From the NCBI GenBank assembly GCA_029882215.1, contig JAOULC010000016.1, positions 1 to 64,000 of the forward strand: a stretch of 64,000 bases of DNA, read 5' to 3'. The translations under genes were made by a program, and so were the position numbers. The number at the start of each line of letters is the position of its first letter. Within the stretch, counting starts at the first letter, position 1. The stretch is from Gammaproteobacteria bacterium. Lineage in GTDB: Bacteria > Pseudomonadota > Gammaproteobacteria > SZUA-229. The notes below the pieces were generated by a model that worked only from the letters and a program-made list of their open reading frames with translations, had not been told where the DNA came from and did not search any database. This document shows, one piece after another, positions 1 through 64,000 of this stretch.

Positions 1-428
1 CAGTGCGGGGTATTCTTGAACCGTTTATTCAGCAACAACCCGCTCGCATTGTTATTGCGAACCGAACCTTGGAACGCGCGCAACAATTAGCATCAGATTT
101 TTCAGACATCGCGGAAATTGAGGTGTTTACATTTGCTGAACTAAAAGGTCAGCAATTCGATATTATTATCAACGGCACATCGGCCAGTTTAAGCGGTGAC
201 TTGCCACCATTACCAGCCGGTTTATTAAAAGACAACAGCACCAGCTATGACATGATGTATGCAAAAGAAGACACTCCCTTCATGACATGGTCACGGGAAA
301 ATAATGCGTTAAGAGTCATTGATGGCCTTGGCATGTTAGTTGAGCAAGCCGCTGAGTCTTTTTATTGCTGGCGTAAGATAAGACCACAGACCAGGGCGGT
401 TATAGATTTCGTACGGGGAAGTTTATAG
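1..428 (+). CDS. aroE: Shikimate dehydrogenase, C-terminal part (cut by window edge)
   Basis: This is the last ~142 codons of an AroE-type shikimate dehydrogenase, which reduces 3-dehydroshikimate with NADPH in aromatic amino acid synthesis. The reading frame is open to the first base, so the gene starts upstream; the GTG at position 3 is almost certainly an internal valine before RGIL. The visible part holds the NADP-binding NRT motif (IANRTLERA), the IINGTSASL stretch and the C-terminal GMLVEQAAESF segment, all characteristic of the family. The catalytic N-terminal domain is outside the window. It converges on a small secreted-protein gene, and its stop codon sits in the loop of a strong hairpin. 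Confidence 0.95.
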   Translation, partial: VRGILEPFIQQQPARIVIANRTLERAQQLASDFSDIAEIEVFTFAELKGQQFDIIINGTSASLSGDLPPLPAGLLKDNSTSYDMMYAKEDTPFMTWSRENNALRVIDGLGMLVEQAAESFYCWRKIRPQTRAVIDFVRGSL

Positions 429-438
429 TTCCCCGTAC
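411..438. terminator. Bidirectional hairpin at the end of aroE
   Basis: A perfect 10-bp stem, GTACGGGGAA with TTCCCCGTAC, has an 8-base loop that contains the aroE stop codon. It lies between two convergent genes, so it probably ends both transcripts. The following T content is weak on the + strand, so it may act as a 3' stabilising hairpin rather than a classical terminator. Confidence 0.6.
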
Positions 439-445
439 TTAGTCA

Positions 446-907
446 TTATCTCTCGTATCTCCTTTCCAGATACTGTAACTCTTTTTCTTTATCTTCCTTA
501 TCTGTATATTCCTTGCTGCGGCGTTCCATTCTAATGGCTTTCTCTTTCTCTATCTTTCTGTCTCTGAGATTATCATTACGTCTGTCTCTGGCACTTTCCA
601 ACTCCCTTTCTCTGGCATTATCAATATTCATTCTCTGTTTGTAGTGTCCGCCTTCCTGTCTGCGATTTGCAAACTCTATACCGTTACGAACCTCCTGCAT
701 TGCTTTTTGGATATGCCTCAGTGCTTTTGCCCGGTGCCCGCCTTTATTAGGCGTGGCTTTCATCAGAGCTCTTTCAGCATTTTGTAAAATTTGCAATGAT
801 CTTTCCATTGCTGGCTGTCGCATAGCAAATGCCGATTGATTCATACTCATCATAACTACACTACTGGCAAATAGTGTTACCAGAACTTTTTTCCACATTA
901 TCATCAC
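446..907 (-). CDS. Small secreted, highly charged helical protein of unknown function
   Basis: I do not recognise a family. The 153-residue product starts with a typical signal peptide (residues ~1-28, ending near SAFA), predicting export to the periplasm. The rest is strongly hydrophilic and helical. Residues 30-75 carry leucine/alanine repeats (AERALMKA, KALRHIQKAMQEV). The C-terminal 80 residues are almost entirely Arg, Lys, Glu, Asp and Asn (many RDRR, KEKE and ERR runs), consistent with a single charged helix or coiled coil. Start choice between the first and fourth codon is uncertain because both are Met. It stands alone, convergent with aroE. Confidence 0.7.
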   Translation of the reverse strand: MMIMWKKVLVTLFASSVVMMSMNQSAFAMRQPAMERSLQILQNAERALMKATPNKGGHRAKALRHIQKAMQEVRNGIEFANRRQEGGHYKQRMNIDNARERELESARDRRNDNLRDRKIEKEKAIRMERRSKEYTDKEDKEKELQYLERRYER

Positions 908-1000
908 CCTTTTTAATATTTATAAATATAACGATGCGCCACGTTATAAACCATCACAGTCAACATAGCATAGTCTATTCTTATATATTACCCAATAAAA

Positions 1001-1020
1001 AACCCGAACAGAGCCGGGTT
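1001..1020 (-). terminator. Rho-independent terminator after the DUF2914 gene
   Basis: On the minus strand a stem of AACCCG with CGGGTT and an 8-base loop is followed by a run of T. It sits 28 bases past the stop of the DUF2914 gene. Confidence 0.75.
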
Positions 1021-1047
1021 TTCTATCGAACATATTATTTAGTACTT

Positions 1048-1500
1048 CTAGTTAAGTTTATTTTCTGCCGGTGACTCCATCTGAGTATCGCCGGGTGTTG
1101 CCGGTGTGTCCATGGCTTTGACAGGCACATAAGCCATGCTTTCCTCGGCCAGAGTTTTACCTTCCTCATCCACCACCGTCACTATCCACTCACCAAGCCA
1201 CTGAGGTTGCAGGTTCTTACTGGACCAGATGCGCCAGCGATCTGATCCCACTTTAAATTTAACTTCCGCTTTTATATCTCCGCTGTGTTCCCAGCGATGA
1301 GTCACGGTATGCCCGGCCATTCCTTTTACTTCGGTAAAGAAATAGACTTTTTCAACATCATTGGTTAACTGCCCCAGATTATCAATGGGTTCACGGTTTT
1401 CTACACCACTGGTGAACCCTGAACGCGGTATACTTTCTGATGCCGAGACAGCTGTTGATAAAAGCATTACACTCATTGCGATTAAAGACATTATTTTCAT
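1048..1500 (-). CDS. DUF2914 domain protein, exported
   Basis: The 150-residue product has a signal peptide (MKIMSLIAM to about SAS) and then a DUF2914 domain: a YFFTEVKGM stretch, the THRWEH core, the DRWRIWSSK motif and a WIVTVVDEEGK strand. The family is of unknown function and often follows a membrane or regulatory domain; here it stands alone as a probable periplasmic beta protein. I chose the Met at 1500 rather than a longer frame start at 1593, because GGAG lies just upstream and a signal peptide follows directly. The C-terminal ~20 residues are Pro/Thr/Glu rich and probably disordered. Confidence 0.8.
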   Translation of the reverse strand: MKIMSLIAMSVMLLSTAVSASESIPRSGFTSGVENREPIDNLGQLTNDVEKVYFFTEVKGMAGHTVTHRWEHSGDIKAEVKFKVGSDRWRIWSSKNLQPQWLGEWIVTVVDEEGKTLAEESMAYVPVKAMDTPATPGDTQMESPAENKLN

Positions 1501-1617
1501 TAGAAACTCCTTGTCATTGCTCTTTTTTTGAGCAACAAAGATTAACATAATAAATCCACTAAAAGAAATACTCCCCGCTTCCGCTATGGCCAAAAGGCGT
1601 TTTCAAACGATAGTCGG

Positions 1618-1648
1618 TTACTGAGTCTGCTCTAGTCAGACACAGTAA
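1618..1648. terminator. Imperfect 12-bp hairpin between the carbonic anhydrase-like and DUF2914 genes
   Basis: TTACTG-A-GTCTG pairs with CAGAC-A-CAGTAA around a 7-base loop, with one central mismatch. It follows the minus-strand gamma carbonic anhydrase-like gene. The T-rich tract lies on the + strand side, so termination of the minus transcript is only likely, not certain. Confidence 0.45.
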
Positions 1649-1707
1649 TCTTTTTATCTTGCTCTTTTATAGCCTGCAGAAGACGAATTACCAGCAGAAG
1701 GGGCAAA

Positions 1708-2235
1708 CTAATCGTTTTTGTGGCGCCGCTGCAAGCGGACATAATGCTCGGCCGAATACTTAAAATAGTCTTTTTCTTTTTCGGTTAATTCACGTGCCCG
1801 GCGCACGGGATTACCCAGATATAAAAAGCCGCTTTGCAGTTCTTTATTTGGCGGCACCACACTGCCTGCTGCCACTATCACCTGCTTTCTGATGATGGCA
1901 CCATCCAGCACTGTCGCCGACATGCCAATTAAGCAGCTGTCCTCAATCGTACAGGCATGCAAAACTGCATTGTGGCCCACGGTAACATCATTACCGACTA
2001 GCAGGCCACGACCGTTGCCCAGAGGACCCTCGTGCGTGACATGCAGGACACTGCCATCCTGAATATTACTTCTGTCACCAATTTGGATTTTGTTAACATC
2101 GCCTCGCAATACAGCCATCGGCCAGACTGAGCTGTCTTTACCCAGTACCACATTACCGCAAACCAGTGCCATTTCATCAACAAAAACACCGTCAGCAAGC
2201 TCCGGTATCATGCCATCAAAGTCGCGTACTGCCAT
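1708..2235 (-). CDS. Gamma carbonic anhydrase family protein (YrdA/CaiE-like)
   Basis: A 175-residue left-handed beta-helix protein made of hexapeptide repeats (VFVDEMALVCGNVVLG, SVWPMAVLRGDV, IQIGDRSNIQDGSVLH). It carries the metal-ligand histidines expected of the gamma class (VLHVTHEG and VGHNAVLHAC), the GMSATVLDGA stretch and the LGNPVRRARELT C-terminal helix of YrdA-type proteins. Members bind zinc or iron in a trimer. Many bacterial homologues show little or no carbonic anhydrase activity, so the reaction is not assured. It ends an apparent two-gene unit with glutathione reductase, whose stop lies 19 bases upstream. Confidence 0.88.
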   Translation of the reverse strand: MAVRDFDGMIPELADGVFVDEMALVCGNVVLGKDSSVWPMAVLRGDVNKIQIGDRSNIQDGSVLHVTHEGPLGNGRGLLVGNDVTVGHNAVLHACTIEDSCLIGMSATVLDGAIIRKQVIVAAGSVVPPNKELQSGFLYLGNPVRRARELTEKEKDYFKYSAEHYVRLQRRHKND

Positions 2236-2254
2236 TTTTTACTCTCAAAAATAG

Positions 2255-3634
2255 TTATCGCATCGTTACCAGTTCTTCTGAACTGGTCGGGTGGATTGCT
2301 AGTGTGTCATCGAGGTCGGCTTTGCATGCCCCCATGCGGATAGCCACAGCAAAACCCTGTAGCATTTCATCCGCACCCGGGCCAATAATATGACAACCAA
2401 TGACTTTTTCCTGCGGCCCAACCACCACCAGCTTCATGGCTGTTTCAACTTTGTGCTCAGTCATTGCGTTATACATCGCAGTAAAGCGTGTGCTATACAC
2501 TTTTACTGCCGAGCCATGCTCTTCTTTGGCTTCTTCTTCTGTTAAACCGACTGTGCCGATTGGCGGATGACTAAACACCACTGTTGGAATTAAATCGTAA
2601 TTTAAATGCCGTCCTTCCATGCCGCCATATAATCTGTCAGCCATTCTTCTGCCGGCAGCAATGGCAACCGGTGTCAGCTGAGCACGGCGGGTAACATCTC
2701 CCAGTGAATACAGGTTATCAATATTAGTTTCCTGAAAATCATTACACGGCACATAACCGTCGCAATCCATATCCACACCGGTAAGCTCGATGTTCATACC
2801 CTCGGTATTAGGCTCACGCCCTATCGCCCATATCACCTGATCAAAGCCTTCCGTGCGCTTGCCCTGTTCGCACACTAATGTTAACGAGCCGTTGTCCTCT
2901 TTGATCAGTTCAGCCACCTGAGTACGCGCCATCAGATCAACGCCATCATTCACCATGGCTTCCATCAGGCTTTCACGCAGCATGGCATCGAAGCTGCGCA
3001 GGAACTGTCCTTTACGAATAAATAAAGCCACATCAGTGCCCAGACTGTTCAGCACACCGGCAATTTCAACCGCAATATAACCGGCACCGACTACCGCTAC
3101 TTTTTTAGGCTGAGTTTCTAAAGCAAAAAAACCATCTGAAGTAATGCCGTAATCGGCACCCGGGATATCCGGTACCGTGGGCTTGGTGCCCGGTGAAATC
3201 ACAATTTTATCGGCTGTGATCTGTTTGCCATCGACATCCAGCGTATGTGCATCGACGAATTTTGCATAGCCCTGGATTTCATCAATCTTCGAGTCTTTCA
3301 GATAACTGTGATACCAGCTATTGATACCGCTAATATAGTCTTCACGTTTTTTAACCAGTGCTGACCAGTCAAAGCCATTATTAGTCACATCAAAACCGTA
3401 GTCTTTAGCATGCTCGATTGAGTGCGCCAGAGAACCGCCAAACCACATTACTTTTTTCGGCACGCAGCCCACGTTCACACAGGTACCGCCAATCTTACCG
3501 GCCTCGACCACAGCGCACTTTGCACCGTATAAAGCCGCTCGTTCAGCAACTGAGAGTCCACCACTGCCGCCGCCAATGGCAATCAGGTCGTAGTCATAGC
3601 TGTGTTTTTTTATGTTTGCAGTTTGATCAGTCAT
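2255..3634 (-). CDS. gor: Glutathione-disulfide reductase
   Basis: A 459-residue class I flavoprotein disulfide reductase that keeps cytosolic glutathione reduced using NADPH. The order is the N-terminal FAD site (GGGSGG, residues 21-26), the redox-active Cys52 and Cys57 in [13 protein letters not shown], the NADPH-binding [11 protein letters not shown] fold in the middle, and the C-terminal HPTSSEE segment with the catalytic His448 and Glu453. Length and motifs match bacterial Gor rather than dihydrolipoamide dehydrogenase. It is divergent from ubiA (61-bp gap) and probably cotranscribed with the gamma carbonic anhydrase-like gene. Confidence 0.93.
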
Positions 3635-3695
3635 AGCGGCTCTTATTTATTAGCGAGTAGTCAGGTAATATAGTGTTCTTTTAAAATAATTATAC

Positions 3696-4622
3696 ATGGG
3701 ATTTTGCTTGTTCATGGTCATTTTCCGATATTTACGAAAACTTGCCAATCACTCCGATAACCCGATTGTTCAGCAACTGGAAAACTATGCTTACCTGATT
3801 CGTTTAGACCGCCCTATTGGTATTTTGTTACTGCTCTGGCCAACACTATGGGCGCTGTGGATTGCCGCTGAAGGGGTGCCCCATATCGGGGTTTTAATTG
3901 TTTTCACACTCGGCGTCATTTTCATGCGCTCAGCTGGCTGCGCCATTAATGACTATGCCGACCGTAAAGTTGATGGCAAAGTCAGCCGCACCAAGAGCCG
4001 GCCGATTGTCAGCGGCAAGGTTACACCGAAAGAGGCGCTCTGGGTTTTTATCTGCCTCACGATTTGCTCATTTCTGCTGGTGTTATTCATGAATAAACTC
4101 ACCATTTATTTATCATTTGCCGGCGCGGCGCTGGCAGCCAGCTACCCGTTCATGAAACGCTACCATTTTTTGCCTCAGGTACACCTTGGCGCCGCTTTTG
4201 GCTGGGCCGTACCGATGGCTTATGCCGCTCAAAGCAATGAAATCACAACCATTGCCTGGTTACTGTTTCTGGCGACCGTTTTATGGGCCACCGCTTACGA
4301 CACCATGTACGGCATGGCTGACCGTGAAGATGACATCAAAATCGGCGTAAAATCAACCGCCATTTTATTTGGTGACGCCGACTGGATCCTGATTGGTGTT
4401 ATTCAGCTGATGTTAGTCCTTACCCTGCTCTTAATAGGCAGCCGTGCCGAAATGGGTATGTATTATTATTTGGCAGTATTCATTGCCAGCCTGCTGGCTG
4501 TTTACCAGCAGTACCTGATCGCAGACCGTGACCCTAAAATGTGTATTGAGGCTTTTTTAAACAATAACTGGTTCGGCATGGTGGTATTCATTGGCATTGT
4601 GCTGGACTACGCTGGCCGATAA
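3696..4622 (+). CDS. ubiA: 4-hydroxybenzoate octaprenyltransferase
   Basis: A 308-residue polytopic membrane prenyltransferase that attaches the isoprenoid tail to 4-hydroxybenzoate in ubiquinone synthesis. It has the two Asp-rich prenyl-diphosphate motifs, NDYADRKVD (residues ~85-93) and DTMYGMADREDD (~200-211), with hydrophobic helices between. The RLDRPIGILLLLWPTLWAL start of the core is diagnostic. Neither the Met at 3696 nor that at 3714 has a convincing ribosome-binding site, so the N-terminus is uncertain by six residues. pyrE follows after 76 bases. Confidence 0.93.
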   Translation: MGFCLFMVIFRYLRKLANHSDNPIVQQLENYAYLIRLDRPIGILLLLWPTLWALWIAAEGVPHIGVLIVFTLGVIFMRSAGCAINDYADRKVDGKVSRTKSRPIVSGKVTPKEALWVFICLTICSFLLVLFMNKLTIYLSFAGAALAASYPFMKRYHFLPQVHLGAAFGWAVPMAYAAQSNEITTIAWLLFLATVLWATAYDTMYGMADREDDIKIGVKSTAILFGDADWILIGVIQLMLVLTLLLIGSRAEMGMYYYLAVFIASLLAVYQQYLIADRDPKMCIEAFLNNNWFGMVVFIGIVLDYAGR

Positions 4623-4698
4623 TCGCCTCTATCAATAGAGACATCAGGCGAACTTCGTTACAATACAGCCCGACACCAACCTGACAAGAGACCAACTG

Positions 4699-5343
4699 AT
4701 GCAAGATTATCAACGCAAATTTATTGAACTCGCTATGACCAGCAAGGTACTTCGTTTTGGTGAGTTCACCTTAAAATCCGGTCGCGTCAGTCCTTATTTT
4801 TTTAATGCCGGTTTATTCAATAGTGGCAATGCCCTTGCTGAACTGGGGCGCTGTTATGCGCAGGCGGTTGTTGACAGCGGTATTCAGTTCGATGTGCTAT
4901 TCGGCCCGGCCTATAAAGGCATACCGGTCGCCGCGGTAACGGTAATGGCCCTGGCTACTGAGCATGGTATCGACATGCCCTATGCCTTTAACCGTAAAGA
5001 AGCCAAAGCACATGGTGAAGGTGGCAATATTGTCGGCGCGCCATTAGCCGGCAAGCGCGTACTAATTATTGATGATGTGATCACTGCGGGCACGGCTATT
5101 CGCGAAGCAGTTGATATTATCAAGGCAGAACAAGCAGAGCCGGTCGGTGTATTAATCGCACTGGATCGTCAGGAAAAAGGTCAGGGTGACATCTCTGCGG
5201 TGCAGGAAGTTGAACGCGACTTCGCTATCACGGTTTCCAATATTGTCACCATGCAAAACCTGATCAGCTTTTTATCAGAAGATGATTCACAGGCAGACAT
5301 GCTGAAACTGATGATGGATTATCGTCAGCAATACGGGATTTAA
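4699..5343 (+). CDS. pyrE: Orotate phosphoribosyltransferase
   Basis: A 214-residue type I phosphoribosyltransferase that joins orotate and PRPP to make OMP in pyrimidine synthesis. The PRPP motif [13 protein letters not shown] is at residues 121-133, the flexible catalytic loop [12 protein letters not shown] is at 98-109, and the orotate-site [12 protein letters not shown] stretch is at 28-39. Length equals E. coli PyrE. It starts after a weak AGAG and is followed by a hairpin at 5384-5408. Confidence 0.96.
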
Positions 5344-5383
5344 TAGCCGGCTAAAAAATTGCCTGACGACATAATACTTAGCA

Positions 5384-5408
5384 CAAGGTGCCAGCCTCTG
5401 ACACCTTG
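5384..5408. terminator. Hairpin between pyrE and the TauE/SafE gene
   Basis: CAAGGTG-C-CAG pairs with CTG-A-CACCTTG around a 3-base loop. It lies between convergent genes and lacks a long T run, so its termination strength is uncertain. Confidence 0.5.
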
Positions 5409-5425
5409 ATCATACTCAACTAAAT

Positions 5426-5449
5426 ACAGAGCACTGTACAGAGCACTGT
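5426..5449. repeat. Tandem duplication of a 12-bp unit
   Basis: ACAGAGCACTGT occurs twice back to back just outside the stop codon of the TauE/SafE gene. It looks like a recent local duplication; no function is indicated. Confidence 0.7.
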
Positions 5450-5451
5450 CG

Positions 5452-6228
5452 CTAACTAAAAATCAGCTTAAGACCGACCAGCATCGTTATCACCTCAAAC
5501 ACCCGCTTAATCAAATAATTGCTTTTCTTAATACTGATATGTGCGCCGGCATAGCCACCGATAAAAGATCCGAGTATCAACGCCGGTAACCAGTCCCATT
5601 GAATGGAGCCCAGCAAACCCAAGGTGATGGCACCGGCACCATTCCAGAACAAACCTACCAAAATCAGGGTATAGGCAACAGCCCGTTTATAATCCAGACC
5701 AAACCATTTAACTAACCACAGCGTTACAAAAAGTCCTGTACCGGATGTCAGAGAGCCATTAAGCACGCCAATCGCAAATAGCACCAGCCCGCCAATCAGA
5801 TAACCCAATGAATCCCGGTGTTTCACATCCAGCATCTGACCCAGTTGCTTTTGCAAAAAAGAATAAAGCGCCAGACATATTGTTAAGCCGCCTAATGCCA
5901 GTTCGGCCAAGCGGTCAGGTATATCCAGTATTAACACAGCACCCAGTATGACCCCGGGCAAGCCTGTCGCCAGAATAAAAACAGCGAACTGTCTCTCAAG
6001 CGCCCCCTCTCTCAGATGTCTGACTGTGGCACCCACACCCAGAGCCACACTGGCCACTTTATGTGTAGCCAGTGCCGTACTAAATGTTAAACCGAGAAAA
6101 ATAATAGCAGGCAGCTGTAATAGACCGGCGCCACCACCTGCCATTGCCGAGAACAGGTTCGCAGTAATCGAGATAATTAACAGTATTATTTGATTGAATA
6201 ATTCTTGCATAGTGACTATTTTATCCAC
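5452..6228 (-). CDS. TauE/SafE family sulfite/anion permease
   Basis: A 258-residue inner-membrane protein with about eight hydrophobic segments. It shows the TauE/SafE features: an N-terminal glycine-rich loop (SAMAGGGAGLLQLPA, residues ~28-42), an ATHKVASVALG motif (~55-65), a second glycine-rich motif (GVLNGSLTSGTG) in the second half and the final GGYAGAHISIKK before the last helix. The family exports or imports sulfite, sulfoacetate or related anions; the substrate cannot be read from sequence. It is not in an operon. Met1 and Met7 are both possible starts. Confidence 0.85.
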   Translation of the reverse strand: MDKIVTMQELFNQIILLIISITANLFSAMAGGGAGLLQLPAIIFLGLTFSTALATHKVASVALGVGATVRHLREGALERQFAVFILATGLPGVILGAVLILDIPDRLAELALGGLTICLALYSFLQKQLGQMLDVKHRDSLGYLIGGLVLFAIGVLNGSLTSGTGLFVTLWLVKWFGLDYKRAVAYTLILVGLFWNGAGAITLGLLGSIQWDWLPALILGSFIGGYAGAHISIKKSNYLIKRVFEVITMLVGLKLIFS

Positions 6229-6296
6229 AACAGGCTTAAGAAATTACGCTATAATCTTTGCAAATAGAGATATCAGATAAAGGAATTGCCATCTTC

Positions 6297-9262
<2,966 letters not shown>

Positions 9263-9347
9263 AGTGTTACAACTCAAAGAATGAACTCGTTATTAAATAT
9301 TTAAATAATATATTGTTTAAAAAACAACGTGAAGCTAAGTCTGACGG

Positions 9348-9803
9348 TTACTTTTTTCCGGTACTTCCAAAACCACCTTCACCACGGTCACTGTCGGCAA
9401 ACTCTTCAACCTGTTCAAACTCCACCTGTACAACGGGCACGAATACAAGCTGAGCAATGCGGTCACCGCATTCAATTTCAAATTCTTTATCACCACGGTT
9501 CCACATTGATACAAACAGTTGACCCTGATAATCGGAATCAATCAGACCCACCAGATTACCCAGCACTATGCCGTGTTTATGACCCAGACCAGAGCGCGGT
9601 AAAATTGTCGCGGCCAAGCTATTATCAGCAATATGGATCGCAATACCTGTTGGAATCAACTCGGTCTGACCCGGCTTTAATAATATTTTCTGATCAATAC
9701 AGGCCCGCAGATCCATACCGGCTGAACCGTCTGTTGTATATGCCGGTAAAGGAATCTCATTACCTATGCGCTGATCTAAAACTTTTAACTGTATTTTACT
9801 CAT
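9348..9803 (-). CDS. dut: dUTP diphosphatase
   Basis: A 151-residue trimeric dUTPase that hydrolyses dUTP to dUMP and PPi, protecting DNA from uracil and feeding dTMP synthesis. All five family motifs are present in order: [35 protein letters not shown] and the C-terminal [10 protein letters not shown]. It overlaps the end of coaBC by 8 bases, indicating cotranscription and probable translational coupling; algC follows after about 85 bases. Confidence 0.96.
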
Positions 9804-11019
9804 GCTGTTCCGTTATTTTTTCATCATTAATATAGTGGCTGGCAATCAGACCAATCAGTTCTGTTGCCAGTCTTGTTTTTGTCGACTTTTCAAATTCTGT
9901 CGTGCTGTTAGCGCTGAAAACCGTTGCGCTATTATAATCACTATTAAATCCAGAGTCTGATTTATCCACTCTGTTAGCGACGATCATATCCAGCTGTTTA
10001 GACTCTAGTTTTTGCTTAGCATATTGTTCTAGATTTTCAGTTTCCGCCGCAAAGCCAACGCAAAAAGGTCTGTTCTGTAGACTGGCAACCATCGCCAATA
10101 TATCGGGGTTTTTGACTAACTCGAGCGTGATAGTATCAGCGTGTTTTTTTATTTTCTGGCCTTCAATTGCCCGCGGGCGATAATCCGCCACTGCTGCCAC
10201 CGCAATAAAAATATCGATTTCATTAATATTGCGCTGTACTGCCGCTAGCATTTGTGCGGCGGATTCGACACGGCTCAGCTGTATACGCTCGCTTACTTCG
10301 AGTGAACACGGCCCACTCACCAGTTCAACACTGGCACCGGCTTCCAGCGCTGCATGAGCAATCGCGTAACCCATTTTGCCGGAACTATGATTACTGATAT
10401 AGCGCACCGGGTCTATGGCCTCACGAGTTGGCCCGGCCGTTAGCATGACACGAATACCACTGAGTGTTTTTTGCTTAAACAATGATGCCAGCTTTTCAGT
10501 CATCTCTTCGGCCTCCAGCATTCTTCCTTCGCCCACATCACCACAGGCCTGTTGTCCGGCTGCCGGGCCAAAAATTTCTATATTTCTGGATTTTAAAATC
10601 TGCAAATTCTTCTGCGTAGCTTGATTTGACCACATCGCCTGATTCATTGCAGGAGCCAGTGCAACCGGTGCCTTACTGGCCAGACAAACTGCCGTTAATA
10701 AGTCTCCGGCCTCGCCACCAGCCAGACGGGCCATACTGTTGGCAGTAGCGGGTGCTATCACAATCGCATCGGCCCAGCGCGCCAGTTCAATGTGCCCCAT
10801 CGCCGCTTCAGCTTGCGGATCTAAAAGACTTGTATGCACCGGATTGCCTGATATGGCCTGAAAAGTCAGCGCCGTGACAAACTCTTGCGCTGACTCGGTC
10901 ATTATCACCTGTACATTAGCGCCCTGATCTTTTAGACGACGCACCAGTGTGACACTTTTATAAGCTGCGATGCCACCCGTTACGCCCAGCAGAATATTTT
11001 TATTATGGAAGAAATTCAT
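9796..11019 (-). CDS. coaBC: Bifunctional phosphopantothenoylcysteine decarboxylase/synthetase
   Basis: A 407-residue fusion enzyme of coenzyme A synthesis. The N-terminal CoaC half (residues ~1-190) is a flavoprotein with [11 protein letters not shown], the HIELARWAD catalytic-His segment and the PAMNQAMW motif. The C-terminal CoaB half joins phosphopantothenate and cysteine using CTP and carries [25 protein letters not shown] and the KIKK motif. I prefer the Met at 11019, which gives the usual N-terminus, over 11043; neither has a clear ribosome-binding site. It is divergent from radC and first in the coaBC-dut-algC-argB operon. Confidence 0.95.
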
Positions 11020-11162
11020 AGCGTCACAGTTTAACAGATTCATTTGTCATAGTGGAAAATACACTATTATCAGACTTTTCCGACAGTGCATGCAGTGAAT
11101 CACAGATAATATATCTGCTCAAGACAAGCATCAACACTATCGAACTGATTCACGGAGGAATC

Positions 11163-11834
11163 ATGCCAATAAGTGACTGGCCAGCCAGTGAACGCCCCAG
11201 AGAAAAACTATTAGAACGTGGAAGCCAGGCTCTCAGTGATGCAGAGCTGCTGGCTATTTTCCTGCGCACAGGTGTCAAAGGAAAATCAGCCGTCGATTTA
11301 GCGCGAGAGTTACTCAACAGTTTTGGCAGCCTGAGAAACTTACTCTGTGCAAATCAGAATGGCTTTTGTCTTCATCATGGCCTTGGCCCGGCAAAATTTG
11401 CTCAGCTTCAGGCGGTACTGGAAATGGCAAAAAGACACCTGTTTGAACAGTTACAGCGGGGCGATGCACTGGAAAATCCTGAACACACTAAAAATTACCT
11501 TGCCTCTCAGCTGCGCCCCTACAAACACGAAGTATTTGCTGCCTTATTTCTTGATAACCGCCATCGCGTCATCCGCTTTGATGAACTATTCAAAGGCACC
11601 ATAGACGGAGCCAGCGTATACCCCAGAGAAGTGGTTAAAAAAGCCATGAGCTATAACGCCGCTGCGGTTATCTTTGCACACAATCACCCTTCCGGAGTGG
11701 CTGAACCCAGTCAGGCCGACCGCAACATCACCAACCGGCTGCGCGATGCTCTTGCACTGGTTGATGTCAGGGTACTGGATCATATCGTGGTAGGGGATGA
11801 GCTGATTTCATTTGCGGAGCGAGGCTATTTATAA
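11163..11834 (+). CDS. radC: RadC family protein (JAB/MPN domain)
   Basis: A 223-residue protein with an N-terminal helix-hairpin-helix part ([14 protein letters not shown]) and a C-terminal JAB1/MPN metalloprotease-like domain with the zinc motif HNHPSG and a downstream Asp ([11 protein letters not shown]). The family is linked by name to DNA repair, but its role is unsettled. The start at 11163 is fixed by GGAGG six bases upstream and by matching the usual RadC length; a longer frame from 11052 adds 37 residues with no homology and would reach into the divergent promoter region of coaBC. Confidence 0.93.
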
Positions 11835-11888
11835 CCGTTAGTTAAAAACAATAAAATATTGACGCTTCAGTAAGGGCTAAAGGCTTGT

Positions 11889-12239
11889 TTATTTTGGCGT
11901 TTTAATCGAGCCCCAGTTAAATGTTTTAATATGATAATTTTTGCTATTCTGTTCACTTTGCGGCTGATAACTGCCGGGCAACCAGAGACGTTTTCCGGCA
12001 ATCAGTCGATCCGGATCTTTATTGATAAAAGCTTCCGGGTTGTTATCCAGCATTAAAATTTGGCAGGCCAGTCTTGAGCGCTGATTGATATTGTTTAATT
12101 GCTGACAAATCTGGCCAAGTGTCTGCCCGCTTTGCACATCCCAGTGCCTTTGCCCATTTTCATAAACCTGAACCCGTTTGCTGCCTGCTTCTGCAGACAA
12201 CGCCAGTATAAACAGAACAAAGAGACTAAGTACTTTCAT
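11889..12239 (-). CDS. Small exported protein with a FimV/LysM-like domain
   Basis: The 116-residue product has a signal peptide (to about AEA, residue 18). It then has a segment resembling the FimV N-terminal and LysM-type fold: VQSGQTLGQICQQLN, then NPEAFINKDPDRLIAGKRLWLP. This GQTL...NP.AF...D...L..G..L.LP pattern is typical of FimV-type domains that bind peptidoglycan or organise type IV pili. There is no membrane anchor, so it is likely periplasmic. It is shorter than FimV and has no pilus neighbours, so its role is open. It converges with radC. Confidence 0.7.
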   Translation of the reverse strand: MKVLSLFVLFILALSAEAGSKRVQVYENGQRHWDVQSGQTLGQICQQLNNINQRSRLACQILMLDNNPEAFINKDPDRLIAGKRLWLPGSYQPQSEQNSKNYHIKTFNWGSIKTPK

Positions 12240-12461
12240 AAATATTCTTCTGCGGTTTTTAACTCTACAGACAACTTACCACTATGTCAGTCCTTTTAAA
12301 ACCAGACAATAATAATTTATGAGATCAGTTCTGCTACCCGGGGCCGTACTTACGACTGCGTTTTACCCCGATCACCAGTTAAGAGCTATATGCCATAATG
12401 AATTATTTATTATGGTTTGCTTTAAAGGTGATTACACCCTCTAATAAATTTATTCGTGCAC

Positions 12462-12492
12462 AAAAAAAAGCCCTGCTATACAGGGCTTTTTT
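12462..12492 (-). terminator. Rho-independent terminator of the barrel-protein gene
   Basis: An A-run, GCCCTG, a 5-base loop, CAGGGC and a T-run form a near-perfect stem. On the minus strand it lies 20 bases after the stop of the outer-membrane protein gene. Confidence 0.9.
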
Positions 12493-12511
12493 AAAACTTT
12501 AACGCTTACGA

Positions 12512-13159
12512 TTAGAAAGTGTAAGTTAACGCTAAGTAAGTACCGTCAAATTCAAGATTATTTGTATTTGGCAGGCTTTCTTTTAAGTCCATGGTCACTG
12601 TGCGCTGACCCAGTTCTACACCTACACCAGCTAACAGCTCGTAACGAACACGAATTTTCAGGTCATTAATACCATTATCATCAAGGCCGATGTCTTTGCT
12701 CATTTCCATACCCACTGATAAACCAGTGATAGGAACAATCACTTCTGCCGAGGCATACAACAGGTAAGCTGTATCGGTAAATGCGGCTGAATCATAGCTT
12801 CCATCAAATGCACGTGCCGTCAAACCCACGTCAACTGATACAAAATTATCCAGAATTTCATAGTAAAGAATGCTGTCAACGTGGCTCAGGTCAACCAGAC
12901 TGGCGCCAGTACCTACAGCCATATCTGAAATCTGTAATTTCACATTGGGTACAAACGGAATGGGGTGCTCGAAAGCGAAATAGCTAACGGTGTTATCACC
13001 ATCTAAGCCTGTAGCATCTATAGAACCAGCGGTACCGGTTGTTTCTGACTGCCAGACGTAAACACCCGCATCAAAACCCAGAAGCATGGCTGCATTGGCA
13101 GAAAAAGAACTAGTGGCTAACACTAGCGGTAAACAAAGGGCTAATAACTGTTTTTTCAT
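12512..13159 (-). CDS. TIGR04219-like outer-membrane beta-barrel protein
   Basis: A 215-residue protein with a clear signal peptide (cleavage near ANA, residue 23). The mature part alternates polar and hydrophobic residues in short strands, starts with MLLGFDAGVYVWQ and ends with the aromatic YLALTYTF typical of outer-membrane barrels. The LLGFDAG.YVW opening, FEHPIPFVPN segment and DVGLTARAF strand resemble the TIGR04219 family of gammaproteobacterial outer-membrane proteins of unknown function. It has its own good terminator and an upstream AGGAG-like site. Confidence 0.8.
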   Translation of the reverse strand: MKKQLLALCLPLVLATSSFSANAAMLLGFDAGVYVWQSETTGTAGSIDATGLDGDNTVSYFAFEHPIPFVPNVKLQISDMAVGTGASLVDLSHVDSILYYEILDNFVSVDVGLTARAFDGSYDSAAFTDTAYLLYASAEVIVPITGLSVGMEMSKDIGLDDNGINDLKIRVRYELLAGVGVELGQRTVTMDLKESLPNTNNLEFDGTYLALTYTF

Positions 13160-13379
13160 GATTACTCCTCGTTCCTAAAACATTTACTATTTCAGGAGGT
13201 TATATGCGAATTCTAATGCTCAAGTTTAGATGATCAGCTATCAGTTTACCAATATCAATTACACTAATTCAGTATTTTCATCAGCAAACTAATAACTCTT
13301 GTCTGTTTTTTTATTCCGGTCTGGCTTGCGCCTATCGTATAACACGCTACTAAGTGATGAAACGTTCCAATAAAGATAC

Positions 13380-14531
13380 TTATTTTTTAATTTTTTCCAG
13401 CGCATCTAGTAACTGATTTAGCTGTGCAACACTGTGCTCTGCATTAAAGGTAATACGGAGTCGCGCCGTACCGGGTTCTACAGTTGGCGGACGAATAGCA
13501 CCAACATGCACCCCGAGCTTGAGCAATTGCTGACTAAGCTGCATGGCCTGATGACTGTCACCAATTACAATCGGTTGAATGGGCGTTATAGAGTCCATTA
13601 ATTCATAGCCCATTTGCGCAACCGACTGCCTGAACTGCTTTATTAGCTCAGCCAGATGCTCACGCCGCCAGTTTTCGGATTGCACCAGTTTTATACTGGC
13701 ACGCGTCGCCTCAGCCAGCGCCGGCGGCGAAGCAGTAGTATAAATATAGCTCCGCGCATTCTGAATCAGTGTTTCGATGATATCCTCATCCGCGGCAACA
13801 AAGGCCCCGGCTGTACCACACGCTTTGCCTAGTGTTGCCATTAAAATCGGCACCTCTGACTGGCCTAAGCCCAAGTATTCAATGCAACCCCGGCCTTGCT
13901 CACCTAATACGCCAAAGCCATGTGCATCATCAACCATTAAGTACGCATCGTGTTGCTGACAGCTTTTTGCCAGTGCAGGCAAGGGTGCAATATCGCCATC
14001 CATACTGAAAACCCCGTCAGTTAACAGCATTTTCTCTTTCGCCGCATACTTCTCGAGCTTTTTTTCTGCATCGCTAACATCGGCATGAGCAAAGCGGCTA
14101 AAACGAGCGCCTGATAACAGTCCGGCATCGAGCAAAGAAGCATGGTTTAAACGGTCTTCCAAAACCACATCGCCGCGCCCCATCAATCCCTGGGCCACGC
14201 CAAGATTGGCCATATATCCGGTGGAAAATAATAAACAGCGGGGATAACCCGTGAATTCGGCCAGCTCTTCTTCCAGCGCGTGATGCGCAGCACTGTGACC
14301 ATTGATTAGATGTGCAGCACCACTACCCGTGCCATAACGATCGATGCCTTTTTTAAAAGCCGCGTTAATCTCCGAATGATTGGCCAGCCCAAGGTAATTA
14401 TTAGAGCAGAAGTTGATGACTTTTTTGCCATCAATGATCAGCTCAGCAGCTTGTGCCCCCTCGATAACTTTGCGCTGCCGGTAGAGGCCTTGCTCTTTTT
14501 TCTGCTGTAACTGATCTTTAAGTGATTTCAC
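13380..14531 (-). CDS. bioF: 8-amino-7-oxononanoate synthase
   Basis: A 383-residue PLP enzyme that condenses pimeloyl-ACP (or -CoA) with alanine in biotin synthesis. It shows NFCSNNYLGLANH near the N-terminus, the HASLLDAG segment, the DDAHGFGVLGEQGRG aspartate motif and the PLP lysine in TLGKACGTAGA (~residue 235). Length is normal. It lies 17 bases after bioB in the same direction, so the two form an operon; bioH, bioC and bioD are not in the window. Confidence 0.95.
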   Translation of the reverse strand: MKSLKDQLQQKKEQGLYRQRKVIEGAQAAELIIDGKKVINFCSNNYLGLANHSEINAAFKKGIDRYGTGSGAAHLINGHSAAHHALEEELAEFTGYPRCLLFSTGYMANLGVAQGLMGRGDVVLEDRLNHASLLDAGLLSGARFSRFAHADVSDAEKKLEKYAAKEKMLLTDGVFSMDGDIAPLPALAKSCQQHDAYLMVDDAHGFGVLGEQGRGCIEYLGLGQSEVPILMATLGKACGTAGAFVAADEDIIETLIQNARSYIYTTASPPALAEATRASIKLVQSENWRREHLAELIKQFRQSVAQMGYELMDSITPIQPIVIGDSHQAMQLSQQLLKLGVHVGAIRPPTVEPGTARLRITFNAEHSVAQLNQLLDALEKIKK

Positions 14532-14548
14532 TAAGCACTATTTGAGAT

Positions 14549-15538
14549 TCAGGAAGCCAGCTGTTCAGTGGCTTCGGCTGGCTTATACTGACTCGGCTTG
14601 ATACCCAGTTTTTTCATCAGCATCAGATCATGATTTTCATCGGGATTTTCAGTGGTGAGTAATTTATCACCGTAAAAAATAGAGTTCGCACCGGCAAAAA
14701 AGCATAATGCCTGTGTTTCATCACTCATTTCACTGCGCCCGGCCGACAACCGCACATATGACTTCGGCATGATGATACGTGCCACCGCAATCGTGCGAAT
14801 GAACTCAATATGATCAAGCTTATCGGCATTGAATAAAGGCGTGCCCTCGACCTGAACCAGCATATTAATCGGTACACTTTGTGGATGGGTTGGCAGGTTG
14901 GCCAGCTGCTGTAATAAACTGGCACGATCTTTTTCACTTTCACCCATACCCACAATGCCGCCACTGCAGACATTAATGCCGGCATCACGCACATGCTCCA
15001 GTGTGTCTAAACGGTCATCATAAGTACGGGTAGTGATCACTTTGTCATAGAACTCTGGTGAAGTATCCAGATTGTGATTGTAATAATCCAGCCCGGCTTC
15101 TTTCATGCGCCGGGTTTGATCAGCCGTCAGCATACCCAGCGTCACACAGGTTTCCATACCCAGACCTTTAACCGCCTTAACCATCTCGATGACTTTATCT
15201 AAATTTTTGTCGGTTGGATTGCGCCAGGCCGCACCCATGCAAAACCGTGATGAGCCTGCCGCCTTTGCTTCTGCTGCCTGCTCAATCACGTCCTGCAGGG
15301 GTAGTAAACGCTCCTTTTCCAGACTGGTGTCGTATTTTGAACTTTGTGAACAATAACCACAGTCTTCAGGACAGGCGCCGGTTTTAATGCTTAGCAGCGT
15401 ACTAATCTGAACTTCATTCGGATCAAAGTTTTCACGCTGGATTGTTTGTGCTTTAAATAATAAATCATTAAATGGCATTTCCAGCAGCGCTGTAATCTCA
15501 CTCAACTGCCAGTCATGGCGAATTGATGCATTAGTCAT
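14549..15538 (-). CDS. bioB: Biotin synthase
   Basis: A 329-residue radical SAM enzyme that inserts sulfur into dethiobiotin. The SAM cluster cysteines are Cys56, Cys60 and Cys63 in CPEDCGYC. The NHNLDTS segment, the [11 protein letters not shown] motif and the late RLSAGRSEM arginine motif belong to the second [2Fe-2S] site and substrate pocket. It overlaps the preceding membrane-protein gene by 8 bases and is followed closely by bioF. Confidence 0.97.
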
Positions 15539-15944
15539 CTTGGTTACCTACGTATTCTTCAACAGTAATTTCCACATCCTGCCAGTCATCATGACGAATG
15601 CGATATAAATCATAAAACGACCACGGCAGCATGATCATGATGCCACCCAGCCATACAGCCACATAATACCAGAGGCTTTCACGCCCACCCGGTATAAACG
15701 CGCCAACAGCAACTAGCAAACCGGTAATAAAATAAAACCGGTAGGCCGCAATTTGCGTGTAATGGCCAACTTTTTCCACCGGATGATGACGGTTCATGGC
15801 ATAAATCACCATTGAAGCACCAAACCAGAAAATCACTAACGGAAAGGGAATCAATATCGCCACAATATTACCCCAGTTAAACTGAGATGCGGTTCGGCGA
15901 GACTGCTGTGCCGTAATCGTTTTGGTATAGCTGACTTTTTCCAC
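15531..15944 (-). CDS. Small inner-membrane protein cotranscribed with bioB, unknown function
   Basis: I do not recognise the 137-residue product. It has three hydrophobic segments (~residues 27-48, 69-85 and 90-107), a basic N-terminus and an acidic C-terminal tail ([14 protein letters not shown]), so it is a small inner-membrane protein. Its stop overlaps the bioB start by 8 bases, which predicts translational coupling to biotin synthesis. comF is divergent on the other side. Nothing in the sequence identifies a transporter family; a biotin link rests only on position. Confidence 0.75.
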
Positions 15945-16064
15945 GACGGTATCCGCTGGCGATCAATATGTGAATAAACCCCATTCTCAGCCACACTATT
16001 GGCCTGAAGGAGCAAGGCCGGCTATTATGCCATGCAAGGACGATTGTTTCATGGAAAATCAAAA

Positions 16065-16781
16065 ATGATTAAAGGGATTTTAAATGCGATCTACCCGCGA
16101 CGCTGCGTATTATGCATGACATCTTGCCGACAATCTGATGATAGCCCGCTGGATTTGTGCAAGGACTGTCAGAACGACCTGCCTCTGATGGAGAGTGCCT
16201 GCTTTCAGTGCGCGATCCCCCTTCAAAACACCCTTGAAGCTCAGCGTTGTGGTCAGTGCTTACAAAAGCCACCGGCTTTTGATCATGTCATCAGTTTTTA
16301 TCATTACCAGCAGCCACTGATCTGGCTGATACAGCAAATGAAATTCCATAAAAGAATATTACTGGCACGACTGCTTTCACAGCTCATGGTCAGACGTTTG
16401 CAATTGCACCAAAGCCTGTCCATTCCGGATGCTATTATACCCGTTCCTTTACACCATAAAAGGCGCTATCAACGGGGTTTCAATCAGGCTGAAGAGCTTG
16501 CAAAAAGTATCGCTAAAGCACTGCATTGTCCGCTTGATTCTCACTATCTTGAACGGCATTTAAATAATCCACAACAAAGCGGACTGAATGCCAAACAACG
16601 CAGGAAAAACGTCAAAGGTGTGTTCCGGATCAGTCATAAAACAACAAAGCATTATAGCCATGTTGCGATTATTGATGACGTGATGTCGACAGGTAGCACG
16701 TTAAATGAAATAGCCAGAGTACTGAAAAAGTCTGGCATCAAAAAAGTTGATGTCTGGGTACTGGCAAGAGCCAGTCGTTAG
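16065..16781 (+). CDS. comF: ComF/GntX family phosphoribosyltransferase-like protein
   Basis: A ~238-residue protein with an N-terminal zinc-ribbon-like part (PRRCVLC, then CKDC, CFQC and CGQC, residues ~8-75) and a C-terminal phosphoribosyltransferase domain with HYQRGFNQAEELA-type and VAIIDDVMSTGST (PRPP loop) motifs. In competent bacteria ComF takes part in DNA uptake; the enzymatic substrate is unknown. The Met at 16065 gives the usual short N-terminus; 16032 is the alternative. Its position divergent to the bioB-bioF genes is a conserved gammaproteobacterial arrangement. It overlaps the next, convergent gene by 4 bases. Confidence 0.88.
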   Translation: MIKGILNAIYPRRCVLCMTSCRQSDDSPLDLCKDCQNDLPLMESACFQCAIPLQNTLEAQRCGQCLQKPPAFDHVISFYHYQQPLIWLIQQMKFHKRILLARLLSQLMVRRLQLHQSLSIPDAIIPVPLHHKRRYQRGFNQAEELAKSIAKALHCPLDSHYLERHLNNPQQSGLNAKQRRKNVKGVFRISHKTTKHYSHVAIIDDVMSTGSTLNEIARVLKKSGIKKVDVWVLARASR

Positions 16782-18550
16782 TCGCTGATCGTTAGCGGTA
16801 TTTTTTTATCTGTCTGATGAGTCTTCAGGCTTTTTGCTATCACTTTCATTAAACGACTTAAGATGATTGGTTTTTCAACCAGCGCATCCATACCAGCCTG
16901 AAAATAACTTTCCTTTTCATCATTCATAACACTGGCTGTCATGCCAATAATGGGTGCGCGGCTTAATTTTCTTTGCTTGATAAGTCGCGTTGCAGCCACT
17001 CCGTTCAATACCGGCATATGAATATCCATTAACAAGACATCAAACTGATCCTGCATTAATACATCAATAGCTTGCTGGCCATTTTCAACACTCACCACAG
17101 TATGCCCATGACCTGTCATTAATGTACTCACTGCCAGCCGGCTAATATTATCATCTTCAATAACCAGTACTCTTAAACTTTCCTGCACAGCAGGAGCGCT
17201 CTCTTTGCCGGGTTTATGCGCCATTTCAACCACCGGGATTATTATATCAATGGTAAAGCAGCTACCCTTGCCTTCTGCAGACACCAGCCTGATAGCACCA
17301 TCCATTTTCTTAATAATTTTACAACAGATTGCCAGCCCCAATCCCACACCCTTATTGGCAATCCGGTCTGCCGATAATTGCTGAAACACAGCAAAAACAC
17401 TTTCCTGCTTATCTTCAGGAATACCAATACCATTATCTTCAACGTCAATCAGAAAACGAAATCCCTCTTCAACATACTGACCCTGTATACGTAACTCCAC
17501 CTCACCTTCTGGTGTGAATTTAGCCGCGTTACTGATCAGATTAACCACGATTTGCTTCAGTCGCACGGCATCCACATGCAGCGCTACCGGCAAGCCGTCC
17601 TGAATATCCATACTAAAGTGAGCAGAATGATGATCGAAGATTGGCTCTACCTGATTGGCAATATCCTCGATCAGATCCCAGGTTTTGACATCATAAGGGT
17701 GCAGATCAAATGTACCCGATTCTATTTTAGACAGATCAAGCAGGTCATCGATTAACACCAGCAAAGAATCGCCGGAGCGTTTAATATACTTCAGGTAACT
17801 TTGCTGCATCTCATCCAGCGGTGTATTTTCCAGTACCTGCGCCATGCTCAGAACTCCGTTCATCGGGGTCCTTATTTCATGACTCATATTGGCAAGAAAC
17901 AAACTCTTTACTTTATTGGCGGCTTGCGCTGTTGCCAGTGCACAATTGGTTTCTTTTATATTTACTTCCAGCTTCAGATTTTGCTCTCTTAACTTCTGCT
18001 CATAATCAGCCACATGCAGAGCGTGAGCACGCGCCTGTATGCTAAGAATAACTAACGCAAACATAAACGTTGCAACTGCCGTATCCGACAACTGCAAATC
18101 AGTGACTGAGTGTGCAGTAACAACAATCGCTATCGTCACCAGAGTAAAGAAAATCCCGGCACGGATACTCAGCAGCATATACGCGGTATAAACGGCAATA
18201 TAAAACCAGACAATACGGGCTTCATCCGTCGGCACATTAAGAAAAGCGGTAACATACAACAGAAATGTTAATGTGACAGCTACCCAGGCAACCTGAGTAT
18301 AATGTGATTTATTCTGCCGCAGGTACCAGATCAGGGTCATATTAATCAGCGAATAGACAAATATAACAGCAGACTGCTCGCTGCCGATTTTCATATAATT
18401 GAGGCCGCCTAAAATTGCCACGATAAGACCAAACACAACCGCGATAGTCATGAAATAATTTAATACACGAAATTTGAAAACAAGATGCGTTTCGCTTGAT
18501 TGAAAGCTATGCGTGCTGTGCAGAAAGTCTCTAAAGGTCATTATTTTCAT
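16778..18550 (-). CDS. Hybrid sensor histidine kinase with membrane N-terminus and receiver domain
   Basis: A 590-residue two-component protein. Residues ~30-175 hold about six hydrophobic segments forming the sensor/anchor. A short coiled coil follows, then a HisKA dimerisation domain with the phosphorylated His in MSHEIRTPMNG (~residue 223). The HATPase domain has NLISNAAKFT, DNGIGIP and GVGLGLAI. The C-terminal receiver domain (~455-570) has acidic EDD, the phospho-acceptor Asp in LLMDIHMP (~507) and Lys in VEKPI. No partner regulator is adjacent, so the output may pass through a phosphotransfer protein elsewhere. It is convergent with comF. Confidence 0.9.
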   Translation of the reverse strand: MKIMTFRDFLHSTHSFQSSETHLVFKFRVLNYFMTIAVVFGLIVAILGGLNYMKIGSEQSAVIFVYSLINMTLIWYLRQNKSHYTQVAWVAVTLTFLLYVTAFLNVPTDEARIVWFYIAVYTAYMLLSIRAGIFFTLVTIAIVVTAHSVTDLQLSDTAVATFMFALVILSIQARAHALHVADYEQKLREQNLKLEVNIKETNCALATAQAANKVKSLFLANMSHEIRTPMNGVLSMAQVLENTPLDEMQQSYLKYIKRSGDSLLVLIDDLLDLSKIESGTFDLHPYDVKTWDLIEDIANQVEPIFDHHSAHFSMDIQDGLPVALHVDAVRLKQIVVNLISNAAKFTPEGEVELRIQGQYVEEGFRFLIDVEDNGIGIPEDKQESVFAVFQQLSADRIANKGVGLGLAICCKIIKKMDGAIRLVSAEGKGSCFTIDIIIPVVEMAHKPGKESAPAVQESLRVLVIEDDNISRLAVSTLMTGHGHTVVSVENGQQAIDVLMQDQFDVLLMDIHMPVLNGVAATRLIKQRKLSRAPIIGMTASVMNDEKESYFQAGMDALVEKPIILSRLMKVIAKSLKTHQTDKKIPLTISD

Positions 18551-18709
18551 CTTATCGCTGACAACTAAAAAACCATTACTTATCCCTGACGACCATATTT
18601 ACAGGATTTATATAAAATCCAGTATATCAGGGCATTCACTTAAGAAATAGCCATCAACAACAATGCTTTTCTCAGGTATCATATGCGCAAATAAATTTCA
18701 GGCCCGAGT

Positions 18710-19495
18710 ATGAGAATTGTCAGCGCTAACTTAAACGGCATCCGCGCCGCCGCACGTAAAGGTTTTTTTGACTGGTTTAAGACCCAAGACATCGATGTAC
18801 TGTGTATACAAGAGACCAAAGCCCAGGAAGAACAGCTGGAAGATGCGCTTTTCCACCCCGAGGGTTATTACTGTTATTTTCATGACGCCGTCAAAAAGGG
18901 TTATAGCGGAGTCGCCATCTATAGCCGCATAAAACCAAAAAAAGTCATAAAAGGTCTGGGCTGGTCTGATATTGATAATGAAGGCCGCTATATTGAGGCC
19001 CAGTTTAACGGTCTGAGCGTGATTTCACTTTATATGCACTCGGGTTCCGCCAGTGATGAGCGCCAGCTGGTGAAATTTGATTTCATGCAGCGTTTCGGTG
19101 ATTACATGAAAGCCTTGCGCCGCAAACAGCGTGAATACATTATTTGTGGCGACTGGAATATCGTGCACAAAGAAATCGATATCAAAAACTGGAAAGGCAA
19201 TCAGAAAAATTCAGGCTGTCTGCCGGAAGAGAGACAATGGCTTGATGAACTACTGACTCCGGAAGGCCTGGGGTATGTCGACGCCTTTCGTGAAGTCAAC
19301 AAAGAGCCGCATCAGTACACCTGGTGGTCTAACCGCGGCAATGCGCGGGCTAATAATGTCGGCTGGCGAATTGATTATCAAATCATCACACCCAAGCTGA
19401 AGCCTAGCGTCAAAGCAGCCAGTGTATTTAAAGATGAGTGGTATTCTGACCATGCACCACTGACCGTCGACTACGATTACGACCTCAAAGACTGA
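18710..19495 (+). CDS. xthA: Exodeoxyribonuclease III
   Basis: A 261-residue AP endonuclease/3'-5' exonuclease of the EEP superfamily, acting in base excision repair. Motifs run in the expected order: SANLNGIRAA with the metal-binding Asn, LCIQETKAQE with the catalytic Glu, GYSGVAIYSR, ICGDWNIVHKEIDIKN (catalytic Asp/Asn) and the C-terminal WYSDHAPL with Asp-His. The stop codon overlaps the start of the transporter gene by one base, so the two are cotranscribed. Confidence 0.95.
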   Translation: MRIVSANLNGIRAAARKGFFDWFKTQDIDVLCIQETKAQEEQLEDALFHPEGYYCYFHDAVKKGYSGVAIYSRIKPKKVIKGLGWSDIDNEGRYIEAQFNGLSVISLYMHSGSASDERQLVKFDFMQRFGDYMKALRRKQREYIICGDWNIVHKEIDIKNWKGNQKNSGCLPEERQWLDELLTPEGLGYVDAFREVNKEPHQYTWWSNRGNARANNVGWRIDYQIITPKLKPSVKAASVFKDEWYSDHAPLTVDYDYDLKD

Positions 19496-20835
19496 TGAAT
19501 ACTGAACCTGTAAAAAGCTGGGCCGAAGCAGCACTGGTTTATAAAAAACCGCGTGTGATCGCCATGCTGTTCCTGGGCTTCTCAGCCGGTTTACCTTTTT
19601 TGCTGGTTTTCTCAACCCTTTCGGCATGGCTGAGTGACGTTGATATCGAACGCAGCATTATCGGTTTTTTTAGCTGGGTTGGCATTACTTATTCCATTAA
19701 AGTATTCTGGGCTCCGGTGGTTGACCGGCTCCCCGTACCTTATTTAACCCGAAAACTCGGCAAACGCCGCAGCTGGATTTTGCTGGCACAAACCGGTATT
19801 GCCAGTGGCTTGCTGGGTATGGCTCTCACCAATCCGCTGACTCATCTGCATATTACCGCCCTGTTTGCTTTACTGGTGGCCTTTTCGTCAGCCACTCAGG
19901 ACATCAGCATTGATGCCTACCGGATTGAAGCACTGGACAAAATCTATCAGGGAGCCATGGCTACCACCTATGTACTCGGTTATAAGCTGGCGTTACTAGC
20001 CGCCGGTGCCGGCGCGTTATATATCGCTCATTTTAATAACTGGCCGGTCGCCTATCTCGCCATGGCCGCTTTAATGGCAACAGGCATTATCACCACACTG
20101 GTCATCAATGAACCCTCTGTGACAAAGGACAGTGCCACGATCGAGCGTGAAGCACGGCTTGAACAGGCTTTAAAACTCGATGAAATTAAAGGCTACTCAC
20201 ACAAGATTTCACTCTGGTTTGCGGATGCGGTAATTGCCCCGTTTGTAGATTTTGTTGCGCGTAACGGCAAAACGGCCTTTACTATTCTGGCACTCATCGC
20301 GGTTTATAAAATCAGCGATATCACCATGGGCGTGATGGCCAATCCGTTCTATCTGGATCTTGGTTTCAGCAAAAAAGAAATCGCTGATGTCACAAAGCTG
20401 TTTGGCTTTTTTATGACCATTGCCGGTGCCGCTCTGGGTGGTATCATGGTGGTTCGTTACGGCATTATGAAGCCATTAGTCCTTGGCGCAGCCCTCATCG
20501 CTTCAACCAATTTATTATTTGCGTTTCTCGCTATTAATGAACCCAGCACCGTGTTTCTTGCTGTTGTCGTCAGTGCGGATAATTTAAGTGGCGGCATCGC
20601 CACCTCAGTCTTCATTGCTTACCTCTCCAGCCTGACTAACACCGCTTACACGGCCACTCAATACGCCCTGTTCAGTTCATTAATGACATTACCTGCGAAA
20701 ATACTCGGCGGTTTTTCAGGCATTGTGGTGGACACTCAGGGTTATTTCAGTTTCTTTGTTTACGCGGCAATACTGGGTACACCGGCTATACTATTAGCCA
20801 TTCATCTTATGAAAAAACAGGCAACCAATGGCTAA
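19495..20835 (+). CDS. AmpG-like MFS transporter
   Basis: A 446-residue major facilitator protein with about 12 hydrophobic segments. The opening LFLGFSAGLPFLLVFSTLSAWL, the SATQDISIDAYRIE motif and the SGGIATSVFIAYLSSLTN segment are typical of the AmpG family, which imports 1,6-anhydro-muropeptides from the periplasm for cell-wall recycling. The middle (~200-235) is a charged cytoplasmic loop. Substrate assignment is by family only. It starts one base inside the end of xthA and overlaps the next gene by 8 bases. Confidence 0.88.
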   Translation: MNTEPVKSWAEAALVYKKPRVIAMLFLGFSAGLPFLLVFSTLSAWLSDVDIERSIIGFFSWVGITYSIKVFWAPVVDRLPVPYLTRKLGKRRSWILLAQTGIASGLLGMALTNPLTHLHITALFALLVAFSSATQDISIDAYRIEALDKIYQGAMATTYVLGYKLALLAAGAGALYIAHFNNWPVAYLAMAALMATGIITTLVINEPSVTKDSATIEREARLEQALKLDEIKGYSHKISLWFADAVIAPFVDFVARNGKTAFTILALIAVYKISDITMGVMANPFYLDLGFSKKEIADVTKLFGFFMTIAGAALGGIMVVRYGIMKPLVLGAALIASTNLLFAFLAINEPSTVFLAVVVSADNLSGGIATSVFIAYLSSLTNTAYTATQYALFSSLMTLPAKILGGFSGIVVDTQGYFSFFVYAAILGTPAILLAIHLMKKQATNG

Positions 20836-21193
20836 GCTTATTTTCAAACTCAAATCAGTTTTTGATGATGAAGCTGATGATATAAAAACATTATTAAGCG
20901 AAAACAAAATTGACTTTTACGAATCACCAGCCGGTAACTGGGGTATCTCAATGCATGCTTTGTGGTTAAACGATGAAACACGTTTTACTGAAGCCAAACA
21001 ACTGATCCATCAGTACCAGATCGAGAGAAGCCAGCGCATTAAATTGGAAATACAAGAACAGAAAAAAAACGGCGAATTTGAAACTTTTTTTCAGCGCATG
21101 TTAAACAGACCGGTACAATTTATTGTTTACACTGCCTTCATACTTTTTATTCTCTATATATCTATCGCACCGTTTCTTGAAATGGGCAAATAA
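20828..21193 (+). CDS. DUF6164-like protein with C-terminal membrane helix
   Basis: A 121-residue protein with a small N-terminal alpha/beta domain (KLKSVFDDEADDIKTLL, then the FYESPAGNWGIS motif) resembling DUF2007/DUF6164-type domains, a charged helix and one membrane helix at ~96-113 near the C-terminus. It is probably a tail-anchored inner-membrane protein. Its start overlaps the AmpG-like gene by 8 bases, so it belongs to the xthA-ampG transcription unit. Function is unknown. Confidence 0.75.
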   Translation: MAKLIFKLKSVFDDEADDIKTLLSENKIDFYESPAGNWGISMHALWLNDETRFTEAKQLIHQYQIERSQRIKLEIQEQKKNGEFETFFQRMLNRPVQFIVYTAFILFILYISIAPFLEMGK

Positions 21194-21207
21194 CGGTTAA
21201 ATAATTA

Positions 21208-21636
21208 ATGAAAATATCTGACATAGAAAAAATACGCATCGATATTCAAAGCGAAGGTATCAGCGCACTTTCTTTAATGATTTCACGCACCGGCGATATG
21301 ATGCGCCAGGGTACGGGTAACTTCCCGGCTAACGATTTCGTTGCCTGCAGTGACATTGACCCGAATATTTTTATGCAACTGATTGAGCCGCTGGATAAAA
21401 ATATTTTCAGGGAGGCTGCAGTCTATGACCACCCGGACAAATCAGGCCAGCCCATTACTTATTCAGTCGCCTTTCAGGACAAAGAAGAAAAGAGCCTGAT
21501 ATTTGAGTTCCGTTTCGGTACACAAACACAGGATACCGGTGAATTACTACCTTATATTGAAAGCTTTATCTCCAGAGCCATCATGTTAACCAACGACTGG
21601 TACAAGCTCGAGGAGCAGGAAGCAAACCAGCAATAA
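21208..21636 (+). CDS. Hypothetical cytosolic protein, 142 aa
   Basis: I do not recognise this family. The protein has no signal or membrane segment. It reads as an alpha/beta domain: an N-terminal helix (ISDIEKIRIDIQSEG), a serine/glycine-rich stretch, beta strands around AAVYDHP and SLIFEFRFG, and a C-terminal helix ending in a Glu/Gln-rich tail. It starts 14 bases after the DUF6164-like gene and is probably the last member of the xthA operon; codon use looks like that of its neighbours. Confidence 0.7.
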   Translation: MKISDIEKIRIDIQSEGISALSLMISRTGDMMRQGTGNFPANDFVACSDIDPNIFMQLIEPLDKNIFREAAVYDHPDKSGQPITYSVAFQDKEEKSLIFEFRFGTQTQDTGELLPYIESFISRAIMLTNDWYKLEEQEANQQ

Positions 21637-21760
21637 AGCCATGGCAGAGCTAAGTGTGCTTTGACTTAACGCCATACATCACCTATATGTAATGATAGAT
21701 TACTTTAAACCACCGGAATTCGCAGTTAATAACTGGTAACCGAGATTTCATTGCATATTA

Positions 21761-23029
21761 ATGTCTACTAAAACAAAAAAAATACTCGTTGTCGAAGCTA
21801 ACCTGACTATTAAGGACATGCTGGTTAGCCAGCTAAAACAAGAGCTGGGTATTGATGTTTCATCGGCAACCACGATGGCTGAGGCAAAACACCTTATAGA
21901 GAATGCTCCAAAATCATACTTTCTTGCGATCTTAGACTTACACCTGGCGGATGCACCTGATGGTGAAATCGTCGATTTTATGCTGAGCAAAGGTATCCCA
22001 AGCATTGTACTGACCAGCAATAACAATGAAAAAATCCAGCATGAAGTGATCACTAAAGGTGTGATTGAACTTGCCAATAAATCCAACCCCAGTGATATTC
22101 GTTACGTCATAGACTCTTCCCGCCGCTTGCTGGAAAACTTTACCCGCAAAGTACTGGTGGTCGATGATTCTGAGGTCGCTCGCATGCTGATTGTTGCCTT
22201 ACTCGAAAAGCAGAACCTAAAGGTGTATGAGGCGATTAATGGCGTACAAGCCTTAAAGCTATTAAAAATTCATAAAGACATCAGTTTAGTCGTTACCGAC
22301 TACAATATGCCTAAAATGGATGGTATGGAGCTGATATACAATATCCGCCTGGAACATTCGCGTGATGAACTCGCCATCATTGGCATATCATCCACCGACA
22401 ACAACATTGTTTCGGTCAATCTTCTCAAGTCGGGCGCTAATGATTTCATTACCAGGCCTTTTTCTCATGAAGAATTCTACTGCCGTATCAACCAGAATAT
22501 TGATTCCGTTGTCAATTATAAAAAACTTAAAGATGCCTCTATCACCGATTTTTTAACCGGCTTATATAACCGCAAATACATTTTTGATGCCGGTACAAAG
22601 CTGTTTAATAATGCCCTGCGCGACAATATAAAACTAACAACCGCCATGATTGACATTGATTTTTTTAAACGAGTAAACGATGTACATGGTCACCACACCG
22701 GTGATCTCGCACTCAAACATATATCCAAGCTGTTAAGTAAAGAACTGCGTGACGGTGATATTCTTGCCCGCATGGGCGGAGAAGAATTCTGTGTACTTTG
22801 CATCAATCTGGATACCGAACATGCCGCTATGGTGTTTGAACGTATTCGCAAATCCATTCAGGATACCCCTTTAATAGTTGATAACCTGACATTACCGATC
22901 ACTGTGAGCATCGGTTATAACCCCTCACTGGGTGAGTCACTGGATCAAATGATTAATGCCGCCGACAGTGCGCTTTATCAGGCTAAAGAAACCGGTCGCA
23001 ATAAAGTAGTGATCGCAGGTCAAAGCTAA
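21761..23029 (+). CDS. Diguanylate cyclase with two receiver domains
   Basis: A 422-residue protein. The first receiver domain (~7-120) has VVEANLT in place of the usual acidic pair, keeps an Asp in AILDLHL and lacks a clear conserved Lys. The second (~127-245) has VVDDSEVAR, Asp in VVTDYNMPKMDG and Ser/Thr in GISST, but TRPF replaces the usual KP. The GGDEF domain (~262-420) has LTGLYNRK, DIDFFKRVND and the active-site MGGEEF, so c-di-GMP synthesis is likely. There is no RxxD inhibitory site upstream of GGEEF. It stands alone between the xthA operon and the DUF4266 gene. Confidence 0.92.
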   Translation: MSTKTKKILVVEANLTIKDMLVSQLKQELGIDVSSATTMAEAKHLIENAPKSYFLAILDLHLADAPDGEIVDFMLSKGIPSIVLTSNNNEKIQHEVITKGVIELANKSNPSDIRYVIDSSRRLLENFTRKVLVVDDSEVARMLIVALLEKQNLKVYEAINGVQALKLLKIHKDISLVVTDYNMPKMDGMELIYNIRLEHSRDELAIIGISSTDNNIVSVNLLKSGANDFITRPFSHEEFYCRINQNIDSVVNYKKLKDASITDFLTGLYNRKYIFDAGTKLFNNALRDNIKLTTAMIDIDFFKRVNDVHGHHTGDLALKHISKLLSKELRDGDILARMGGEEFCVLCINLDTEHAAMVFERIRKSIQDTPLIVDNLTLPITVSIGYNPSLGESLDQMINAADSALYQAKETGRNKVVIAGQS

Positions 23030-23162
23030 CCGCAAGTCGCTTTTCTCCAGACTTTCGAGCGCCGTATTAACGCTTATTACCCCCCCCTAAACTGCTCACT
23101 TTTCTATCACCAAAACATAACCTGTGTTAGAGTGAGGTCATTTACTTAACCATAATAATGAT

Positions 23163-23387
23163 ATGACAAAGCTACTTCGTGCCGTTTTTCTAGTGATACT
23201 TTTCTCCGTTGTTTCTGCCTGCGAAATCCAGCCCGTTAAATCCTGGGAGCGCGGATATCTGGCAAAACCATCCATGCAACTGACACCTGATGAAGTTGAG
23301 AATGGCCTTGATGAGCACATTTATTTCAGTAAAGAAGCCTCAACTGGCGGCCAGGCTGTTGGCGGCGGTGGCTGCGGTTGCAACTAA
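23163..23387 (+). CDS. DUF4266 lipoprotein
   Basis: A 74-residue predicted lipoprotein: hydrophobic signal, lipobox VSAC with Cys20, then the family core WERGYLAKPSMQL with acidic helix following, ending in a glycine-rich, cysteine-containing tail (GGGGCGCN). DUF4266 proteins are of unknown function and commonly precede a DUF3570 outer-membrane protein, as here (stop-to-start gap of 21 bases). The two C-terminal cysteines in a glycine context suggest metal binding or modification, which is inference. Confidence 0.88.
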   Translation: MTKLLRAVFLVILFSVVSACEIQPVKSWERGYLAKPSMQLTPDEVENGLDEHIYFSKEASTGGQAVGGGGCGCN

Positions 23388-23408
23388 TTAAGAGTGATAA
23401 AGATTAAC

Positions 23409-24701
23409 ATGAAAAAAATCTCTTCAAAAAAAGTTCGCGATTCATTAACACTGGCATGTTGCAGCTTATTACATAGCGCACCCGAGGCCCGGGCAGAATT
23501 ACTGAAAGACGTACAAGTCGATTCAGCGGTACTGGTTTACAGCGAGTCCGATGGTCGCGTCAGCCTGATTGAACCGGTTATAAAACTAAAATCAGAACTG
23601 GATGAAGATGAGTTCTTAAATGTTCAGCTGGTGCTCGATACACTGACCGGTGCATCACCCAATGGTGCGCAGATCTCTACTGTAGCACAGACTTTTACAT
23701 CACCGTCGGGCAATAATAACTACACCATCCAGCCGGGGGACATCCCGCTGGACGATACTTTCCACGATACCCGTGTCGCGATTAGCGCCAGCCTTGAAAA
23801 GCCGCTTGACCGCCTGCGAAAGAACACTTATTCGGCCGCGTTTTCAACAGAGTACGACTTCCTGTCTTTCTCCGCCGGTTATACCTACACGCAGGATTCA
23901 CAATTTAAAGATACCACCTATATGGCCGGTGCCAGCCTGACCAGCGATACTATTGGCCCGGTTGGTGGCGCACCGATTCCCTTCGCTGCCATGCAGCCAT
24001 CCGGTACTGCCTCTAAGCTAGGCGATGACAGCCGCAGCACGATCGACCTAATTACCGGTATCACTAAAGTACTGAATAAAAAGACCATCACCCAGCTCAA
24101 TTACAGCTACAGCCGGTCAAATGGTTATCATAACGACCCGTATAAAGTGGTTAGCATAGTTGATGGCAGCACTGGCCTGCCTACTTATAATTTTAATGTT
24201 AATGGTGATTATTTATATGAGAGCCGGCCTGATAGCCGCCAGCGTCATATAGTCTACTGGAAAACAGCTCATCACCTGACGGAAGACGTGATCAATGTCG
24301 CTTACCGTTACTATCAGGATGACTGGGGCATTAGCTCGCACACGGTTGATTTTAAATACCGCTATGAATTAGCTAATCAGAACTTTTTACAGCCGCATAT
24401 CCGCTTTTACTCCCAGACCGGGGCTGATTTTTATCGCCACAGCCTGACGGATACCGAGGCATTAGCTCTTCCCGAGTATGCCAGTGCCGATCTGCGTTTA
24501 GCCGAATTTACCGCCTTTACCGTTGGTCTTAAATACAGCCATCAGCTCGGCCCTAAGGAAATCATCAGCGGACGCGTTGAAATCATGCAGCAAACTGGCG
24601 ACAGCTCACCGGTCGATGCCATAGGCGTGCAAACAACCCAGGACCTGCACCCGGATTTAACCGCGACCATCCTCCAGCTCAGTTACTCTTTTATCTGGTA
24701 A
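23409..24701 (+). CDS. DUF3570 outer-membrane protein
   Basis: A ~430-residue predicted outer-membrane beta-barrel. It begins with a signal-like segment (to about ARA), then long alternating strands and the family-typical stretches LVYSESDGRVS, VLDTLTGASPNGA and DDTFHDTRVAIS, closing with LQLSYSFIW, a C-terminal aromatic barrel end. I start at the ATG at 23409; a GTG at 23394 is the alternative. It forms a pair with the DUF4266 lipoprotein. The thioredoxin-like and ApbE (flavin transferase) genes often found with this pair elsewhere are absent on both sides. Confidence 0.88.
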   Translation: MKKISSKKVRDSLTLACCSLLHSAPEARAELLKDVQVDSAVLVYSESDGRVSLIEPVIKLKSELDEDEFLNVQLVLDTLTGASPNGAQISTVAQTFTSPSGNNNYTIQPGDIPLDDTFHDTRVAISASLEKPLDRLRKNTYSAAFSTEYDFLSFSAGYTYTQDSQFKDTTYMAGASLTSDTIGPVGGAPIPFAAMQPSGTASKLGDDSRSTIDLITGITKVLNKKTITQLNYSYSRSNGYHNDPYKVVSIVDGSTGLPTYNFNVNGDYLYESRPDSRQRHIVYWKTAHHLTEDVINVAYRYYQDDWGISSHTVDFKYRYELANQNFLQPHIRFYSQTGADFYRHSLTDTEALALPEYASADLRLAEFTAFTVGLKYSHQLGPKEIISGRVEIMQQTGDSSPVDAIGVQTTQDLHPDLTATILQLSYSFIW

Positions 24702-24708
24702 TGAGTCT

Positions 24709-24742
24709 ATTGGTATAAGCTTTTAACAAACCTTATACCAAT
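24709..24742. repeat. 11-bp inverted repeat after the DUF3570 gene
   Basis: ATTGGTATAAG and CTTATACCAAT are perfect inverted copies separated by 12 bases, starting 8 bases after the stop codon. There is no T run, so this is a 3' hairpin or dispersed repeat rather than a proven terminator. Confidence 0.7.
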
Positions 24743-24795
24743 AACAAGCCAAGGCTTTGCTATACTTCTTGGTCTTTGCTGGCTACCAATAACTT

Positions 24796-25620
24796 ATGTC
24801 CTCCATGAACCCTGATATCACCCATTTCAAATTACCCAGCCCTTCTGCAGAAGGTATTCAAATCATGGAAATGTTATCTGAGGTGACAGTTGATCTTCCA
24901 ATATTAAGCGATGTCATCTGCCGCGACCCCGTTCTGGCTGCCACGGTCATGAGGTATGCCAATGCACCTTTGTATCGTCGCGTCGTTAAAGTCAACTCCG
25001 TGCACAAAGCGGTCAATATGCTGGGTCTGAAAAATGTCGCAACCACCATCATTATCGCCACAATGCGTAACTTCAACACCTCATCAACCAAAGCCAGTGA
25101 ATCAATCTGGGAGCACTGCCTGGGAGTTGCTGCTTTATCCCGCTTAATTGCTCGCAAGATTGATCGTTCCTTGCAAGAGCGGGCCGATTTTCTGGCGACC
25201 ATCCATGACATGGGTGCCATGGTACTGGCTAGCAACCTGACAGAATACGATCAGGTGTACCAAGCAGCACTGGACCAGCAAATTAATCTAAATCAGGCAG
25301 AGTACGAGGCTTTTGGTTACAGTCATGATGAGGTTTCTGCCGCCTCATTGGCGAAGTTAAAGCTGCCTGAAGAAATGACGGCATTGATCGATAATTTCCA
25401 TCAGAGGCCGGCACTGACTAAAATCAACAATGATGATGACAAATTGCTGGCCATTTTATCATTAGCCCATCAGCTGGAAGCGCAAATTCATGGTGAAACA
25501 CGGGTAAAAGAATCAATGTCTGAAAGCACTGAAACGCTGATATCATTATTAAAACTCAGTCAGGATGACATTGAAGACATTAGTGAAGAGTTTGAAGACA
25601 CATTAAACAACGGCTTTTAG
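24796..25620 (+). CDS. HDOD domain signalling protein
   Basis: A 274-residue protein consisting almost wholly of an HDOD domain, an HD-related fold lacking most metal ligands and used in signalling with two-component or c-di-GMP systems. Visible features are the N-terminal LSEVTVDLPILSDVICRDPVL helix pair, VHKAVNMLGLKNVATTI, WEHCLGVAALSRLIA and the degenerate HD motif IHDMGAMVL. No enzymatic site is intact. hemW follows after 7 bases, so they may share a transcript. Confidence 0.88.
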   Translation: MSSMNPDITHFKLPSPSAEGIQIMEMLSEVTVDLPILSDVICRDPVLAATVMRYANAPLYRRVVKVNSVHKAVNMLGLKNVATTIIIATMRNFNTSSTKASESIWEHCLGVAALSRLIARKIDRSLQERADFLATIHDMGAMVLASNLTEYDQVYQAALDQQINLNQAEYEAFGYSHDEVSAASLAKLKLPEEMTALIDNFHQRPALTKINNDDDKLLAILSLAHQLEAQIHGETRVKESMSESTETLISLLKLSQDDIEDISEEFEDTLNNGF

Positions 25621-25627
25621 ACAACTC

Positions 25628-26818
25628 ATGCCCCCTGTAATCACCAGGCAGCTTGATGTGCTGCCGCCACTGAGCTTATATATACACATTCCCTGGTGCA
25701 TAAAAAAATGCCCTTATTGTGATTTTAATTCACATGCCGCTGGCGACAGCATTCCCGAAGAGCAATACATTGATGCGCTGATACGGGATATTAATGCCGA
25801 GCTCCCGCATATCTGGGGCCGACGAATCAGCAGTATTTTTTTTGGTGGAGGCACCCCCAGTTTATTTTCTGCCAGCGCACTCGACAGGCTACTGAGCCAT
25901 ATCCGCGCCGTACTGCCTTGCCTGCCCGCTATGGAAATTACACTTGAGGCCAACCCCGGCACCTTTGAACAACAAAAATTTTCCGACTACCGGCAAATAG
26001 GTATTAACCGGCTATCCGTTGGCATTCAAAGCTTTAATGACCAGCACCTAAAATCACTGGGGCGCGTTCATAGTGGCGCCGAAGCCAGGCGTGCAGTTGA
26101 TATGCTACAGCAAGCCGGCTTTGATAATTTCAATCTTGATCTTATGTACGCCTTACCCGCACAAACAACTCAGGCCGTCATCAGCGATCTGGAAATGGCG
26201 TTAGCACTGAAGCCCACACACCTCTCGCATTATCAGCTCACCATCGAACCCAACACCTTTTTCCACACACATGTGCCCGACAAACTACCGGAAAATGATT
26301 TGATCTGGGAAATGCAGCATGAAAGCCAGCAACGATTAGAGGATGCCGGCTTTCTGCAATACGAAGTATCGGCCTACGCTAAACCCGGCCAACAAAGTCA
26401 GCATAATATGAACTACTGGCATTTTGGTGATTATCTGGGTATCGGTGCCGGTGCACATGGCAAGATCAGCCGGGCTGATAACAACCAGATATACCGGGTC
26501 AGCAAACTCAGACAACCCAAAGCCTATATGCAACACGCAGGCACAGCCACTGCCATCAGTGAACAACATGAACTGACATCTGAGCAGATCGATTTTGAAT
26601 TTATGCTCAATGCTCTGCGCTTAAAAGCCGGTTTTGCAAGCTCTTTATATCAACAGCACACCGGACAGTCACTTTCTACAATCGATGAGAAGCTGAATTT
26701 GGCCGTATCCAAAGGCCTTCTAGACGTCACCGGGCAACACATCAAACCGTCCGAGCAGGGCTTTTTATTTTTAAATGATTTGCTGCTGATTTTTCTAACT
26801 GATGACACCGGAGAATAG
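25628..26818 (+). CDS. hemW: Radical SAM haem chaperone HemW
   Basis: A 396-residue radical SAM protein related to coproporphyrinogen III dehydrogenase, now regarded as a haem-insertion factor. The cluster motif CIKKCPYC gives Cys24, Cys28 and Cys31; FFGGGTPSL, ITLEANPGT, RLSVGIQSF and the late GIGAGAHGKI segment identify HemW. It lacks the extra N-terminal cysteine and extended tail of true HemN. The gene converges with the following DUF4124 gene. Confidence 0.93.
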   Translation: MPPVITRQLDVLPPLSLYIHIPWCIKKCPYCDFNSHAAGDSIPEEQYIDALIRDINAELPHIWGRRISSIFFGGGTPSLFSASALDRLLSHIRAVLPCLPAMEITLEANPGTFEQQKFSDYRQIGINRLSVGIQSFNDQHLKSLGRVHSGAEARRAVDMLQQAGFDNFNLDLMYALPAQTTQAVISDLEMALALKPTHLSHYQLTIEPNTFFHTHVPDKLPENDLIWEMQHESQQRLEDAGFLQYEVSAYAKPGQQSQHNMNYWHFGDYLGIGAGAHGKISRADNNQIYRVSKLRQPKAYMQHAGTATAISEQHELTSEQIDFEFMLNALRLKAGFASSLYQQHTGQSLSTIDEKLNLAVSKGLLDVTGQHIKPSEQGFLFLNDLLLIFLTDDTGE

Positions 26819-26836
26819 CATCGTCATTTGGCACCA

Positions 26837-27382
26837 TCACTTGGGCTGAGAGTTAAGCTGCTGCTGTTGCCGGTTATCCAGCATCTGCTGAATGTTTTTA
26901 GAGCTATTAAATAACTCCTTAATACTGTCGGGTGCATAAGGGTTATCCAGCGACTCCTGCGAAATACCCACCCCATCGTTATCACGCTGATCATTGCCAG
27001 ACGACTCAACAGGCTTGCCCCCCCGTATACTGACAACACCAGAATGGCCTTCCTGAGTTTTTTCTGCCGCAGAAACCGGAATCGACTTCATAATATTGAC
27101 ATCTGGCTGTAAGGTCATGCTCTCAACACCCGCCAGACCCGGTGGCGGCGCATTACCAAACTGCCAGACGCCGTTTTTATCTTTCCACTTGTAAACGGTT
27201 ATCTTTTCATCCGTGGTAACCGGTGCATAAGTCACCTCTGTATTCAGTTCGGGTGTCGTGGTATTGCCCGGAGATGAAAAAAGCCACTCTTTTATGTATT
27301 GCTCTCCGCCATTAAAATAGATCAGCGGTCCAACTGTCAGCAAGATTAAGATAAACAACATGCCAAAAATCGACATTTTCAT
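26837..27382 (-). CDS. DUF4124 domain protein, membrane-anchored
   Basis: A 181-residue protein with an N-terminal hydrophobic anchor (SIFGMLFILILLTVGPLIYF, residues ~3-22) that may stay uncleaved. It is followed by a DUF4124 domain (VYKWKDKNGVWQFGNAPPPG, ~65-84) and a low-complexity, Gln/Asn/Ser-rich C-terminus. I use the Met at 27382, which has AAGGA upstream; a longer frame starts at 27454. It stands alone, divergent from rpmE. This is the second DUF4124 protein in the window, sharing only that domain with the first. Confidence 0.78.
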   Translation of the reverse strand: MKMSIFGMLFILILLTVGPLIYFNGGEQYIKEWLFSSPGNTTTPELNTEVTYAPVTTDEKITVYKWKDKNGVWQFGNAPPPGLAGVESMTLQPDVNIMKSIPVSAAEKTQEGHSGVVSIRGGKPVESSGNDQRDNDGVGISQESLDNPYAPDSIKELFNSSKNIQQMLDNRQQQQLNSQPK

Positions 27383-27541
27383 TCTACATTCCTTATGGTT
27401 TTTATCCAGAACATTTATATAGAATGATATAACACATCCCGCATAAATCATCATAAATCTGTAAAAGACGATTAAGTGTGAACATCAAACCACTTATTTC
27501 CACATATCAGACAGAAAAGCACTTTATTTTTCAATACGGGC

Positions 27542-27570
27542 TTGCTCTAAAGGACATAACTCATTAAAAT
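27542..27570 (+). promoter_or_regulatory. Probable sigma-70 promoter of rpmE
   Basis: TTGCTC and TAAAAT are separated by 17 bases, 40 bases before the rpmE start; a GAGGA ribosome-binding site lies between. Confidence 0.45.
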
Positions 27571-27609
27571 ACCGCGTTTTCCATAAGCAATAGGCTCTGA
27601 GGATTCATC

Positions 27610-27816
27610 ATGCGCTCAGAAATACATCCAGAATATAATGAGATCAATGTAACGTGTAGTTGTGGCAGCACATTCGTTACAGGTTCAACTTACGGCAAAG
27701 AAGCGTTACACATTGATGTTTGCTCACAGTGTCACCCTTTTTATACCGGTAAACAAAAAGTCGTTGATACTGCTGGCCAGGTTGATAAATTCAACCGTCG
27801 CTTCGGTAAAAAATAG
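27610..27816 (+). CDS. rpmE: 50S ribosomal protein L31 (zinc type)
   Basis: A 68-residue large-subunit ribosomal protein. It keeps the zinc-type cysteines: the CSCG pair near residue 16 and [12 protein letters not shown] near residue 37, and ends with FNRRFGKK. Length is that of zinc-binding L31 rather than the cysteine-free L31B. It has a good GAGGA site. Its terminator lies inside the start of the next gene. Confidence 0.97.
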
Positions 27817-27844
27817 ATTTATTAATCTTTTTGAAGATTCACTT

Positions 27845-28669
27845 GTGAACTTTCAAAGATTAAAAATAAAAAAGGCGCTTACTACAAGCGCCTTTTTTAT
27901 TGGCTGGCTGCTTTGCGCACCACTGCAAGCCAACAGCTTCATACAGCCAAAACCAGACTGCAAAGAGTTTATCGCCACTGAAACTGCGACTGTGCGTTAT
28001 GTCCATGATGGTGACACCCTTTTTCTCAGTGACAAGCGAAAACTTCGACTGATCGGCATCGATACACCCGAGCTGGCACGCGATCATAAAAATACTGTGT
28101 CAGCGGAGCAACCATTTGCCCGCGAAGCACGCGACTTTGTGCGCCGTTTAATTTCGCAATACGGCCATCAAATCTCTTTAATGCCGGGGGTTGAGAAAAC
28201 CGACCGCTATCAGCGATGGTTATTTCATATCCGTCTGTCTGATGGCAGCTTATTACAGTCTCGTCTGCTACAGGCCGGCCTGGCTGTGGCTTATACAACT
28301 CCTCCGAACCAACTGCTCAGCAACTGCTATCAGCAAGCCGAACACGTCGCCCAACAACAAAACAAAAACATCTGGTCGGCCCCGAAATATCAAGCCATTG
28401 CCGCTGAAAAACTCCAGGCAAAACATCGTGGTTTTCACATTATCAAGGGCAAAGTCAGGCATATTGGCGAAAGCAAAAAAGCCATATGGCTCAACTTTTA
28501 TGGTAATTTTTCAGCCCGTATTGATAAGCGCGATCAGCGGTATTTTCACGACTCTCTCAATGACCTGCTGGAAAAAGAAATTACCGTACGTGGCTGGCTT
28601 CATCACGACAACAATAAAATCCGCATGACTTTACGCCACCCATCAGCGATCCGCCACACAGAAGACTAA
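27845..28669 (+). CDS. Secreted thermonuclease-family protein (SNase-like)
   Basis: A 274-residue protein with a signal peptide (KIKK, then a hydrophobic core ending at LQA, residues ~1-30). A staphylococcal-nuclease-like domain follows (~45-185): VHDGDTLFL with the metal-binding Asp, LIGIDTPEL with the catalytic Arg nearby, and KTDRYQRWLFHI in place of the usual YGR motif. The C-terminal 80 residues (KVRHIGESKKAIWLNFYGNFSARI) resemble an OB-type extension. It probably cuts extracellular or periplasmic nucleic acid. The start is inferred as a GTG 28 bases after the rpmE stop; a longer frame reaching back to 27662 runs through rpmE out of frame and is not credible. The signal peptide codons contain the rpmE terminator. 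Confidence 0.85.
   Translation: MNFQRLKIKKALTTSAFFIGWLLCAPLQANSFIQPKPDCKEFIATETATVRYVHDGDTLFLSDKRKLRLIGIDTPELARDHKNTVSAEQPFAREARDFVRRLISQYGHQISLMPGVEKTDRYQRWLFHIRLSDGSLLQSRLLQAGLAVAYTTPPNQLLSNCYQQAEHVAQQQNKNIWSAPKYQAIAAEKLQAKHRGFHIIKGKVRHIGESKKAIWLNFYGNFSARIDKRDQRYFHDSLNDLLEKEITVRGWLHHDNNKIRMTLRHPSAIRHTED
27868..27898 (+). terminator. rpmE rho-independent terminator inside the nuclease signal peptide
   Basis: A6-GGCGCTT, a 5-base loop and AAGCGCC-T6 form a perfect 13-bp hairpin with a U tract, 51 bases past the rpmE stop. The same bases encode residues ~9-18 of the nuclease signal peptide (KKALTTSAFF), so termination here would cut the nuclease message near its start. Confidence 0.88.
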
Positions 28670-28751
28670 CAAATTCAGGACAAGTTTTTTCACTGGTGCT
28701 ACACTCAGTGGCTTGTTTATGACTTAAATTAAATAACGGAAAACCATTCGC

Positions 28752-29987
28752 ATGTCTTCTGAATTAAAGCGCGCCGCACTCGATTATCATAAAAATCCTC
28801 GACCAGGAAAGATTAGCGTCGAAACCACCAAACCTTGTGAAACTCAAATGGATTTATCACTCGCGTACACACCCGGCGTCGCTGAGCCGGTACGGGCCAT
28901 TGCCAAGCATGCTGAAGATGCGTATTTATACACAGCGAAAGGCAACCTTGTTGGTGTCATTACAGACGGCAGCGCTGTTCTTGGTTTAGGCAATGTCGGT
29001 GCTCTGGCTGGCAAACCGGTAATGGAAGGCAAGGCCGTACTGTTTAAACACTTTGCCAACATCGATGTATTTGATATCGAAGTGGATGCCGATGACCCGC
29101 AGGACTTCATTGATACCGTTGCCCGCATTGCTCCTACTTTTGGCGGTATTAACCTGGAAGACATCACTGCCCCAAAATGCTTTGAAATCGAAGAAAAGCT
29201 ACAGGAAATGCTCGATATTCCGGTCTTCCATGATGACCAGCACGGCACGGCTGTTATTATTGCTGCCGGGCTTGAAAATGCATTAAAGCTACAAGATAAG
29301 AAAATCGATCAGATTCGCGTGGTTTGTCTTGGAGCCGGTGCAGCTGGTATCGCATCGATGAAATTACTGCATGCTATGGGTGCCCCCAAAGAAAATCTGA
29401 TGATGGTCGACCGTAACGGCATTATTCATACTGGCCGTGACGATCTGAATAAATACAAACAACAGTTTGCCGTTGAAACCAATTTAAGAACACTTGCGGA
29501 TGCAATGAATGGCGCTGATGTTTTCATTGGCGTTTCGGGCCCTGATTTACTGTCAAAAGATATGCTGGCCTCTATGGCTGATAAACCGGTTATTTTTGCC
29601 CTGTCAAACCCGGACCCGGAAATCCTGCCCGAGCTGGCACACTTAACGCGCAGCGACCTGATTATGGCAACCGGCCGTAGTGACTACCCGAATCAGATCA
29701 ACAACGTTCTCGGTTTCCCGTATATTTTCCGTGGTGCACTGGATGTTCGTGCCACCAAAATAACACAGGAAATGCTGGTCGCCTGTGTCCATGCCATCAG
29801 CGCACTTTCGCACGAGCCCGTACCTAAAAAAGTTCTCGAAGCTTATGGTCTTGAGCATCTGGAGTTCGGCCCTGAATATATTATTCCAAAACCACTGGAC
29901 CCCCGTTTACTGGAGCGCGTGCCGGCTGCCGTTGCACAGGCCGCCATTGATTCAGGTGTCGCAAGGCTAGATCTGGTTAATAAATAA
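28752..29987 (+). CDS. Malic enzyme (short form)
   Basis: A 411-residue oxidative malate decarboxylase (malate to pyruvate and CO2, giving NADH or NADPH). It has the catalytic Tyr in AYTPGVAEP, the Lys in EGKAVLFKHF, the metal-binding NLEDI and FHDDQHGTA motifs, the Rossmann GAGAAGIASMK and ALSNPDPE. It matches MaeB-type enzymes but lacks their C-terminal phosphotransacetylase-like domain, so it is a stand-alone form. Cofactor preference is not readable. mdh follows after 70 bases, making a malate-centred pair. Confidence 0.92.
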   Translation: MSSELKRAALDYHKNPRPGKISVETTKPCETQMDLSLAYTPGVAEPVRAIAKHAEDAYLYTAKGNLVGVITDGSAVLGLGNVGALAGKPVMEGKAVLFKHFANIDVFDIEVDADDPQDFIDTVARIAPTFGGINLEDITAPKCFEIEEKLQEMLDIPVFHDDQHGTAVIIAAGLENALKLQDKKIDQIRVVCLGAGAAGIASMKLLHAMGAPKENLMMVDRNGIIHTGRDDLNKYKQQFAVETNLRTLADAMNGADVFIGVSGPDLLSKDMLASMADKPVIFALSNPDPEILPELAHLTRSDLIMATGRSDYPNQINNVLGFPYIFRGALDVRATKITQEMLVACVHAISALSHEPVPKKVLEAYGLEHLEFGPEYIIPKPLDPRLLERVPAAVAQAAIDSGVARLDLVNK

Positions 29988-30001
29988 ACTGTCGGTATAA
30001 C

Positions 30002-30049
30002 CCTTGTTTCAAATTCGCTGCTACACTTAAAACGAGTATTGAAACAGGG
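30002..30049 (+). promoter_or_regulatory. Inverted repeat in the mdh leader that covers the ribosome-binding site
   Basis: Bases 30002-30012 can pair with 30039-30049 over 11 positions (one G-T), with a 26-base loop. The right arm includes the AGGG of the mdh ribosome-binding site, and the loop carries an extended -10-like TGCTACACT. It is either an mRNA hairpin (if transcribed from maeB) or an operator flanking a promoter. Confidence 0.5.
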
Positions 30050-30057
30050 AGAGCCGT

Positions 30058-30987
30058 ATGAATAAAATTACAATCGTCGGTGCTGGCCGGGTCGGTGAAT
30101 CCACCGCCCAGTTTCTCGCCAGTCGTGATATGTGTCACGAACTACTGCTCCTAGACGTCAGAGAAGGGGCTGCCGAAGGTGCCGCTCTGGATATCCAGGA
30201 GGATGCACCACTCTTTCAGTTTGATACCAAAGTCAGCGGTAGCAACAAACCGCAGGACATGACGGACTCAGAACTTATCATCATCACCGCGGGCATACCT
30301 CGTAAACCTGGCATGTCGCGCTCTGATGTGCTGACAACCAATGTAAAAATCACCGATGAAATCGTCAAGAATGCGATGCAATACGCTGCTGATGCGATGT
30401 TATTGTTTGTGTCTAATCCAGTTGATATTCTGACTTACCGTGGCTGGAAAGTTTGTGGCTGGCCACGCAACCGGGTATTCGGTCAGGCCGGTGTGTTAGA
30501 CGCAACCCGCATGGCAAGTTTTATTGCCATGGAAACCGGCTTTTCCGCACTTGATATTGATGCCATGGTACTCGGTGGTCATGGTGACTCTATGGTACCC
30601 ATGATCAGATACACCACCATCTCAGGCATTCCTGTTGCTAATTTCCTGCCACAAAAAACCATTACTGACATTATCAGCAGAACTCGTAACGGTGGTGCTG
30701 AAATTCTGGCACTGCGACAAAACAGCAGTGCTTATGATGCTCCGGCCGCTGCAATTGCGACCATGGTTGATGCCATTGTGCATGACCGCAAGCGTATTTT
30801 GCCATCGGTGGCCATCCTTGATAATGAATACGGTCATCATGATATTGCCATCGGTGTCCCGACTGTACTAGGTAAGAACGGAATAGAAAAGGTGATTGAA
30901 CTGAGCTTTAGCAAAGAGGAACAGGTCGCCTTTGAGCAGTCTGTTACTATGGTTAAAAAAGATATAGAGACACTAAAAAACCTGTAA
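30058..30987 (+). CDS. mdh: Malate dehydrogenase (LDH-like type)
   Basis: A 309-residue NAD-dependent dehydrogenase interconverting malate and oxaloacetate. The Rossmann loop GAGRVGES is at residues ~7-14, substrate arginines are in RKPGMSRSD, FVSNPVDI is the conserved Asn motif, and the catalytic His lies in GGHGDSM (~174). The short PRKPGMSRSD loop with Arg indicates malate rather than lactate specificity. It is of the lactate-dehydrogenase-like MDH group rather than the E. coli type. It lies directly downstream of malic enzyme. Confidence 0.93.
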   Translation: MNKITIVGAGRVGESTAQFLASRDMCHELLLLDVREGAAEGAALDIQEDAPLFQFDTKVSGSNKPQDMTDSELIIITAGIPRKPGMSRSDVLTTNVKITDEIVKNAMQYAADAMLLFVSNPVDILTYRGWKVCGWPRNRVFGQAGVLDATRMASFIAMETGFSALDIDAMVLGGHGDSMVPMIRYTTISGIPVANFLPQKTITDIISRTRNGGAEILALRQNSSAYDAPAAAIATMVDAIVHDRKRILPSVAILDNEYGHHDIAIGVPTVLGKNGIEKVIELSFSKEEQVAFEQSVTMVKKDIETLKNL

Positions 30988-30999
30988 GACATGAGCCGA

Positions 31000-31019
31000 A
31001 TTAAGCACCGGTGCTTAAT
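31000..31019. repeat. Perfect 20-bp palindrome after mdh
   Basis: ATTAAGCACCGGTGCTTAAT equals its own reverse complement and lies between the convergent mdh and PilZ genes. Without a loop or T run it is more like a protein-binding site or cruciform than a terminator. Confidence 0.7.
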
Positions 31020-31043
31020 CCAGACATCACTTAAGCGACACAC

Positions 31044-31448
31044 TTAGATTGCATTACCCCAGGCATCATTCGTTTTACGCTGCATTTTGGTGGTCGGTTT
31101 TTTGTCAAATAAGCGCTGCCAATGACCAATATCACTCCCCAGCCCCTCACGTAATTCAACCCCCATTATAGGACCCAGACGATCATCCACTCTTGACCAG
31201 CGCACCTCACTGCTAAGGTAAAATTTCCCCTTCAGGCCTGCAATCTCAACCCACAGGTCAACTACTGCTCCAATAGGTAAGCTATCGCTACCTAATATTC
31301 GCAAACCGCGCTTTGAAATATCGAGTGTTTTAGCTGGCCAGCTCTTCTTTGCAGTATCGTCAGGTTGAATGGAGGCCATCACCTGAGCCATTACACGGTC
31401 TTGTCTCGCATAACGACTGGCTTTTCGTTTATTGTGAGCATTTAACAT
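31044..31448 (-). CDS. PilZ domain protein
   Basis: A 134-residue protein made of one PilZ domain, the c-di-GMP-binding beta barrel. The N-terminal RKASRYARQDR segment can supply the RxxxR ligand arginines. TLDISKRGLRILG corresponds to the DxSxxG motif (with K and R in place of the usual small residues), followed by barrel strands and a GVEL strand near the end. An AAGGAG site precedes the Met at 31448. Target protein unknown. Confidence 0.85.
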   Translation of the reverse strand: MLNAHNKRKASRYARQDRVMAQVMASIQPDDTAKKSWPAKTLDISKRGLRILGSDSLPIGAVVDLWVEIAGLKGKFYLSSEVRWSRVDDRLGPIMGVELREGLGSDIGHWQRLFDKKPTTKMQRKTNDAWGNAI

Positions 31449-31617
31449 ATAATCTCCTTATTATTCAGTCTCTTGTTAAAAAGGCAACGTCCATATTTAA
31501 TAGCTTACCGGCTACCAATCGATCAAAAATCATACAACACAGCATCTAGTTTAACCAAACTCACAGAAAAATACATAAGCAACTGACAGATGGCAGCTCA
31601 GCACCTGTCGCTGCCTA

Positions 31618-32004
31618 TCAGCTGTGTTTTTCAGGAAACCCCAGACCAAACCAGATCTCGAGATCCTTTTTATCGCTCGAAGAAACATCCAGTCCGGCCC
31701 GGTAGGCTGTTTCATCTTTGGTGCGCTTTATCCAGCAAATTGTAGCCACTAAATGATAGGTTTTTTTCTTACTTTTTGGCACTGAAACCCAGACATCCAA
31801 CACAGCTCCAACCGGAGCATGTTCCTTCAATATCACCTGAATACCATCGGCTGATATATTAATAGACTCGCATGAAATATTTTTCCCGGTTAATTCGGGG
31901 TAGCTTTCGCAGCTAACGACCTCCGCCTGAAGATTCCCCTGCGAAGAGAAGCGCTTATTTTTTCTTTGCTCGCCCATTTTATGCGACATTAATAACAACC
32001 CCAT
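31618..32004 (-). CDS. PilZ domain protein
   Basis: A 128-residue single-domain PilZ protein. EQRKNKRFSSQ near the N-terminus gives the RxxxR-type arginine motif, and SINISADGIQV gives the DxSxxG-like motif with Asn in place of Asp. The barrel strands VGAVLDVWVSVP and LVATICWIKR match those of the other PilZ protein nearby. Met1, Met6 and Met10 are all possible starts. It begins 6 bases after the ABC1/UbiB-like kinase gene, so they are probably cotranscribed. Confidence 0.83.
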   Translation of the reverse strand: MGLLLMSHKMGEQRKNKRFSSQGNLQAEVVSCESYPELTGKNISCESINISADGIQVILKEHAPVGAVLDVWVSVPKSKKKTYHLVATICWIKRTKDETAYRAGLDVSSSDKKDLEIWFGLGFPEKHS

Positions 32005-32010
32005 TTAGCC

Positions 32011-33603
32011 TTACTCTAACCAAACCTGATAATGCTCATCATTCTCTTCATAATCAAATACCTGTTGCGGAGCAAGCCCGGTCTGCCTCACTTTGTTAAT
32101 GATTTCCGGCAGGCAAATATCTGCTGAGCGCTCTAATTTTAACTTAATTTTTTCAGGAATGAACGTCTGCAAGTCCAGCACAGCCTCAGCAGGTAAATCA
32201 ACTTCAACCCTGGTCACACCGTTGCGTGTTATTTTAACTTTTAAGGTATTGGCTATAGCTATAACCGGCTGCATTCTAGCCGTTCTCGATGGCTCAATAT
32301 CCGCACACTCGAAGTTTCTGGCTTGATCCATTAATGTTGGCGGAATCACTTCTTCCATTAACAGCCACCAGTTCAGATTAATCTTTAATAACTGTAACTG
32401 CTGTACCAGTCCCTGAAAAGCACGCATGATAAATATCAGTCTGACCGGACCTGCCGAGCGAAACCACCACCGCTCCTCGGCTAGCAGTGCAGTGATTTTC
32501 TTGCCCACTTCCCATTGCTGCAGGATAAACTTTTTATCCTCTATAAACGGCGCAAACAAATAGCGGCAAAGTCGTGGCAAACAGGCTTCGATTTTACCAA
32601 GTTTATCAGCATCAAAGCCCATCGCTGCAAAATACTTTAACGGTAACTCAGCCGAGTTTTCTCTGCTTAAAATAATCAGTTTTAATAACGCCAGGCTCTG
32701 TTGCTCTGTCAGCTCAATCGTACAGCCATAATCCATCAGCACCATCTCTACCCCGAGTTCTTCATGGTAACGAAAGTAACTATTTCCCATATGAGGATCG
32801 GCATGTAAACAACGAATTTTAAATAAGCTGGTTATTAACAGACTTAGCAGAGCTTTTGCTATCTTTTCCCGGTCGCGCTCTATCCAGTTAGCCGCTGTAT
32901 CGAGATAGTCTCCCGTTTCCCAGCTTTGTACCAGCAATGTTTTACTGCACAGCTCTGCATAAACCTTCGGGATAATCACACCAGGCAAAGCCAGATTTTG
33001 GTAAAAGAACATTTGCGTATCCGCCTCATGCCGGTAATCCAGCTCATTAGCCATATTATCTTTCAGTGCATGACGATATCCTTCCAGATCAAACGCCCAT
33101 TTTTTTACCGGTCCTGCTTGCGGCATCAGCCCCAGCAAGGTCATTTCTGCATCGATGGCTTTAGCGATCTGCGGGTATTGTACTTTCAGCGCAACCTCAT
33201 CGCCATTGACTAACACTGCATGATGCACTTGTCCGAGTGAGGCGGCTGCCCTCGATTCATCTATCGATTTAAACACCTGCTCCCATGAGCAACCGAGTGC
33301 TGCCTCAATTGCCGGTAGTACTTGCTTTAAGGCCAATGGCTTAATCGATTTGATCAGCGGGTTCAGCTCATCATCAGCCTGCGCTGAGGCTGCCAGTAAC
33401 TGACCCACTTTCATCATTACTCCGCGGGCATCGGCGAACTCCAGCATCAGCAGACGTCTGGCTCTTTGCTGCCGGTCAGCATCATGACTTTTGTCTAAAG
33501 CACGAAAACCAAAAAACAACTTTAGTAGCTTGCGGCTGCGTTTAATCACATTCCACATATTAGGCAGCCTGAGTCGGCGAGTACGGGTGCGGCTGACCGG
33601 CAT
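32011..33603 (-). CDS. ABC1/ADCK/UbiB-family atypical kinase
   Basis: A ~530-residue protein of the AarF/ADCK family. It has the family KxGQ motif (MKVGQLLA, ~residue 64), the alanine-rich loop AAASLGQVH in place of a glycine loop, the VALKVQYP lysine, the LDYRHEADTQ segment, the catalytic DPHMGN and the metal motif DYGC. Family members such as UbiB and Coq8 support ubiquinone synthesis through ATPase activity. This one lacks the C-terminal membrane helices of UbiB and sits with PilZ genes, not ubi genes. I start at the Met at 33603 (GGGAG upstream); the frame upstream contains a terminator. Confidence 0.87.
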   Translation of the reverse strand: MPVSRTRTRRLRLPNMWNVIKRSRKLLKLFFGFRALDKSHDADRQQRARRLLMLEFADARGVMMKVGQLLAASAQADDELNPLIKSIKPLALKQVLPAIEAALGCSWEQVFKSIDESRAAASLGQVHHAVLVNGDEVALKVQYPQIAKAIDAEMTLLGLMPQAGPVKKWAFDLEGYRHALKDNMANELDYRHEADTQMFFYQNLALPGVIIPKVYAELCSKTLLVQSWETGDYLDTAANWIERDREKIAKALLSLLITSLFKIRCLHADPHMGNSYFRYHEELGVEMVLMDYGCTIELTEQQSLALLKLIILSRENSAELPLKYFAAMGFDADKLGKIEACLPRLCRYLFAPFIEDKKFILQQWEVGKKITALLAEERWWFRSAGPVRLIFIMRAFQGLVQQLQLLKINLNWWLLMEEVIPPTLMDQARNFECADIEPSRTARMQPVIAIANTLKVKITRNGVTRVEVDLPAEAVLDLQTFIPEKIKLKLERSADICLPEIINKVRQTGLAPQQVFDYEENDEHYQVWLE

Positions 33604-33635
33604 TGCTCTCCCGCCAGCAATAACATCTGATACAT

Positions 33636-33668
33636 AAAAAAGGCAGGACAATATGCCCTGCCTTTTTT
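33636..33668 (-). terminator. Rho-independent terminator between the 251-aa protein gene and the ABC1 kinase gene
   Basis: A6-GGCAGG and CCTGCC-T6 form a 12-bp stem with a 9-base loop, 18 bases past the stop of the upstream minus-strand gene. Its position rules out the longer start of the kinase gene. Confidence 0.88.
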
Positions 33669-33685
33669 GCAACACTGTCCGTCAC

Positions 33686-34441
33686 TCAGGCAGCCCGATC
33701 CGCGCTATTTTGTATCCTGCTTTCAGGTAAGTCTTTTTGATAGAAATAACTCATTTCAAGCGGCTGTTTTCTGGCTGCAAAATAGTCAATATATTCTGCT
33801 GTCCAGTGACTCCAGTGTCGCTCAGCCTGTTCGGCCCACGACCAGGAACAGCGACTAAGCTCTTCAAATAACTGGCAAGCCTGAGTCGACAAGTGCTCAC
33901 TGGCGATATAACTCCAGAGCGGCTCCTTCGCTCCCATATAAGGGTCAATATAGGCGCGTATCCGGCAGAAACCAAGGCTTCGCCCGTCACATACCGGCGA
34001 TTCAAAAATCAAGTCAATCCGGTCTCTAAAACGCTTATCATTCACCCGCCCCAGACTGACTGTCACGCCTTCATAAAGCTGCCCGTCCTGCCGATAATCG
34101 TGCACAAATAAGAAACCCATCAAATGTTTTTCATCAGCCATCAATTCATCCGCGAAACTTTTCGCGGATAATGGCATCGCCACATCACTTTCAAGTACGC
34201 AGGCCAGCTGATTTAACAACGCTTTATCATCACTGATTTTAAGCTTGAAGGCCTGAAACACCGTTAAATCATATTTATTCCATGGACGAGACCAGCCTAA
34301 TTTACGGGCCTGACGATAGGACTCCAGTGCATTCATTAAGAAGCGCAAAACCTTACCCGGCTGGTTTTTCTTTGAAACGGTTTTTTTTACCCGCTGATAT
34401 TCTGTTGTACTATCGATCTGATACGATCTTGCTTTCATCAC
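33686..34441 (-). CDS. Hypothetical 251-aa protein
   Basis: I do not recognise a family with confidence. The product has a basic N-terminus (KKTVSKKNQPGKVLRFLMN), no signal peptide and no membrane helix, so it is cytosolic. It is rich in aromatic residues, especially in ARKLGWSRPWNKYD and CSWSWAEQAERHWSHW near residues 200-220. A central beta-rich stretch (LMGFLFVHDYRQDGQLYEGVTVSLG) suggests a compact alpha/beta fold. It ends at its own terminator and is preceded by a heptamer tandem repeat. Confidence 0.72.
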   Translation of the reverse strand: MMKARSYQIDSTTEYQRVKKTVSKKNQPGKVLRFLMNALESYRQARKLGWSRPWNKYDLTVFQAFKLKISDDKALLNQLACVLESDVAMPLSAKSFADELMADEKHLMGFLFVHDYRQDGQLYEGVTVSLGRVNDKRFRDRIDLIFESPVCDGRSLGFCRIRAYIDPYMGAKEPLWSYIASEHLSTQACQLFEELSRCSWSWAEQAERHWSHWTAEYIDYFAARKQPLEMSYFYQKDLPESRIQNSADRAA

Positions 34442-34489
34442 TCACCTGACCTCTGGCGTTTTTTTGTAACCGCTTTTATCGACTACTTT

Positions 34490-34517
34490 CGATTATCGAT
34501 TATCGATTATCGATTAT
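34490..34517. repeat. Heptamer tandem repeat, four copies of CGATTAT
   Basis: Four exact head-to-tail copies lie in the divergent intergenic space ~50 bases upstream of the 251-aa protein gene. They could influence its promoter spacing if copy number varies. Confidence 0.9.
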
Positions 34518-34646
34518 ATTTAGCACAAAAGCTGGCCTATTTCACAGCGGCTGGTATTAAATAATGTACAAAATAATGATTTAATTCAAATTACCCACTC
34601 ATCTGATGCTATTCCACTCTGCGATCAGCCAGCTTACAATACCGGT

Positions 34647-35555
34647 ATGACTTCACAACAAAAGCCTCGCGCCTACTTAATTGACTCCAGTATTTATATT
34701 TTTCGTGCCTGGCACTCATTCGATAATGATATTACCGACAGTGACGGTAACCCCGCCAATGCTGTCTATGGTTTTTCAGAGTTCCTGTTTGAACTGATTA
34801 AAAAAACCCGCTCAAGCTCAGGGGCCAGTTACATCGCCTGCGCCTTTGATGCCAGTCAAACCGATTCTTACCGGCGTGAAATATTTGCTGACTATAAGGC
34901 CAACCGGCCACCGGCACCTGAGGAGCTAAAGCGACAATTTAGCTACTGCCGGCAGTTTTGCCGTGCCGCTGGCATCGCTGATTATTCCAGCAACCGCTTT
35001 GAGGCTGATGATATTATCGGTACACTCGCACACCGCCTGCGTAAGCAGGGTTATGCGATTACCATCATCAGTGCTGATAAAGACCTTGCTCAGCTAGTGC
35101 TGGGTGAAGATGATTTCTGGTGGGATTACGCCCGCGATAATATGCTCAACAGAAAAGGTGTAGAAAAACAGTTTGGCGTTCGCCCCGATCAGATTGCTGA
35201 TATGCTGGCATTGTCAGGCGACAAAGTAGATAACATTCCCGGCATTCCCGGTATCGGTTACACACTGGCTTCACGTATCTTAAATAAGTTTCAGACAGTG
35301 GAAGACATCCTCGAAAACATCAGCGAAATTTCTAAAATGAAATTTCGTGGCGCAGCACGTGTTCAGAGCCTGGTCGATGAGCATCAACATATTCTGCCAA
35401 TGACAAAAAAGCTCACTTCCATTGTGACCGACGCACAATTTCAGGGGCCTAAAAAAGATATCCTCTGGCAGGGCATTGATGAAGAGCTTATCCATGGTAT
35501 CTTTGATTTACTTGATGCCGGCGACATGCGGCGCAAAAAGTGGTTAACCATTTAA
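34647..35555 (+). CDS. 5'-3' exonuclease of the Pol I N-terminal/flap type
   Basis: A 302-residue stand-alone nuclease of the FEN/5'-3' exonuclease superfamily, acting on RNA primers or flaps. Acidic metal ligands appear in order: LIDSSIYIFRA near the N-terminus, CAFDASQ, the EADDIIG pair and SADKDLAQL. The helix-hairpin-helix DNA-binding segment GDKVDNIPGIPGIG is at ~190-203. It is longer than E. coli Xni (about 250 residues) and has no polymerase domain. It is followed by a pseudouridine synthase gene. Confidence 0.9.
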   Translation: MTSQQKPRAYLIDSSIYIFRAWHSFDNDITDSDGNPANAVYGFSEFLFELIKKTRSSSGASYIACAFDASQTDSYRREIFADYKANRPPAPEELKRQFSYCRQFCRAAGIADYSSNRFEADDIIGTLAHRLRKQGYAITIISADKDLAQLVLGEDDFWWDYARDNMLNRKGVEKQFGVRPDQIADMLALSGDKVDNIPGIPGIGYTLASRILNKFQTVEDILENISEISKMKFRGAARVQSLVDEHQHILPMTKKLTSIVTDAQFQGPKKDILWQGIDEELIHGIFDLLDAGDMRRKKWLTI

Positions 35556-35668
35556 CTCAGCCATCATCTACAAAATTTCATGAAGACACTAATAATTTTC
35601 TGCTGTCGCTTTCTTTTGCAACCAGCCTCAGTCTGCTATACACCAGGCTGAGCGTTACGGAATAAAAT

Positions 35669-36214
35669 ATGAGTATACTTGTTCTTTTTAACAAGCCTTT
35701 TGATGTTCTTTGTCAGTTCACAGATGAAGAAAGCCGCAGCACACTTAAAGACTACATTGATATACCCGCTGTTTATGCCGCAGGCCGTCTTGACCGTGAC
35801 AGTGAAGGGCTGTTGTTATTAACCGACGATGGTAAACTGCAGCACCGCATTTCTGACCCCAAATTTAAACAACCCAAGACATACTGGGTGCAACTTGAGG
35901 GGGAGATAGACGATGAAGCATTAATAAAACTGCGCAGGGGCATTGAATTAAATGACGGTAAAACACGTCCTGCTCAGGCAAAGAAAATGTTACCACCGGA
36001 TAACCTCTGGCCGCGCAACCCGCCAATCAGAGAACGCAAAAATATCCCCACCAGCTGGATACAACTGACCATTACCGAAGGACGCAATCGCCAGGTTAGA
36101 AGAATGACCGCTGCGGCTGGCTTTCCGACATTACGGCTGATTCGCTATCAGATAGGGCGCTGGAATCTGCAAGGAATTACTCCAGGTCAATATCAGGTCA
36201 TCAATCTGGATTGA
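35669..36214 (+). CDS. rluE: RluE-like 23S rRNA pseudouridine synthase
   Basis: A 181-residue RsuA/RluB/E/F-family pseudouridine synthase without the S4 domain, as expected for RluE, which modifies U2457 of 23S rRNA in E. coli. [12 protein letters not shown] opens the fold, the catalytic Asp is in [19 protein letters not shown] (~40-58), and [19 protein letters not shown] is the family C-terminal motif. Site specificity is by family only. Confidence 0.9.
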
Positions 36215-36311
36215 GCACTGAAAAATTAACAGTTTGTTTGCACTTCAAACCGGCTTTAAAGTCCGTCTTAATTTATAGTATGTTTGGCGGTTCTTATAAG
36301 TATTTTCAATT

Positions 36312-37511
36312 ATGATAAAAAAGATTTCTACAACTCAGCTTCAGGTCGGCATGTTCATCAGTAGTCTCGATGCCAGCTGTCTGGAGCACAACTTTATCAG
36401 TAGTCAGTTTGCCGTAAAAAACCAAAATATCATTGACAAAGTTATCCAAACAGGGATTAAGAGCCTTTACATTGATACAGACAAAGGTTCTGACATTCAG
36501 GATGCGGCTACCATCACAGAAGTCTCTCAGCGACTGCAAGAAGACACACTAAAAATTGCTGAAAAAAATGACACGCTGGCCAATCAGATTCCTGTTCAGG
36601 AAGAAGTTAACCGCGCACGCGGAATTTACAAAGAAGCACATGGCATCATGCAAGACCTGATGGGCGATATCCGTCTCGGTAAACAAGTTGAAGTAGAGCG
36701 CGTGCAACCGATTGCAGAACAGCTGGTAGAGTCCGTTTTTCGCAACAAAGATGCTCTGATCAGTCTGAGCCGGATCAAAGACAAAGACCATTACACATTT
36801 ATGCACTCTGTTAGCGTAGCCGGGCTGATGATCACCTTTAGCCGCGCCATGGGCTTTGACATGACGCTGATCAAAGAAATCGCTATTGGCGGCATGCTGC
36901 ATGATGTCGGTAAAATGATGACACCCAATAACGTGCTCAACAAACCCGGTAAACTTGATGACAATGAATTTACCATCATGAAGTCGCACGTTGTTTATTC
37001 CAGAGAATTACTGGAAGGCAAACCAGGCATTACACAGGCCGCTCTCGATGTCGCCGCCATGCATCACGAACGCATCGACGGCACCGGTTACCCGTTAGGG
37101 CTAAAAGGTGATGAGATTTCACTGGTAGGCCAGATGTCTACCATTGTTGATGTGTATGATGCGCTGACTTCTGTGCGGGTTTATAAAAGCGCATGGGAGC
37201 CTAACCTGGCACTGAAAAAATTACTCGAATGGAGCGATCACCATTTTAAGCCAGAGCTGGTTAAACAGTTTATCCGCTGCCTCGGTATCTACCCTATCGG
37301 TACACTGGTTGAACTGGAGTCCGGTAATATTGCGATTGTTATCGAGCAAGGCGAAAAAGATTTACTCAACCCAAAAGTTCGAATCATTTATAACAAACGC
37401 ATAAAGGGCCTGGTACGGGTAAAAGAAGTTGAACTGGCCAAGACCGATGACCGGATTATTAAATCGGTCTCACCACAGACTTATCAGATCGACCTGGCCG
37501 CCTTTTATTAA
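36312..37511 (+). CDS. HD-GYP domain c-di-GMP phosphodiesterase with DUF3391
   Basis: A 399-residue protein. Residues ~1-120 are a DUF3391 domain (KKISTTQLQVGMFISSL start), and ~140-320 an HD-GYP domain: HSVSVAGLM, the metal HD pair in GGMLHDVGKMM, MKSHVVYSRELL, AMHHERIDGTGYPLG with the GYP signature, and DVYDALTSVRVYKSA. All expected metal ligands are present, so hydrolysis of c-di-GMP is likely. It converges with modC, overlapping by 4 bases. Confidence 0.93.
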   Translation: MIKKISTTQLQVGMFISSLDASCLEHNFISSQFAVKNQNIIDKVIQTGIKSLYIDTDKGSDIQDAATITEVSQRLQEDTLKIAEKNDTLANQIPVQEEVNRARGIYKEAHGIMQDLMGDIRLGKQVEVERVQPIAEQLVESVFRNKDALISLSRIKDKDHYTFMHSVSVAGLMITFSRAMGFDMTLIKEIAIGGMLHDVGKMMTPNNVLNKPGKLDDNEFTIMKSHVVYSRELLEGKPGITQAALDVAAMHHERIDGTGYPLGLKGDEISLVGQMSTIVDVYDALTSVRVYKSAWEPNLALKKLLEWSDHHFKPELVKQFIRCLGIYPIGTLVELESGNIAIVIEQGEKDLLNPKVRIIYNKRIKGLVRVKEVELAKTDDRIIKSVSPQTYQIDLAAFY

Positions 37512-38590
37512 CTGACATCGGACTGAAGGATGATACCTTTTATTTGCACAAACACATCCATGTCAAATTTTAGCTCCAGTAGTTTAAATGATTTTTTTGA
37601 TATACGTGCCAGTAAAATATCGTCATTAACAGCCAGCTGCAATAACACTTCGCTGTGAGTCTCTTCAACAACCGCCAGCAGCTTTGCCGGTAGTATATTT
37701 AAAATACTGCTATCAGCCGGTTTTGATTTACAAAGGCTTATATCTGCAGCACTCACTCTAAGTCGCAATCGTCTGCCTTTTCTATGCGTGCCTTTTACCT
37801 GCAGCAAGGTACCACTATCAGTAATAACGGCTGACAGACCAAACTCCAGATCAACGTGAGAGACTTTCGCATTCAGTACAACAACAGCGCTCTTTGTTTT
37901 CAGCAGAGGAGATTCGGCTGAGCTTAAGGCTTTAGTAATCTCATCATTAAAAATAACTCTGCCTGATTTAAGGACAAGTATCCGGTCACACAGGCGCGAC
38001 ATTTCATCAAGGCTATGACTGACATACACGATAGGAATACTCAGTCTGTCATGCAGTCTTTCCAGGTAAGGCAGTATCTCATTCTTGTGCGCCTGATCCA
38101 GCGATGCCATAGGTTCATCCATCAGCAGCATCTGCGGTTTTTTCAATAATGCACGGGCAATAGCCACTCTTTGTTTTTCGCCGCCGGACAATGAATCAGG
38201 CATCCGCTCCAGCAAGCCACCTATATTTAACAGCTGAAAAAGCGACTGCTGACTGCTTTCATGCAGTGAGCCGGAACGTTTCATACCGTATTCGAGGTTC
38301 TGCAAAACCGTCATATGCGGAAACAGCCGGCTGTCCTGAAAAATATAACCGATATTTCTCAGCTGAGGTGATATTGATTTTCTTTTATCAAGCCAGATCT
38401 GATCATTAAATAATATCTGACCTTTTACTTTTTTTTCTAACCCGGCCAGACAGCGCAGCAGTGTTGTTTTGCCGGAACCTGAGTGACCAAAAATCCCCAG
38501 CACACCTTTTGCAGGAATTTCAAATGAAACCTGTAACTGAAACAGGTCTTTTGATATCTCCACAGAACATGTGTTTGTATGCGCCATCAC
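37508..38590 (-). CDS. modC: Molybdate ABC transporter ATPase
   Basis: A 360-residue ABC ATPase with Walker A GHSGSGKTT, ABC signature LSGGEKQRVAIARAL, Walker B MLLMDEPMA and the H-loop VYVSHS. The C-terminal ~65 residues form a molybdate-binding TOBE (MOP) domain (RLRVSAADISLCKSKP), typical of ModC. It follows modB with a 4-base overlap and ends the operon. Confidence 0.95.
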   Translation of the reverse strand: MMAHTNTCSVEISKDLFQLQVSFEIPAKGVLGIFGHSGSGKTTLLRCLAGLEKKVKGQILFNDQIWLDKRKSISPQLRNIGYIFQDSRLFPHMTVLQNLEYGMKRSGSLHESSQQSLFQLLNIGGLLERMPDSLSGGEKQRVAIARALLKKPQMLLMDEPMASLDQAHKNEILPYLERLHDRLSIPIVYVSHSLDEMSRLCDRILVLKSGRVIFNDEITKALSSAESPLLKTKSAVVVLNAKVSHVDLEFGLSAVITDSGTLLQVKGTHRKGRRLRLRVSAADISLCKSKPADSSILNILPAKLLAVVEETHSEVLLQLAVNDDILLARISKKSFKLLELKFDMDVFVQIKGIILQSDVS

Positions 38591-39258
38591 TGACTCCTGC
38601 TTTTATAATTGAGGACATACATCATTAGCATAGAAACAAAAGCAAAACTGATCAGAATAAATGACAGCATATGTGCCTGCGCATACTCTAGGCTTTCAAC
38701 ATGATCATAAATTGCAATCGAAATTAAACGTGTCTCGCCTGGTATATTTCCGCCGATCATCAGCACAACACCGAATTCACCCAGAGTATGGGCAAAGCCT
38801 AGAACAGTCGCCGTTAGGTAACCTCTTTTTGCCATCGGCACAGCCACACTGAAAAAAGCATCAAGTGGTTTTGCACCGAGCGTATGCGCCGCTTCCATCA
38901 AGTCCTTACCTACTGTTTCAAATGCGCCCTGTAATGGCTGAACAACAAACGGAAAACTATAAATAACCGAAGCAATGACAAGCCCTGAAAAACTGAACGT
39001 TAATGCCTGACCTGTCAGTTCAACCCAGAAACTACCCAGAGTTCCTTGCGGACTTAATAAAATCAACAGATAAAAACCAATAACTGTTGGTGGCAGAACG
39101 ATAGGCAAAGCTACCAGCGCTTCCACCAGCGGTTTGATTTTCAGACGCGTTGTTGCCAGCCACCAGGCAATGGGAGTGCCCAATACGATCAATATGAGCG
39201 TAGCAATAACAGCCAGTTTAATCGTTAAAAACAGCGGGGCTAAATCAGGCAGTAGCAT
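38587..39258 (-). CDS. modB: Molybdate ABC transporter permease
   Basis: A 223-residue inner-membrane permease with about five helices and the coupling EAAHTLGAKPLDAFFSVAVP loop (EAA motif) that contacts ModC. The FAHTLGEFGVVLMIGGNIPGETR segment is typical of ModB. It starts 20 bases after modA. Confidence 0.95.
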   Translation of the reverse strand: MLLPDLAPLFLTIKLAVIATLILIVLGTPIAWWLATTRLKIKPLVEALVALPIVLPPTVIGFYLLILLSPQGTLGSFWVELTGQALTFSFSGLVIASVIYSFPFVVQPLQGAFETVGKDLMEAAHTLGAKPLDAFFSVAVPMAKRGYLTATVLGFAHTLGEFGVVLMIGGNIPGETRLISIAIYDHVESLEYAQAHMLSFILISFAFVSMLMMYVLNYKSRSQ

Positions 39259-39278
39259 TTATTCCGGCTCTCAGATTA

Positions 39279-40046
39279 TTAATGTACAAGGTAACCATTT
39301 TTTTTAATAATTTTTTTAGCATCTGCTGACCGTATATAGCTTACAAATGCTTTTACTGCCGGCTTCACTGATGTTTTGTTTATCACCGCCAGTTTTTGTC
39401 TTACCGGATGATACCATTTCTGTGGCACTGACCAGATGCAATATTGCTCACTGAGCCTCACCGTTAACAGCGACTTAGCAATAAAAGCGGCGGCTACCCC
39501 TCCCGCTGAAACATACTGGTAAGTCTGCAGTATATTTTCGCCCATCAGCATAGCGGGTCTTGATACATTCCATAAACCCATTCGCTCCAGCACTTCTTTT
39601 GATGCCAGCCCATAGGGCGCAATTTTAGGATTTGCTATGGCCAGTTCTCTGCCGGCGTGTTCGGAGACAGCCTTAAGAAGTGAATCAGCACAGCCAGCAT
39701 CATGCTTATCATTACTGATAAAAACAAGCTGCCCCTGAGCGTATTCAAATGTATCTGATGCCATGCCATTTTTCTTTAATAAATCTGCACTCGCTTCATC
39801 AGCCGAGAGAAATATATCATACGGCGCACCATGCATGATCTGTGCATATAACTTACCGCTTGATGCCTGACTAATGGTAAAATTAAGACCGCTCTTTTTT
39901 CTAAAATCTGTGCGAAGTTGCTTTAAGGTACTGTTAAAGTTACTGGCCACCGCCACTCTGAATACTTCAGTTTCAGCAGCCTTTGTCTGGTATACCATTA
40001 ATACACTGACAACCATTAACATAACGATAAAAGTTTTTTTAAGCAT
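39279..40046 (-). CDS. modA: Molybdate-binding periplasmic protein
   Basis: A 255-residue solute-binding protein with a signal peptide (to about TKA), the ligand-site segments VAVASNFNSTLKQL and SQASSGKLYAQIMHGAPYDIFLSAD, and GLASKEVLERMGLW in the second lobe. These match ModA, which binds molybdate or tungstate. It is the third gene of a five-gene operon. Confidence 0.94.
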   Translation of the reverse strand: MLKKTFIVMLMVVSVLMVYQTKAAETEVFRVAVASNFNSTLKQLRTDFRKKSGLNFTISQASSGKLYAQIMHGAPYDIFLSADEASADLLKKNGMASDTFEYAQGQLVFISNDKHDAGCADSLLKAVSEHAGRELAIANPKIAPYGLASKEVLERMGLWNVSRPAMLMGENILQTYQYVSAGGVAAAFIAKSLLTVRLSEQYCIWSVPQKWYHPVRQKLAVINKTSVKPAVKAFVSYIRSADAKKIIKKNGYLVH

Positions 40047-40057
40047 GCATTTGTTAC

Positions 40058-40513
40058 TCAGACTTTATGATACCTGGCAACAAACCGGTCCAGTGCATTG
40101 GCAAAATTTTGTTTATCTTTTTGTCCGAATACCGTCTGACCACCTCCGAGTTCAACGCCGGAGTTTCTGACGGCTTCCATCATATCCCGAACCTGCAGTC
40201 TCGGCTTTATATTCTCTTTTGTAAACAGTTCGCCTCTTGGGCTCAAGGCATAAGCACCTTTTTCAATTACTTCATCTGCCAGAGGAATATCTGCCGTGAT
40301 AACCATGTCTCCGCTTTCTACTAAGCGAACAATTTCATCATCGGCCACATCAAAACCTCCGGGAACCTGTAATGATTTAAGAAAAGGAGAAGCCGGTGTG
40401 TTTATATATTGATTAGCCACAAAAGTGATCAGCAGCTTTTTTTTAGTCGCCATACGAAATAAAATGTCTTTAATCACATTAGGGCAGGCATCTGCATCAA
40501 CCCATATTTTCAT
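40058..40513 (-). CDS. YaiI/YqxD family (DUF188) protein
   Basis: A 151-residue UPF0178 protein with a PIN-like fold. The start IWVDADACPNVIKDIL, the GDMVITADIPLADEVIEKGAYALSPRG segment and the FTKENI motif define the family; conserved aspartates suggest a metal site, but function is unknown. It sits between an unknown gene (1-base gap) and modA (11-base gap). Confidence 0.93.
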   Translation of the reverse strand: MKIWVDADACPNVIKDILFRMATKKKLLITFVANQYINTPASPFLKSLQVPGGFDVADDEIVRLVESGDMVITADIPLADEVIEKGAYALSPRGELFTKENIKPRLQVRDMMEAVRNSGVELGGGQTVFGQKDKQNFANALDRFVARYHKV

Positions 40514-40514
40514 T

Positions 40515-40904
40515 TTAATACCCCAGCTCTTTCAATATAATTTGCATATGCTCTGCTCTGACCGGATTTAACAGCACCATATCAACAGGGAAGAGATCAT
40601 GCAGTTTCTGCACAAACTCCTGTTCTTCTTTGTCAGCAAATAATACTAACTTATAGTCTTTACCGAACGGCTCGAGGCTGCGCAACAGAACATCCAGATT
40701 ACAGACATTTGCACCGGCATAATTGCTGCCATAACCATATATAAAATCCGCTACAATAAGATCAGGGAGCTGATGTTTCAGCTGTCCAATCGCCTTGCGC
40801 ATAGAGTTGAATTTAATCTCCTGCATGCCAAATCGTCTGTAAACGTCCTGCAGATCAGGATGAAAAGGGGATTCGATGATGGAAAAAACTGTTAAGTCAG
40901 ACAT
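40515..40904 (-). CDS. Receiver-like hypothetical protein at the head of the mod operon
   Basis: A 129-residue cytosolic protein of unknown family. Its alternation of strands and helices (LTVFSIIES, PDLIVADFIYGYG, YKLVLFADKEE, PVDMVLLNPVRAEHMQIILKEL) resembles a response-regulator receiver fold. Asp52 (VADF) could stand at the phospho-acceptor position, but the acidic pair and conserved Lys are absent, so phosphorylation is doubtful. It is first in the operon with the DUF188 gene and modABC. Confidence 0.75.
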   Translation of the reverse strand: MSDLTVFSIIESPFHPDLQDVYRRFGMQEIKFNSMRKAIGQLKHQLPDLIVADFIYGYGSNYAGANVCNLDVLLRSLEPFGKDYKLVLFADKEEQEFVQKLHDLFPVDMVLLNPVRAEHMQIILKELGY

Positions 40905-40933
40905 ATTAAGCTAACCATATAATAGACCGTCTG

Positions 40934-40939
40934 ATTATA
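40934..40939 (-). promoter_or_regulatory. Possible -10 element for the five-gene mod operon
   Basis: A perfect TATAAT lies on the minus strand 30 bases upstream of the first gene; no good -35 is visible at the usual spacing. I found no clear ModE-type operator. Confidence 0.35.
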
Positions 40940-41189
40940 ACCCACTACATGGCTAATTTTACTAAACATAGCAAAGCCAAAATGAATGTTTTCTGTATTT
41001 ACCATTTTCTTGCTTATACACTTCTGCGAAATCTTTCGCTGCGCAATTCATATCTCAACTCAAAAGTTCACAGCCAGCAATCAATAGTTGCTGCTCTGTC
41101 AGGTTACCCGGTTACTAATCTTATCCGCCTACCAACTACCGAGCCTATCATTCAAAGCACAAATAATCGTCCCTACTGATTATAGGCAT

Positions 41190-42035
41190 TCACATTCTTT
41201 TCTTTTTTCTGCGTTTTAGTTCAAACAATACAGCGATAATTATTATGACGGCCATCATTGCGAGTATTATTGCCAGATAACGGTAATACACATCAGCCAT
41301 ACTTTCTTCGGTAAACGTTTGATGATCCGGTTCAACATTCTGCAATAAATGTTCTTTTTTGTTTTCTGATTCTTTATTCTTCAGCTCGCCTTCAATCTTT
41401 TTCATCAACACATCAAAATCGGCTTGATGCCCGCTTGCACTCAGTTCCTCTTTCATTTTATTCAGTGCCGCGTCAGCGTCCTCGAACCGGCCGGCTTTCT
41501 GCAATTCATTAACATTACTCCAGTGCAGATACCAGTAATAGGATTCATCCTCACCGCTACCACCAAGCGCCAGCTCAGCTTGAATAGCCTGCTGTTTAAG
41601 TTCCGCTGGCAGACCGCTTTTCATTACTGCATAAGCTCTGGCCGACAAATGTGGTGCATTTTCTTTATCAAGCGTCATGGCCCGTGTATAAAATGTATCT
41701 TTATTCGTAATCAGGCCGTCAACCAGTGAGGCATCACCTGCGCCCTGATAATAACTGGCAAGATTTCTCGCATGCAAACCTCTTACAAACCAGTACACAG
41801 GATTCTGTGCGTTCGCGGTTTCGACGTTATTCAATGCATCTGATATAAATTCAAATTCTTTCTTTTGCTGTAAATCATCCAGCCTTGCATTATTGTTTAA
41901 ATATAAAGCCACCTTATTTGCCGGCCTTACAAAACCTTTCGCCGACATATCAAATGCCTCATTAAACCCAGAAGCCTGCACTGCAACAGCAAACAACATC
42001 ATGACAAACAGGTAACATATTTTCATATTATTCAT
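41190..42035 (-). CDS. Exported, C-terminally anchored TPR-like protein
   Basis: A 281-residue protein of unknown family. It has a signal peptide (to about VQA), a helical middle resembling tetratricopeptide repeats (NPVYWFVRGLHARNLASYY, ESYYWYLHWSNVNELQKAG, FEDADAALNKMKEEL), and one strong membrane helix at ~247-272 followed by a very basic tail (KRRKKKRM). It is therefore predicted to sit in the periplasm, tethered to the inner membrane. It starts 8 bases inside the end of the M15-like peptidase gene, indicating a coupled pair. Confidence 0.75.
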   Translation of the reverse strand: MNNMKICYLFVMMLFAVAVQASGFNEAFDMSAKGFVRPANKVALYLNNNARLDDLQQKKEFEFISDALNNVETANAQNPVYWFVRGLHARNLASYYQGAGDASLVDGLITNKDTFYTRAMTLDKENAPHLSARAYAVMKSGLPAELKQQAIQAELALGGSGEDESYYWYLHWSNVNELQKAGRFEDADAALNKMKEELSASGHQADFDVLMKKIEGELKNKESENKKEHLLQNVEPDHQTFTEESMADVYYRYLAIILAMMAVIIIIAVLFELKRRKKKRM

Positions 42036-43272
42036 ACTTTATATTGATGTGCATATGATCGGCCTTATCGAAGGCATCCGGAATTCCATTTTTTGGTTCT
42101 ATGTCTTCCTCGAATTCTCTTGTTACCATTGGCCGGCCGTTCGTTTCCAGCTGCCAGAATGCCTCCAACTGACTGGCTTCCAGTGCTTTCCATAAAAACC
42201 AGTACACAATAGCTGAGCGGGTATCAGACGGAGGTTCATTGGCAACTATATCAATCGCACCACCCCTCTGATGAACGCCATTTAATGCGTTACTAAACCA
42301 TTCATTTCTTTCTGGGTTTCTCCAGCCACCGCTTAACCACAATTCGGATTTCGGCACAGGCAAGGCGTTATTATTCAGATCCTGCATCATCGAACCGTTA
42401 GCTTTATATTTTTCTTTTTCTGCTTCAAAGACAGAAACAACTCTGATCGCCAGTTCAGTCAGGCCATCATCTATCATCAAGCCATAGCTGCTTTCGGATA
42501 AGGCTGTACCAAGTAACTTAGCGGGTATATCGGGTATAGAACTTAACTCTTCACGCAATGGCACCGGTAAGTCACCATAGCCACCTCTTCCGTAACGGTT
42601 AATTCTGTAATGGTTGATATACTCCTGACGAACCATGTCTTTATTATCCATTTCTATCTTTCCTTGATACGACAGAATCTCGCCTGATGACTTTCTGATA
42701 TTGGCAATAATCTGATATGACAGTCGCGGGTTATAGTGCTCGTCATCAATCTCCGGCGTACCTCCGCCATAGCGTTGTCGCCTGCCATTTCCGCCACGAC
42801 CTTTTTTATACACCGGTTCTTTATGTTTCAGTGGCAACGGTCTGAACACCAGCCGGCTATGGTCTTGAATATCATTCTGCAAATAGCCAGATACCCACTC
42901 ATAACCACTTTTCATTGTCTCTTTAGTAAACGGGTACTTTGATAATATTTCAATTTCTCCTGTTTCTAATTTTGATGTTCTCACCAGCCACTGCAGGGTT
43001 TCATCTGCTTTTAAATTAACAGGCAAATCAACTACAAACGGAATCTGTATTTTTAACGCCGATGATTGTGTTGTTTTCTTTACGCCCTGTTCAATACCGG
43101 AATGAGAGTCTACATATATAAATGAGTGGACTTTGTTACTCTCGGGATTGGCTGAACTGATAATATTTAATGGCTGTACTTCTGCTGCATGCGTATAAAA
43201 AAACCAGCCACTGCAAAGACCCAGATTCAGTGAGAGAAGAAATTTACAAAATAATAGCCGAATGAGATTCAT
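42028..43272 (-). CDS. Exported protein with C-terminal M15-like zinc peptidase domain
   Basis: A 414-residue secreted protein with a signal peptide (to about THA, residue 29). Residues ~30-300 are beta-rich and unassigned, with a glycine/arginine patch (GRGGNGRRQRYGGG) near 160. The last ~100 residues match the peptidase M15 pattern: LSGGWRNPERN, the zinc ligands His334 and Asp341 in VHQRGGAIDI, and a terminal DHMHINI with His406/His408. M15 enzymes cut D-Ala-D-Ala or related wall peptides. A catalytic Glu/Asp is plausibly Asp405. Substrate and partner role are inference; it is coupled to the TPR-like protein. Confidence 0.72.
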   Translation of the reverse strand: MNLIRLLFCKFLLSLNLGLCSGWFFYTHAAEVQPLNIISSANPESNKVHSFIYVDSHSGIEQGVKKTTQSSALKIQIPFVVDLPVNLKADETLQWLVRTSKLETGEIEILSKYPFTKETMKSGYEWVSGYLQNDIQDHSRLVFRPLPLKHKEPVYKKGRGGNGRRQRYGGGTPEIDDEHYNPRLSYQIIANIRKSSGEILSYQGKIEMDNKDMVRQEYINHYRINRYGRGGYGDLPVPLREELSSIPDIPAKLLGTALSESSYGLMIDDGLTELAIRVVSVFEAEKEKYKANGSMMQDLNNNALPVPKSELWLSGGWRNPERNEWFSNALNGVHQRGGAIDIVANEPPSDTRSAIVYWFLWKALEASQLEAFWQLETNGRPMVTREFEEDIEPKNGIPDAFDKADHMHINIKYE

Positions 43273-43298
43273 AGAACATAAATTATAGACCAGCTATT

Positions 43299-44087
43299 TT
43301 ATTTAACAATTTCAACGTCCATCCCCACTTGTAAACAGCCTGTTGAATCTGCAATCACATTCTGTCCAAAATATACTTTTGAGTCTTGCATCCGGTATGT
43401 GCGTAAGGTTTTAACCGGCTCTGCAGACCTTTTAGCCGTTACAGGATCAACAGAGGGAATGCTGCAGCGGCTGCATGGCTTAACTACACGCAGTGTAATG
43501 CCGCCTACTCTGATACATTCCCAGCTATCCTCTGCAAAGCTGTCGCTTCCTGAAATAACAATGTTTGGTCGAAACCTGCTCATCGCAACCGGCTGTCTCA
43601 GACGGCTATTTAAATCATCCAGCGAGGCCTGAGTAATCACAAGCAATGGAAAGCCATCACTAAAGCCGGTGATATCGCCTTTTTTTGCAAAATTTAAATC
43701 AACCTGCCTCACTTCGTCGTCAGGAAAAAAAACCAGCCGGCATGGTGTCTGTAAAAACTCACTGAAATAATTTGCCGCTCTATCACCACAGTCATGTGCC
43801 TGACAGACATCCCCCCATACCTTAACCCGTGTAACAGCATGTTTGTTAGCAAGCACATCAATTGGCTCAGCGCCCGGTCGCGTTATTCTCAGGCCAGTAG
43901 CCTGCACAGCGGCATTGATCAGGCACATTCGCGGGAACTGTCTTTGTGATAAAAACTCGCCTTTTTCATCGACCAGCATCCAGCGTCTGTCATGCTCAAA
44001 GCCAAAAGCATCAATCGCAGCCTTTGTAACCGCCACAGCAGCGGCGGATTTTAACGGGTGGATATATAATTCACTGACTTTCATCAC
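43299..44087 (-). CDS. MOSC domain-containing protein
   Basis: A 262-residue protein with an N-terminal MOSC beta-barrel (VSELYIHPLKSAAAV) and a C-terminal MOSC domain carrying the molybdenum-cofactor cysteine in VKPCSRCSIPSVD. It resembles the YcbX/mARC group of Mo-dependent reductases of N-hydroxylated compounds, but lacks the C-terminal ferredoxin domain of YcbX and would need an electron donor. The Met at 44084 is an equal start. Confidence 0.9.
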   Translation of the reverse strand: MMKVSELYIHPLKSAAAVAVTKAAIDAFGFEHDRRWMLVDEKGEFLSQRQFPRMCLINAAVQATGLRITRPGAEPIDVLANKHAVTRVKVWGDVCQAHDCGDRAANYFSEFLQTPCRLVFFPDDEVRQVDLNFAKKGDITGFSDGFPLLVITQASLDDLNSRLRQPVAMSRFRPNIVISGSDSFAEDSWECIRVGGITLRVVKPCSRCSIPSVDPVTAKRSAEPVKTLRTYRMQDSKVYFGQNVIADSTGCLQVGMDVEIVK

Positions 44088-44098
44088 AGCAATAAACC

Positions 44099-44647
44099 TT
44101 ATTCTGATTTTTTAATATTATTCAGGATGCTTTTAAAGTATTCAAAGCCTTTTTCTCTGGCCAGCCTTATATTATTTCGCGGAATCTGTTCCGGCTGCGG
44201 ATAACTGGAGAGGGCTTTTTCAAGACTGTGCTCTCTGATTAAATGCAGCATCGGGTACGGCGAACGGTTGGTATAATTCGCCGCATCATTTTCCGGCTCA
44301 CCTTCAAAGCAGTAATCGGGGTGGAAATTAGCCAGCTGATAAACCCCTTCATAGCCCTGCATTTCCAGCAGCCGGTTTGCCAGCTCAACAAAATCCAGAA
44401 ACGCTTCAAAATCTTTACACAGATTTGCATACACGATCAGTGTTGTTTCAATTTCCGCTTTCTCATCCAGCTGCTCGCACGCCCTGATTAACGCTTCCAG
44501 CGCATCTTCGATTTTCACTGTGTCCGACAGCACAAAATTCACCTGCCCGCTGTCATACTCCGGTTTAGCAAACGGGCAAAAATTATGGCCTATAACGATC
44601 TGTTCAAGCCACTGTTTAGTTTTCTCAATTTCGCTGTGCATGCTCAT
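44099..44647 (-). CDS. DUF1415 family protein
   Basis: A 182-residue cytosolic protein of the DUF1415 family, function unknown. HNFCPFAKPEYDSG near the N-terminus (with a conserved Cys), YQLANFHPDYCFEG in the middle and NRSPYPMLHLIREHSLEKAL towards the end define it. It precedes the MOSC gene by 11 bases and is probably cotranscribed. Confidence 0.9.
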   Translation of the reverse strand: MSMHSEIEKTKQWLEQIVIGHNFCPFAKPEYDSGQVNFVLSDTVKIEDALEALIRACEQLDEKAEIETTLIVYANLCKDFEAFLDFVELANRLLEMQGYEGVYQLANFHPDYCFEGEPENDAANYTNRSPYPMLHLIREHSLEKALSSYPQPEQIPRNNIRLAREKGFEYFKSILNNIKKSE

Positions 44648-44720
44648 TTCCTGTCTGCTAAAAATTATTTATGCCATCGTCTTTCATATGCTGCATTTTC
44701 AGCGCGGATACACGGGCATA

Positions 44721-44760
44721 AAAAAAGCGGCCTCAGAATAATTTCCAAGTCCGCTTTTTT
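44721..44760 (-). terminator. Terminator of the transhydrogenase operon
   Basis: A6-GCGG and CCGC-T6 pair over 10 positions around a 20-base loop, 22 bases past the pntB stop on the minus strand. Confidence 0.7.
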
Positions 44761-44781
44761 TACCGTATCACTGAGCAGTGA

Positions 44782-46182
44782 TTAACCGAGCGACTTCACA
44801 CCGGCAACCAGCTCACCAATCATTTTCTGCCCGTCGCCGTATAACATTTGCGTGTTATCGGCATAGAACAGGTGATTTTCAATACCTGAGAAACCGGCAC
44901 CGCGACCACGCTTAATAACTATACAGTTTTGTGCACGATCTGCATCCAGAATTGGCATACCGTAAATCGGGCTGTCCGGATTACTGCGGGCAACCGGGTT
45001 AACCACGTCATTGGCACCAATCACCAGCGCCACTTCAGCGCTTGGGAATTCCGGATTAATGTCTTCAAGATCATAAATCTTGTCATAGTCTATGCCAGCT
45101 TCTGCTAACAACACATTCATATGTCCCGGCATACGACCGGCAACAGGGTGAATTGCGTACTTCACCTCAACGCCGCGCGCTTCTAATACCTTAGTCAGCT
45201 CTGCCAGCTTATGTTGCGCCTGCGCCACAGCCATACCGTAACCCGGAATAATAATAACCTTGCTGGCATACGCCATCATGATTGCCGCATCAGGCGCCTG
45301 AACTTCTTTCATGCTGCCTTCAACTTCTTCATCTGCTGCGCTGCCATCAGCTGAACCAAAGCTTGAGAATAATATATTAGAAATCGGACGGTTCATTGCT
45401 TTTGACATTAACTGCGTCAGCAGTGTACCCGATGCTCCAACCACCATACCGGCGATCATCATCGCGGCGTTTTGCAACACAAAACCTTCAAAGGCCACCG
45501 CTAAACCGGTCAAGGCATTAAACAATGAAATAACAACCGGCATATCGGCACCGCCAATTGGCAGTGTAAACATGATGCCGAAGATCAGGGTCAGCGCAAA
45601 GAAGATCAGCAAGTAAGTCGGATTAATGTCACCACTGATCGCCATGATGCCGCCCAGCGCTAACATACCAACAAACAACAACAGATTGATCATCATGTGC
45701 ATGGGCAGACGCATGGTCTTATTGATCAGCCCCTGCAGTTTGGCAAACGCAATTGCAGAGCCAGAGAATGACACCGCACCAATAATTGCGCCCAATGTTG
45801 CCAGCACCAATACAGTTGTACCCGGTGCTGCACCGCCGGCGGCCACTTTCACTAATTCAACCGCCGCAATAGCTGCGGCGGCACCGCCACCCATACCGTT
45901 GTAGATAGCAATCATCTGCGGCATATCGGTCATTTCTACGCGCTTGGCCGTGACATAGGCAATCGCAGAGCCGACTAAAATAGCCAGCACAATCAGGATA
46001 ACGTTAATGCTGCCGTGACTGTAAACAACCGGGTCACCAAACGTTGCCACGGTTGCGATAACCATAGCAACACCAGCCCAGACAATACCCTGACGCGCTG
46101 TTACCGGAGAACTCATTTGCTTCAAGCCGATGATAAAAACAGCGGCCGAAATGAAATAGACTATTTCGATTAATAGATCCAC
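44782..46182 (-). CDS. pntB: NAD(P) transhydrogenase subunit beta
   Basis: A 466-residue inner-membrane subunit with about nine helices, then a cytosolic NADP(H)-binding domain III (~285-466): PGYGMAVAQAQHKL, HPVAGRMPGHMNVLLAEA, VIGANDVVNPVA and IVIKRGRGAGFSGIEN. With the alpha subunits it couples proton entry to reduction of NADP+ by NADH. It follows pntA2 by 3 bases. Confidence 0.97.
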   Translation of the reverse strand: MDLLIEIVYFISAAVFIIGLKQMSSPVTARQGIVWAGVAMVIATVATFGDPVVYSHGSINVILIVLAILVGSAIAYVTAKRVEMTDMPQMIAIYNGMGGGAAAAIAAVELVKVAAGGAAPGTTVLVLATLGAIIGAVSFSGSAIAFAKLQGLINKTMRLPMHMMINLLLFVGMLALGGIMAISGDINPTYLLIFFALTLIFGIMFTLPIGGADMPVVISLFNALTGLAVAFEGFVLQNAAMMIAGMVVGASGTLLTQLMSKAMNRPISNILFSSFGSADGSAADEEVEGSMKEVQAPDAAIMMAYASKVIIIPGYGMAVAQAQHKLAELTKVLEARGVEVKYAIHPVAGRMPGHMNVLLAEAGIDYDKIYDLEDINPEFPSAEVALVIGANDVVNPVARSNPDSPIYGMPILDADRAQNCIVIKRGRGAGFSGIENHLFYADNTQMLYGDGQKMIGELVAGVKSLG

Positions 46183-46185
46183 GAG

Positions 46186-46473
46186 TTAGTCTCCCTTCTT
46201 CGGTTGGAACATTTCAAGCATACGCACAGTGGCAATATAACCACCGACCGCATTACCTGCTGCTAATAAAACAGCGACGAAGCCAATTGCCATTTCAACC
46301 GGCGTTTCTGCGTGACCTAGTGCCACCATTGCACCAACTACCACGATACCGTGAATAAAGTTAGAGCCTGACATTAACGGCGTATGCAAAATAACAGGTA
46401 CACGGCTGATGACTTCATAACCGGTAAACGCTGCTAACATAAAAATATAGAGTGCTGTAAAGCCTTCGATCAT
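46186..46473 (-). CDS. pntA2: NAD(P) transhydrogenase subunit alpha 2 (membrane part)
   Basis: A 95-residue protein with three hydrophobic helices equivalent to the C-terminal membrane part of E. coli PntA; HTPLMSGSNFIHGIVVVGA is characteristic. The split alpha1/alpha2 organisation is common in Proteobacteria. Its start overlaps the pntA1 stop by 4 bases. Confidence 0.95.
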   Translation of the reverse strand: MIEGFTALYIFMLAAFTGYEVISRVPVILHTPLMSGSNFIHGIVVVGAMVALGHAETPVEMAIGFVAVLLAAGNAVGGYIATVRMLEMFQPKKGD

Positions 46474-47597
46474 GACGGTGTCCCCTTATACATTTCAGCT
46501 TTGATTTCGCCTTCATGTGTTAAAACACATTTAGAGATAACATCATCTTCCCAGTTAAATACCAGCTCGGCATCTTCGCTAATAAAAGGAGAGATTAAAT
46601 TAAAGATATTTTTTGAATACATTTCGCTGGCATGAACCGGCACCTGACTGGCAACGTTCAGTGGCGCATGTATCGTTACCCTGTCTTCAAACATGACGGT
46701 TTCACCCGGTTTGCTCAGCACACAGTTTCCGCCGCCTTCAGCCGCAAGATCCACCACAACCGAACCCACTTTCATGTTTTCAACCATGGCCTGGTCAATA
46801 ATTTTCGGTGAAGGACGCCCGGGTATAGCCGCTGTTGAAACAACCACATCGGCCATTGAAATATGTTTTGCCAGTACATCGCGCTGCTGCTGTTTTTCAT
46901 CATCAGTCAGTTCACGGGCATAACCGCCTTCGCCGTCAGCCGATACACCGGTATCAATAAACTTGGCACCTAATGACTCACACTGCTCTTTAGTCGCAGA
47001 ACGCACGTCGTAGGCTTCCACTATCGCGCCCAGTCGTTTCGCTGTCGCGATGGCCTGTAAGCCGGCGACACCGGCACCGATAATAACCACACGGGCGGGT
47101 CGAATCGTACCGGCTGCAGTAGTGAGCATCGGGAAGAAAACACTGGCCAGATCGGCACCCATCAGTACACCTTTATAACCGGCGATGGCTGCCTGCGAAG
47201 ACAATGCATCCATAGACTGAGCACGAGAGATACGCGGCACCAGCTCCATTGAAAAAGAAGTGATTTTCTTTTCATTCATCTTTTTCATCATGTCGGCATT
47301 TTTATGCGGCGCCATAAAACCAACGACAACCGCACCGTCGTTCATTTTATCCAGTTCTTCAAGCGTGGGAGGTGCCACTTTAAAAATCATGTCTGCATTT
47401 TTGTAAAGCTCGTCAGCACTGGCGACAATCTTCACATCTTCAAACTGCTCATCAGAAAAGTGAGAGCTGATCGCAGCCCCTTTTTCCATTGAAATCTCGA
47501 CACCCATCTTGATCAGACGCTGTGCTATCCCCGGCTCCAGCGCAATACGGCGCTCACCCGGTACAATCTCATTCGGCACTGCCAAACGTATCGCCAT
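46470..47597 (-). CDS. pntA: NAD(P) transhydrogenase subunit alpha 1 (NAD-binding)
   Basis: A 375-residue cytosolic NAD(H)-binding subunit (domain I) related to alanine dehydrogenase: VPNEIVPGERRIALEP at the N-terminus, SRAQSMDALSSQA, the Rossmann GAGVAGLQAIATAKRLGA (~residue 174) and DLAAEGGGNC. It leads the operon; a leader hairpin (47651-47671) lies upstream. Confidence 0.96.
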   Translation of the reverse strand: MAIRLAVPNEIVPGERRIALEPGIAQRLIKMGVEISMEKGAAISSHFSDEQFEDVKIVASADELYKNADMIFKVAPPTLEELDKMNDGAVVVGFMAPHKNADMMKKMNEKKITSFSMELVPRISRAQSMDALSSQAAIAGYKGVLMGADLASVFFPMLTTAAGTIRPARVVIIGAGVAGLQAIATAKRLGAIVEAYDVRSATKEQCESLGAKFIDTGVSADGEGGYARELTDDEKQQQRDVLAKHISMADVVVSTAAIPGRPSPKIIDQAMVENMKVGSVVVDLAAEGGGNCVLSKPGETVMFEDRVTIHAPLNVASQVPVHASEMYSKNIFNLISPFISEDAELVFNWEDDVISKCVLTHEGEIKAEMYKGTPS

Positions 47598-47902
47598 TAT
47601 CTTTCTCCACTCTTAACGAAGTGTATGTGTTACTTAAACAAAGCCAGTCAGCAGTGTATTATTAACACTGCCGGTAAGCCTACAAAATGAGGCGTATGTT
47701 ACAGGAATTGAGACCTTGTTTGAACACAGAGTGTCGTTATATCAGCATAAAAACCCGGCTTTTCAGCTAAAACCGATTGAAATATCTAATCGGCATGATC
47801 GAATATCGCTATATAGACGAGTTTTCGCTTGAATTACCTCTATCTTGGGATACACTGAGCCCCCAATAACAATAACGACTTTCGCATTCAACTTAATAAA
47901 CA
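47598..47902. other. 305-bp divergent intergenic region between pntA and hemH
   Basis: No gene is visible. A 7-bp inverted repeat (GCAGTGT and ACACTGC, 47651-47671) lies in the pntA leader. The hemH promoter candidate is at 47829-47856. Otherwise nothing recognisable. Confidence 0.6.
47829..47856 (+). promoter_or_regulatory. Probable sigma-70 promoter of hemH
   Basis: TTGAAT and TACACT are spaced by 16 bases, 46 bases before the hemH start. Confidence 0.4.
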
Positions 47903-49009
47903 ATGGCCAAAAAGAAACAACAGCATAAACACGGTATTCAGCAACGATTAGGTATTTTACTGGTCAATCTGGGCACACCAGATGAGCCAACGGCCAAATC
48001 GGTTCGTAAATACCTTGCACAATTTCTGCGTGATACCCGCGTCATTGAAATACCCCGCCTGATCTGGTGGCCAATTCTATACCTGATTATTCTGGTTACC
48101 CGGCCTAAAGCAAGCGCAGAAAAGTATAAAAAAATATGGACGGAGCAAGGCTCCCCCTTAATGCATTACAGCCGTCGTCAGGCACAGTTTGTAGAAAAAG
48201 TACTGAGCAATAAATTTAGCGGCCCTATTAATGTCGGTCTGGCCATGACCTATGGCAACCCAAGCATCAAGTCAGAGCTGGAACAAATGCGTAAATCAGG
48301 TGTGCAACGACTGCTGGTTTTACCCCTGTACCCGCAATACTCCGCCACCAGCACAGCCGCTGTCTTTGATCAGGTAACCCGCATCTTCCGCTCATGGCGC
48401 TGGATTCCGGAACTGCGCTTTATCCACAGTTACCACGACCACAAGTTATATATCGACGCTCTGGTAAAAAGCATCAAACTGAACTGGGAAAAAAACAAAC
48501 CCGGCGATATTCTGATATTTTCATTCCATGGTATACCACAGCGCAACTTTGAACTGGGTGATCCGTACTTCTGTCAGTGTCATAAAACAGCCCGCCTTGT
48601 GGCTGACCAGCTTGAGCTGCCTGATCATCGCTGGCAGGTAGTCTTTCAGTCACGTTTTGGCCGCACCAAATGGCTGCAGCCTTATTGTGCTGAGACCATG
48701 GCAGAGCTGCCAAAACTCGGGCGCAAAAACATTGATGTTATTTGCCCCGGCTTCGCCTCCGACTGCCTTGAAACGCTTGAAGAAATCAATATGGAAAACA
48801 AGGAGATCTTCATGCGTGCCGGCGGACAGTCTTTTAACTATATTCCCGCTTTAAATGACAGCCCTGCCCATATGCAGGCTCTGTGCACACTCATTTCACA
48901 GCATACTTTTGGCTGGCCAGAAACCCTGCAAAGTTACGACGCAGGCAAAGCCGCCGTTGAAGCCAAAGAAAGCCGTGAACATGCCATCGCTCTGGGTGCG
49001 GAAAGATAA
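47903..49009 (+). CDS. hemH: Ferrochelatase
   Basis: A 368-residue enzyme inserting Fe2+ into protoporphyrin IX, the last step of haem synthesis. GILLVNLGTPDEPTAKSVRKYL at the N-terminus, YPQYSATSTAAVFDQV, the catalytic His in FSFHGIPQRN and the SRFGRTKWLQPY and CPGFASDCLETLEEI motifs are diagnostic. It is normal length with a slight basic N-terminal extension and a hydrophilic C-terminal tail. A VanZ-like gene follows after 23 bases. Confidence 0.96.
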   Translation: MAKKKQQHKHGIQQRLGILLVNLGTPDEPTAKSVRKYLAQFLRDTRVIEIPRLIWWPILYLIILVTRPKASAEKYKKIWTEQGSPLMHYSRRQAQFVEKVLSNKFSGPINVGLAMTYGNPSIKSELEQMRKSGVQRLLVLPLYPQYSATSTAAVFDQVTRIFRSWRWIPELRFIHSYHDHKLYIDALVKSIKLNWEKNKPGDILIFSFHGIPQRNFELGDPYFCQCHKTARLVADQLELPDHRWQVVFQSRFGRTKWLQPYCAETMAELPKLGRKNIDVICPGFASDCLETLEEINMENKEIFMRAGGQSFNYIPALNDSPAHMQALCTLISQHTFGWPETLQSYDAGKAAVEAKESREHAIALGAER

Positions 49010-49032
49010 GCCATAACGAAATCAATATCACT

Positions 49033-49983
49033 GTGAAAATCAGGCTGAATAAAAACAACCTGAAAACAGCGGTGTTGTATTTCTTCATTTTTATTTTAAT
49101 CGTCTTTTTATTCGTCGGTGGTGAGTCGCAACAAAAGCACCGTCTGATTAAAGATATCTGGGACAGCGGTCATCTGATATTATTTGGCCTGCTAAGCTTT
49201 AGCTACTTTTCCCGCCCGCGTGCAGCCAGTCGTACTCTATTCTACAAAATCATTTTCACCACACTGGTTTGTCTGGTCGCCGGTACTGGCATTGAACTGA
49301 TTCAGCTGTTCACCCACAGGGAATTTTCTCGCAGCGATATCGTTAATGATCTCATTGGCGGTTATCTCGGCTTGCTCACGCTTTTGCTCATTAATAAGCA
49401 GTCATCATTAAAAATAAAAGCTGTTGCTTTTCTGTTCCTGATTATTTTTATCGCCCTTGGTTTGAGAAATATGGGTAAACACCTGACAGATGAGTTTGTC
49501 ATGCGTCAGCAGTTTCCGCTTCTGGCCGGTTTTGAAACACAGCTTGAAATGTCTCGCTGGGACAGCAACTTAACCAACATTAAACGTTCAACCAGATTCG
49601 TTAAATCCGGCAATTATTCTCTCAAGGTCGACTTTTTACCCGGACGCTATCCCAACATATCATTAAAACATTTTAAGAATAACTGGTCTGGCTATCACAA
49701 ACTGACTTACTCAGTTTATAACCCTTCCCTGCAAAGCCTTAACTTTGAAATGAAAGTGTATGACTACCAGCATACTCGTACCAGTCGACGCTATAATGAC
49801 AGATTTAATCAGTCTGTCACACTGGCTCCGGGCTGGAATACGATTGAAACCCCGCTGCAAGCCATTATCAGCACCCCCAAAAATCGTTCAATGAATATTC
49901 ATCAGATAAAAGGCTTCAGTCTGTTTACCGATAAACTGGCACAACCCGTCACTGTTTATATTGATGACATTCATCTTTCATAA
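49033..49983 (+). CDS. VanZ-like membrane protein with extra C-terminal beta domain
   Basis: A 316-residue protein starting at a GTG. The first ~150 residues hold four to five membrane helices in the VanZ pattern, with SGHLILFGLLSF and GIELIQLFTHREFSRSDIVNDLIGGYLG. Residues ~165-316 are beta-rich and exported, with a jelly-roll look (SGNYSLKVDFLPGRYP, WNTIETPLQAI, PVTVYIDDIHLS), resembling a galactose-binding or carbohydrate-binding module. VanZ proteins are linked to teicoplanin resistance in Gram-positives; here the role is unknown. It is probably cotranscribed with hemH. Confidence 0.8.
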   Translation: MKIRLNKNNLKTAVLYFFIFILIVFLFVGGESQQKHRLIKDIWDSGHLILFGLLSFSYFSRPRAASRTLFYKIIFTTLVCLVAGTGIELIQLFTHREFSRSDIVNDLIGGYLGLLTLLLINKQSSLKIKAVAFLFLIIFIALGLRNMGKHLTDEFVMRQQFPLLAGFETQLEMSRWDSNLTNIKRSTRFVKSGNYSLKVDFLPGRYPNISLKHFKNNWSGYHKLTYSVYNPSLQSLNFEMKVYDYQHTRTSRRYNDRFNQSVTLAPGWNTIETPLQAIISTPKNRSMNIHQIKGFSLFTDKLAQPVTVYIDDIHLS

Positions 49984-50004
49984 CCCGGCTTTTGCACCTG
50001 CATA

Positions 50005-50874
50005 TTATTCAAGCAAGCCCCTCATCATAGCCACAGCCTGTGCTTCATAACCGGCACCGAATAAATTGAAATGATTGAGAATATGATAGAGGTTGTAAAT
50101 AGTTTTGCGTTTTTCATAACCTGACTCGAGCGGCCATACCTCGGCATAAGCTGTATAAAACTGCTGGCTAAAACCGCCAAACAGTTTTGTCATAGCGATA
50201 TCACATTCACGGTCACCGTAATAAAAAGCCGGGTCAAAAATAACCGCTTCACCGCTGCTTAAGGCGGCAAAATTCCCGCTCCATAAATCCCCGTGCAGCA
50301 TCGATGCCTGCGGCTGATAACCTGCAAAAAACTCATCAAGGCAGTCACTCAGCCGCTCCCCCTGTTTTAATAATTCACGGCTGCAGGCATTTTTTTCAGC
50401 CAGCTGCAGCTGAAAACCCAGCCGCTCTGTGCGCCAAAAATCCAGCCAGTCCTTGCTTTGATTATTTTTTTGCTGTGTTGATCCGATCACATTAGACCGG
50501 TGCCAGCCAAATGTGGCCGCGCTGTTTCTGTGCATAGCCGCCAGTTGTCTGGCAAACACCGTCATATCAGCCGAGCCGGTGAGGTCTAAAAATTCCAGCA
50601 CCAGATAACTGTAGTTACCCTCCGTCCCATAGCAAAGTGCCTGTGGTACCCTTACCGTATTAGTGGCGGCCATTTCATTTAATGCCTGTGCTTCAGTGGC
50701 AAACATATCAATCAATGAAGCCGTATTGGTTTTCACAAACCAGTCTTTTTTGCCATCGCTTATTTTATAGGCACTGTTAATACAACCACCACCAATCTCC
50801 TGTTGCTTAGTGATTTTATACGGGCTTGCAGTATGCTCTGCAATTGCTTTTTCAACCCGGTACCAAAGACTCAT
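50005..50874 (-). CDS. Fructosamine kinase family protein
   Basis: A 289-residue kinase-fold protein. The ITKQQEIGGGCINSAYKI start, WFVKTNTAS with the ATP-binding Lys, the catalytic HGDLWSGNFA and the metal motif VIFDPAFYYGDRECDIAM match the fructosamine/ketosamine-3-kinase family, which phosphorylates glycated amines so they detach from proteins (deglycation). The substrate in bacteria is usually low-molecular-weight or free glycated lysine. It stands alone, divergent from the truncated haemoglobin. Confidence 0.92.
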   Translation of the reverse strand: MSLWYRVEKAIAEHTASPYKITKQQEIGGGCINSAYKISDGKKDWFVKTNTASLIDMFATEAQALNEMAATNTVRVPQALCYGTEGNYSYLVLEFLDLTGSADMTVFARQLAAMHRNSAATFGWHRSNVIGSTQQKNNQSKDWLDFWRTERLGFQLQLAEKNACSRELLKQGERLSDCLDEFFAGYQPQASMLHGDLWSGNFAALSSGEAVIFDPAFYYGDRECDIAMTKLFGGFSQQFYTAYAEVWPLESGYEKRKTIYNLYHILNHFNLFGAGYEAQAVAMMRGLLE

Positions 50875-50944
50875 TCAGTTTCCTTTTGTTATCAGACTTA
50901 TTTAATGAGTAGCTTTATTATGCTTATCCGTTATCATTCTACCC

Positions 50945-51361
50945 ATGAGCGGGTTAACTGATCAATTAAATACAGAAGATGTTCATCGTGTGGTTCAGCA
51001 TTTTTATCTGCAGGCCCGACAACACCCCGTTATCGGCCATCACTTTGCTGGCATTGATGACTTTCGTTCGCATGAAGAAAAAATAACGGCCTTCTGGTGG
51101 CTGGCGCTGGGCGGAACAGTTGCCGAGCTGGCAAACGGTGCACCGGCTATTGATATGATTAACAAGCACATTGCTCTCGGCATTAATGCTAAGGATCTTG
51201 AACTGTGGCTAGGCTTATTTGAACAGACATTAGACGAAGAGATCCAAAGCACGCTGGCCAGCGCTTGGAAAGTTAAACTGCGAGAGATTGCAGCGCACTT
51301 GAAGAAACTGGCGATAGATAAAGAAGCGGGCGGGATACAGATTAAAGAAGCGGAAAAATAA
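50945..51361 (+). CDS. Group III truncated haemoglobin
   Basis: A 138-residue globin of the 2-over-2 type. HFYLQARQHPVIGHHF contains the B-helix aromatic pair Phe20-Tyr21, KITAFWWLALGG is the E-helix region with the Trp pair, and the proximal haem His is His75 in INKHIALGI. Group III globins lack the Gly-Gly motifs of groups I and II, as here. Likely roles are binding or detoxifying O2, NO or peroxide. The C-terminal 15 residues are charged and unusual. The stop codon is directly followed by a heptamer repeat. Confidence 0.88.
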   Translation: MSGLTDQLNTEDVHRVVQHFYLQARQHPVIGHHFAGIDDFRSHEEKITAFWWLALGGTVAELANGAPAIDMINKHIALGINAKDLELWLGLFEQTLDEEIQSTLASAWKVKLREIAAHLKKLAIDKEAGGIQIKEAEK

Positions 51362-51434
51362 CCGTTTGCCGTTTGCCGTTTGCCGTTTGCCGTTTGCCGT
51401 TTGCCGTTTGCCGTTTGCCGTTTGCCGTTTGCCG
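51362..51434. repeat. Heptamer tandem repeat, ten copies plus three bases of CCGTTTG
   Basis: The unit CCGTTTG occurs ten times without error and then CCG. It begins on the base immediately after the TAA stop of the truncated haemoglobin gene and ends 75 bases before the stop of the convergent S24 gene. The perfection of all copies suggests recent expansion or active slippage. Confidence 0.97.
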
Positions 51435-51508
51435 GAATTATTGTTCTTTACTGCACACTAGCAAGCGTAAACCGAACACAAGCAAATATTGATGTTTATC
51501 TGTCTTTT

Positions 51509-51889
51509 TTAATAGAATTTCCGATCTTTACGACGACGCCCGGCCTGCTGCACGATAACGCCTTTAATGGCTGATATACCCTCTATTTCAACCGTTTCAT
51601 AAAGATCATTTAACGGCACCAGATACAGCTTGTCATTGTGGATGCGTAACTGGCGAAAGGTGTTTTCACCATTGACTTCGGCCATCACATAGCACTCATC
51701 CCGCACCACGCCTTCCGGGTCGATAACGATAATGCACTCATGCATAAATTCAGGCTGCATACTGTCGCCCAGCACCTGCAATGCAAAGGGTGCCGCCGCA
51801 CTGCAACCACTCGCTTCGCCTTCCGGCCAGCCTTCGCTCGCCGCACTGGCAGAACCGCAACCACCTGATTCGCAACCTGACATATCCAT
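51509..51889 (-). CDS. Stand-alone S24 (LexA-type) peptidase domain protein
   Basis: A 126-residue protein with a cysteine/glycine/serine-rich N-terminus (Cys6, Cys11 and Cys29) and an S24 fold: FALQVLGDSMQPEF with the catalytic Ser, CIIVIDPEG, CYVMAEVNGE and LVPLNDLYETVEI. The place of the catalytic Lys in LexA (TVKRL) is taken by Arg (TFRQL). There is no helix-turn-helix, so it is not a repressor by itself. Function unknown; it may be a peptidase relic or a regulated self-cleaving protein. It converges with the truncated haemoglobin. Confidence 0.78.
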   Translation of the reverse strand: MDMSGCESGGCGSASAASEGWPEGEASGCSAAAPFALQVLGDSMQPEFMHECIIVIDPEGVVRDECYVMAEVNGENTFRQLRIHNDKLYLVPLNDLYETVEIEGISAIKGVIVQQAGRRRKDRKFY

Positions 51890-52215
51890 AACCTGTATAC
51901 GCTATATTAGAAGAAGGAATTATACGCAATAAATAGTCGCTTATCACCCGTCAGAATAAAGGTATTTGTCATTTCGCGAAAAATACCGTCTGGTTTATAC
52001 TGCTCTTATAATCAAAAATTTTAATAATCCACCTCCGCTAGCCTCCCCTGAAATGCCATGTTATTGTCGTCAGCGAAAGCCATCACCAGCCCCTCATGGC
52101 TTTCAGAGTAGTGATGAATGTCACCACACTAGCGAACTATTCAGTCGTTTATAACCTCATAAAATATCTCAATTATCCTTTCCCTGTTACGTTTCCCATA
52201 ATGGAGCTGCTTTAA
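51890..52215. other. Intergenic region upstream of the S24 gene, no gene seen
   Basis: No credible coding frame. It contains a 9-bp inverted repeat, GAAAGCCAT and ATGGCTTTC (52075-52104, 12-base loop). With the next element it forms the long gap before pfp. Confidence 0.55.
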
Positions 52216-52434
52216 GACCTGATATAGCATCAGGCTGCGGTCAATCTTGTTAAGTAAAGCCTTCAGTCTGGGCTATACCCAATAATGACCAATCTGATGA
52301 CAGTGTTATTTGCCTGTAACAATAACAGGCTAACTGATCATCGGGCCGTGAAAGCATCGGCAAGCACAAATACAACAAAAGGCTGTTTAAACAGCCTGTT
52401 ATTCGTAGCGGTAATAGTTACCGCTACTTTTTTT
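52216..52434 (+). ncRNA. Structured leader or small RNA upstream of pfp, ending in a terminator
   Basis: Several hairpins lie in order: CCTGAT/ATCAGG (52218-52234), GCCTGT/ACAGGC (52312-52330), an 18-bp palindrome AGGCTGTTTAAACAGCCT (52380-52397) and the terminator. In addition AATAACAGGCT (52321-52331) is the exact complement of AGCCTGTTATT (52393-52403). Forming that 11-bp long-range helix would break both middle hairpins. Mutually exclusive helices before a terminator resemble an attenuator or riboswitch, but I recognise no known class. The start of the transcript is not defined. Confidence 0.45.
52405..52434 (+). terminator. Strong rho-independent terminator 138 bp before pfp
   Basis: GTAGCGGTAA, loop TAG, TTACCGCTAC and seven T form a perfect 10-bp stem on the + strand. 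No + strand protein gene lies within 1 kb upstream except the truncated haemoglobin, so it ends a non-coding or leader transcript. Confidence 0.9.
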
Positions 52435-52572
52435 AAAAAATATGAATATACAATGATTTAGCATTGATCTGCTACAAGTCGTGCTGAATACACAGTTTTC
52501 GATCAGAGCTGCATCTCAGGCAGCCAATATAAAAACTAAGCAGTAAGAACTGCACAGCAATGGAGTTAAACG

Positions 52573-53829
52573 ATGAGTATTAAAAATGCATTTTATGCAC
52601 AGTCCGGTGGTGTAACAGCCGTGATCAACGCCTCAGCCTGCGGCGTTATTGAAACCGCGCGTAAAAACAAAGATAAGATCGGCACAGTTTACGCGGGTCG
52701 TAACGGCATTATTGGCGCCCTGGAAGAAGATTTAATCGATACCGACTTAGAATCAGCAGCCGATATTGCTGCGCTAAAACATACGCCATCGGGTGGTTTT
52801 GGTTCATGCCGCTTTAAACTCAAAAGCCTGGAAGATAACAAAGCCGAATATGAGCGTTTAATCGAAGTTTTTAAGGCTCATAATATTGGCTATTTTTTCT
52901 ATAACGGCGGCGGTGATTCGGCTGACACTTGCTACAAAGTGTCGCAGCTTTCTGAAAAGATGGGTTACCCGGTGCAGGCTATTCATGTACCTAAAACAGT
53001 TGATAACGATCTGCCTATTACCGATAACTGCCCGGGATTTGGCTCTGTGGCTAAGTACATTGCTGTGTCTGCGCTTGAAGCCTCTTATGATGTTCGCTCA
53101 ATGTGCAAAACTTCCACCAAAATTTTCGTACTGGAAGTCATGGGTCGCCATGCAGGCTGGATTGCAGCGGCCGGTGGTCTAATCGAAGACGAAGGCATAC
53201 CAGTGGTTATTCTGTTCCCTGAAGTAGAATTTAATCAGGAAAAGTTCATGGCCAATGTTAAAGCAAAAGTCGAACAACACGGTTTCTGCACGATTGTTGT
53301 TTCTGAAGGCACACACTGGCCTGATGGCAAGTTCCTTGCTGAACAGGGCACGCGTGACTCTTTCGGTCATGCTCAGTTAGGCGGTGCCGCACCGGTTGTT
53401 GCTAATCTAATCAAAGAATCTCTGGGCTATAAATTCCACTGGGCTGTTGCCGATTATCTGCAACGTGCCGCACGTCATTTGGCATCGCGCTCAGATGTTG
53501 AGCAGGCTTACGCACTGGGAGAAAAGGCGGTTGAATTTGCGCTGGAAGGAGATAACTCCATCATGCCAACGGTTAACCGCCTGTCTAACAACCCTTACAC
53601 CTGGGAAATTGGCAAAGCACCTTTAGCAGAAGTGGCTAATGTTGAGAAAATGATGCCCATGGATTTCATCACTGATGATGGGTTTGGCATTACTCAGGCC
53701 TGTAAAGATTATCTGTACCCGCTGATTGAAGGAGAGGCATACCCGCCTTACAAAGCCAATGGCATGCCAGACTACGTGACATTAAAACTGCAGTCTGTTG
53801 GCAAAAAGCTCGAAATCTTTACGGTTTAG
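52573..53829 (+). CDS. pfp: Pyrophosphate-dependent 6-phosphofructokinase
   Basis: A 418-residue phosphofructokinase that reversibly transfers phosphate between PPi and fructose 6-phosphate. PPi rather than ATP use is shown by the Asp-containing YNGGGDSADT loop and the Lys in PKTVDNDLPITDN, where ATP enzymes have Gly. GFGSVAKYIAVS, VLEVMGRHAGWIAAAGG and the substrate segment with EGTHWPDG complete the fold. In methanotrophs and sulfur-oxidising symbionts this enzyme works in both glycolysis and a PPi-sparing Calvin-type cycle. It has a GGAG site and is followed by adk and hppA. Confidence 0.95.
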   Translation: MSIKNAFYAQSGGVTAVINASACGVIETARKNKDKIGTVYAGRNGIIGALEEDLIDTDLESAADIAALKHTPSGGFGSCRFKLKSLEDNKAEYERLIEVFKAHNIGYFFYNGGGDSADTCYKVSQLSEKMGYPVQAIHVPKTVDNDLPITDNCPGFGSVAKYIAVSALEASYDVRSMCKTSTKIFVLEVMGRHAGWIAAAGGLIEDEGIPVVILFPEVEFNQEKFMANVKAKVEQHGFCTIVVSEGTHWPDGKFLAEQGTRDSFGHAQLGGAAPVVANLIKESLGYKFHWAVADYLQRAARHLASRSDVEQAYALGEKAVEFALEGDNSIMPTVNRLSNNPYTWEIGKAPLAEVANVEKMMPMDFITDDGFGITQACKDYLYPLIEGEAYPPYKANGMPDYVTLKLQSVGKKLEIFTV

Positions 53830-53984
53830 ACCTAAATGGCTCGACTCAATTCGTGTATCAGCAAATGGCGGTCGCTTAGCTGCAGTCGCTCGATAGCAAT
53901 ACATGGACGCCGGTACAGGCCAGTAAAATGACACTTGACAGTACAAACGGATTAATTGCTATGCACCTTAAGCTCGCTAGCGGG

Positions 53985-54171
53985 TATAATCGCTGCGCCG
54001 CCAAAATGGTGCCTGGTAAAATTAACCGCAATAGCAGCAAGCTTGCTGCCACACGGTTAATTCATAACCAGAACCCTGATGAGCAACGGCTAATTAAGCC
54101 TGCCGTCGAGTTTACGAGTGCTTTTACAATATAATCAAAACAAAAAATCAGACTCAAATGTCTGATTTTTT
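53985..54171 (+). ncRNA. Candidate small RNA or adk leader between pfp and adk
   Basis: A perfect TATAAT (53985-53990) is followed by a nested hairpin: outer AATTAACCG/CGGTTAATT (54020-54028 and 54054-54062) enclosing a 16-bp palindrome GCAGCAAGCTTGCTGC (54034-54049). A strong terminator closes the unit at 54142-54171. Promoter, structure and terminator span about 180 bases without a credible protein. The -35 is weak. It may be a small RNA or an adk attenuator. Confidence 0.45.
54142..54171 (+). terminator. Terminator 25 bp before adk
   Basis: A6-TCAGAC, a 6-base loop and GTCTGA-T8 make a perfect 12-bp stem on the + strand, just upstream of the adk GGAG site. adk therefore either has a promoter overlapping it or depends on read-through. 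Confidence 0.88.
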
Positions 54172-54175
54172 TTGA

Positions 54176-54832
<657 letters not shown>

Positions 54833-55429
54833 TACTTGTTTTGCTCTCGCCATCAGGCGGGAGCATCTTACGCCCTCAAAGCTTCAGCCTCACTGCATCT
54901 TTCACTTAATTATCCGGTCTAAAAGTCATTAAAGTGATTGTTATTACCATCATAAAAATGCTCAGGTATTTTCATTATCAGCTACCTTCACAAAAGCTAT
55001 ATTAGCAAATACTGCCCGATACTTTTCTTAAAAACGGTGTTTGAAAATCTGCATTCATTTTTCTTTTCAGGGCTTAAACAAACTATATAAGAAACGTCCC
55101 GCAACAGGAAATCACATCAAGCTTCATACCGGTAAAATCAAAACACCGTATGTACCCCACAGGTTCTGTTATAAATATCAATACTTAAATATTCTTATCT
55201 GTTGATATACATCATTAGATTATAACAAACTTTACCGCATTACTTTTTCATAGCCACATATAAAAAAAATCATTAGAAAACAACTTTCATTTGTCACTCG
55301 TCAGGTGTAATTTGCATAGTCTGATAAAGCGTTTCAACGATCTACCGAAGGGATAACAATCATTGGCTGCCAGCTGTATGGCTTCCGTGCAATTGTATTC
55401 CCGCTATTAAAATAATAAGGAGGGCTACA
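54833..55429. other. 597-bp AT-rich region between adk and hppA
   Basis: No credible gene. A 9-bp stem (54843-54864, GCTCTCGCC/GGCGGGAGC, one G-T) follows adk and may end its message. A weak promoter-like pair, TTGTCA (55291) and CATAGT (55315), lies about 110 bases before hppA. The hppA ribosome-binding site AAGGAGGG is very strong. Confidence 0.5.
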
Positions 55430-57466
55430 ATGACCGCACTGACTTTCAGTTTGCTTTGCGCAAGCATCGCCATTATCTATGGCATAGTTTCAACTTTTAG
55501 CATCATGAAAAAAGCCGAAGGCAATGAAGAGATGCAACGCATCTCCGGCGCCGTGCGTGAAGGCGCCATCGCTTATCTGTCGCGCCAGTACACCACGATT
55601 GGAATAGTAGGTATCATACTATTTGTTATCATGGGTTTTGCACTTGGCTGGGCATCAGCAATCGGCTTTGCCATCGGTGCCATACTTTCCGGTGCTGCCG
55701 GTTATATCGGCATGCACGTTTCGGTACGCTCAAATTCAAGAACCGCTGAAGCAGCGAGACAAGGCATTAACCCTGCCTTACAGGTTGCCTTCAAAGGCGG
55801 CGCTATCACCGGCATGCTGGTGGTTGGATTAGGCCTGCTCGGTGTTGCCGGCTATTATGCCGTTTTAAGTAATATGGGCATATCACAGGACAAGGCACTA
55901 CATGCTCTGGTTGGTCTGGCCTTTGGCGGCTCACTCATTTCAATCTTTGCCCGTTTAGGCGGTGGTATCTTCACTAAAGGTGCCGATGTTGGCGCTGACA
56001 TTGTCGGTAAGGTAGAAGCCGGCATTCCGGAAGACGATCTTCGCAACCCTGCCTGCATTGCAGACAATGTTGGTGACAACGTGGGTGACTGTGCCGGTAT
56101 GGCTGCCGACCTGTTTGAAACATACGCGGTAACCATCATCGCAACTATGTTATTAGGTGGTTTGTTATTAAAAGATGTCGGTGAGCTCGCCGTGACCTAC
56201 CCATTAGTTCTGGGTGGTGTTTCCATCATAGCGTCAATCATTGGCACATTCTTTGTTAAAACATCTGATGGCACAAAAATCATGAACGCTCTTTACAAGG
56301 GCACTGTCGTCTCAGCTGTTATTTCGGCAGTGGCCTTTTATTTTGTCACCAACCAGATGATGGGGGCAGTTAGTTTGCAACTGGCAAACGGCAACACTGT
56401 CGGTGCGACTGAATTTTATTATGCGGCACTGATTGGACTGGCTCTGACTGTCGCCATGATTGTCATAACCGAGTATTACACCGCCACTAAATATGCACCG
56501 GTAAGACACATTGCCGCGGCCTCCACCACCGGTGACGGCACAAATGTTATCGCCGGCTTAGGTGTGTCGATGAGATCAACCGCACTGCCTGTGCTGGCAG
56601 TCTGTGCATCCATCTGGGGAGCCCATCATCTGGCTGGTTTATACGGTATTGCCATCGCCGCAACAGCCATGCTGTCAATGACCGGTATTATCGTTGCGCT
56701 GGATGCTTACGGCCCGATCACAGATAACGCTGGCGGTATCGCTGAAATGGCCAACCTGCCGGAAGACGTACGTGAAACCACTGATGCACTGGATGCAGTA
56801 GGCAACACAACCAAAGCCGTTACCAAAGGCTATGCCATTGGCTCAGCTGGTCTTGCAACACTGGTACTGTTCGCTGATTTCACTAACACATTAAGCGCCG
56901 CCGGGCATGCCGTGTCGTTTGATTTATCAAACCACATGGTCATTATCGGCCTGTTTATTGGCGGACTTATTCCCTATCTGTTCGGTGCAATGGCAATGGA
57001 AGCCGTTGGCCGTGCCGCCGGTGACATTGTCAACGAAGTGCGCCGCCAGTTCAGAGAAATGCCGGGTATTATGGATCGCACACAAAAGCCTGACTACTCT
57101 AAAGCGGTTGATATGTTAACCAAAGCGGCGATCAAGGAAATGATTATTCCTTCTTTGCTACCGGTAGCCGTACCCATTATCGTTGGTCTGACATTAGGTG
57201 CCGAAGCACTTGGCGGGGTATTAATCGGTACGATTGTTACCGGCTTGTTCGTTGCTATTTCTATGACCACAGGTGGTGGTGCATGGGATAATGCGAAGAA
57301 GTACATCGAAGACGGCAACCATGGTGGTAAAGGCTCTGATGCGCATAAAGCAGCGGTAACCGGTGATACCGTGGGTGATCCGTACAAAGATACAGCAGGT
57401 CCTGCGATCAACCCGTTAATTAAGATCATGAATATCGTGGCACTGCTACTGGTGCCATTGCTATAG
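55430..57466 (+). CDS. hppA: K+-independent proton-pumping inorganic pyrophosphatase
   Basis: A 678-residue membrane H+-PPase with about 16 helices that couples PPi hydrolysis to proton export, or makes PPi from the gradient. The PPi-site motifs are [51 protein letters not shown] and the C-terminal [18 protein letters not shown]. Lys in DAVGNTTKA (about residue 462), where K+-dependent enzymes have Ala, marks it as K+-independent and H+-specific. Terminated by a strong hairpin. Confidence 0.96.
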
Positions 57467-57483
57467 TCTGATCAGAGCAAGAC

Positions 57484-57515
57484 AAAAAAGGCGTGGTAGT
57501 TTCACGCCTTTTTTT
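57484..57515. terminator. Rho-independent terminator of hppA
   Basis: A6-GGCGTG, a 7-base loop and CACGCC-T7. The stem is nearly symmetrical, so it can also end the convergent small minus-strand gene. Confidence 0.92.
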
Positions 57516-57729
57516 ATAACCGCTGGTTTTTATTTTTTGTGTTTTTGTTTCTAATAGCGATTGATACGCTAATTATTTCTCCCAGTACCACTCCATAAAA
57601 AGCCCCAAATAACATACCACTATTACCTTTTAGCAAGTAGCCTATGAACCCAGCTATCATGCCACCGCCAATAATCCCTGATAAGTGATATTTAATATGC
57701 ACTGCGCACCTCGTTTTTATTTTAATCAT
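57514..57729 (-). CDS. Small glycine-rich membrane protein, hypothetical
   Basis: A 71-residue frame with two hydrophobic segments (GIIGGGMIAGFIGYLL and GMLFGAFYGVVLGEIISVSI) and basic ends (KNTKNKNQRL). The glycine-zipper-like spacing suggests a small inner-membrane protein. No ribosome-binding site is strong and no family is recognised, so it could be spurious; the shared terminator supports it slightly. Confidence 0.5.
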   Translation of the reverse strand: MIKIKTRCAVHIKYHLSGIIGGGMIAGFIGYLLKGNSGMLFGAFYGVVLGEIISVSIAIRNKNTKNKNQRL

Positions 57730-57905
57730 TACACCATACCCGGCTTATACAGTACTAACAAACATTAATAATACTGAAAGCAAAACAGAATCACCTGCAC
57801 TCTTTTACTAGTAAAAACTAATACAGGCTTTATAATATTACGGGATACAGTACAGGACCCTCTGTTGTCGCTATCTACCATTAACCCTACTACAAGCACC
57901 CTTAA

Positions 57906-59747
57906 ATGACGTTTAAGCCTGCAACCATCATAATCAGCGGATTTACACTGGTCATTTGCATGATCATAATCTTCCTGGTCGTCAGTTTGTACCAGCTCAA
58001 TAGTACTCGACAAGCCCTGGAATTCGAAATCAAGACCGAATCCATGCATATCTCTGCCACCAATTCTTTATTAGAGATCGATAACAAGCGATCCATTTTA
58101 ATACTCAACATCTTACAAGCTGATGAGCCTTTTGCTCAGGATGAAGTCATTCAGCAATTTTACAATCAGGGTGAGGAGTTTATAAAAATACGCCAAACGC
58201 TCTTAGACTCCCGACTGAGCGATTTTGAAATTCAGCTTTTAGCAAATCATCAACGGGATGCAGAAAACGTTGCCGCCAGTCAGCACCAAATCATTAAGCT
58301 TATATCTGAAGGCCGCTATGAACCGGCTCACCATATATACATGACACAGGCATTACCTAAGCAGCAAAATAACAATAGTCACCTTAATCTTTTATCGCAA
58401 TATCAGCATCACGAAATTGATATGTTTTTAAGTAGTCTGACAAAAAAGCAAAATGATATCTATTTAATTATCTTAGCCGGCAGTATTTTTCTTATCATTC
58501 TCTGTATTTTGATTGCCCTGTTTATTTATCGTAAGCTGTCTTCTAATATATATGAAATTCAGCAGGCGCGTGATGAGTTAACCAGTAGCCTGGCAGAAAC
58601 CAGAGATCTGCAATACGCACTTGATCAGCATGCCATCGTCAGCATATCAGACACCAGCGGTAAGATTACATATGTTAATGAGAAGTTCTGTGAAGTCAGT
58701 CAGTACAGTGAAGCTGAATTAATCGGCAAGCATCATAATATTATTAATTCAGGTTATCACCAGGAAGCTTTTTTTCATGAGATATGGACAACTATTTTAT
58801 CCGGTAAAACATGGAATGGAGAGATCCGTAACCGGAAAAAAGACGGCCAGTATTACTGGGTCGAAACCAGCATTATACCTTTCCTTGACAATGACAATAA
58901 GCCGTACCAGTACATTGCCATTCGCACGGAAATAACCCATATAAAAGCAATAGAAAAAGAACTGCTGTTTACTTTAGAACAACTTGCTGTTGAAGCTCAT
59001 CGCGCACAGGAGTCCAATACTTTAAAAGATTCTATAATTTCCACAATGACTCATGAGTTAAGAACACCGCTAAATTCCATACTGGGTTTTTCGCAGTTGT
59101 TGTTAATGGAAAAGAGCATGTTCTCCGATATACAAACAGATAATATTGAATGCATCATCAACAGTGGCAAAGAGTTACTTGCGAATATTGACAACATCAT
59201 GCTTTATAGCACATTAAAGAGCAATTCATTAGCTCTGCAACTCTGCGAAACTGATGTCAGCGGCACCATTCATTCTGCGATCAATAGCATAACCAGTAAG
59301 CAAAATGCGCTTACTATTACTCCGCAACTACAAACAACCAATCAGCCAACTTGCATACGTGCCGATAACATCCTTCTTCGCAAGGCACTTGAGTACGTTA
59401 TTGATAACGCCATTAAGTTCACCCGTAAAGGTCATATCAAAATTAATTATTATGACATTGCCAGAAACACAGCCATTCCGGGGCATCACAAAAACTCAAA
59501 CACAGACCTTGTTTTAATCACTATTGAAGACACCGGTGTTGGCATTAGTCCTGAGAAGAGTCAGATAATCTTTGATGATTTCAGACAGGCTGATGAAAAA
59601 GTTAGCCGCTACTTTGAAGGAATGGGAATCGGTTTAAGCCTTGCTAAGAGCATCATCAACCTGCATAAAGGCGAAATATGGCTAACCAGTGAACTCGAAA
59701 AAGGTACCACGGTTTATATTACGATCCCTAAGAAGCTCGACGCTTAA
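57906..59747 (+). CDS. Membrane sensor histidine kinase with PAS domain
   Basis: A 613-residue two-component sensor. A first membrane helix (~10-30), a periplasmic helical sensor (~31-185, four-helix-bundle-like), a second helix (~188-208), then a PAS domain (~233-350; VSISDTSGKITYVNEKFC, PYQYIAIRTEIT), a HisKA domain with the phospho-His in MTHELRTPLNS (~383) and a HATPase domain (VIDNAIKFT, EDTGVGISPE, GMGIGLSLAKS). No receiver domain or partner regulator is adjacent. It sits between hppA and sat. Confidence 0.92.
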   Translation: MTFKPATIIISGFTLVICMIIIFLVVSLYQLNSTRQALEFEIKTESMHISATNSLLEIDNKRSILILNILQADEPFAQDEVIQQFYNQGEEFIKIRQTLLDSRLSDFEIQLLANHQRDAENVAASQHQIIKLISEGRYEPAHHIYMTQALPKQQNNNSHLNLLSQYQHHEIDMFLSSLTKKQNDIYLIILAGSIFLIILCILIALFIYRKLSSNIYEIQQARDELTSSLAETRDLQYALDQHAIVSISDTSGKITYVNEKFCEVSQYSEAELIGKHHNIINSGYHQEAFFHEIWTTILSGKTWNGEIRNRKKDGQYYWVETSIIPFLDNDNKPYQYIAIRTEITHIKAIEKELLFTLEQLAVEAHRAQESNTLKDSIISTMTHELRTPLNSILGFSQLLLMEKSMFSDIQTDNIECIINSGKELLANIDNIMLYSTLKSNSLALQLCETDVSGTIHSAINSITSKQNALTITPQLQTTNQPTCIRADNILLRKALEYVIDNAIKFTRKGHIKINYYDIARNTAIPGHHKNSNTDLVLITIEDTGVGISPEKSQIIFDDFRQADEKVSRYFEGMGIGLSLAKSIINLHKGEIWLTSELEKGTTVYITIPKKLDA

Positions 59748-59825
59748 ACGGCAGATTTTTCTGCACGCCAATACAATCTTATGTCAGGCGACTCTGGCAA
59801 TAATTATCACAAAAACTCTAGTCAT

Positions 59826-59855
59826 AAAAAAAGCGTCGCTAATGCGACGCTTTTT
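59826..59855. terminator. Bidirectional terminator between the sensor kinase and sat
   Basis: A7-GCGTCGC, loop TAAT and GCGACGC-T5 form a near-perfect 12-bp stem between convergent genes. Confidence 0.9.
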
Positions 59856-59879
59856 CAGATACAAAATTCAGCTAATAAA

Positions 59880-61070
59880 CTAGCTGATGCTCCTGTAATA
59901 GTCCATCAGTATCTGTGCTACCTCAGGGCGTGAAAATTCCTTTGGCGGCGCAATACCATTGCCTAATAATTCACGAACCTTTGTGCCTGATAATAATACA
60001 AAATCTTCCTTGCTATGATCAGGTGCTTCGCACATCATCACAACCTTATCCAGCTTCTTAGAGTAAGCCGTGTGGTCTGCACGGAAGATTTCGATATCCA
60101 GTGCACCAGCAGGAACCTGGTCATCAAAAATAGTTTGTGCATCAAAGGCACCATAGTGATCACCCACACCAGCATGATCGCGACCAATGATAAAGTGCGT
60201 TGCGCCCATATTTTGACGGAATACTGCGTGTAATACGGCTTCACGCGGGCCGGCATATAACATGTCAAAACCGTAACCGGTTACCATCGCGCTGTTTTCA
60301 GGAAAGTACAGTTCAACCATTTTACGAATCGCTGCATCGCGAACCGGTGCAGGAATGTCACCCGCTTTTAGCTTACCCAGCAGCATATGGATTACCAGGC
60401 CATCACAACCTAAACGTTCCATGGCCATATGACACAGTTCTTCGTGTGCCAGATGCATCGGATTACGCGTCTGGAAAGCCACAATTTTTTTCCAGCCACG
60501 CTCTGCAATTTCATTTCTGATTTCAACAGCCGTGCGGAATGTATCTGGGAATTCAGTCTGGAAGTATGAAAAGTTCAGTACTTTAATCGGACCCGACAAT
60601 ATAACATTACCCTGTGCATTAAACGCATCGACTCCGGGGTGTGCTTCATCAGGACTTGCTGCGTAAACCTTATCGGCAATCAGTTTTTTCTCATCTGCCG
60701 TTAATGTTTCAACCGCTTCCACATCCATCACAGCGACCACAGGGTTACCTTCAACATTCGGATCTTTGAGTGCTATGCGGTCACCGGCTTTAATACTGCC
60801 CGCATCATCAAGCAGATTTAAAACCGGTGTTGGCCAAAACAAACCCGATGTTGTTTTCATGCTTTCAGCAACACTGATTGCGTCTGCCTTATTCATATAG
60901 CCTGTCAGGGGGTTGAAATAACCACCACCCAGCATCACTGCATTGGCTGCTGCGGCCGAACTCACTACAATTGAGGCCAGGCCTTCTGCTTCTTTTTGTA
61001 AGGCTTCATTTTCAGCTGTATCGTAAACAAATAATGGATTCAGCTCATCTGAGCCATGTGGACGAATCAT
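59880..61070 (-). CDS. sat: Sulfate adenylyltransferase (homomeric, dissimilatory type)
   Basis: A 396-residue ATP sulfurylase of the PUA-plus-catalytic type used in sulfur oxidation, not the CysDN type. In sulfur oxidisers it runs APS + PPi to ATP + sulfate. PHGSDELNPLFV opens the N-terminal PUA-like domain with GGGYFNPLTGYM; the catalytic domain has QTRNPMHLAH (~199-208, the HxxH motif) and IGRDHAGVG (~294-302). There is no C-terminal APS-kinase domain. The AGGAG site is good. It follows the GalT-like gene in the same direction with a 228-base gap. Confidence 0.95.
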   Translation of the reverse strand: MIRPHGSDELNPLFVYDTAENEALQKEAEGLASIVVSSAAAANAVMLGGGYFNPLTGYMNKADAISVAESMKTTSGLFWPTPVLNLLDDAGSIKAGDRIALKDPNVEGNPVVAVMDVEAVETLTADEKKLIADKVYAASPDEAHPGVDAFNAQGNVILSGPIKVLNFSYFQTEFPDTFRTAVEIRNEIAERGWKKIVAFQTRNPMHLAHEELCHMAMERLGCDGLVIHMLLGKLKAGDIPAPVRDAAIRKMVELYFPENSAMVTGYGFDMLYAGPREAVLHAVFRQNMGATHFIIGRDHAGVGDHYGAFDAQTIFDDQVPAGALDIEIFRADHTAYSKKLDKVVMMCEAPDHSKEDFVLLSGTKVRELLGNGIAPPKEFSRPEVAQILMDYYRSIS

Positions 61071-61298
61071 GTGTATCTCCTAAGATTTTCTTCTATATTT
61101 ATTATTTAGTTTTGCTGCATCAAGCTACCACAAAACCACAAATTTTTTAGTGGGTCTATCATAATGCATAAAAAGCAATATGCTTATTCATATCATTAAG
61201 TCAATGATATGTTATTTTTATACGTACTGACATCTACAGTTTACATACGGATACTTCATACCAGAAGCATCCGGATTATGTGTGAACCTGTATAACAC

Positions 61299-62375
61299 TT
61301 AGTCAATATCGACGTCTCTTAGTTGCTGTGCTGCCTCCTCCGGTGAAATAGTGCTGACGAACAGCCCTGAGCCTAATTCAAACCCCGTCGGTATCGACGT
61401 TCTTGGACATATCTCCAGATGCCAGTGGTAGCTGTCTTTACAGTCTTTATATTCATCTGCCCTGGGAATTGAATGCAAAAAGAAATTATATTGCGCGCCG
61501 CCAATCACCTTTTCCAGCCGGCTCATTGTTCGTTTAACAACCCTCGCCAAATCCTGCAAATCTTCCTGCGTGACTTTAGTAAAATCACTTTCATGGGTCA
61601 GCGGCATGATATGTACTTCCCACTCATACCGGCTGGCAAAGGGTTTGATCGCAACAAAACGTTCACCTTTCTCTACCACATACTGGCCTACATTGATTTT
61701 GCGCCTTACCTCACCCGACTGACGATCATATATCGTTGCCTCGTAGGTCAGTGCCTCATCAATCAGACTGCAAAATACACAGTGATTATGTTTACGGTAA
61801 TATTGCTTTGAATGCTCCACCTCGTTAATCACATTCTCAGGTACCACTGGCATTGCGATAATCTGACTGTGTGTATGCGGAATACTGGCACCGGCCGCAG
61901 GACCAAAATTTTTAAATACCAGCGTATACTTCAAGCGCTCATCCGACTCATATAATTCACTCATGCGCTGACGATATGCCGCAAACAGCATTTGTAAATG
62001 CTCCTCACTCATTTCATATACTGAAATACCATGCTGATGGTGATCGATAATAACCTCATGCCGGCCATAACCACTGATAACCTGCTGCAGACCAAAATTA
62101 ATGGCCGTCTCATCACTGTCATCACCCAGAATTGGAAACAAATTTTCGACTATCCGAACACTCCAGTTTTTTTCATTCGGAAAAGCCGCAATCGTCGCTG
62201 GCGTTTTTTCTTCATTGCCCTTACAAAAGGGGCAGGTTTCAACATGCTCACGCGTATCTCTTGGTACCACTTCTTCTTTTTTACGGGGACGCATGCCTCG
62301 CGCAGTTGCAACCAGTACTGACTCACTCGGTACTATCGGGTTAATTCTTATTTCGCGGACAGTCTCGTCAGCCAT
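61299..62375 (-). CDS. GalT-like nucleotidyltransferase, candidate APS:phosphate adenylyltransferase
   Basis: A 358-residue member of the HIT/GalT superfamily. Zinc-type cysteines are in CPFC (~residue 47), a second CVFC (~196) follows, and the active site is GASIPHTHSQIIAMP (~160-174), where typical GalT has HPHGQ. NKNWSVRIVENLFPIL-like and ICPRTSIPTGFELGSG segments match the GalT fold. I use the Met at 62375 (AGGA upstream) rather than 62390. The database-like name would be galactose-1-phosphate uridylyltransferase, but no Leloir genes are nearby and sat is adjacent. The ADP sulfurylase (APAT) of Thiobacillus denitrificans is known to be related to GalT, so an APAT role is plausible. Confidence 0.85.
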   Translation of the reverse strand: MADETVREIRINPIVPSESVLVATARGMRPRKKEEVVPRDTREHVETCPFCKGNEEKTPATIAAFPNEKNWSVRIVENLFPILGDDSDETAINFGLQQVISGYGRHEVIIDHHQHGISVYEMSEEHLQMLFAAYRQRMSELYESDERLKYTLVFKNFGPAAGASIPHTHSQIIAMPVVPENVINEVEHSKQYYRKHNHCVFCSLIDEALTYEATIYDRQSGEVRRKINVGQYVVEKGERFVAIKPFASRYEWEVHIMPLTHESDFTKVTQEDLQDLARVVKRTMSRLEKVIGGAQYNFFLHSIPRADEYKDCKDSYHWHLEICPRTSIPTGFELGSGLFVSTISPEEAAQQLRDVDID

Positions 62376-62390
62376 GAAGGTATCCTGCAT

Positions 62391-62691
62391 AAGTTAGAAA
62401 GTTATAAATCTTGATAACGCTAAATTTACAGTAATACGCCTTAACTGAATAAACAAAAATGCTTATTTGAGCATAAAATTACATTGTTTGTAATATTTGA
62501 ATATTATAAATAGATAATAGATGGTTGAATTATTTTTACCCTTAGCAAGATTAATCACCAAACTATTCACTTTAAAGAATATAATGATTTTAGTTATTGT
62601 AATCACCCAGCATAAAGTTAGAAAACAAAAAATAATCAATAACCGTTAGCTGCATTCAGACAACAAGAAACTCTCTCAGCCTTTACTAAAC
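62391..62691. other. 301-bp AT-rich intergenic region, no gene seen
   Basis: Divergent space between the GalT-like gene and the 91-aa gene. Several TATAAA/TATTAT-like runs but no promoter pair with good spacing. Confidence 0.5.
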
Positions 62692-62967
62692 ATGGATAAG
62701 AACAATATGCATAGCCCCGCTGTTAATTTAAATGTCGAAAATATTGAAGATTCAATTCAGACACTGACTGAGTTCGCTAATGAACCGCACTTGACCCCTT
62801 TAATAGCGATATTAGAAGCCTTGAAACAGGATATAAATAGTGAAGCGCTGCTGGCACAGCTTATTGATACATGGAGAAACCTTGGTATATATCAGGGCAC
62901 TGTTTTAACTTATCTGCCTCATTTCTACACTCTGATTCCTGATGATATTTTTGGTGAGAACGGCTAA
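62692..62967 (+). CDS. Hypothetical 91-aa protein
   Basis: A short acidic, helical, cytosolic protein of unknown family (NVENIEDSIQTLTEFAN, LIAILEALKQDINSEALLAQLIDTW, ending YTLIPDDIFGENG). No signal peptide or membrane helix. The ribosome-binding site is weak, but the frame is followed by a good terminator, supporting a real gene. Confidence 0.62.
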   Translation: MDKNNMHSPAVNLNVENIEDSIQTLTEFANEPHLTPLIAILEALKQDINSEALLAQLIDTWRNLGIYQGTVLTYLPHFYTLIPDDIFGENG

Positions 62968-62996
62968 AGCCCGGAGCAACACAGTTACATTCACAT

Positions 62997-63029
62997 AAAA
63001 AAAGCACGCTCAGAAAGCGTGCTTTTTTT
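62997..63029. terminator. Bidirectional terminator between the 91-aa and 52-aa genes
   Basis: A7-GCACGCT and AGCGTGC-T7 form a perfect stem with a 5-base loop between convergent genes. Confidence 0.92.
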
Positions 63030-63089
63030 CAGACTAAACCTGTATTTAGTCATGCTGCACGCCCCTTAGAGGTTTGTGCAACAAAAGCC

Positions 63090-63248
63090 TTAAGGCTTTT
63101 TAGGTGTCTGGTATGGTACTTCTTTCTGGAAGCTTTTCCATTCAGTCGTATAACCAATAACAAACTGACCAGGAACAACTTCTTTCTGTGTTGTTGTTAC
63201 ATACTCAGTTACGCCAGCTGGCACCTTAGGTCTGCAAAATTCAGCCAT
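63090..63248 (-). CDS. Small 52-aa protein of unknown function
   Basis: I do not recognise it. The product starts MAEFCRPKVPAGVTEYV and ends in a lysine/proline tail; it has one Cys near the N-terminus, many beta-branched residues (TTTQKEVVPGQFVIGYTTEW) and no signal or membrane helix. The Met at 63248 is chosen because GAGGAG lies just upstream; a longer frame starts at 63314. It is shielded by a strong terminator and lies between the HIT gene and the sulfur genes. Confidence 0.7.
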   Translation of the reverse strand: MAEFCRPKVPAGVTEYVTTTQKEVVPGQFVIGYTTEWKSFQKEVPYQTPKKP

Positions 63249-63338
63249 CTCAAAACTCCTCACTATTTTATTATATGTACGGGAAGAAAAAACAGTTATG
63301 CCAGCCCTTCCCACTAAGACTGACTAAAGTATACCCTT

Positions 63339-63752
63339 CTATCGCTTATAATGCGCCTTTTTTGCTATCACATGCCGCACGCCACCTTGTGGGTTTTCAA
63401 CATCACCCTGATAACGCGGAATGATGTGGATGTGGACATGAAAAATACTCTGTCCTGCTGCCGGACCTATATTAACCCCAATATTATAACCATCTGGATG
63501 AAACTCCTCATCAATGTTTTTTTTCTCCTCATTAATAAGTTTCATGCAGGCTGTAATTTCTTCCGGCGTCAGCTCAAAAAAGCTGGCGACATGACGCCTG
63601 GGAATAACCAACGAGTGCCCCGGACTCACCCCATAGGTATCACGCGCACTATAAGCCAGCTCATTAGTAAGCGATACGCCCTGAGGGTCAGTACAAAATA
63701 AGCACGGGTTATTAGGGTCGCGTTTTTTTTCTATCTTTTCTTCAGATGACAA
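63339..63752 (-). CDS. HIT family nucleotide hydrolase
   Basis: A 137-residue HIT protein with the His triad in FHVHIHIIPRY, a CLFC pair near the N-terminus, GHSLVIPRRHVASFFEL and NIGVNIGPAAGQS. HIT proteins hydrolyse adenosine 5'-phosphoramidate, dinucleoside polyphosphates or related adenylates; phosphoramidases also act on APS-like compounds in some organisms. The start is a TTG at 63752 with a weak site; Met is absent nearby. It is the third adenylate-related nucleotidyl enzyme in this stretch, after sat and the GalT-like gene. Confidence 0.9.
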   Translation of the reverse strand: MSSEEKIEKKRDPNNPCLFCTDPQGVSLTNELAYSARDTYGVSPGHSLVIPRRHVASFFELTPEEITACMKLINEEKKNIDEEFHPDGYNIGVNIGPAAGQSIFHVHIHIIPRYQGDVENPQGGVRHVIAKKAHYKR

Positions 63753-64000
63753 AACTTCAATACCATTATTTTATGTTCTGGCTGACTTTATTAGCCTGAT
63801 CGCTCATATGACTAACTGTCATAATCTTACGGCTACAATTTCTAGTTATGCAATTATTCTTACACCTTTTCTTAAAAAAGCATAATCAATAGTTATTTAG
63901 CCACCCTAAAAAAACTTAATACAATAAATATTTTCTCTACACGCTATAATCAGGCGTTTTATTACTATTTTTTATCTACTATTTTTAAGGGGGCACTATC
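63753..64000. other. Window end: intergenic region with a ribosome-binding-site-like sequence at the edge
   Basis: No gene is seen. A TATAAT at 63945-63950 and an AAGGGGG at 63987-63993 suggest that a + strand gene begins just beyond the window. Confidence 0.45.

Follow-up and report, generated by a model that had tools for sequence, protein, structure and literature searches.

A probable rpmE transcription terminator lies within the putative signal-peptide codons of a nuclease gene in many Gammaproteobacteria

We analyzed a 64-kb stretch of a gammaproteobacterial contig (64,000 nucleotides, hereafter the window), in which the genes for a ribosomal protein, a nuclease and a malic enzyme follow one another on the plus strand. 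The rpmE gene (27610..27816) encodes the 68-aa ribosomal protein bL31 of the zinc-binding Cys type (Pfam Ribosomal_L31, E 6e-33) and ends at a TAG stop codon (27814-27816). The next gene (27845..28669) opens with a GTG and encodes a 274-aa protein of the staphylococcal nuclease family that is predicted to be secreted (Pfam SNase), and the malic enzyme gene lies further downstream (28752..29987; Pfam malic and Malic_M). A hairpin resembling an intrinsic terminator of rpmE occupies 27868..27898 on the plus strand and consists of an A6 tract, a 7-bp stem, a 5-nt loop and a T6 tract. It falls within the putative signal-peptide coding segment of the nuclease (27845..27931, plus strand; KKALTTSAFFIGWLLCAPLQA), which was assigned by translation and has equivalents in relatives.

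The hairpin, AAAAAAGGCGCTT-ACTAC-AAGCGCCTTTTTT, forms a perfect 13-bp stem ending in a six-T tract; its A-tract starts 51 nt, and its GC stem 57 nt, past the rpmE stop codon. The first-pass annotation had placed a perfect 13-bp hairpin with a T6 tract inside the signal-peptide codons, and our analysis bore out both the coordinates and the reading. Folded in context (27860-27900), the stem lengthens to 16 bp with a predicted energy of -18.9 kcal/mol, which none of 200 dinucleotide shuffles equaled (z -6.1), and the GC-rich stem-loop with a T-rich tract directly after it has the makeup of an intrinsic terminator. When the peptide of the window nuclease was held fixed and synonymous codons were chosen at random, a terminator of any kind appeared in 5 of 300 replicates, and an equally strong one in 0 of 300. 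The same procedure, applied to 36 loci drawn from the whole-genome set and environmental assemblies, gave 238/2400 for any terminator-like hairpin and 33/2400 for an equally strong one. The encoded peptide therefore does not account for the hairpin, and shuffles, synonymous re-encoding and conservation agree that it is more than chance.

As background for terminators we used the 64-kb window together with a survey of the class. Terminators in the window are mostly symmetric A-tract/T-tract hairpins (12470-12486, 57490-57508, 59833-59850 and 63004-63022), which might act in either direction. Another strong symmetric hairpin (A6...T6) lies on the minus strand at 33642-33662, after the gene at 34441-33686, and extends over the start of the following gene if its longest ORF is taken. 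We considered it as a second overlap of the same kind and rejected it, as the called GTG is probably too far upstream and ATG starts follow the hairpin. A weaker hairpin just upstream of the rpmE terminator (27825..27861, plus strand) holds the nuclease GTG in its apical part. It was likewise discarded as a candidate regulator, as its fold was matched by 16 of 200 shuffles (z -1.5) and inspection by eye found it in the same genus only.

Read from the GTG at 27845, the nuclease frame begins MNFQRLKIKKALTTSAFFIGWLLCAPLQA and continues, after the predicted cleavage point, with NSF; the hairpin spans its codons 8-18. By inspection of the translation, the signal peptide covers approximately residues 1-29, with a positive n-region, a hydrophobic core, Ala at -1 and Leu at -3, a site that is AxA-like only. 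A Sec signal peptide containing the hairpin is plausible on this basis. The next in-frame ATG, GTG or TTG lies at offset 175 past the rpmE stop codon, already in the mature domain, so that no usable in-frame start codon of these three types separates the hairpin from the mature domain in the window. The first-pass annotation had named a separate promoter downstream of the hairpin, with a start near 27991, as one finding that would speak against its reading. A consensus scan detected no sigma-70-like site between the hairpin and 27991, and the in-frame start there belongs to the mature domain.

The protein itself is a member of the staphylococcal nuclease/thermonuclease family by profile, with PF00565 covering residues 66-178 (E 8e-19; 68.5 bits against a gathering score of 21), and residues 16-150 of its mature part match staphylococcal nuclease in the PDB (~2e-10). 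We take D57, R68, D73, E76 and R124, mapped by eye, to be the catalytic set of the S. aureus enzyme, which would thus be retained. It differs from PF00565 nucleases in an extra C-terminal stretch of ~95 residues, and it scores far under the NCBIfam cut-offs for NucI and EcnA. In alignment A1, R68, E76, R124 and D55/D57 are invariant, whereas D73 of the window protein is Asn in many relatives. Again by eye, position 73 presumably corresponds to Asp40, a calcium-binding residue in the S. aureus enzyme, and the change of its IDTPE motif to INTPE in those relatives hints at altered metal use. Related nucleases encoded apart from rpmE (L058, L059, L066, L068, L076, L077 and similar loci) carry an N-terminal IYQWQDxxGxxHFSD-type stretch between signal peptide and nuclease domain, which resembles DUF4124.

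To place the overlap in a wider context, we assembled a nuclease-led sample of 108 nuclease loci from a search of 40 relatives and one genome-collection scan. The nuclease lies directly behind rpmE in 82 of these, and a terminator was detected in 76 of the 82, a lower bound given that our script overlooks a few obvious hairpins (L046, L065, L090). According to the script, 70 of the 76 loci keep the nuclease frame open across the hairpin, and 38 and 57 do so for the other two frames. A terminator predicted to sit inside an open nuclease frame is the arrangement expected of a translation-coupled attenuator. At 25 nuclease loci where no rpmE was found upstream, including those of Methylococcales, Nitrosomonas and Methylophaga, we observed no comparable embedded hairpin, and most of these genes encode a signal peptide of the ordinary kind. 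It is therefore the rpmE-nuclease junction, not the nuclease, that carries the overlap.

An rpmE-led survey of the class, which avoids the nuclease-first bias, covered 90 loci in as many genomes, mostly one per family; these were the better-scoring among 180 rpmE matches found, which tilts the sample slightly toward window-like rpmE. Within these best 90 of 180 matches, the nuclease follows rpmE in 43 genomes. The hairpin was detected in at least 36 of the 43, and in 31, representing 28 families, it lies behind a canonical start with the ORF running through it. The overlap is therefore kept in relatives, contrary to the loss in all of them that the first-pass annotation had named as speaking against its reading, and is an architecture spread over the class, not a local accident. 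Where another gene follows rpmE, the hairpin was detected in at least 21 of 47 genomes. Similar hairpins occur at some rpmE loci that lack the nuclease, which assigns the element to rpmE. Four of these cases were flagged as overlapping, two of them apparently spurious. In L143 and L159, which belong to one family, a predicted rpmE terminator lies in the signal peptide of an M48/BepA-like lipoprotein (SLCLLAGALLFLMLSACA), ~30-120 nt past the rpmE stop codon; this overlap, involving an exported protein unrelated to the nuclease, is convincing at the level of sequence.

The arrangement also has exceptions. Among 99 open-frame loci, 11 have no ATG, GTG or TTG between the rpmE stop codon and the hairpin (L004, L010, L021, L034, L048, L055 and L117 among them). 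Some of these may use CTG, ATC or ATA starts, and some begin later, one begins inside rpmE and one contains undetermined bases. In a minority of loci, such as L022, L025, L044, L045 and L107, the nuclease start lies downstream of the hairpin.

The hairpin appears to be constrained both as RNA and as reading frame. Across 21 hairpins of equal length, 99.6% of cells are paired and double changes occur at 8 of 13 pairs, giving a covariation score of 0.468, compared with 0.275 after shuffling (reached in 0 of 500) and 0.12-0.24 with the partner slid. Restriction to detected hairpins of equal length favors pairing, since detection selects for pairing and a T-tract and so inflates counts of pairs and T-codons; both covariation controls (slid and shuffled) and the synonymous re-encoding nonetheless agree. 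Two loci of the same genus illustrate the pattern: GGCGCT...AGCGCC in L004 is GGCACT...AGTGCC in L005, a G-C to A-U exchange in which both changes are synonymous (Ala GCG to GCA and Ser AGC to AGT). The peptide over the hairpin reads KKALxxSAFF in the family of the window, KKASLVGAFFVSA in Pseudomonas and KKGxxRLFL in others. These differing peptides imply that the phase in which this RNA element is read varies among lineages; each of the three possible registers between hairpin and nuclease frame occurs, and the hairpin is kept throughout. TTT is used over TTC in T-tract codons (144/169 vs 299/519), an excess that we did not rely on, as the T-tract defines the element and the argument is partly circular.

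We consider it likely that the hairpin is a leaky rpmE terminator that doubles as signal-peptide code, with a small share of transcripts extending into the nuclease gene. With the nuclease start upstream of the hairpin, one DNA segment would act as terminator and as signal-peptide code: the A-tract would supply the lysines of the n-region, the stem alanine and serine, and the T-tract the phenylalanines of the hydrophobic core. Transcription begun at the rpmE promoter would mostly halt at the hairpin in vivo and leave an abundant short rpmE mRNA, and the minority of polymerases that read through would produce the sole transcripts encoding the whole nuclease. Because the start codon precedes the hairpin, transcription from any upstream promoter has to pass through it to yield a full-length nuclease mRNA, and nuclease output is probably confined to transcripts that leak through. 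A leak of this kind, as the main source of nuclease mRNA, would fix a low, roughly constant nuclease-to-L31 ratio. The first-pass annotation had likewise seen an rpmE terminator in the nuclease signal peptide and a need for read-through, and this part of its reading holds up well; its proposal that termination is tuned by ribosomes does not find support as it was worded.

The nuclease start is weak. In the window, its Shine-Dalgarno duplex has a predicted energy of -1.0 kcal/mol, compared with -5.9 for rpmE, and the medians over loci are -2.3 and -5.9 kcal/mol (p 3e-15); only 52 of the 88 best nuclease starts are ATG. Terminated transcripts hold no stop codon for the second frame, and in the E. 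coli construct of Li et al. (2015), strong initiation on such transcripts halved expression of the upstream gene (PMC4824070). We infer that selection protecting the rpmE mRNA keeps the nuclease start weak, with the effect that most ribosomes would never reach the stop-less 3' end of a terminated rpmE transcript.

Alternatively, a ribosome that initiates on the nuclease frame, or re-initiates after rpmE, might cover the 5' arm and cause read-through, in which case nuclease transcription would track ribosome availability, as at pyrBI and ampC. The geometry is suitable: with a median of 24 nt (IQR 18-26; 29 nt in the window) from start to core stem, a ribosome a few codons in would cover the 5' arm. 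Some starts overlap the rpmE stop codon or stand 8 nt from the stem, and the hairpin is usually in the nuclease coding sequence when the nuclease adjoins rpmE. However, W48, an E. coli construct of comparable layout made by Li et al., has a terminator 30 bp past an AUG and lost only ~10% of its termination efficiency through translation, an effect kept small by the first ribosome not yet having caught up with the polymerase (PMC4824070). In that system, an upstream ribosome represses a terminator only within ~27 nt of its stop codon (PMC4824070), and the hairpin stem is mostly further than that from the rpmE stop codon (median 36 nt, 5th percentile 27 nt; 51-57 nt in the window). Given this small construct effect, the distance from the rpmE stop codon and the weak starts, any gating effect would be small by default. 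Folds of nascent RNA over 27610-27898 contained no stable competing antiterminator structure, which also argues against an attenuator of the amino-acid type. We therefore regard gating at the nuclease start as possible but tentative, and as an account of the locus unlikely.

A separate nuclease promoter within rpmE, with the hairpin attenuating the nuclease and serving rpmE as well, is very unlikely. A 9-of-12 promoter-like site does occur at 27764-27791, and a transcript carrying the nuclease start would cross the hairpin whichever promoter was used; however, such scores are near chance (10 sites found vs 6.2 +/- 2.4 expected), the site falls in rpmE coding sequence, and similar hairpins occur at some nuclease-less rpmE loci. 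Least probable of all is a passive overlap in which an inactive terminator, or one that merely stabilizes the rpmE 3' end, was overrun by a start that drifted upstream with no regulatory consequence: a symmetric A-tract/T-tract hairpin is the usual terminator form in the window and happens to encode Lys and Phe, which suit a signal peptide, but many families conserve the hairpin through compensatory and frame changes, and a terminator active at this position necessarily curbs nuclease transcription, regulated or not.

Several known systems share features with the leaky terminator that we propose. At the E. coli frd-ampC junction, the terminator of the upstream operon attenuates the downstream gene for an exported enzyme, and ribosome-linked read-through has been proposed; the ampC attenuator sits in an untranslated leader. 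The rpmE locus would resemble this case in that an upstream terminator limits a downstream exported-enzyme gene, and differs from it in having the terminator in signal-peptide codons, a ribosomal protein gene upstream and a distribution over many families. The E. coli pyrBI attenuator has an intrinsic terminator in a translated frame whose outcome can depend on the ribosome (PMC4824070), and the frame at the rpmE locus is likewise predicted to be translated. In contrast, pyrBI uses a short leader peptide with programmed pausing to sense UTP, and the rpmE locus has the signal peptide of a structural protein and no known pausing signal. The W48 construct matches the rpmE locus in order, with a gene followed by a second ORF whose AUG stands 30 bp upstream of an intrinsic terminator, but it is artificial, with the phage tR2 terminator and a short ORF, whereas the natural case leads into a 274-aa secreted enzyme. 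In Vibrio parahaemolyticus, vtrB is fed by transcription that leaks through the intrinsic terminator of the operon preceding it, a supply like that proposed here; the abstract puts that terminator downstream of the preceding operon and mentions no overlap with vtrB coding sequence (PMC10971746). In the open-access literature that we searched, on rpmE with thermonuclease and on embedded or overlapping terminators, the present arrangement was not described, although such an absence is weak evidence.

A more far-reaching idea is that the signal peptide serves across the class as a ribosome-gated antitermination device, in which a weak start or re-initiation decides whether the terminator folds. 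We hold this to be doubtful; if it were true, nuclease export would follow ribosome supply, and signal peptides in general would offer evolution a place within coding sequence to house terminators, an idea in line with the overlap in the unrelated M48 lipoprotein gene after rpmE. For annotation, the overlap means that gene callers should keep starts upstream of terminators. The loci also provide a comparative set for the interplay of ribosomes, rescue of stop-less mRNA and intrinsic termination near start codons. In summary, the rpmE-nuclease junction is an apparently natural, conserved case of a transcription stop signal inside the coding part of the gene that it limits, an arrangement kept in many bacterial families despite changes in sequence and reading frame.

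Follow-up and report, generated by a model that had tools for sequence, protein, structure and literature searches.

The window analysed here, 64,000 nt of a gammaproteobacterial contig that extends 5 kb beyond it, carries on its minus strand a gene of the galactose-1-phosphate uridylyltransferase (GalT) superfamily. This gene lies upstream of sat, which encodes a homomeric (sopT-type) ATP sulfurylase and is directly followed by a stem-loop terminator (Table 1). In a preliminary description, the GalT-like gene had been proposed to encode adenylylsulfate:phosphate adenylyltransferase (APAT), on the basis of its HTHSQ motif, the adjoining, co-directional homomeric sat, and the lack of galK, galE or galM nearby. 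Each of these features was recovered: HTHSQ occupies residues 172-176, sat exceeds the cut-off of its family model, and tblastn (E<=1) across the whole contig, window included, found no match to galK, galE or galM.

The apr-sat cluster and its surroundings

The genes for APS reductase, aprBA, lie 4.2 kb upstream of the GalT-like gene on the same contig and strand, with an AprA match of 1086.7 bits in the profile search. The minus-strand order is aprB, aprA, a gene for a 120-aa protein, a gene that we take to be FKBP/SlyD-like (Pfam gave no match), a TPR protein gene, a HIT-domain gene, the GalT-like gene and sat. A second locus, L001, has the same order of aprBA, FKBP-like, HIT, GalT-like and sat genes. 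The host thus possesses the genes of indirect (Apr) sulfite oxidation, with aprA and aprB on the contig, sat adjacent and dsrA elsewhere in the genome. Because dsrA is present together with aprBA, the organism most likely oxidises sulfur by the reverse-Dsr/Apr route. Its genome (G000, 98% complete) also contains glgC, and no galactokinase (TIGR00131) match and no second GalT homologue were found in it.

Table 1. Positions of the genes and features discussed (window numbering; apr genes in contig numbering, contig C23)
Feature	Position	Strand	Basis
adk, adenylate kinase	54197..54832	+	Pfam ADK 1e-54
Membrane H+-pyrophosphatase	55430..57466	+	Pfam H_PPase 6.9e-270
Stem-loop terminator after sat	59887..59868		
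sat, homomeric (sopT-type) ATP sulfurylase	59880..61070	-	NCBIfam TIGR00339 390.1 bits, cut-off 323
GalT-superfamily ORF, putative APAT (probable apt)	61299..62375	-	ORF call, Pfam, clade, insert, active-site residues
Clade-specific insert SLIDEALTYEATIYDRQSGEVRRKINVG, residues ~208-235	61686..61769	-	Multiple alignments; gap against 1z84
91-aa ORF	62692..62967	+	
52-aa ORF	63093..63248	-	
HIT-domain protein	63339..63752	-	Pfam HIT 9.5e-23
aprA	66610..68517	-	
aprB	68517..68999	-	

Two small reading frames lie near the GalT-like gene. The 52-aa frame (MAEFCRPKVPAGVTEYVTTTQKE...), between the HIT and GalT-like genes, is near-identical at L001 (5078-5233), and the 91-aa frame, which belongs to no known family and runs in the opposite direction to the cluster, is conserved in L001 (5464-5721) and L002 (5264-5536). 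A few kb from sat, a phosphofructokinase-family gene, presumably of the PPi type, stands in a row with adk and the H+-pyrophosphatase gene on the plus strand (52573-57466).

The GalT-like reading frame spans 61299-62390 on the minus strand from its first ATG (363 aa), or 358 aa from a second ATG at 62375 (MADETVREIR...). The second ATG is the likelier start, since an AGGA lies 7 nt upstream of it and the orthologue in L002, 91% identical, begins at the equivalent methionine. The end of 62375 chosen earlier is therefore probably the better one, with the frame itself opening to 62390. The calculated mass of the 363-aa form, whose numbering is used throughout, is 41.8 kDa; the purified APAT of Thiobacillus denitrificans reportedly measures 41.4 kDa per subunit.

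Family placement and clade-defining residues

Pfam GalP_UDP_transf (PF01087) matches the protein at 1.9e-13, while the NCBIfam galT model TIGR00209 (80.8 bits, cut-off 102.1) and PRK11720 (109, cut-off 448) stay below their thresholds, as does Pfam Ap4A_phos_N (1.7e-4, 21.6 bits, cut-off 23.1). The expectation that automatic annotation would call the gene galT is therefore borne out by the Pfam label but not by the NCBIfam cut-off; none of the NCBIfam models matching the protein bears an APAT family name. The nearest solved relative is 1z84, Arabidopsis At5g18200 (2.8e-53), with E. coli GalT at 1.8e-13 over the full length of the protein.

A superfamily tree (IQ-TREE, LG+C20 PMSF) unites the window protein and its Thiobacillus homologues in one clade with support of 100/99. 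This clade falls within a supergroup (100/100) that also holds the Arabidopsis ADP-glucose phosphorylase, together with some relatives from actinobacteria and clostridia; the branching order inside the supergroup is not settled, and some branches are long. The GalT proteins of E. coli, human, haloarchaea and Pyrobaculum all fall apart from it, so that the tree comparison proposed in the preliminary description groups the protein not with functional GalT but with the sole GalT homologue of Thiobacillus. Membership is sharply bounded, with 64-91% identity within the clade and less than 37% for the next match. Other supergroup relatives were encountered on two Streptomyces plasmids (L131, L133), each adjoining a glycosyltransferase gene; one of the two bears the annotation galactose-1-phosphate uridylyltransferase.

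Alignment to E. coli GalT places the nucleophile at His174. Residues C53, C56, H120, H172, H174 and Q176 are invariant in all 62 clade members, as is E190, and H306 and H324 are invariant wherever the sequences cover them. The window protein thus shares with E. coli GalT (1hxp) and human GALT (5in3) the fold family, the equivalents of H164, H166 and Q168, and a CxxC Zn-type site. It differs from them in its clade and in the loss of D78, K311, Y316 and E317: D78 is leucine in every clade member, as in Arabidopsis ADP-glucose phosphorylase, and the other three are substituted in all or nearly all members. The threonine of HTHSQ, kept in 61 of 62 members, marks the clade. The broader pattern HxHSQ was rejected as a diagnostic motif, being found as HSHSQ in Arabidopsis ADP-glucose phosphorylase and as HPHSQ in Pyrobaculum GalT.

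A second mark of the clade is an insert that makes its proteins about 19 residues longer at this point than GalT and ADP-glucose phosphorylase. In multiple alignments, none of the GalT and ADP-glucose phosphorylase sequences compared contained it, and in the window protein the region forms an unaligned gap against 1z84. An AlphaFold model computed from six sequences reached a mean pLDDT of 44.7, too poor to place the insert. Relatives 33-36% identical to the window protein, from family f198 of another class of the phylum (L136-L139), are GalT-superfamily proteins with HPHSQ in which the insert is likewise missing.

Occurrence among sulfur oxidisers

The anchor to the CHARACTERISED enzyme is provided by the genus Thiobacillus. 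Passages in PMC6382920 and PMC5461723 report the T. denitrificans APAT, described by Bruser, Selmer and Dahl (2000; doi 10.1074/jbc.275.3.1691) as cited through PMC6382920 and PMC8551704, in a nucleotidyltransferase family with GalT. Exactly one PF01087 gene was found in 34 of 40 Thiobacillus genomes and two in none, and aprA matches occurred in 36 genomes of this same set. All 30 Thiobacillus loci checked encode clade members with HTHSQ, 69-74% identical to the window protein, and 29 of them contain the LIDEAL motif of the insert. Since APAT belongs to the GalT family and the only GalT homologue of Thiobacillus lies in the clade, the T. denitrificans enzyme would, by elimination, be the orthologue of the window protein, provided that T. 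denitrificans resembles the rest of its genus. The two proteins have in common the GalT superfamily, a sulfur-oxidising host with AprBA and Sat, and a single GalT homologue per genome. They differ in that the window's host is a gammaproteobacterium outside Thiobacillus in which the gene forms a cluster with aprBA, HIT and sat, whereas in Thiobacillus sp. MAG_77 the gene stands among housekeeping genes (der, hflX, hflKC). Identity to the Thiobacillus orthologues is about 72%.

Among 274 gammaproteobacterial genomes drawn evenly, 42 from 31 families carried the gene (match above 400 bits), at 64-76% identity outside the window's own lineage; the next matches scored at most 160 bits. It was the sole GalT-superfamily gene in every carrier scanned for PF01087. 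The gene aprA, counted when over the cut-off or as a fragment at a contig end, was present in 36 of 42 carriers and 49 of 232 non-carriers (Fisher 1e-15); the genomes are related, so that P values overstate the independent evidence, although 31 families are involved. For dsrA the counts were 38/42 and 55/232, and for aprA and/or dsrA 40/42 and 58/232. Homomeric sat was detected in 32 of 35 carriers tested, and galactokinase above the curated cut-off in none of 12. The 49 aprA-positive genomes without the GalT-like gene include two of the window's own family; the gene is therefore optional among AprBA bearers. No clade member was found in viral contigs and phages, the relatives found on plasmids did not exceed 32% identity, and outside Gammaproteobacteria in the GTDB sense only the insert-less f198 group was found. 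An apparent link of the gene to H+-pyrophosphatase was discarded, as the latter tracks sulfur oxidation generally.

Linkage to apr and sat recurs in a few other genomes. In G126 the gene lies within about 4 kb of sat and an apr locus of divergent type (AprA 46% identical), and in G102 and G219 within about 7 kb of apr/sat, again with a HIT gene. In most member genomes it adjoins neither apr nor sat: about 22 carry it between genes that we take to be dapA/nlpB and gcvR/bcp/phoH, and Thiobacillus near presumed der/hflX. Linkage is thus supporting rather than general evidence for an APAT role. In G044 (L103), a similar phosphofructokinase gene and adk lie 1-2.5 kb from the GalT-like gene, adk at about 2.5 kb.

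Proposed function and competing explanations

Taken together, the clade, its tie to sulfur oxidation, the linkage to aprBA and the lack of a galactokinase support the reading that the gene encodes APAT ("ADP sulfurylase", EC 2.7.7.5), a predicted orthologue of the T. denitrificans enzyme, with a probability of roughly 0.86. We infer that the substrates would be APS and phosphate; the direction of the reaction and a ping-pong mechanism are suggested by comparison with other GalT-superfamily enzymes and by the literature on APAT. In this scheme, AprBA would convert sulfite and AMP to APS during reverse-Dsr/Apr sulfur oxidation. His174 of APAT would then take the AMP moiety of APS, releasing sulfate, and phosphate would attack the adenylyl-histidine to yield ADP. 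Adenylate kinase would convert ADP to ATP and AMP, the latter returning to AprBA. Sat would act in parallel, as the pyrophosphorolytic exit from APS, with pyrophosphate in place of phosphate. APAT would thereby allow APS to be harvested when pyrophosphate is short, and the H+-pyrophosphatase would belong to the PPi economy that Sat, not APAT, relies on.

An unlikely alternative is that the protein is an ADP-glucose phosphorylase (ADP-glucose + Pi -> ADP + glucose-1-P) engaged in glycogen turnover, its sulfur neighbours being incidental. At5g18200 (1z84, 1zwj, 2q4h, 2h39) is the closest solved relative and shares with the window protein the supergroup, the catalytic histidine and glutamine within HxHSQ, NL rather than ND at N83-L84, and GFE(L/I)G(T/S)G. 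Its adenylyl, rather than uridylyl, transfer and its phosphate acceptor also resemble the proposed window activity. It nevertheless lies outside the well-supported clade of the window protein, lacks the insert, has R and F at the positions of E190 and H324, and acts on a sugar nucleotide where APS is proposed for the window protein. Overall, glgC is commoner in carriers (34/42) than in other genomes (121/232), and all six carriers without aprA have it, which leaves room for ADP-glucose. This link between glycogen and the GalT-like gene vanishes within sulfur oxidisers, where glgC shows no association with it (p=0.25), whereas the aprA association persists in both glgC-positive (2.5e-8) and glgC-negative (4e-7) genomes. 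Moreover, all eight carriers without glgC have aprA, and five of them (G044, G185, G102, G219, G141) are near-complete.

Rather improbable, too, is a dinucleoside-polyphosphate (Ap4A) phosphorylase or broad adenylyl transferase for which APS would be secondary, with the neighbouring HIT protein perhaps handling APS. In vitro, both HIT-superfamily proteins and Ap4A phosphorylases are known to use APS, and superfamily kinship, the sub-threshold Ap4A_phos_N match and the HIT gene kept beside the GalT-like gene in two clusters are consistent with such a role, which would also account for carriers without aprA. The strong tie to sulfur oxidisers and the elimination argument from Thiobacillus speak against it, as does the restriction of the HIT gene, among the neighbourhoods fetched, to the window lineage and G102/G219. 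The HIT gene, which in two separate clusters (the window and L104/L110) adjoins the GalT-like gene, may in its own right encode a second APS- or nucleotide-handling enzyme. A true galactose-1-phosphate uridylyltransferase can practically be dismissed: the GalP_UDP_transf match and the resemblance to E. coli GalT along the whole protein are outweighed by the missed NCBIfam galT cut-off, the position outside the GalT groups, the substituted hexose- and uridine-side residues, the genome without galactokinase, and the failure to find galK, galE or galM near the gene.

If APAT served only AprBA, two of the six carriers lacking aprA would be left unexplained, namely G043 (100% complete) and G184 (98%), which possess the GalT-like gene, sat and dsrA; the APAT-like enzyme may therefore not always serve AprBA. 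In both genomes (L082, L081), sat lies 5 kb from an H+-pyrophosphatase gene. It is conceivable, at long odds, that in some bacteria, above all these two, Sat and APAT form a sulfate-catalysed cycle that makes PPi. ATP and sulfate would give APS and PPi, and APS and phosphate would give ADP and sulfate, for a net conversion of ATP + Pi to ADP + PPi. If this were true, the PPi produced would go to the H+-pyrophosphatase and a PPi-dependent phosphofructokinase, both encoded beside the locus in the window.

Measurements of APAT activity in sulfur oxidisers go back decades; the reaction releases sulfate from APS and saves its energy as ADP. The gene is rarely listed in genome surveys, and reviews depict APAT as another option besides Sat (PMC8551704, PMC8232776). 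With APAT already known from Thiobacillus, the window gene is, judged from its sequence and context, a well-supported candidate for a further member of the family in a sulfur-oxidising gammaproteobacterium. Defining the clade by HTHSQ together with the LIDEAL...VGQ insert would allow annotation of a second energy-conserving exit from APS. With the putative APAT clade present in 31 gammaproteobacterial families and optional among AprBA bearers, the choice between phosphate and pyrophosphate in harvesting APS would become directly testable.
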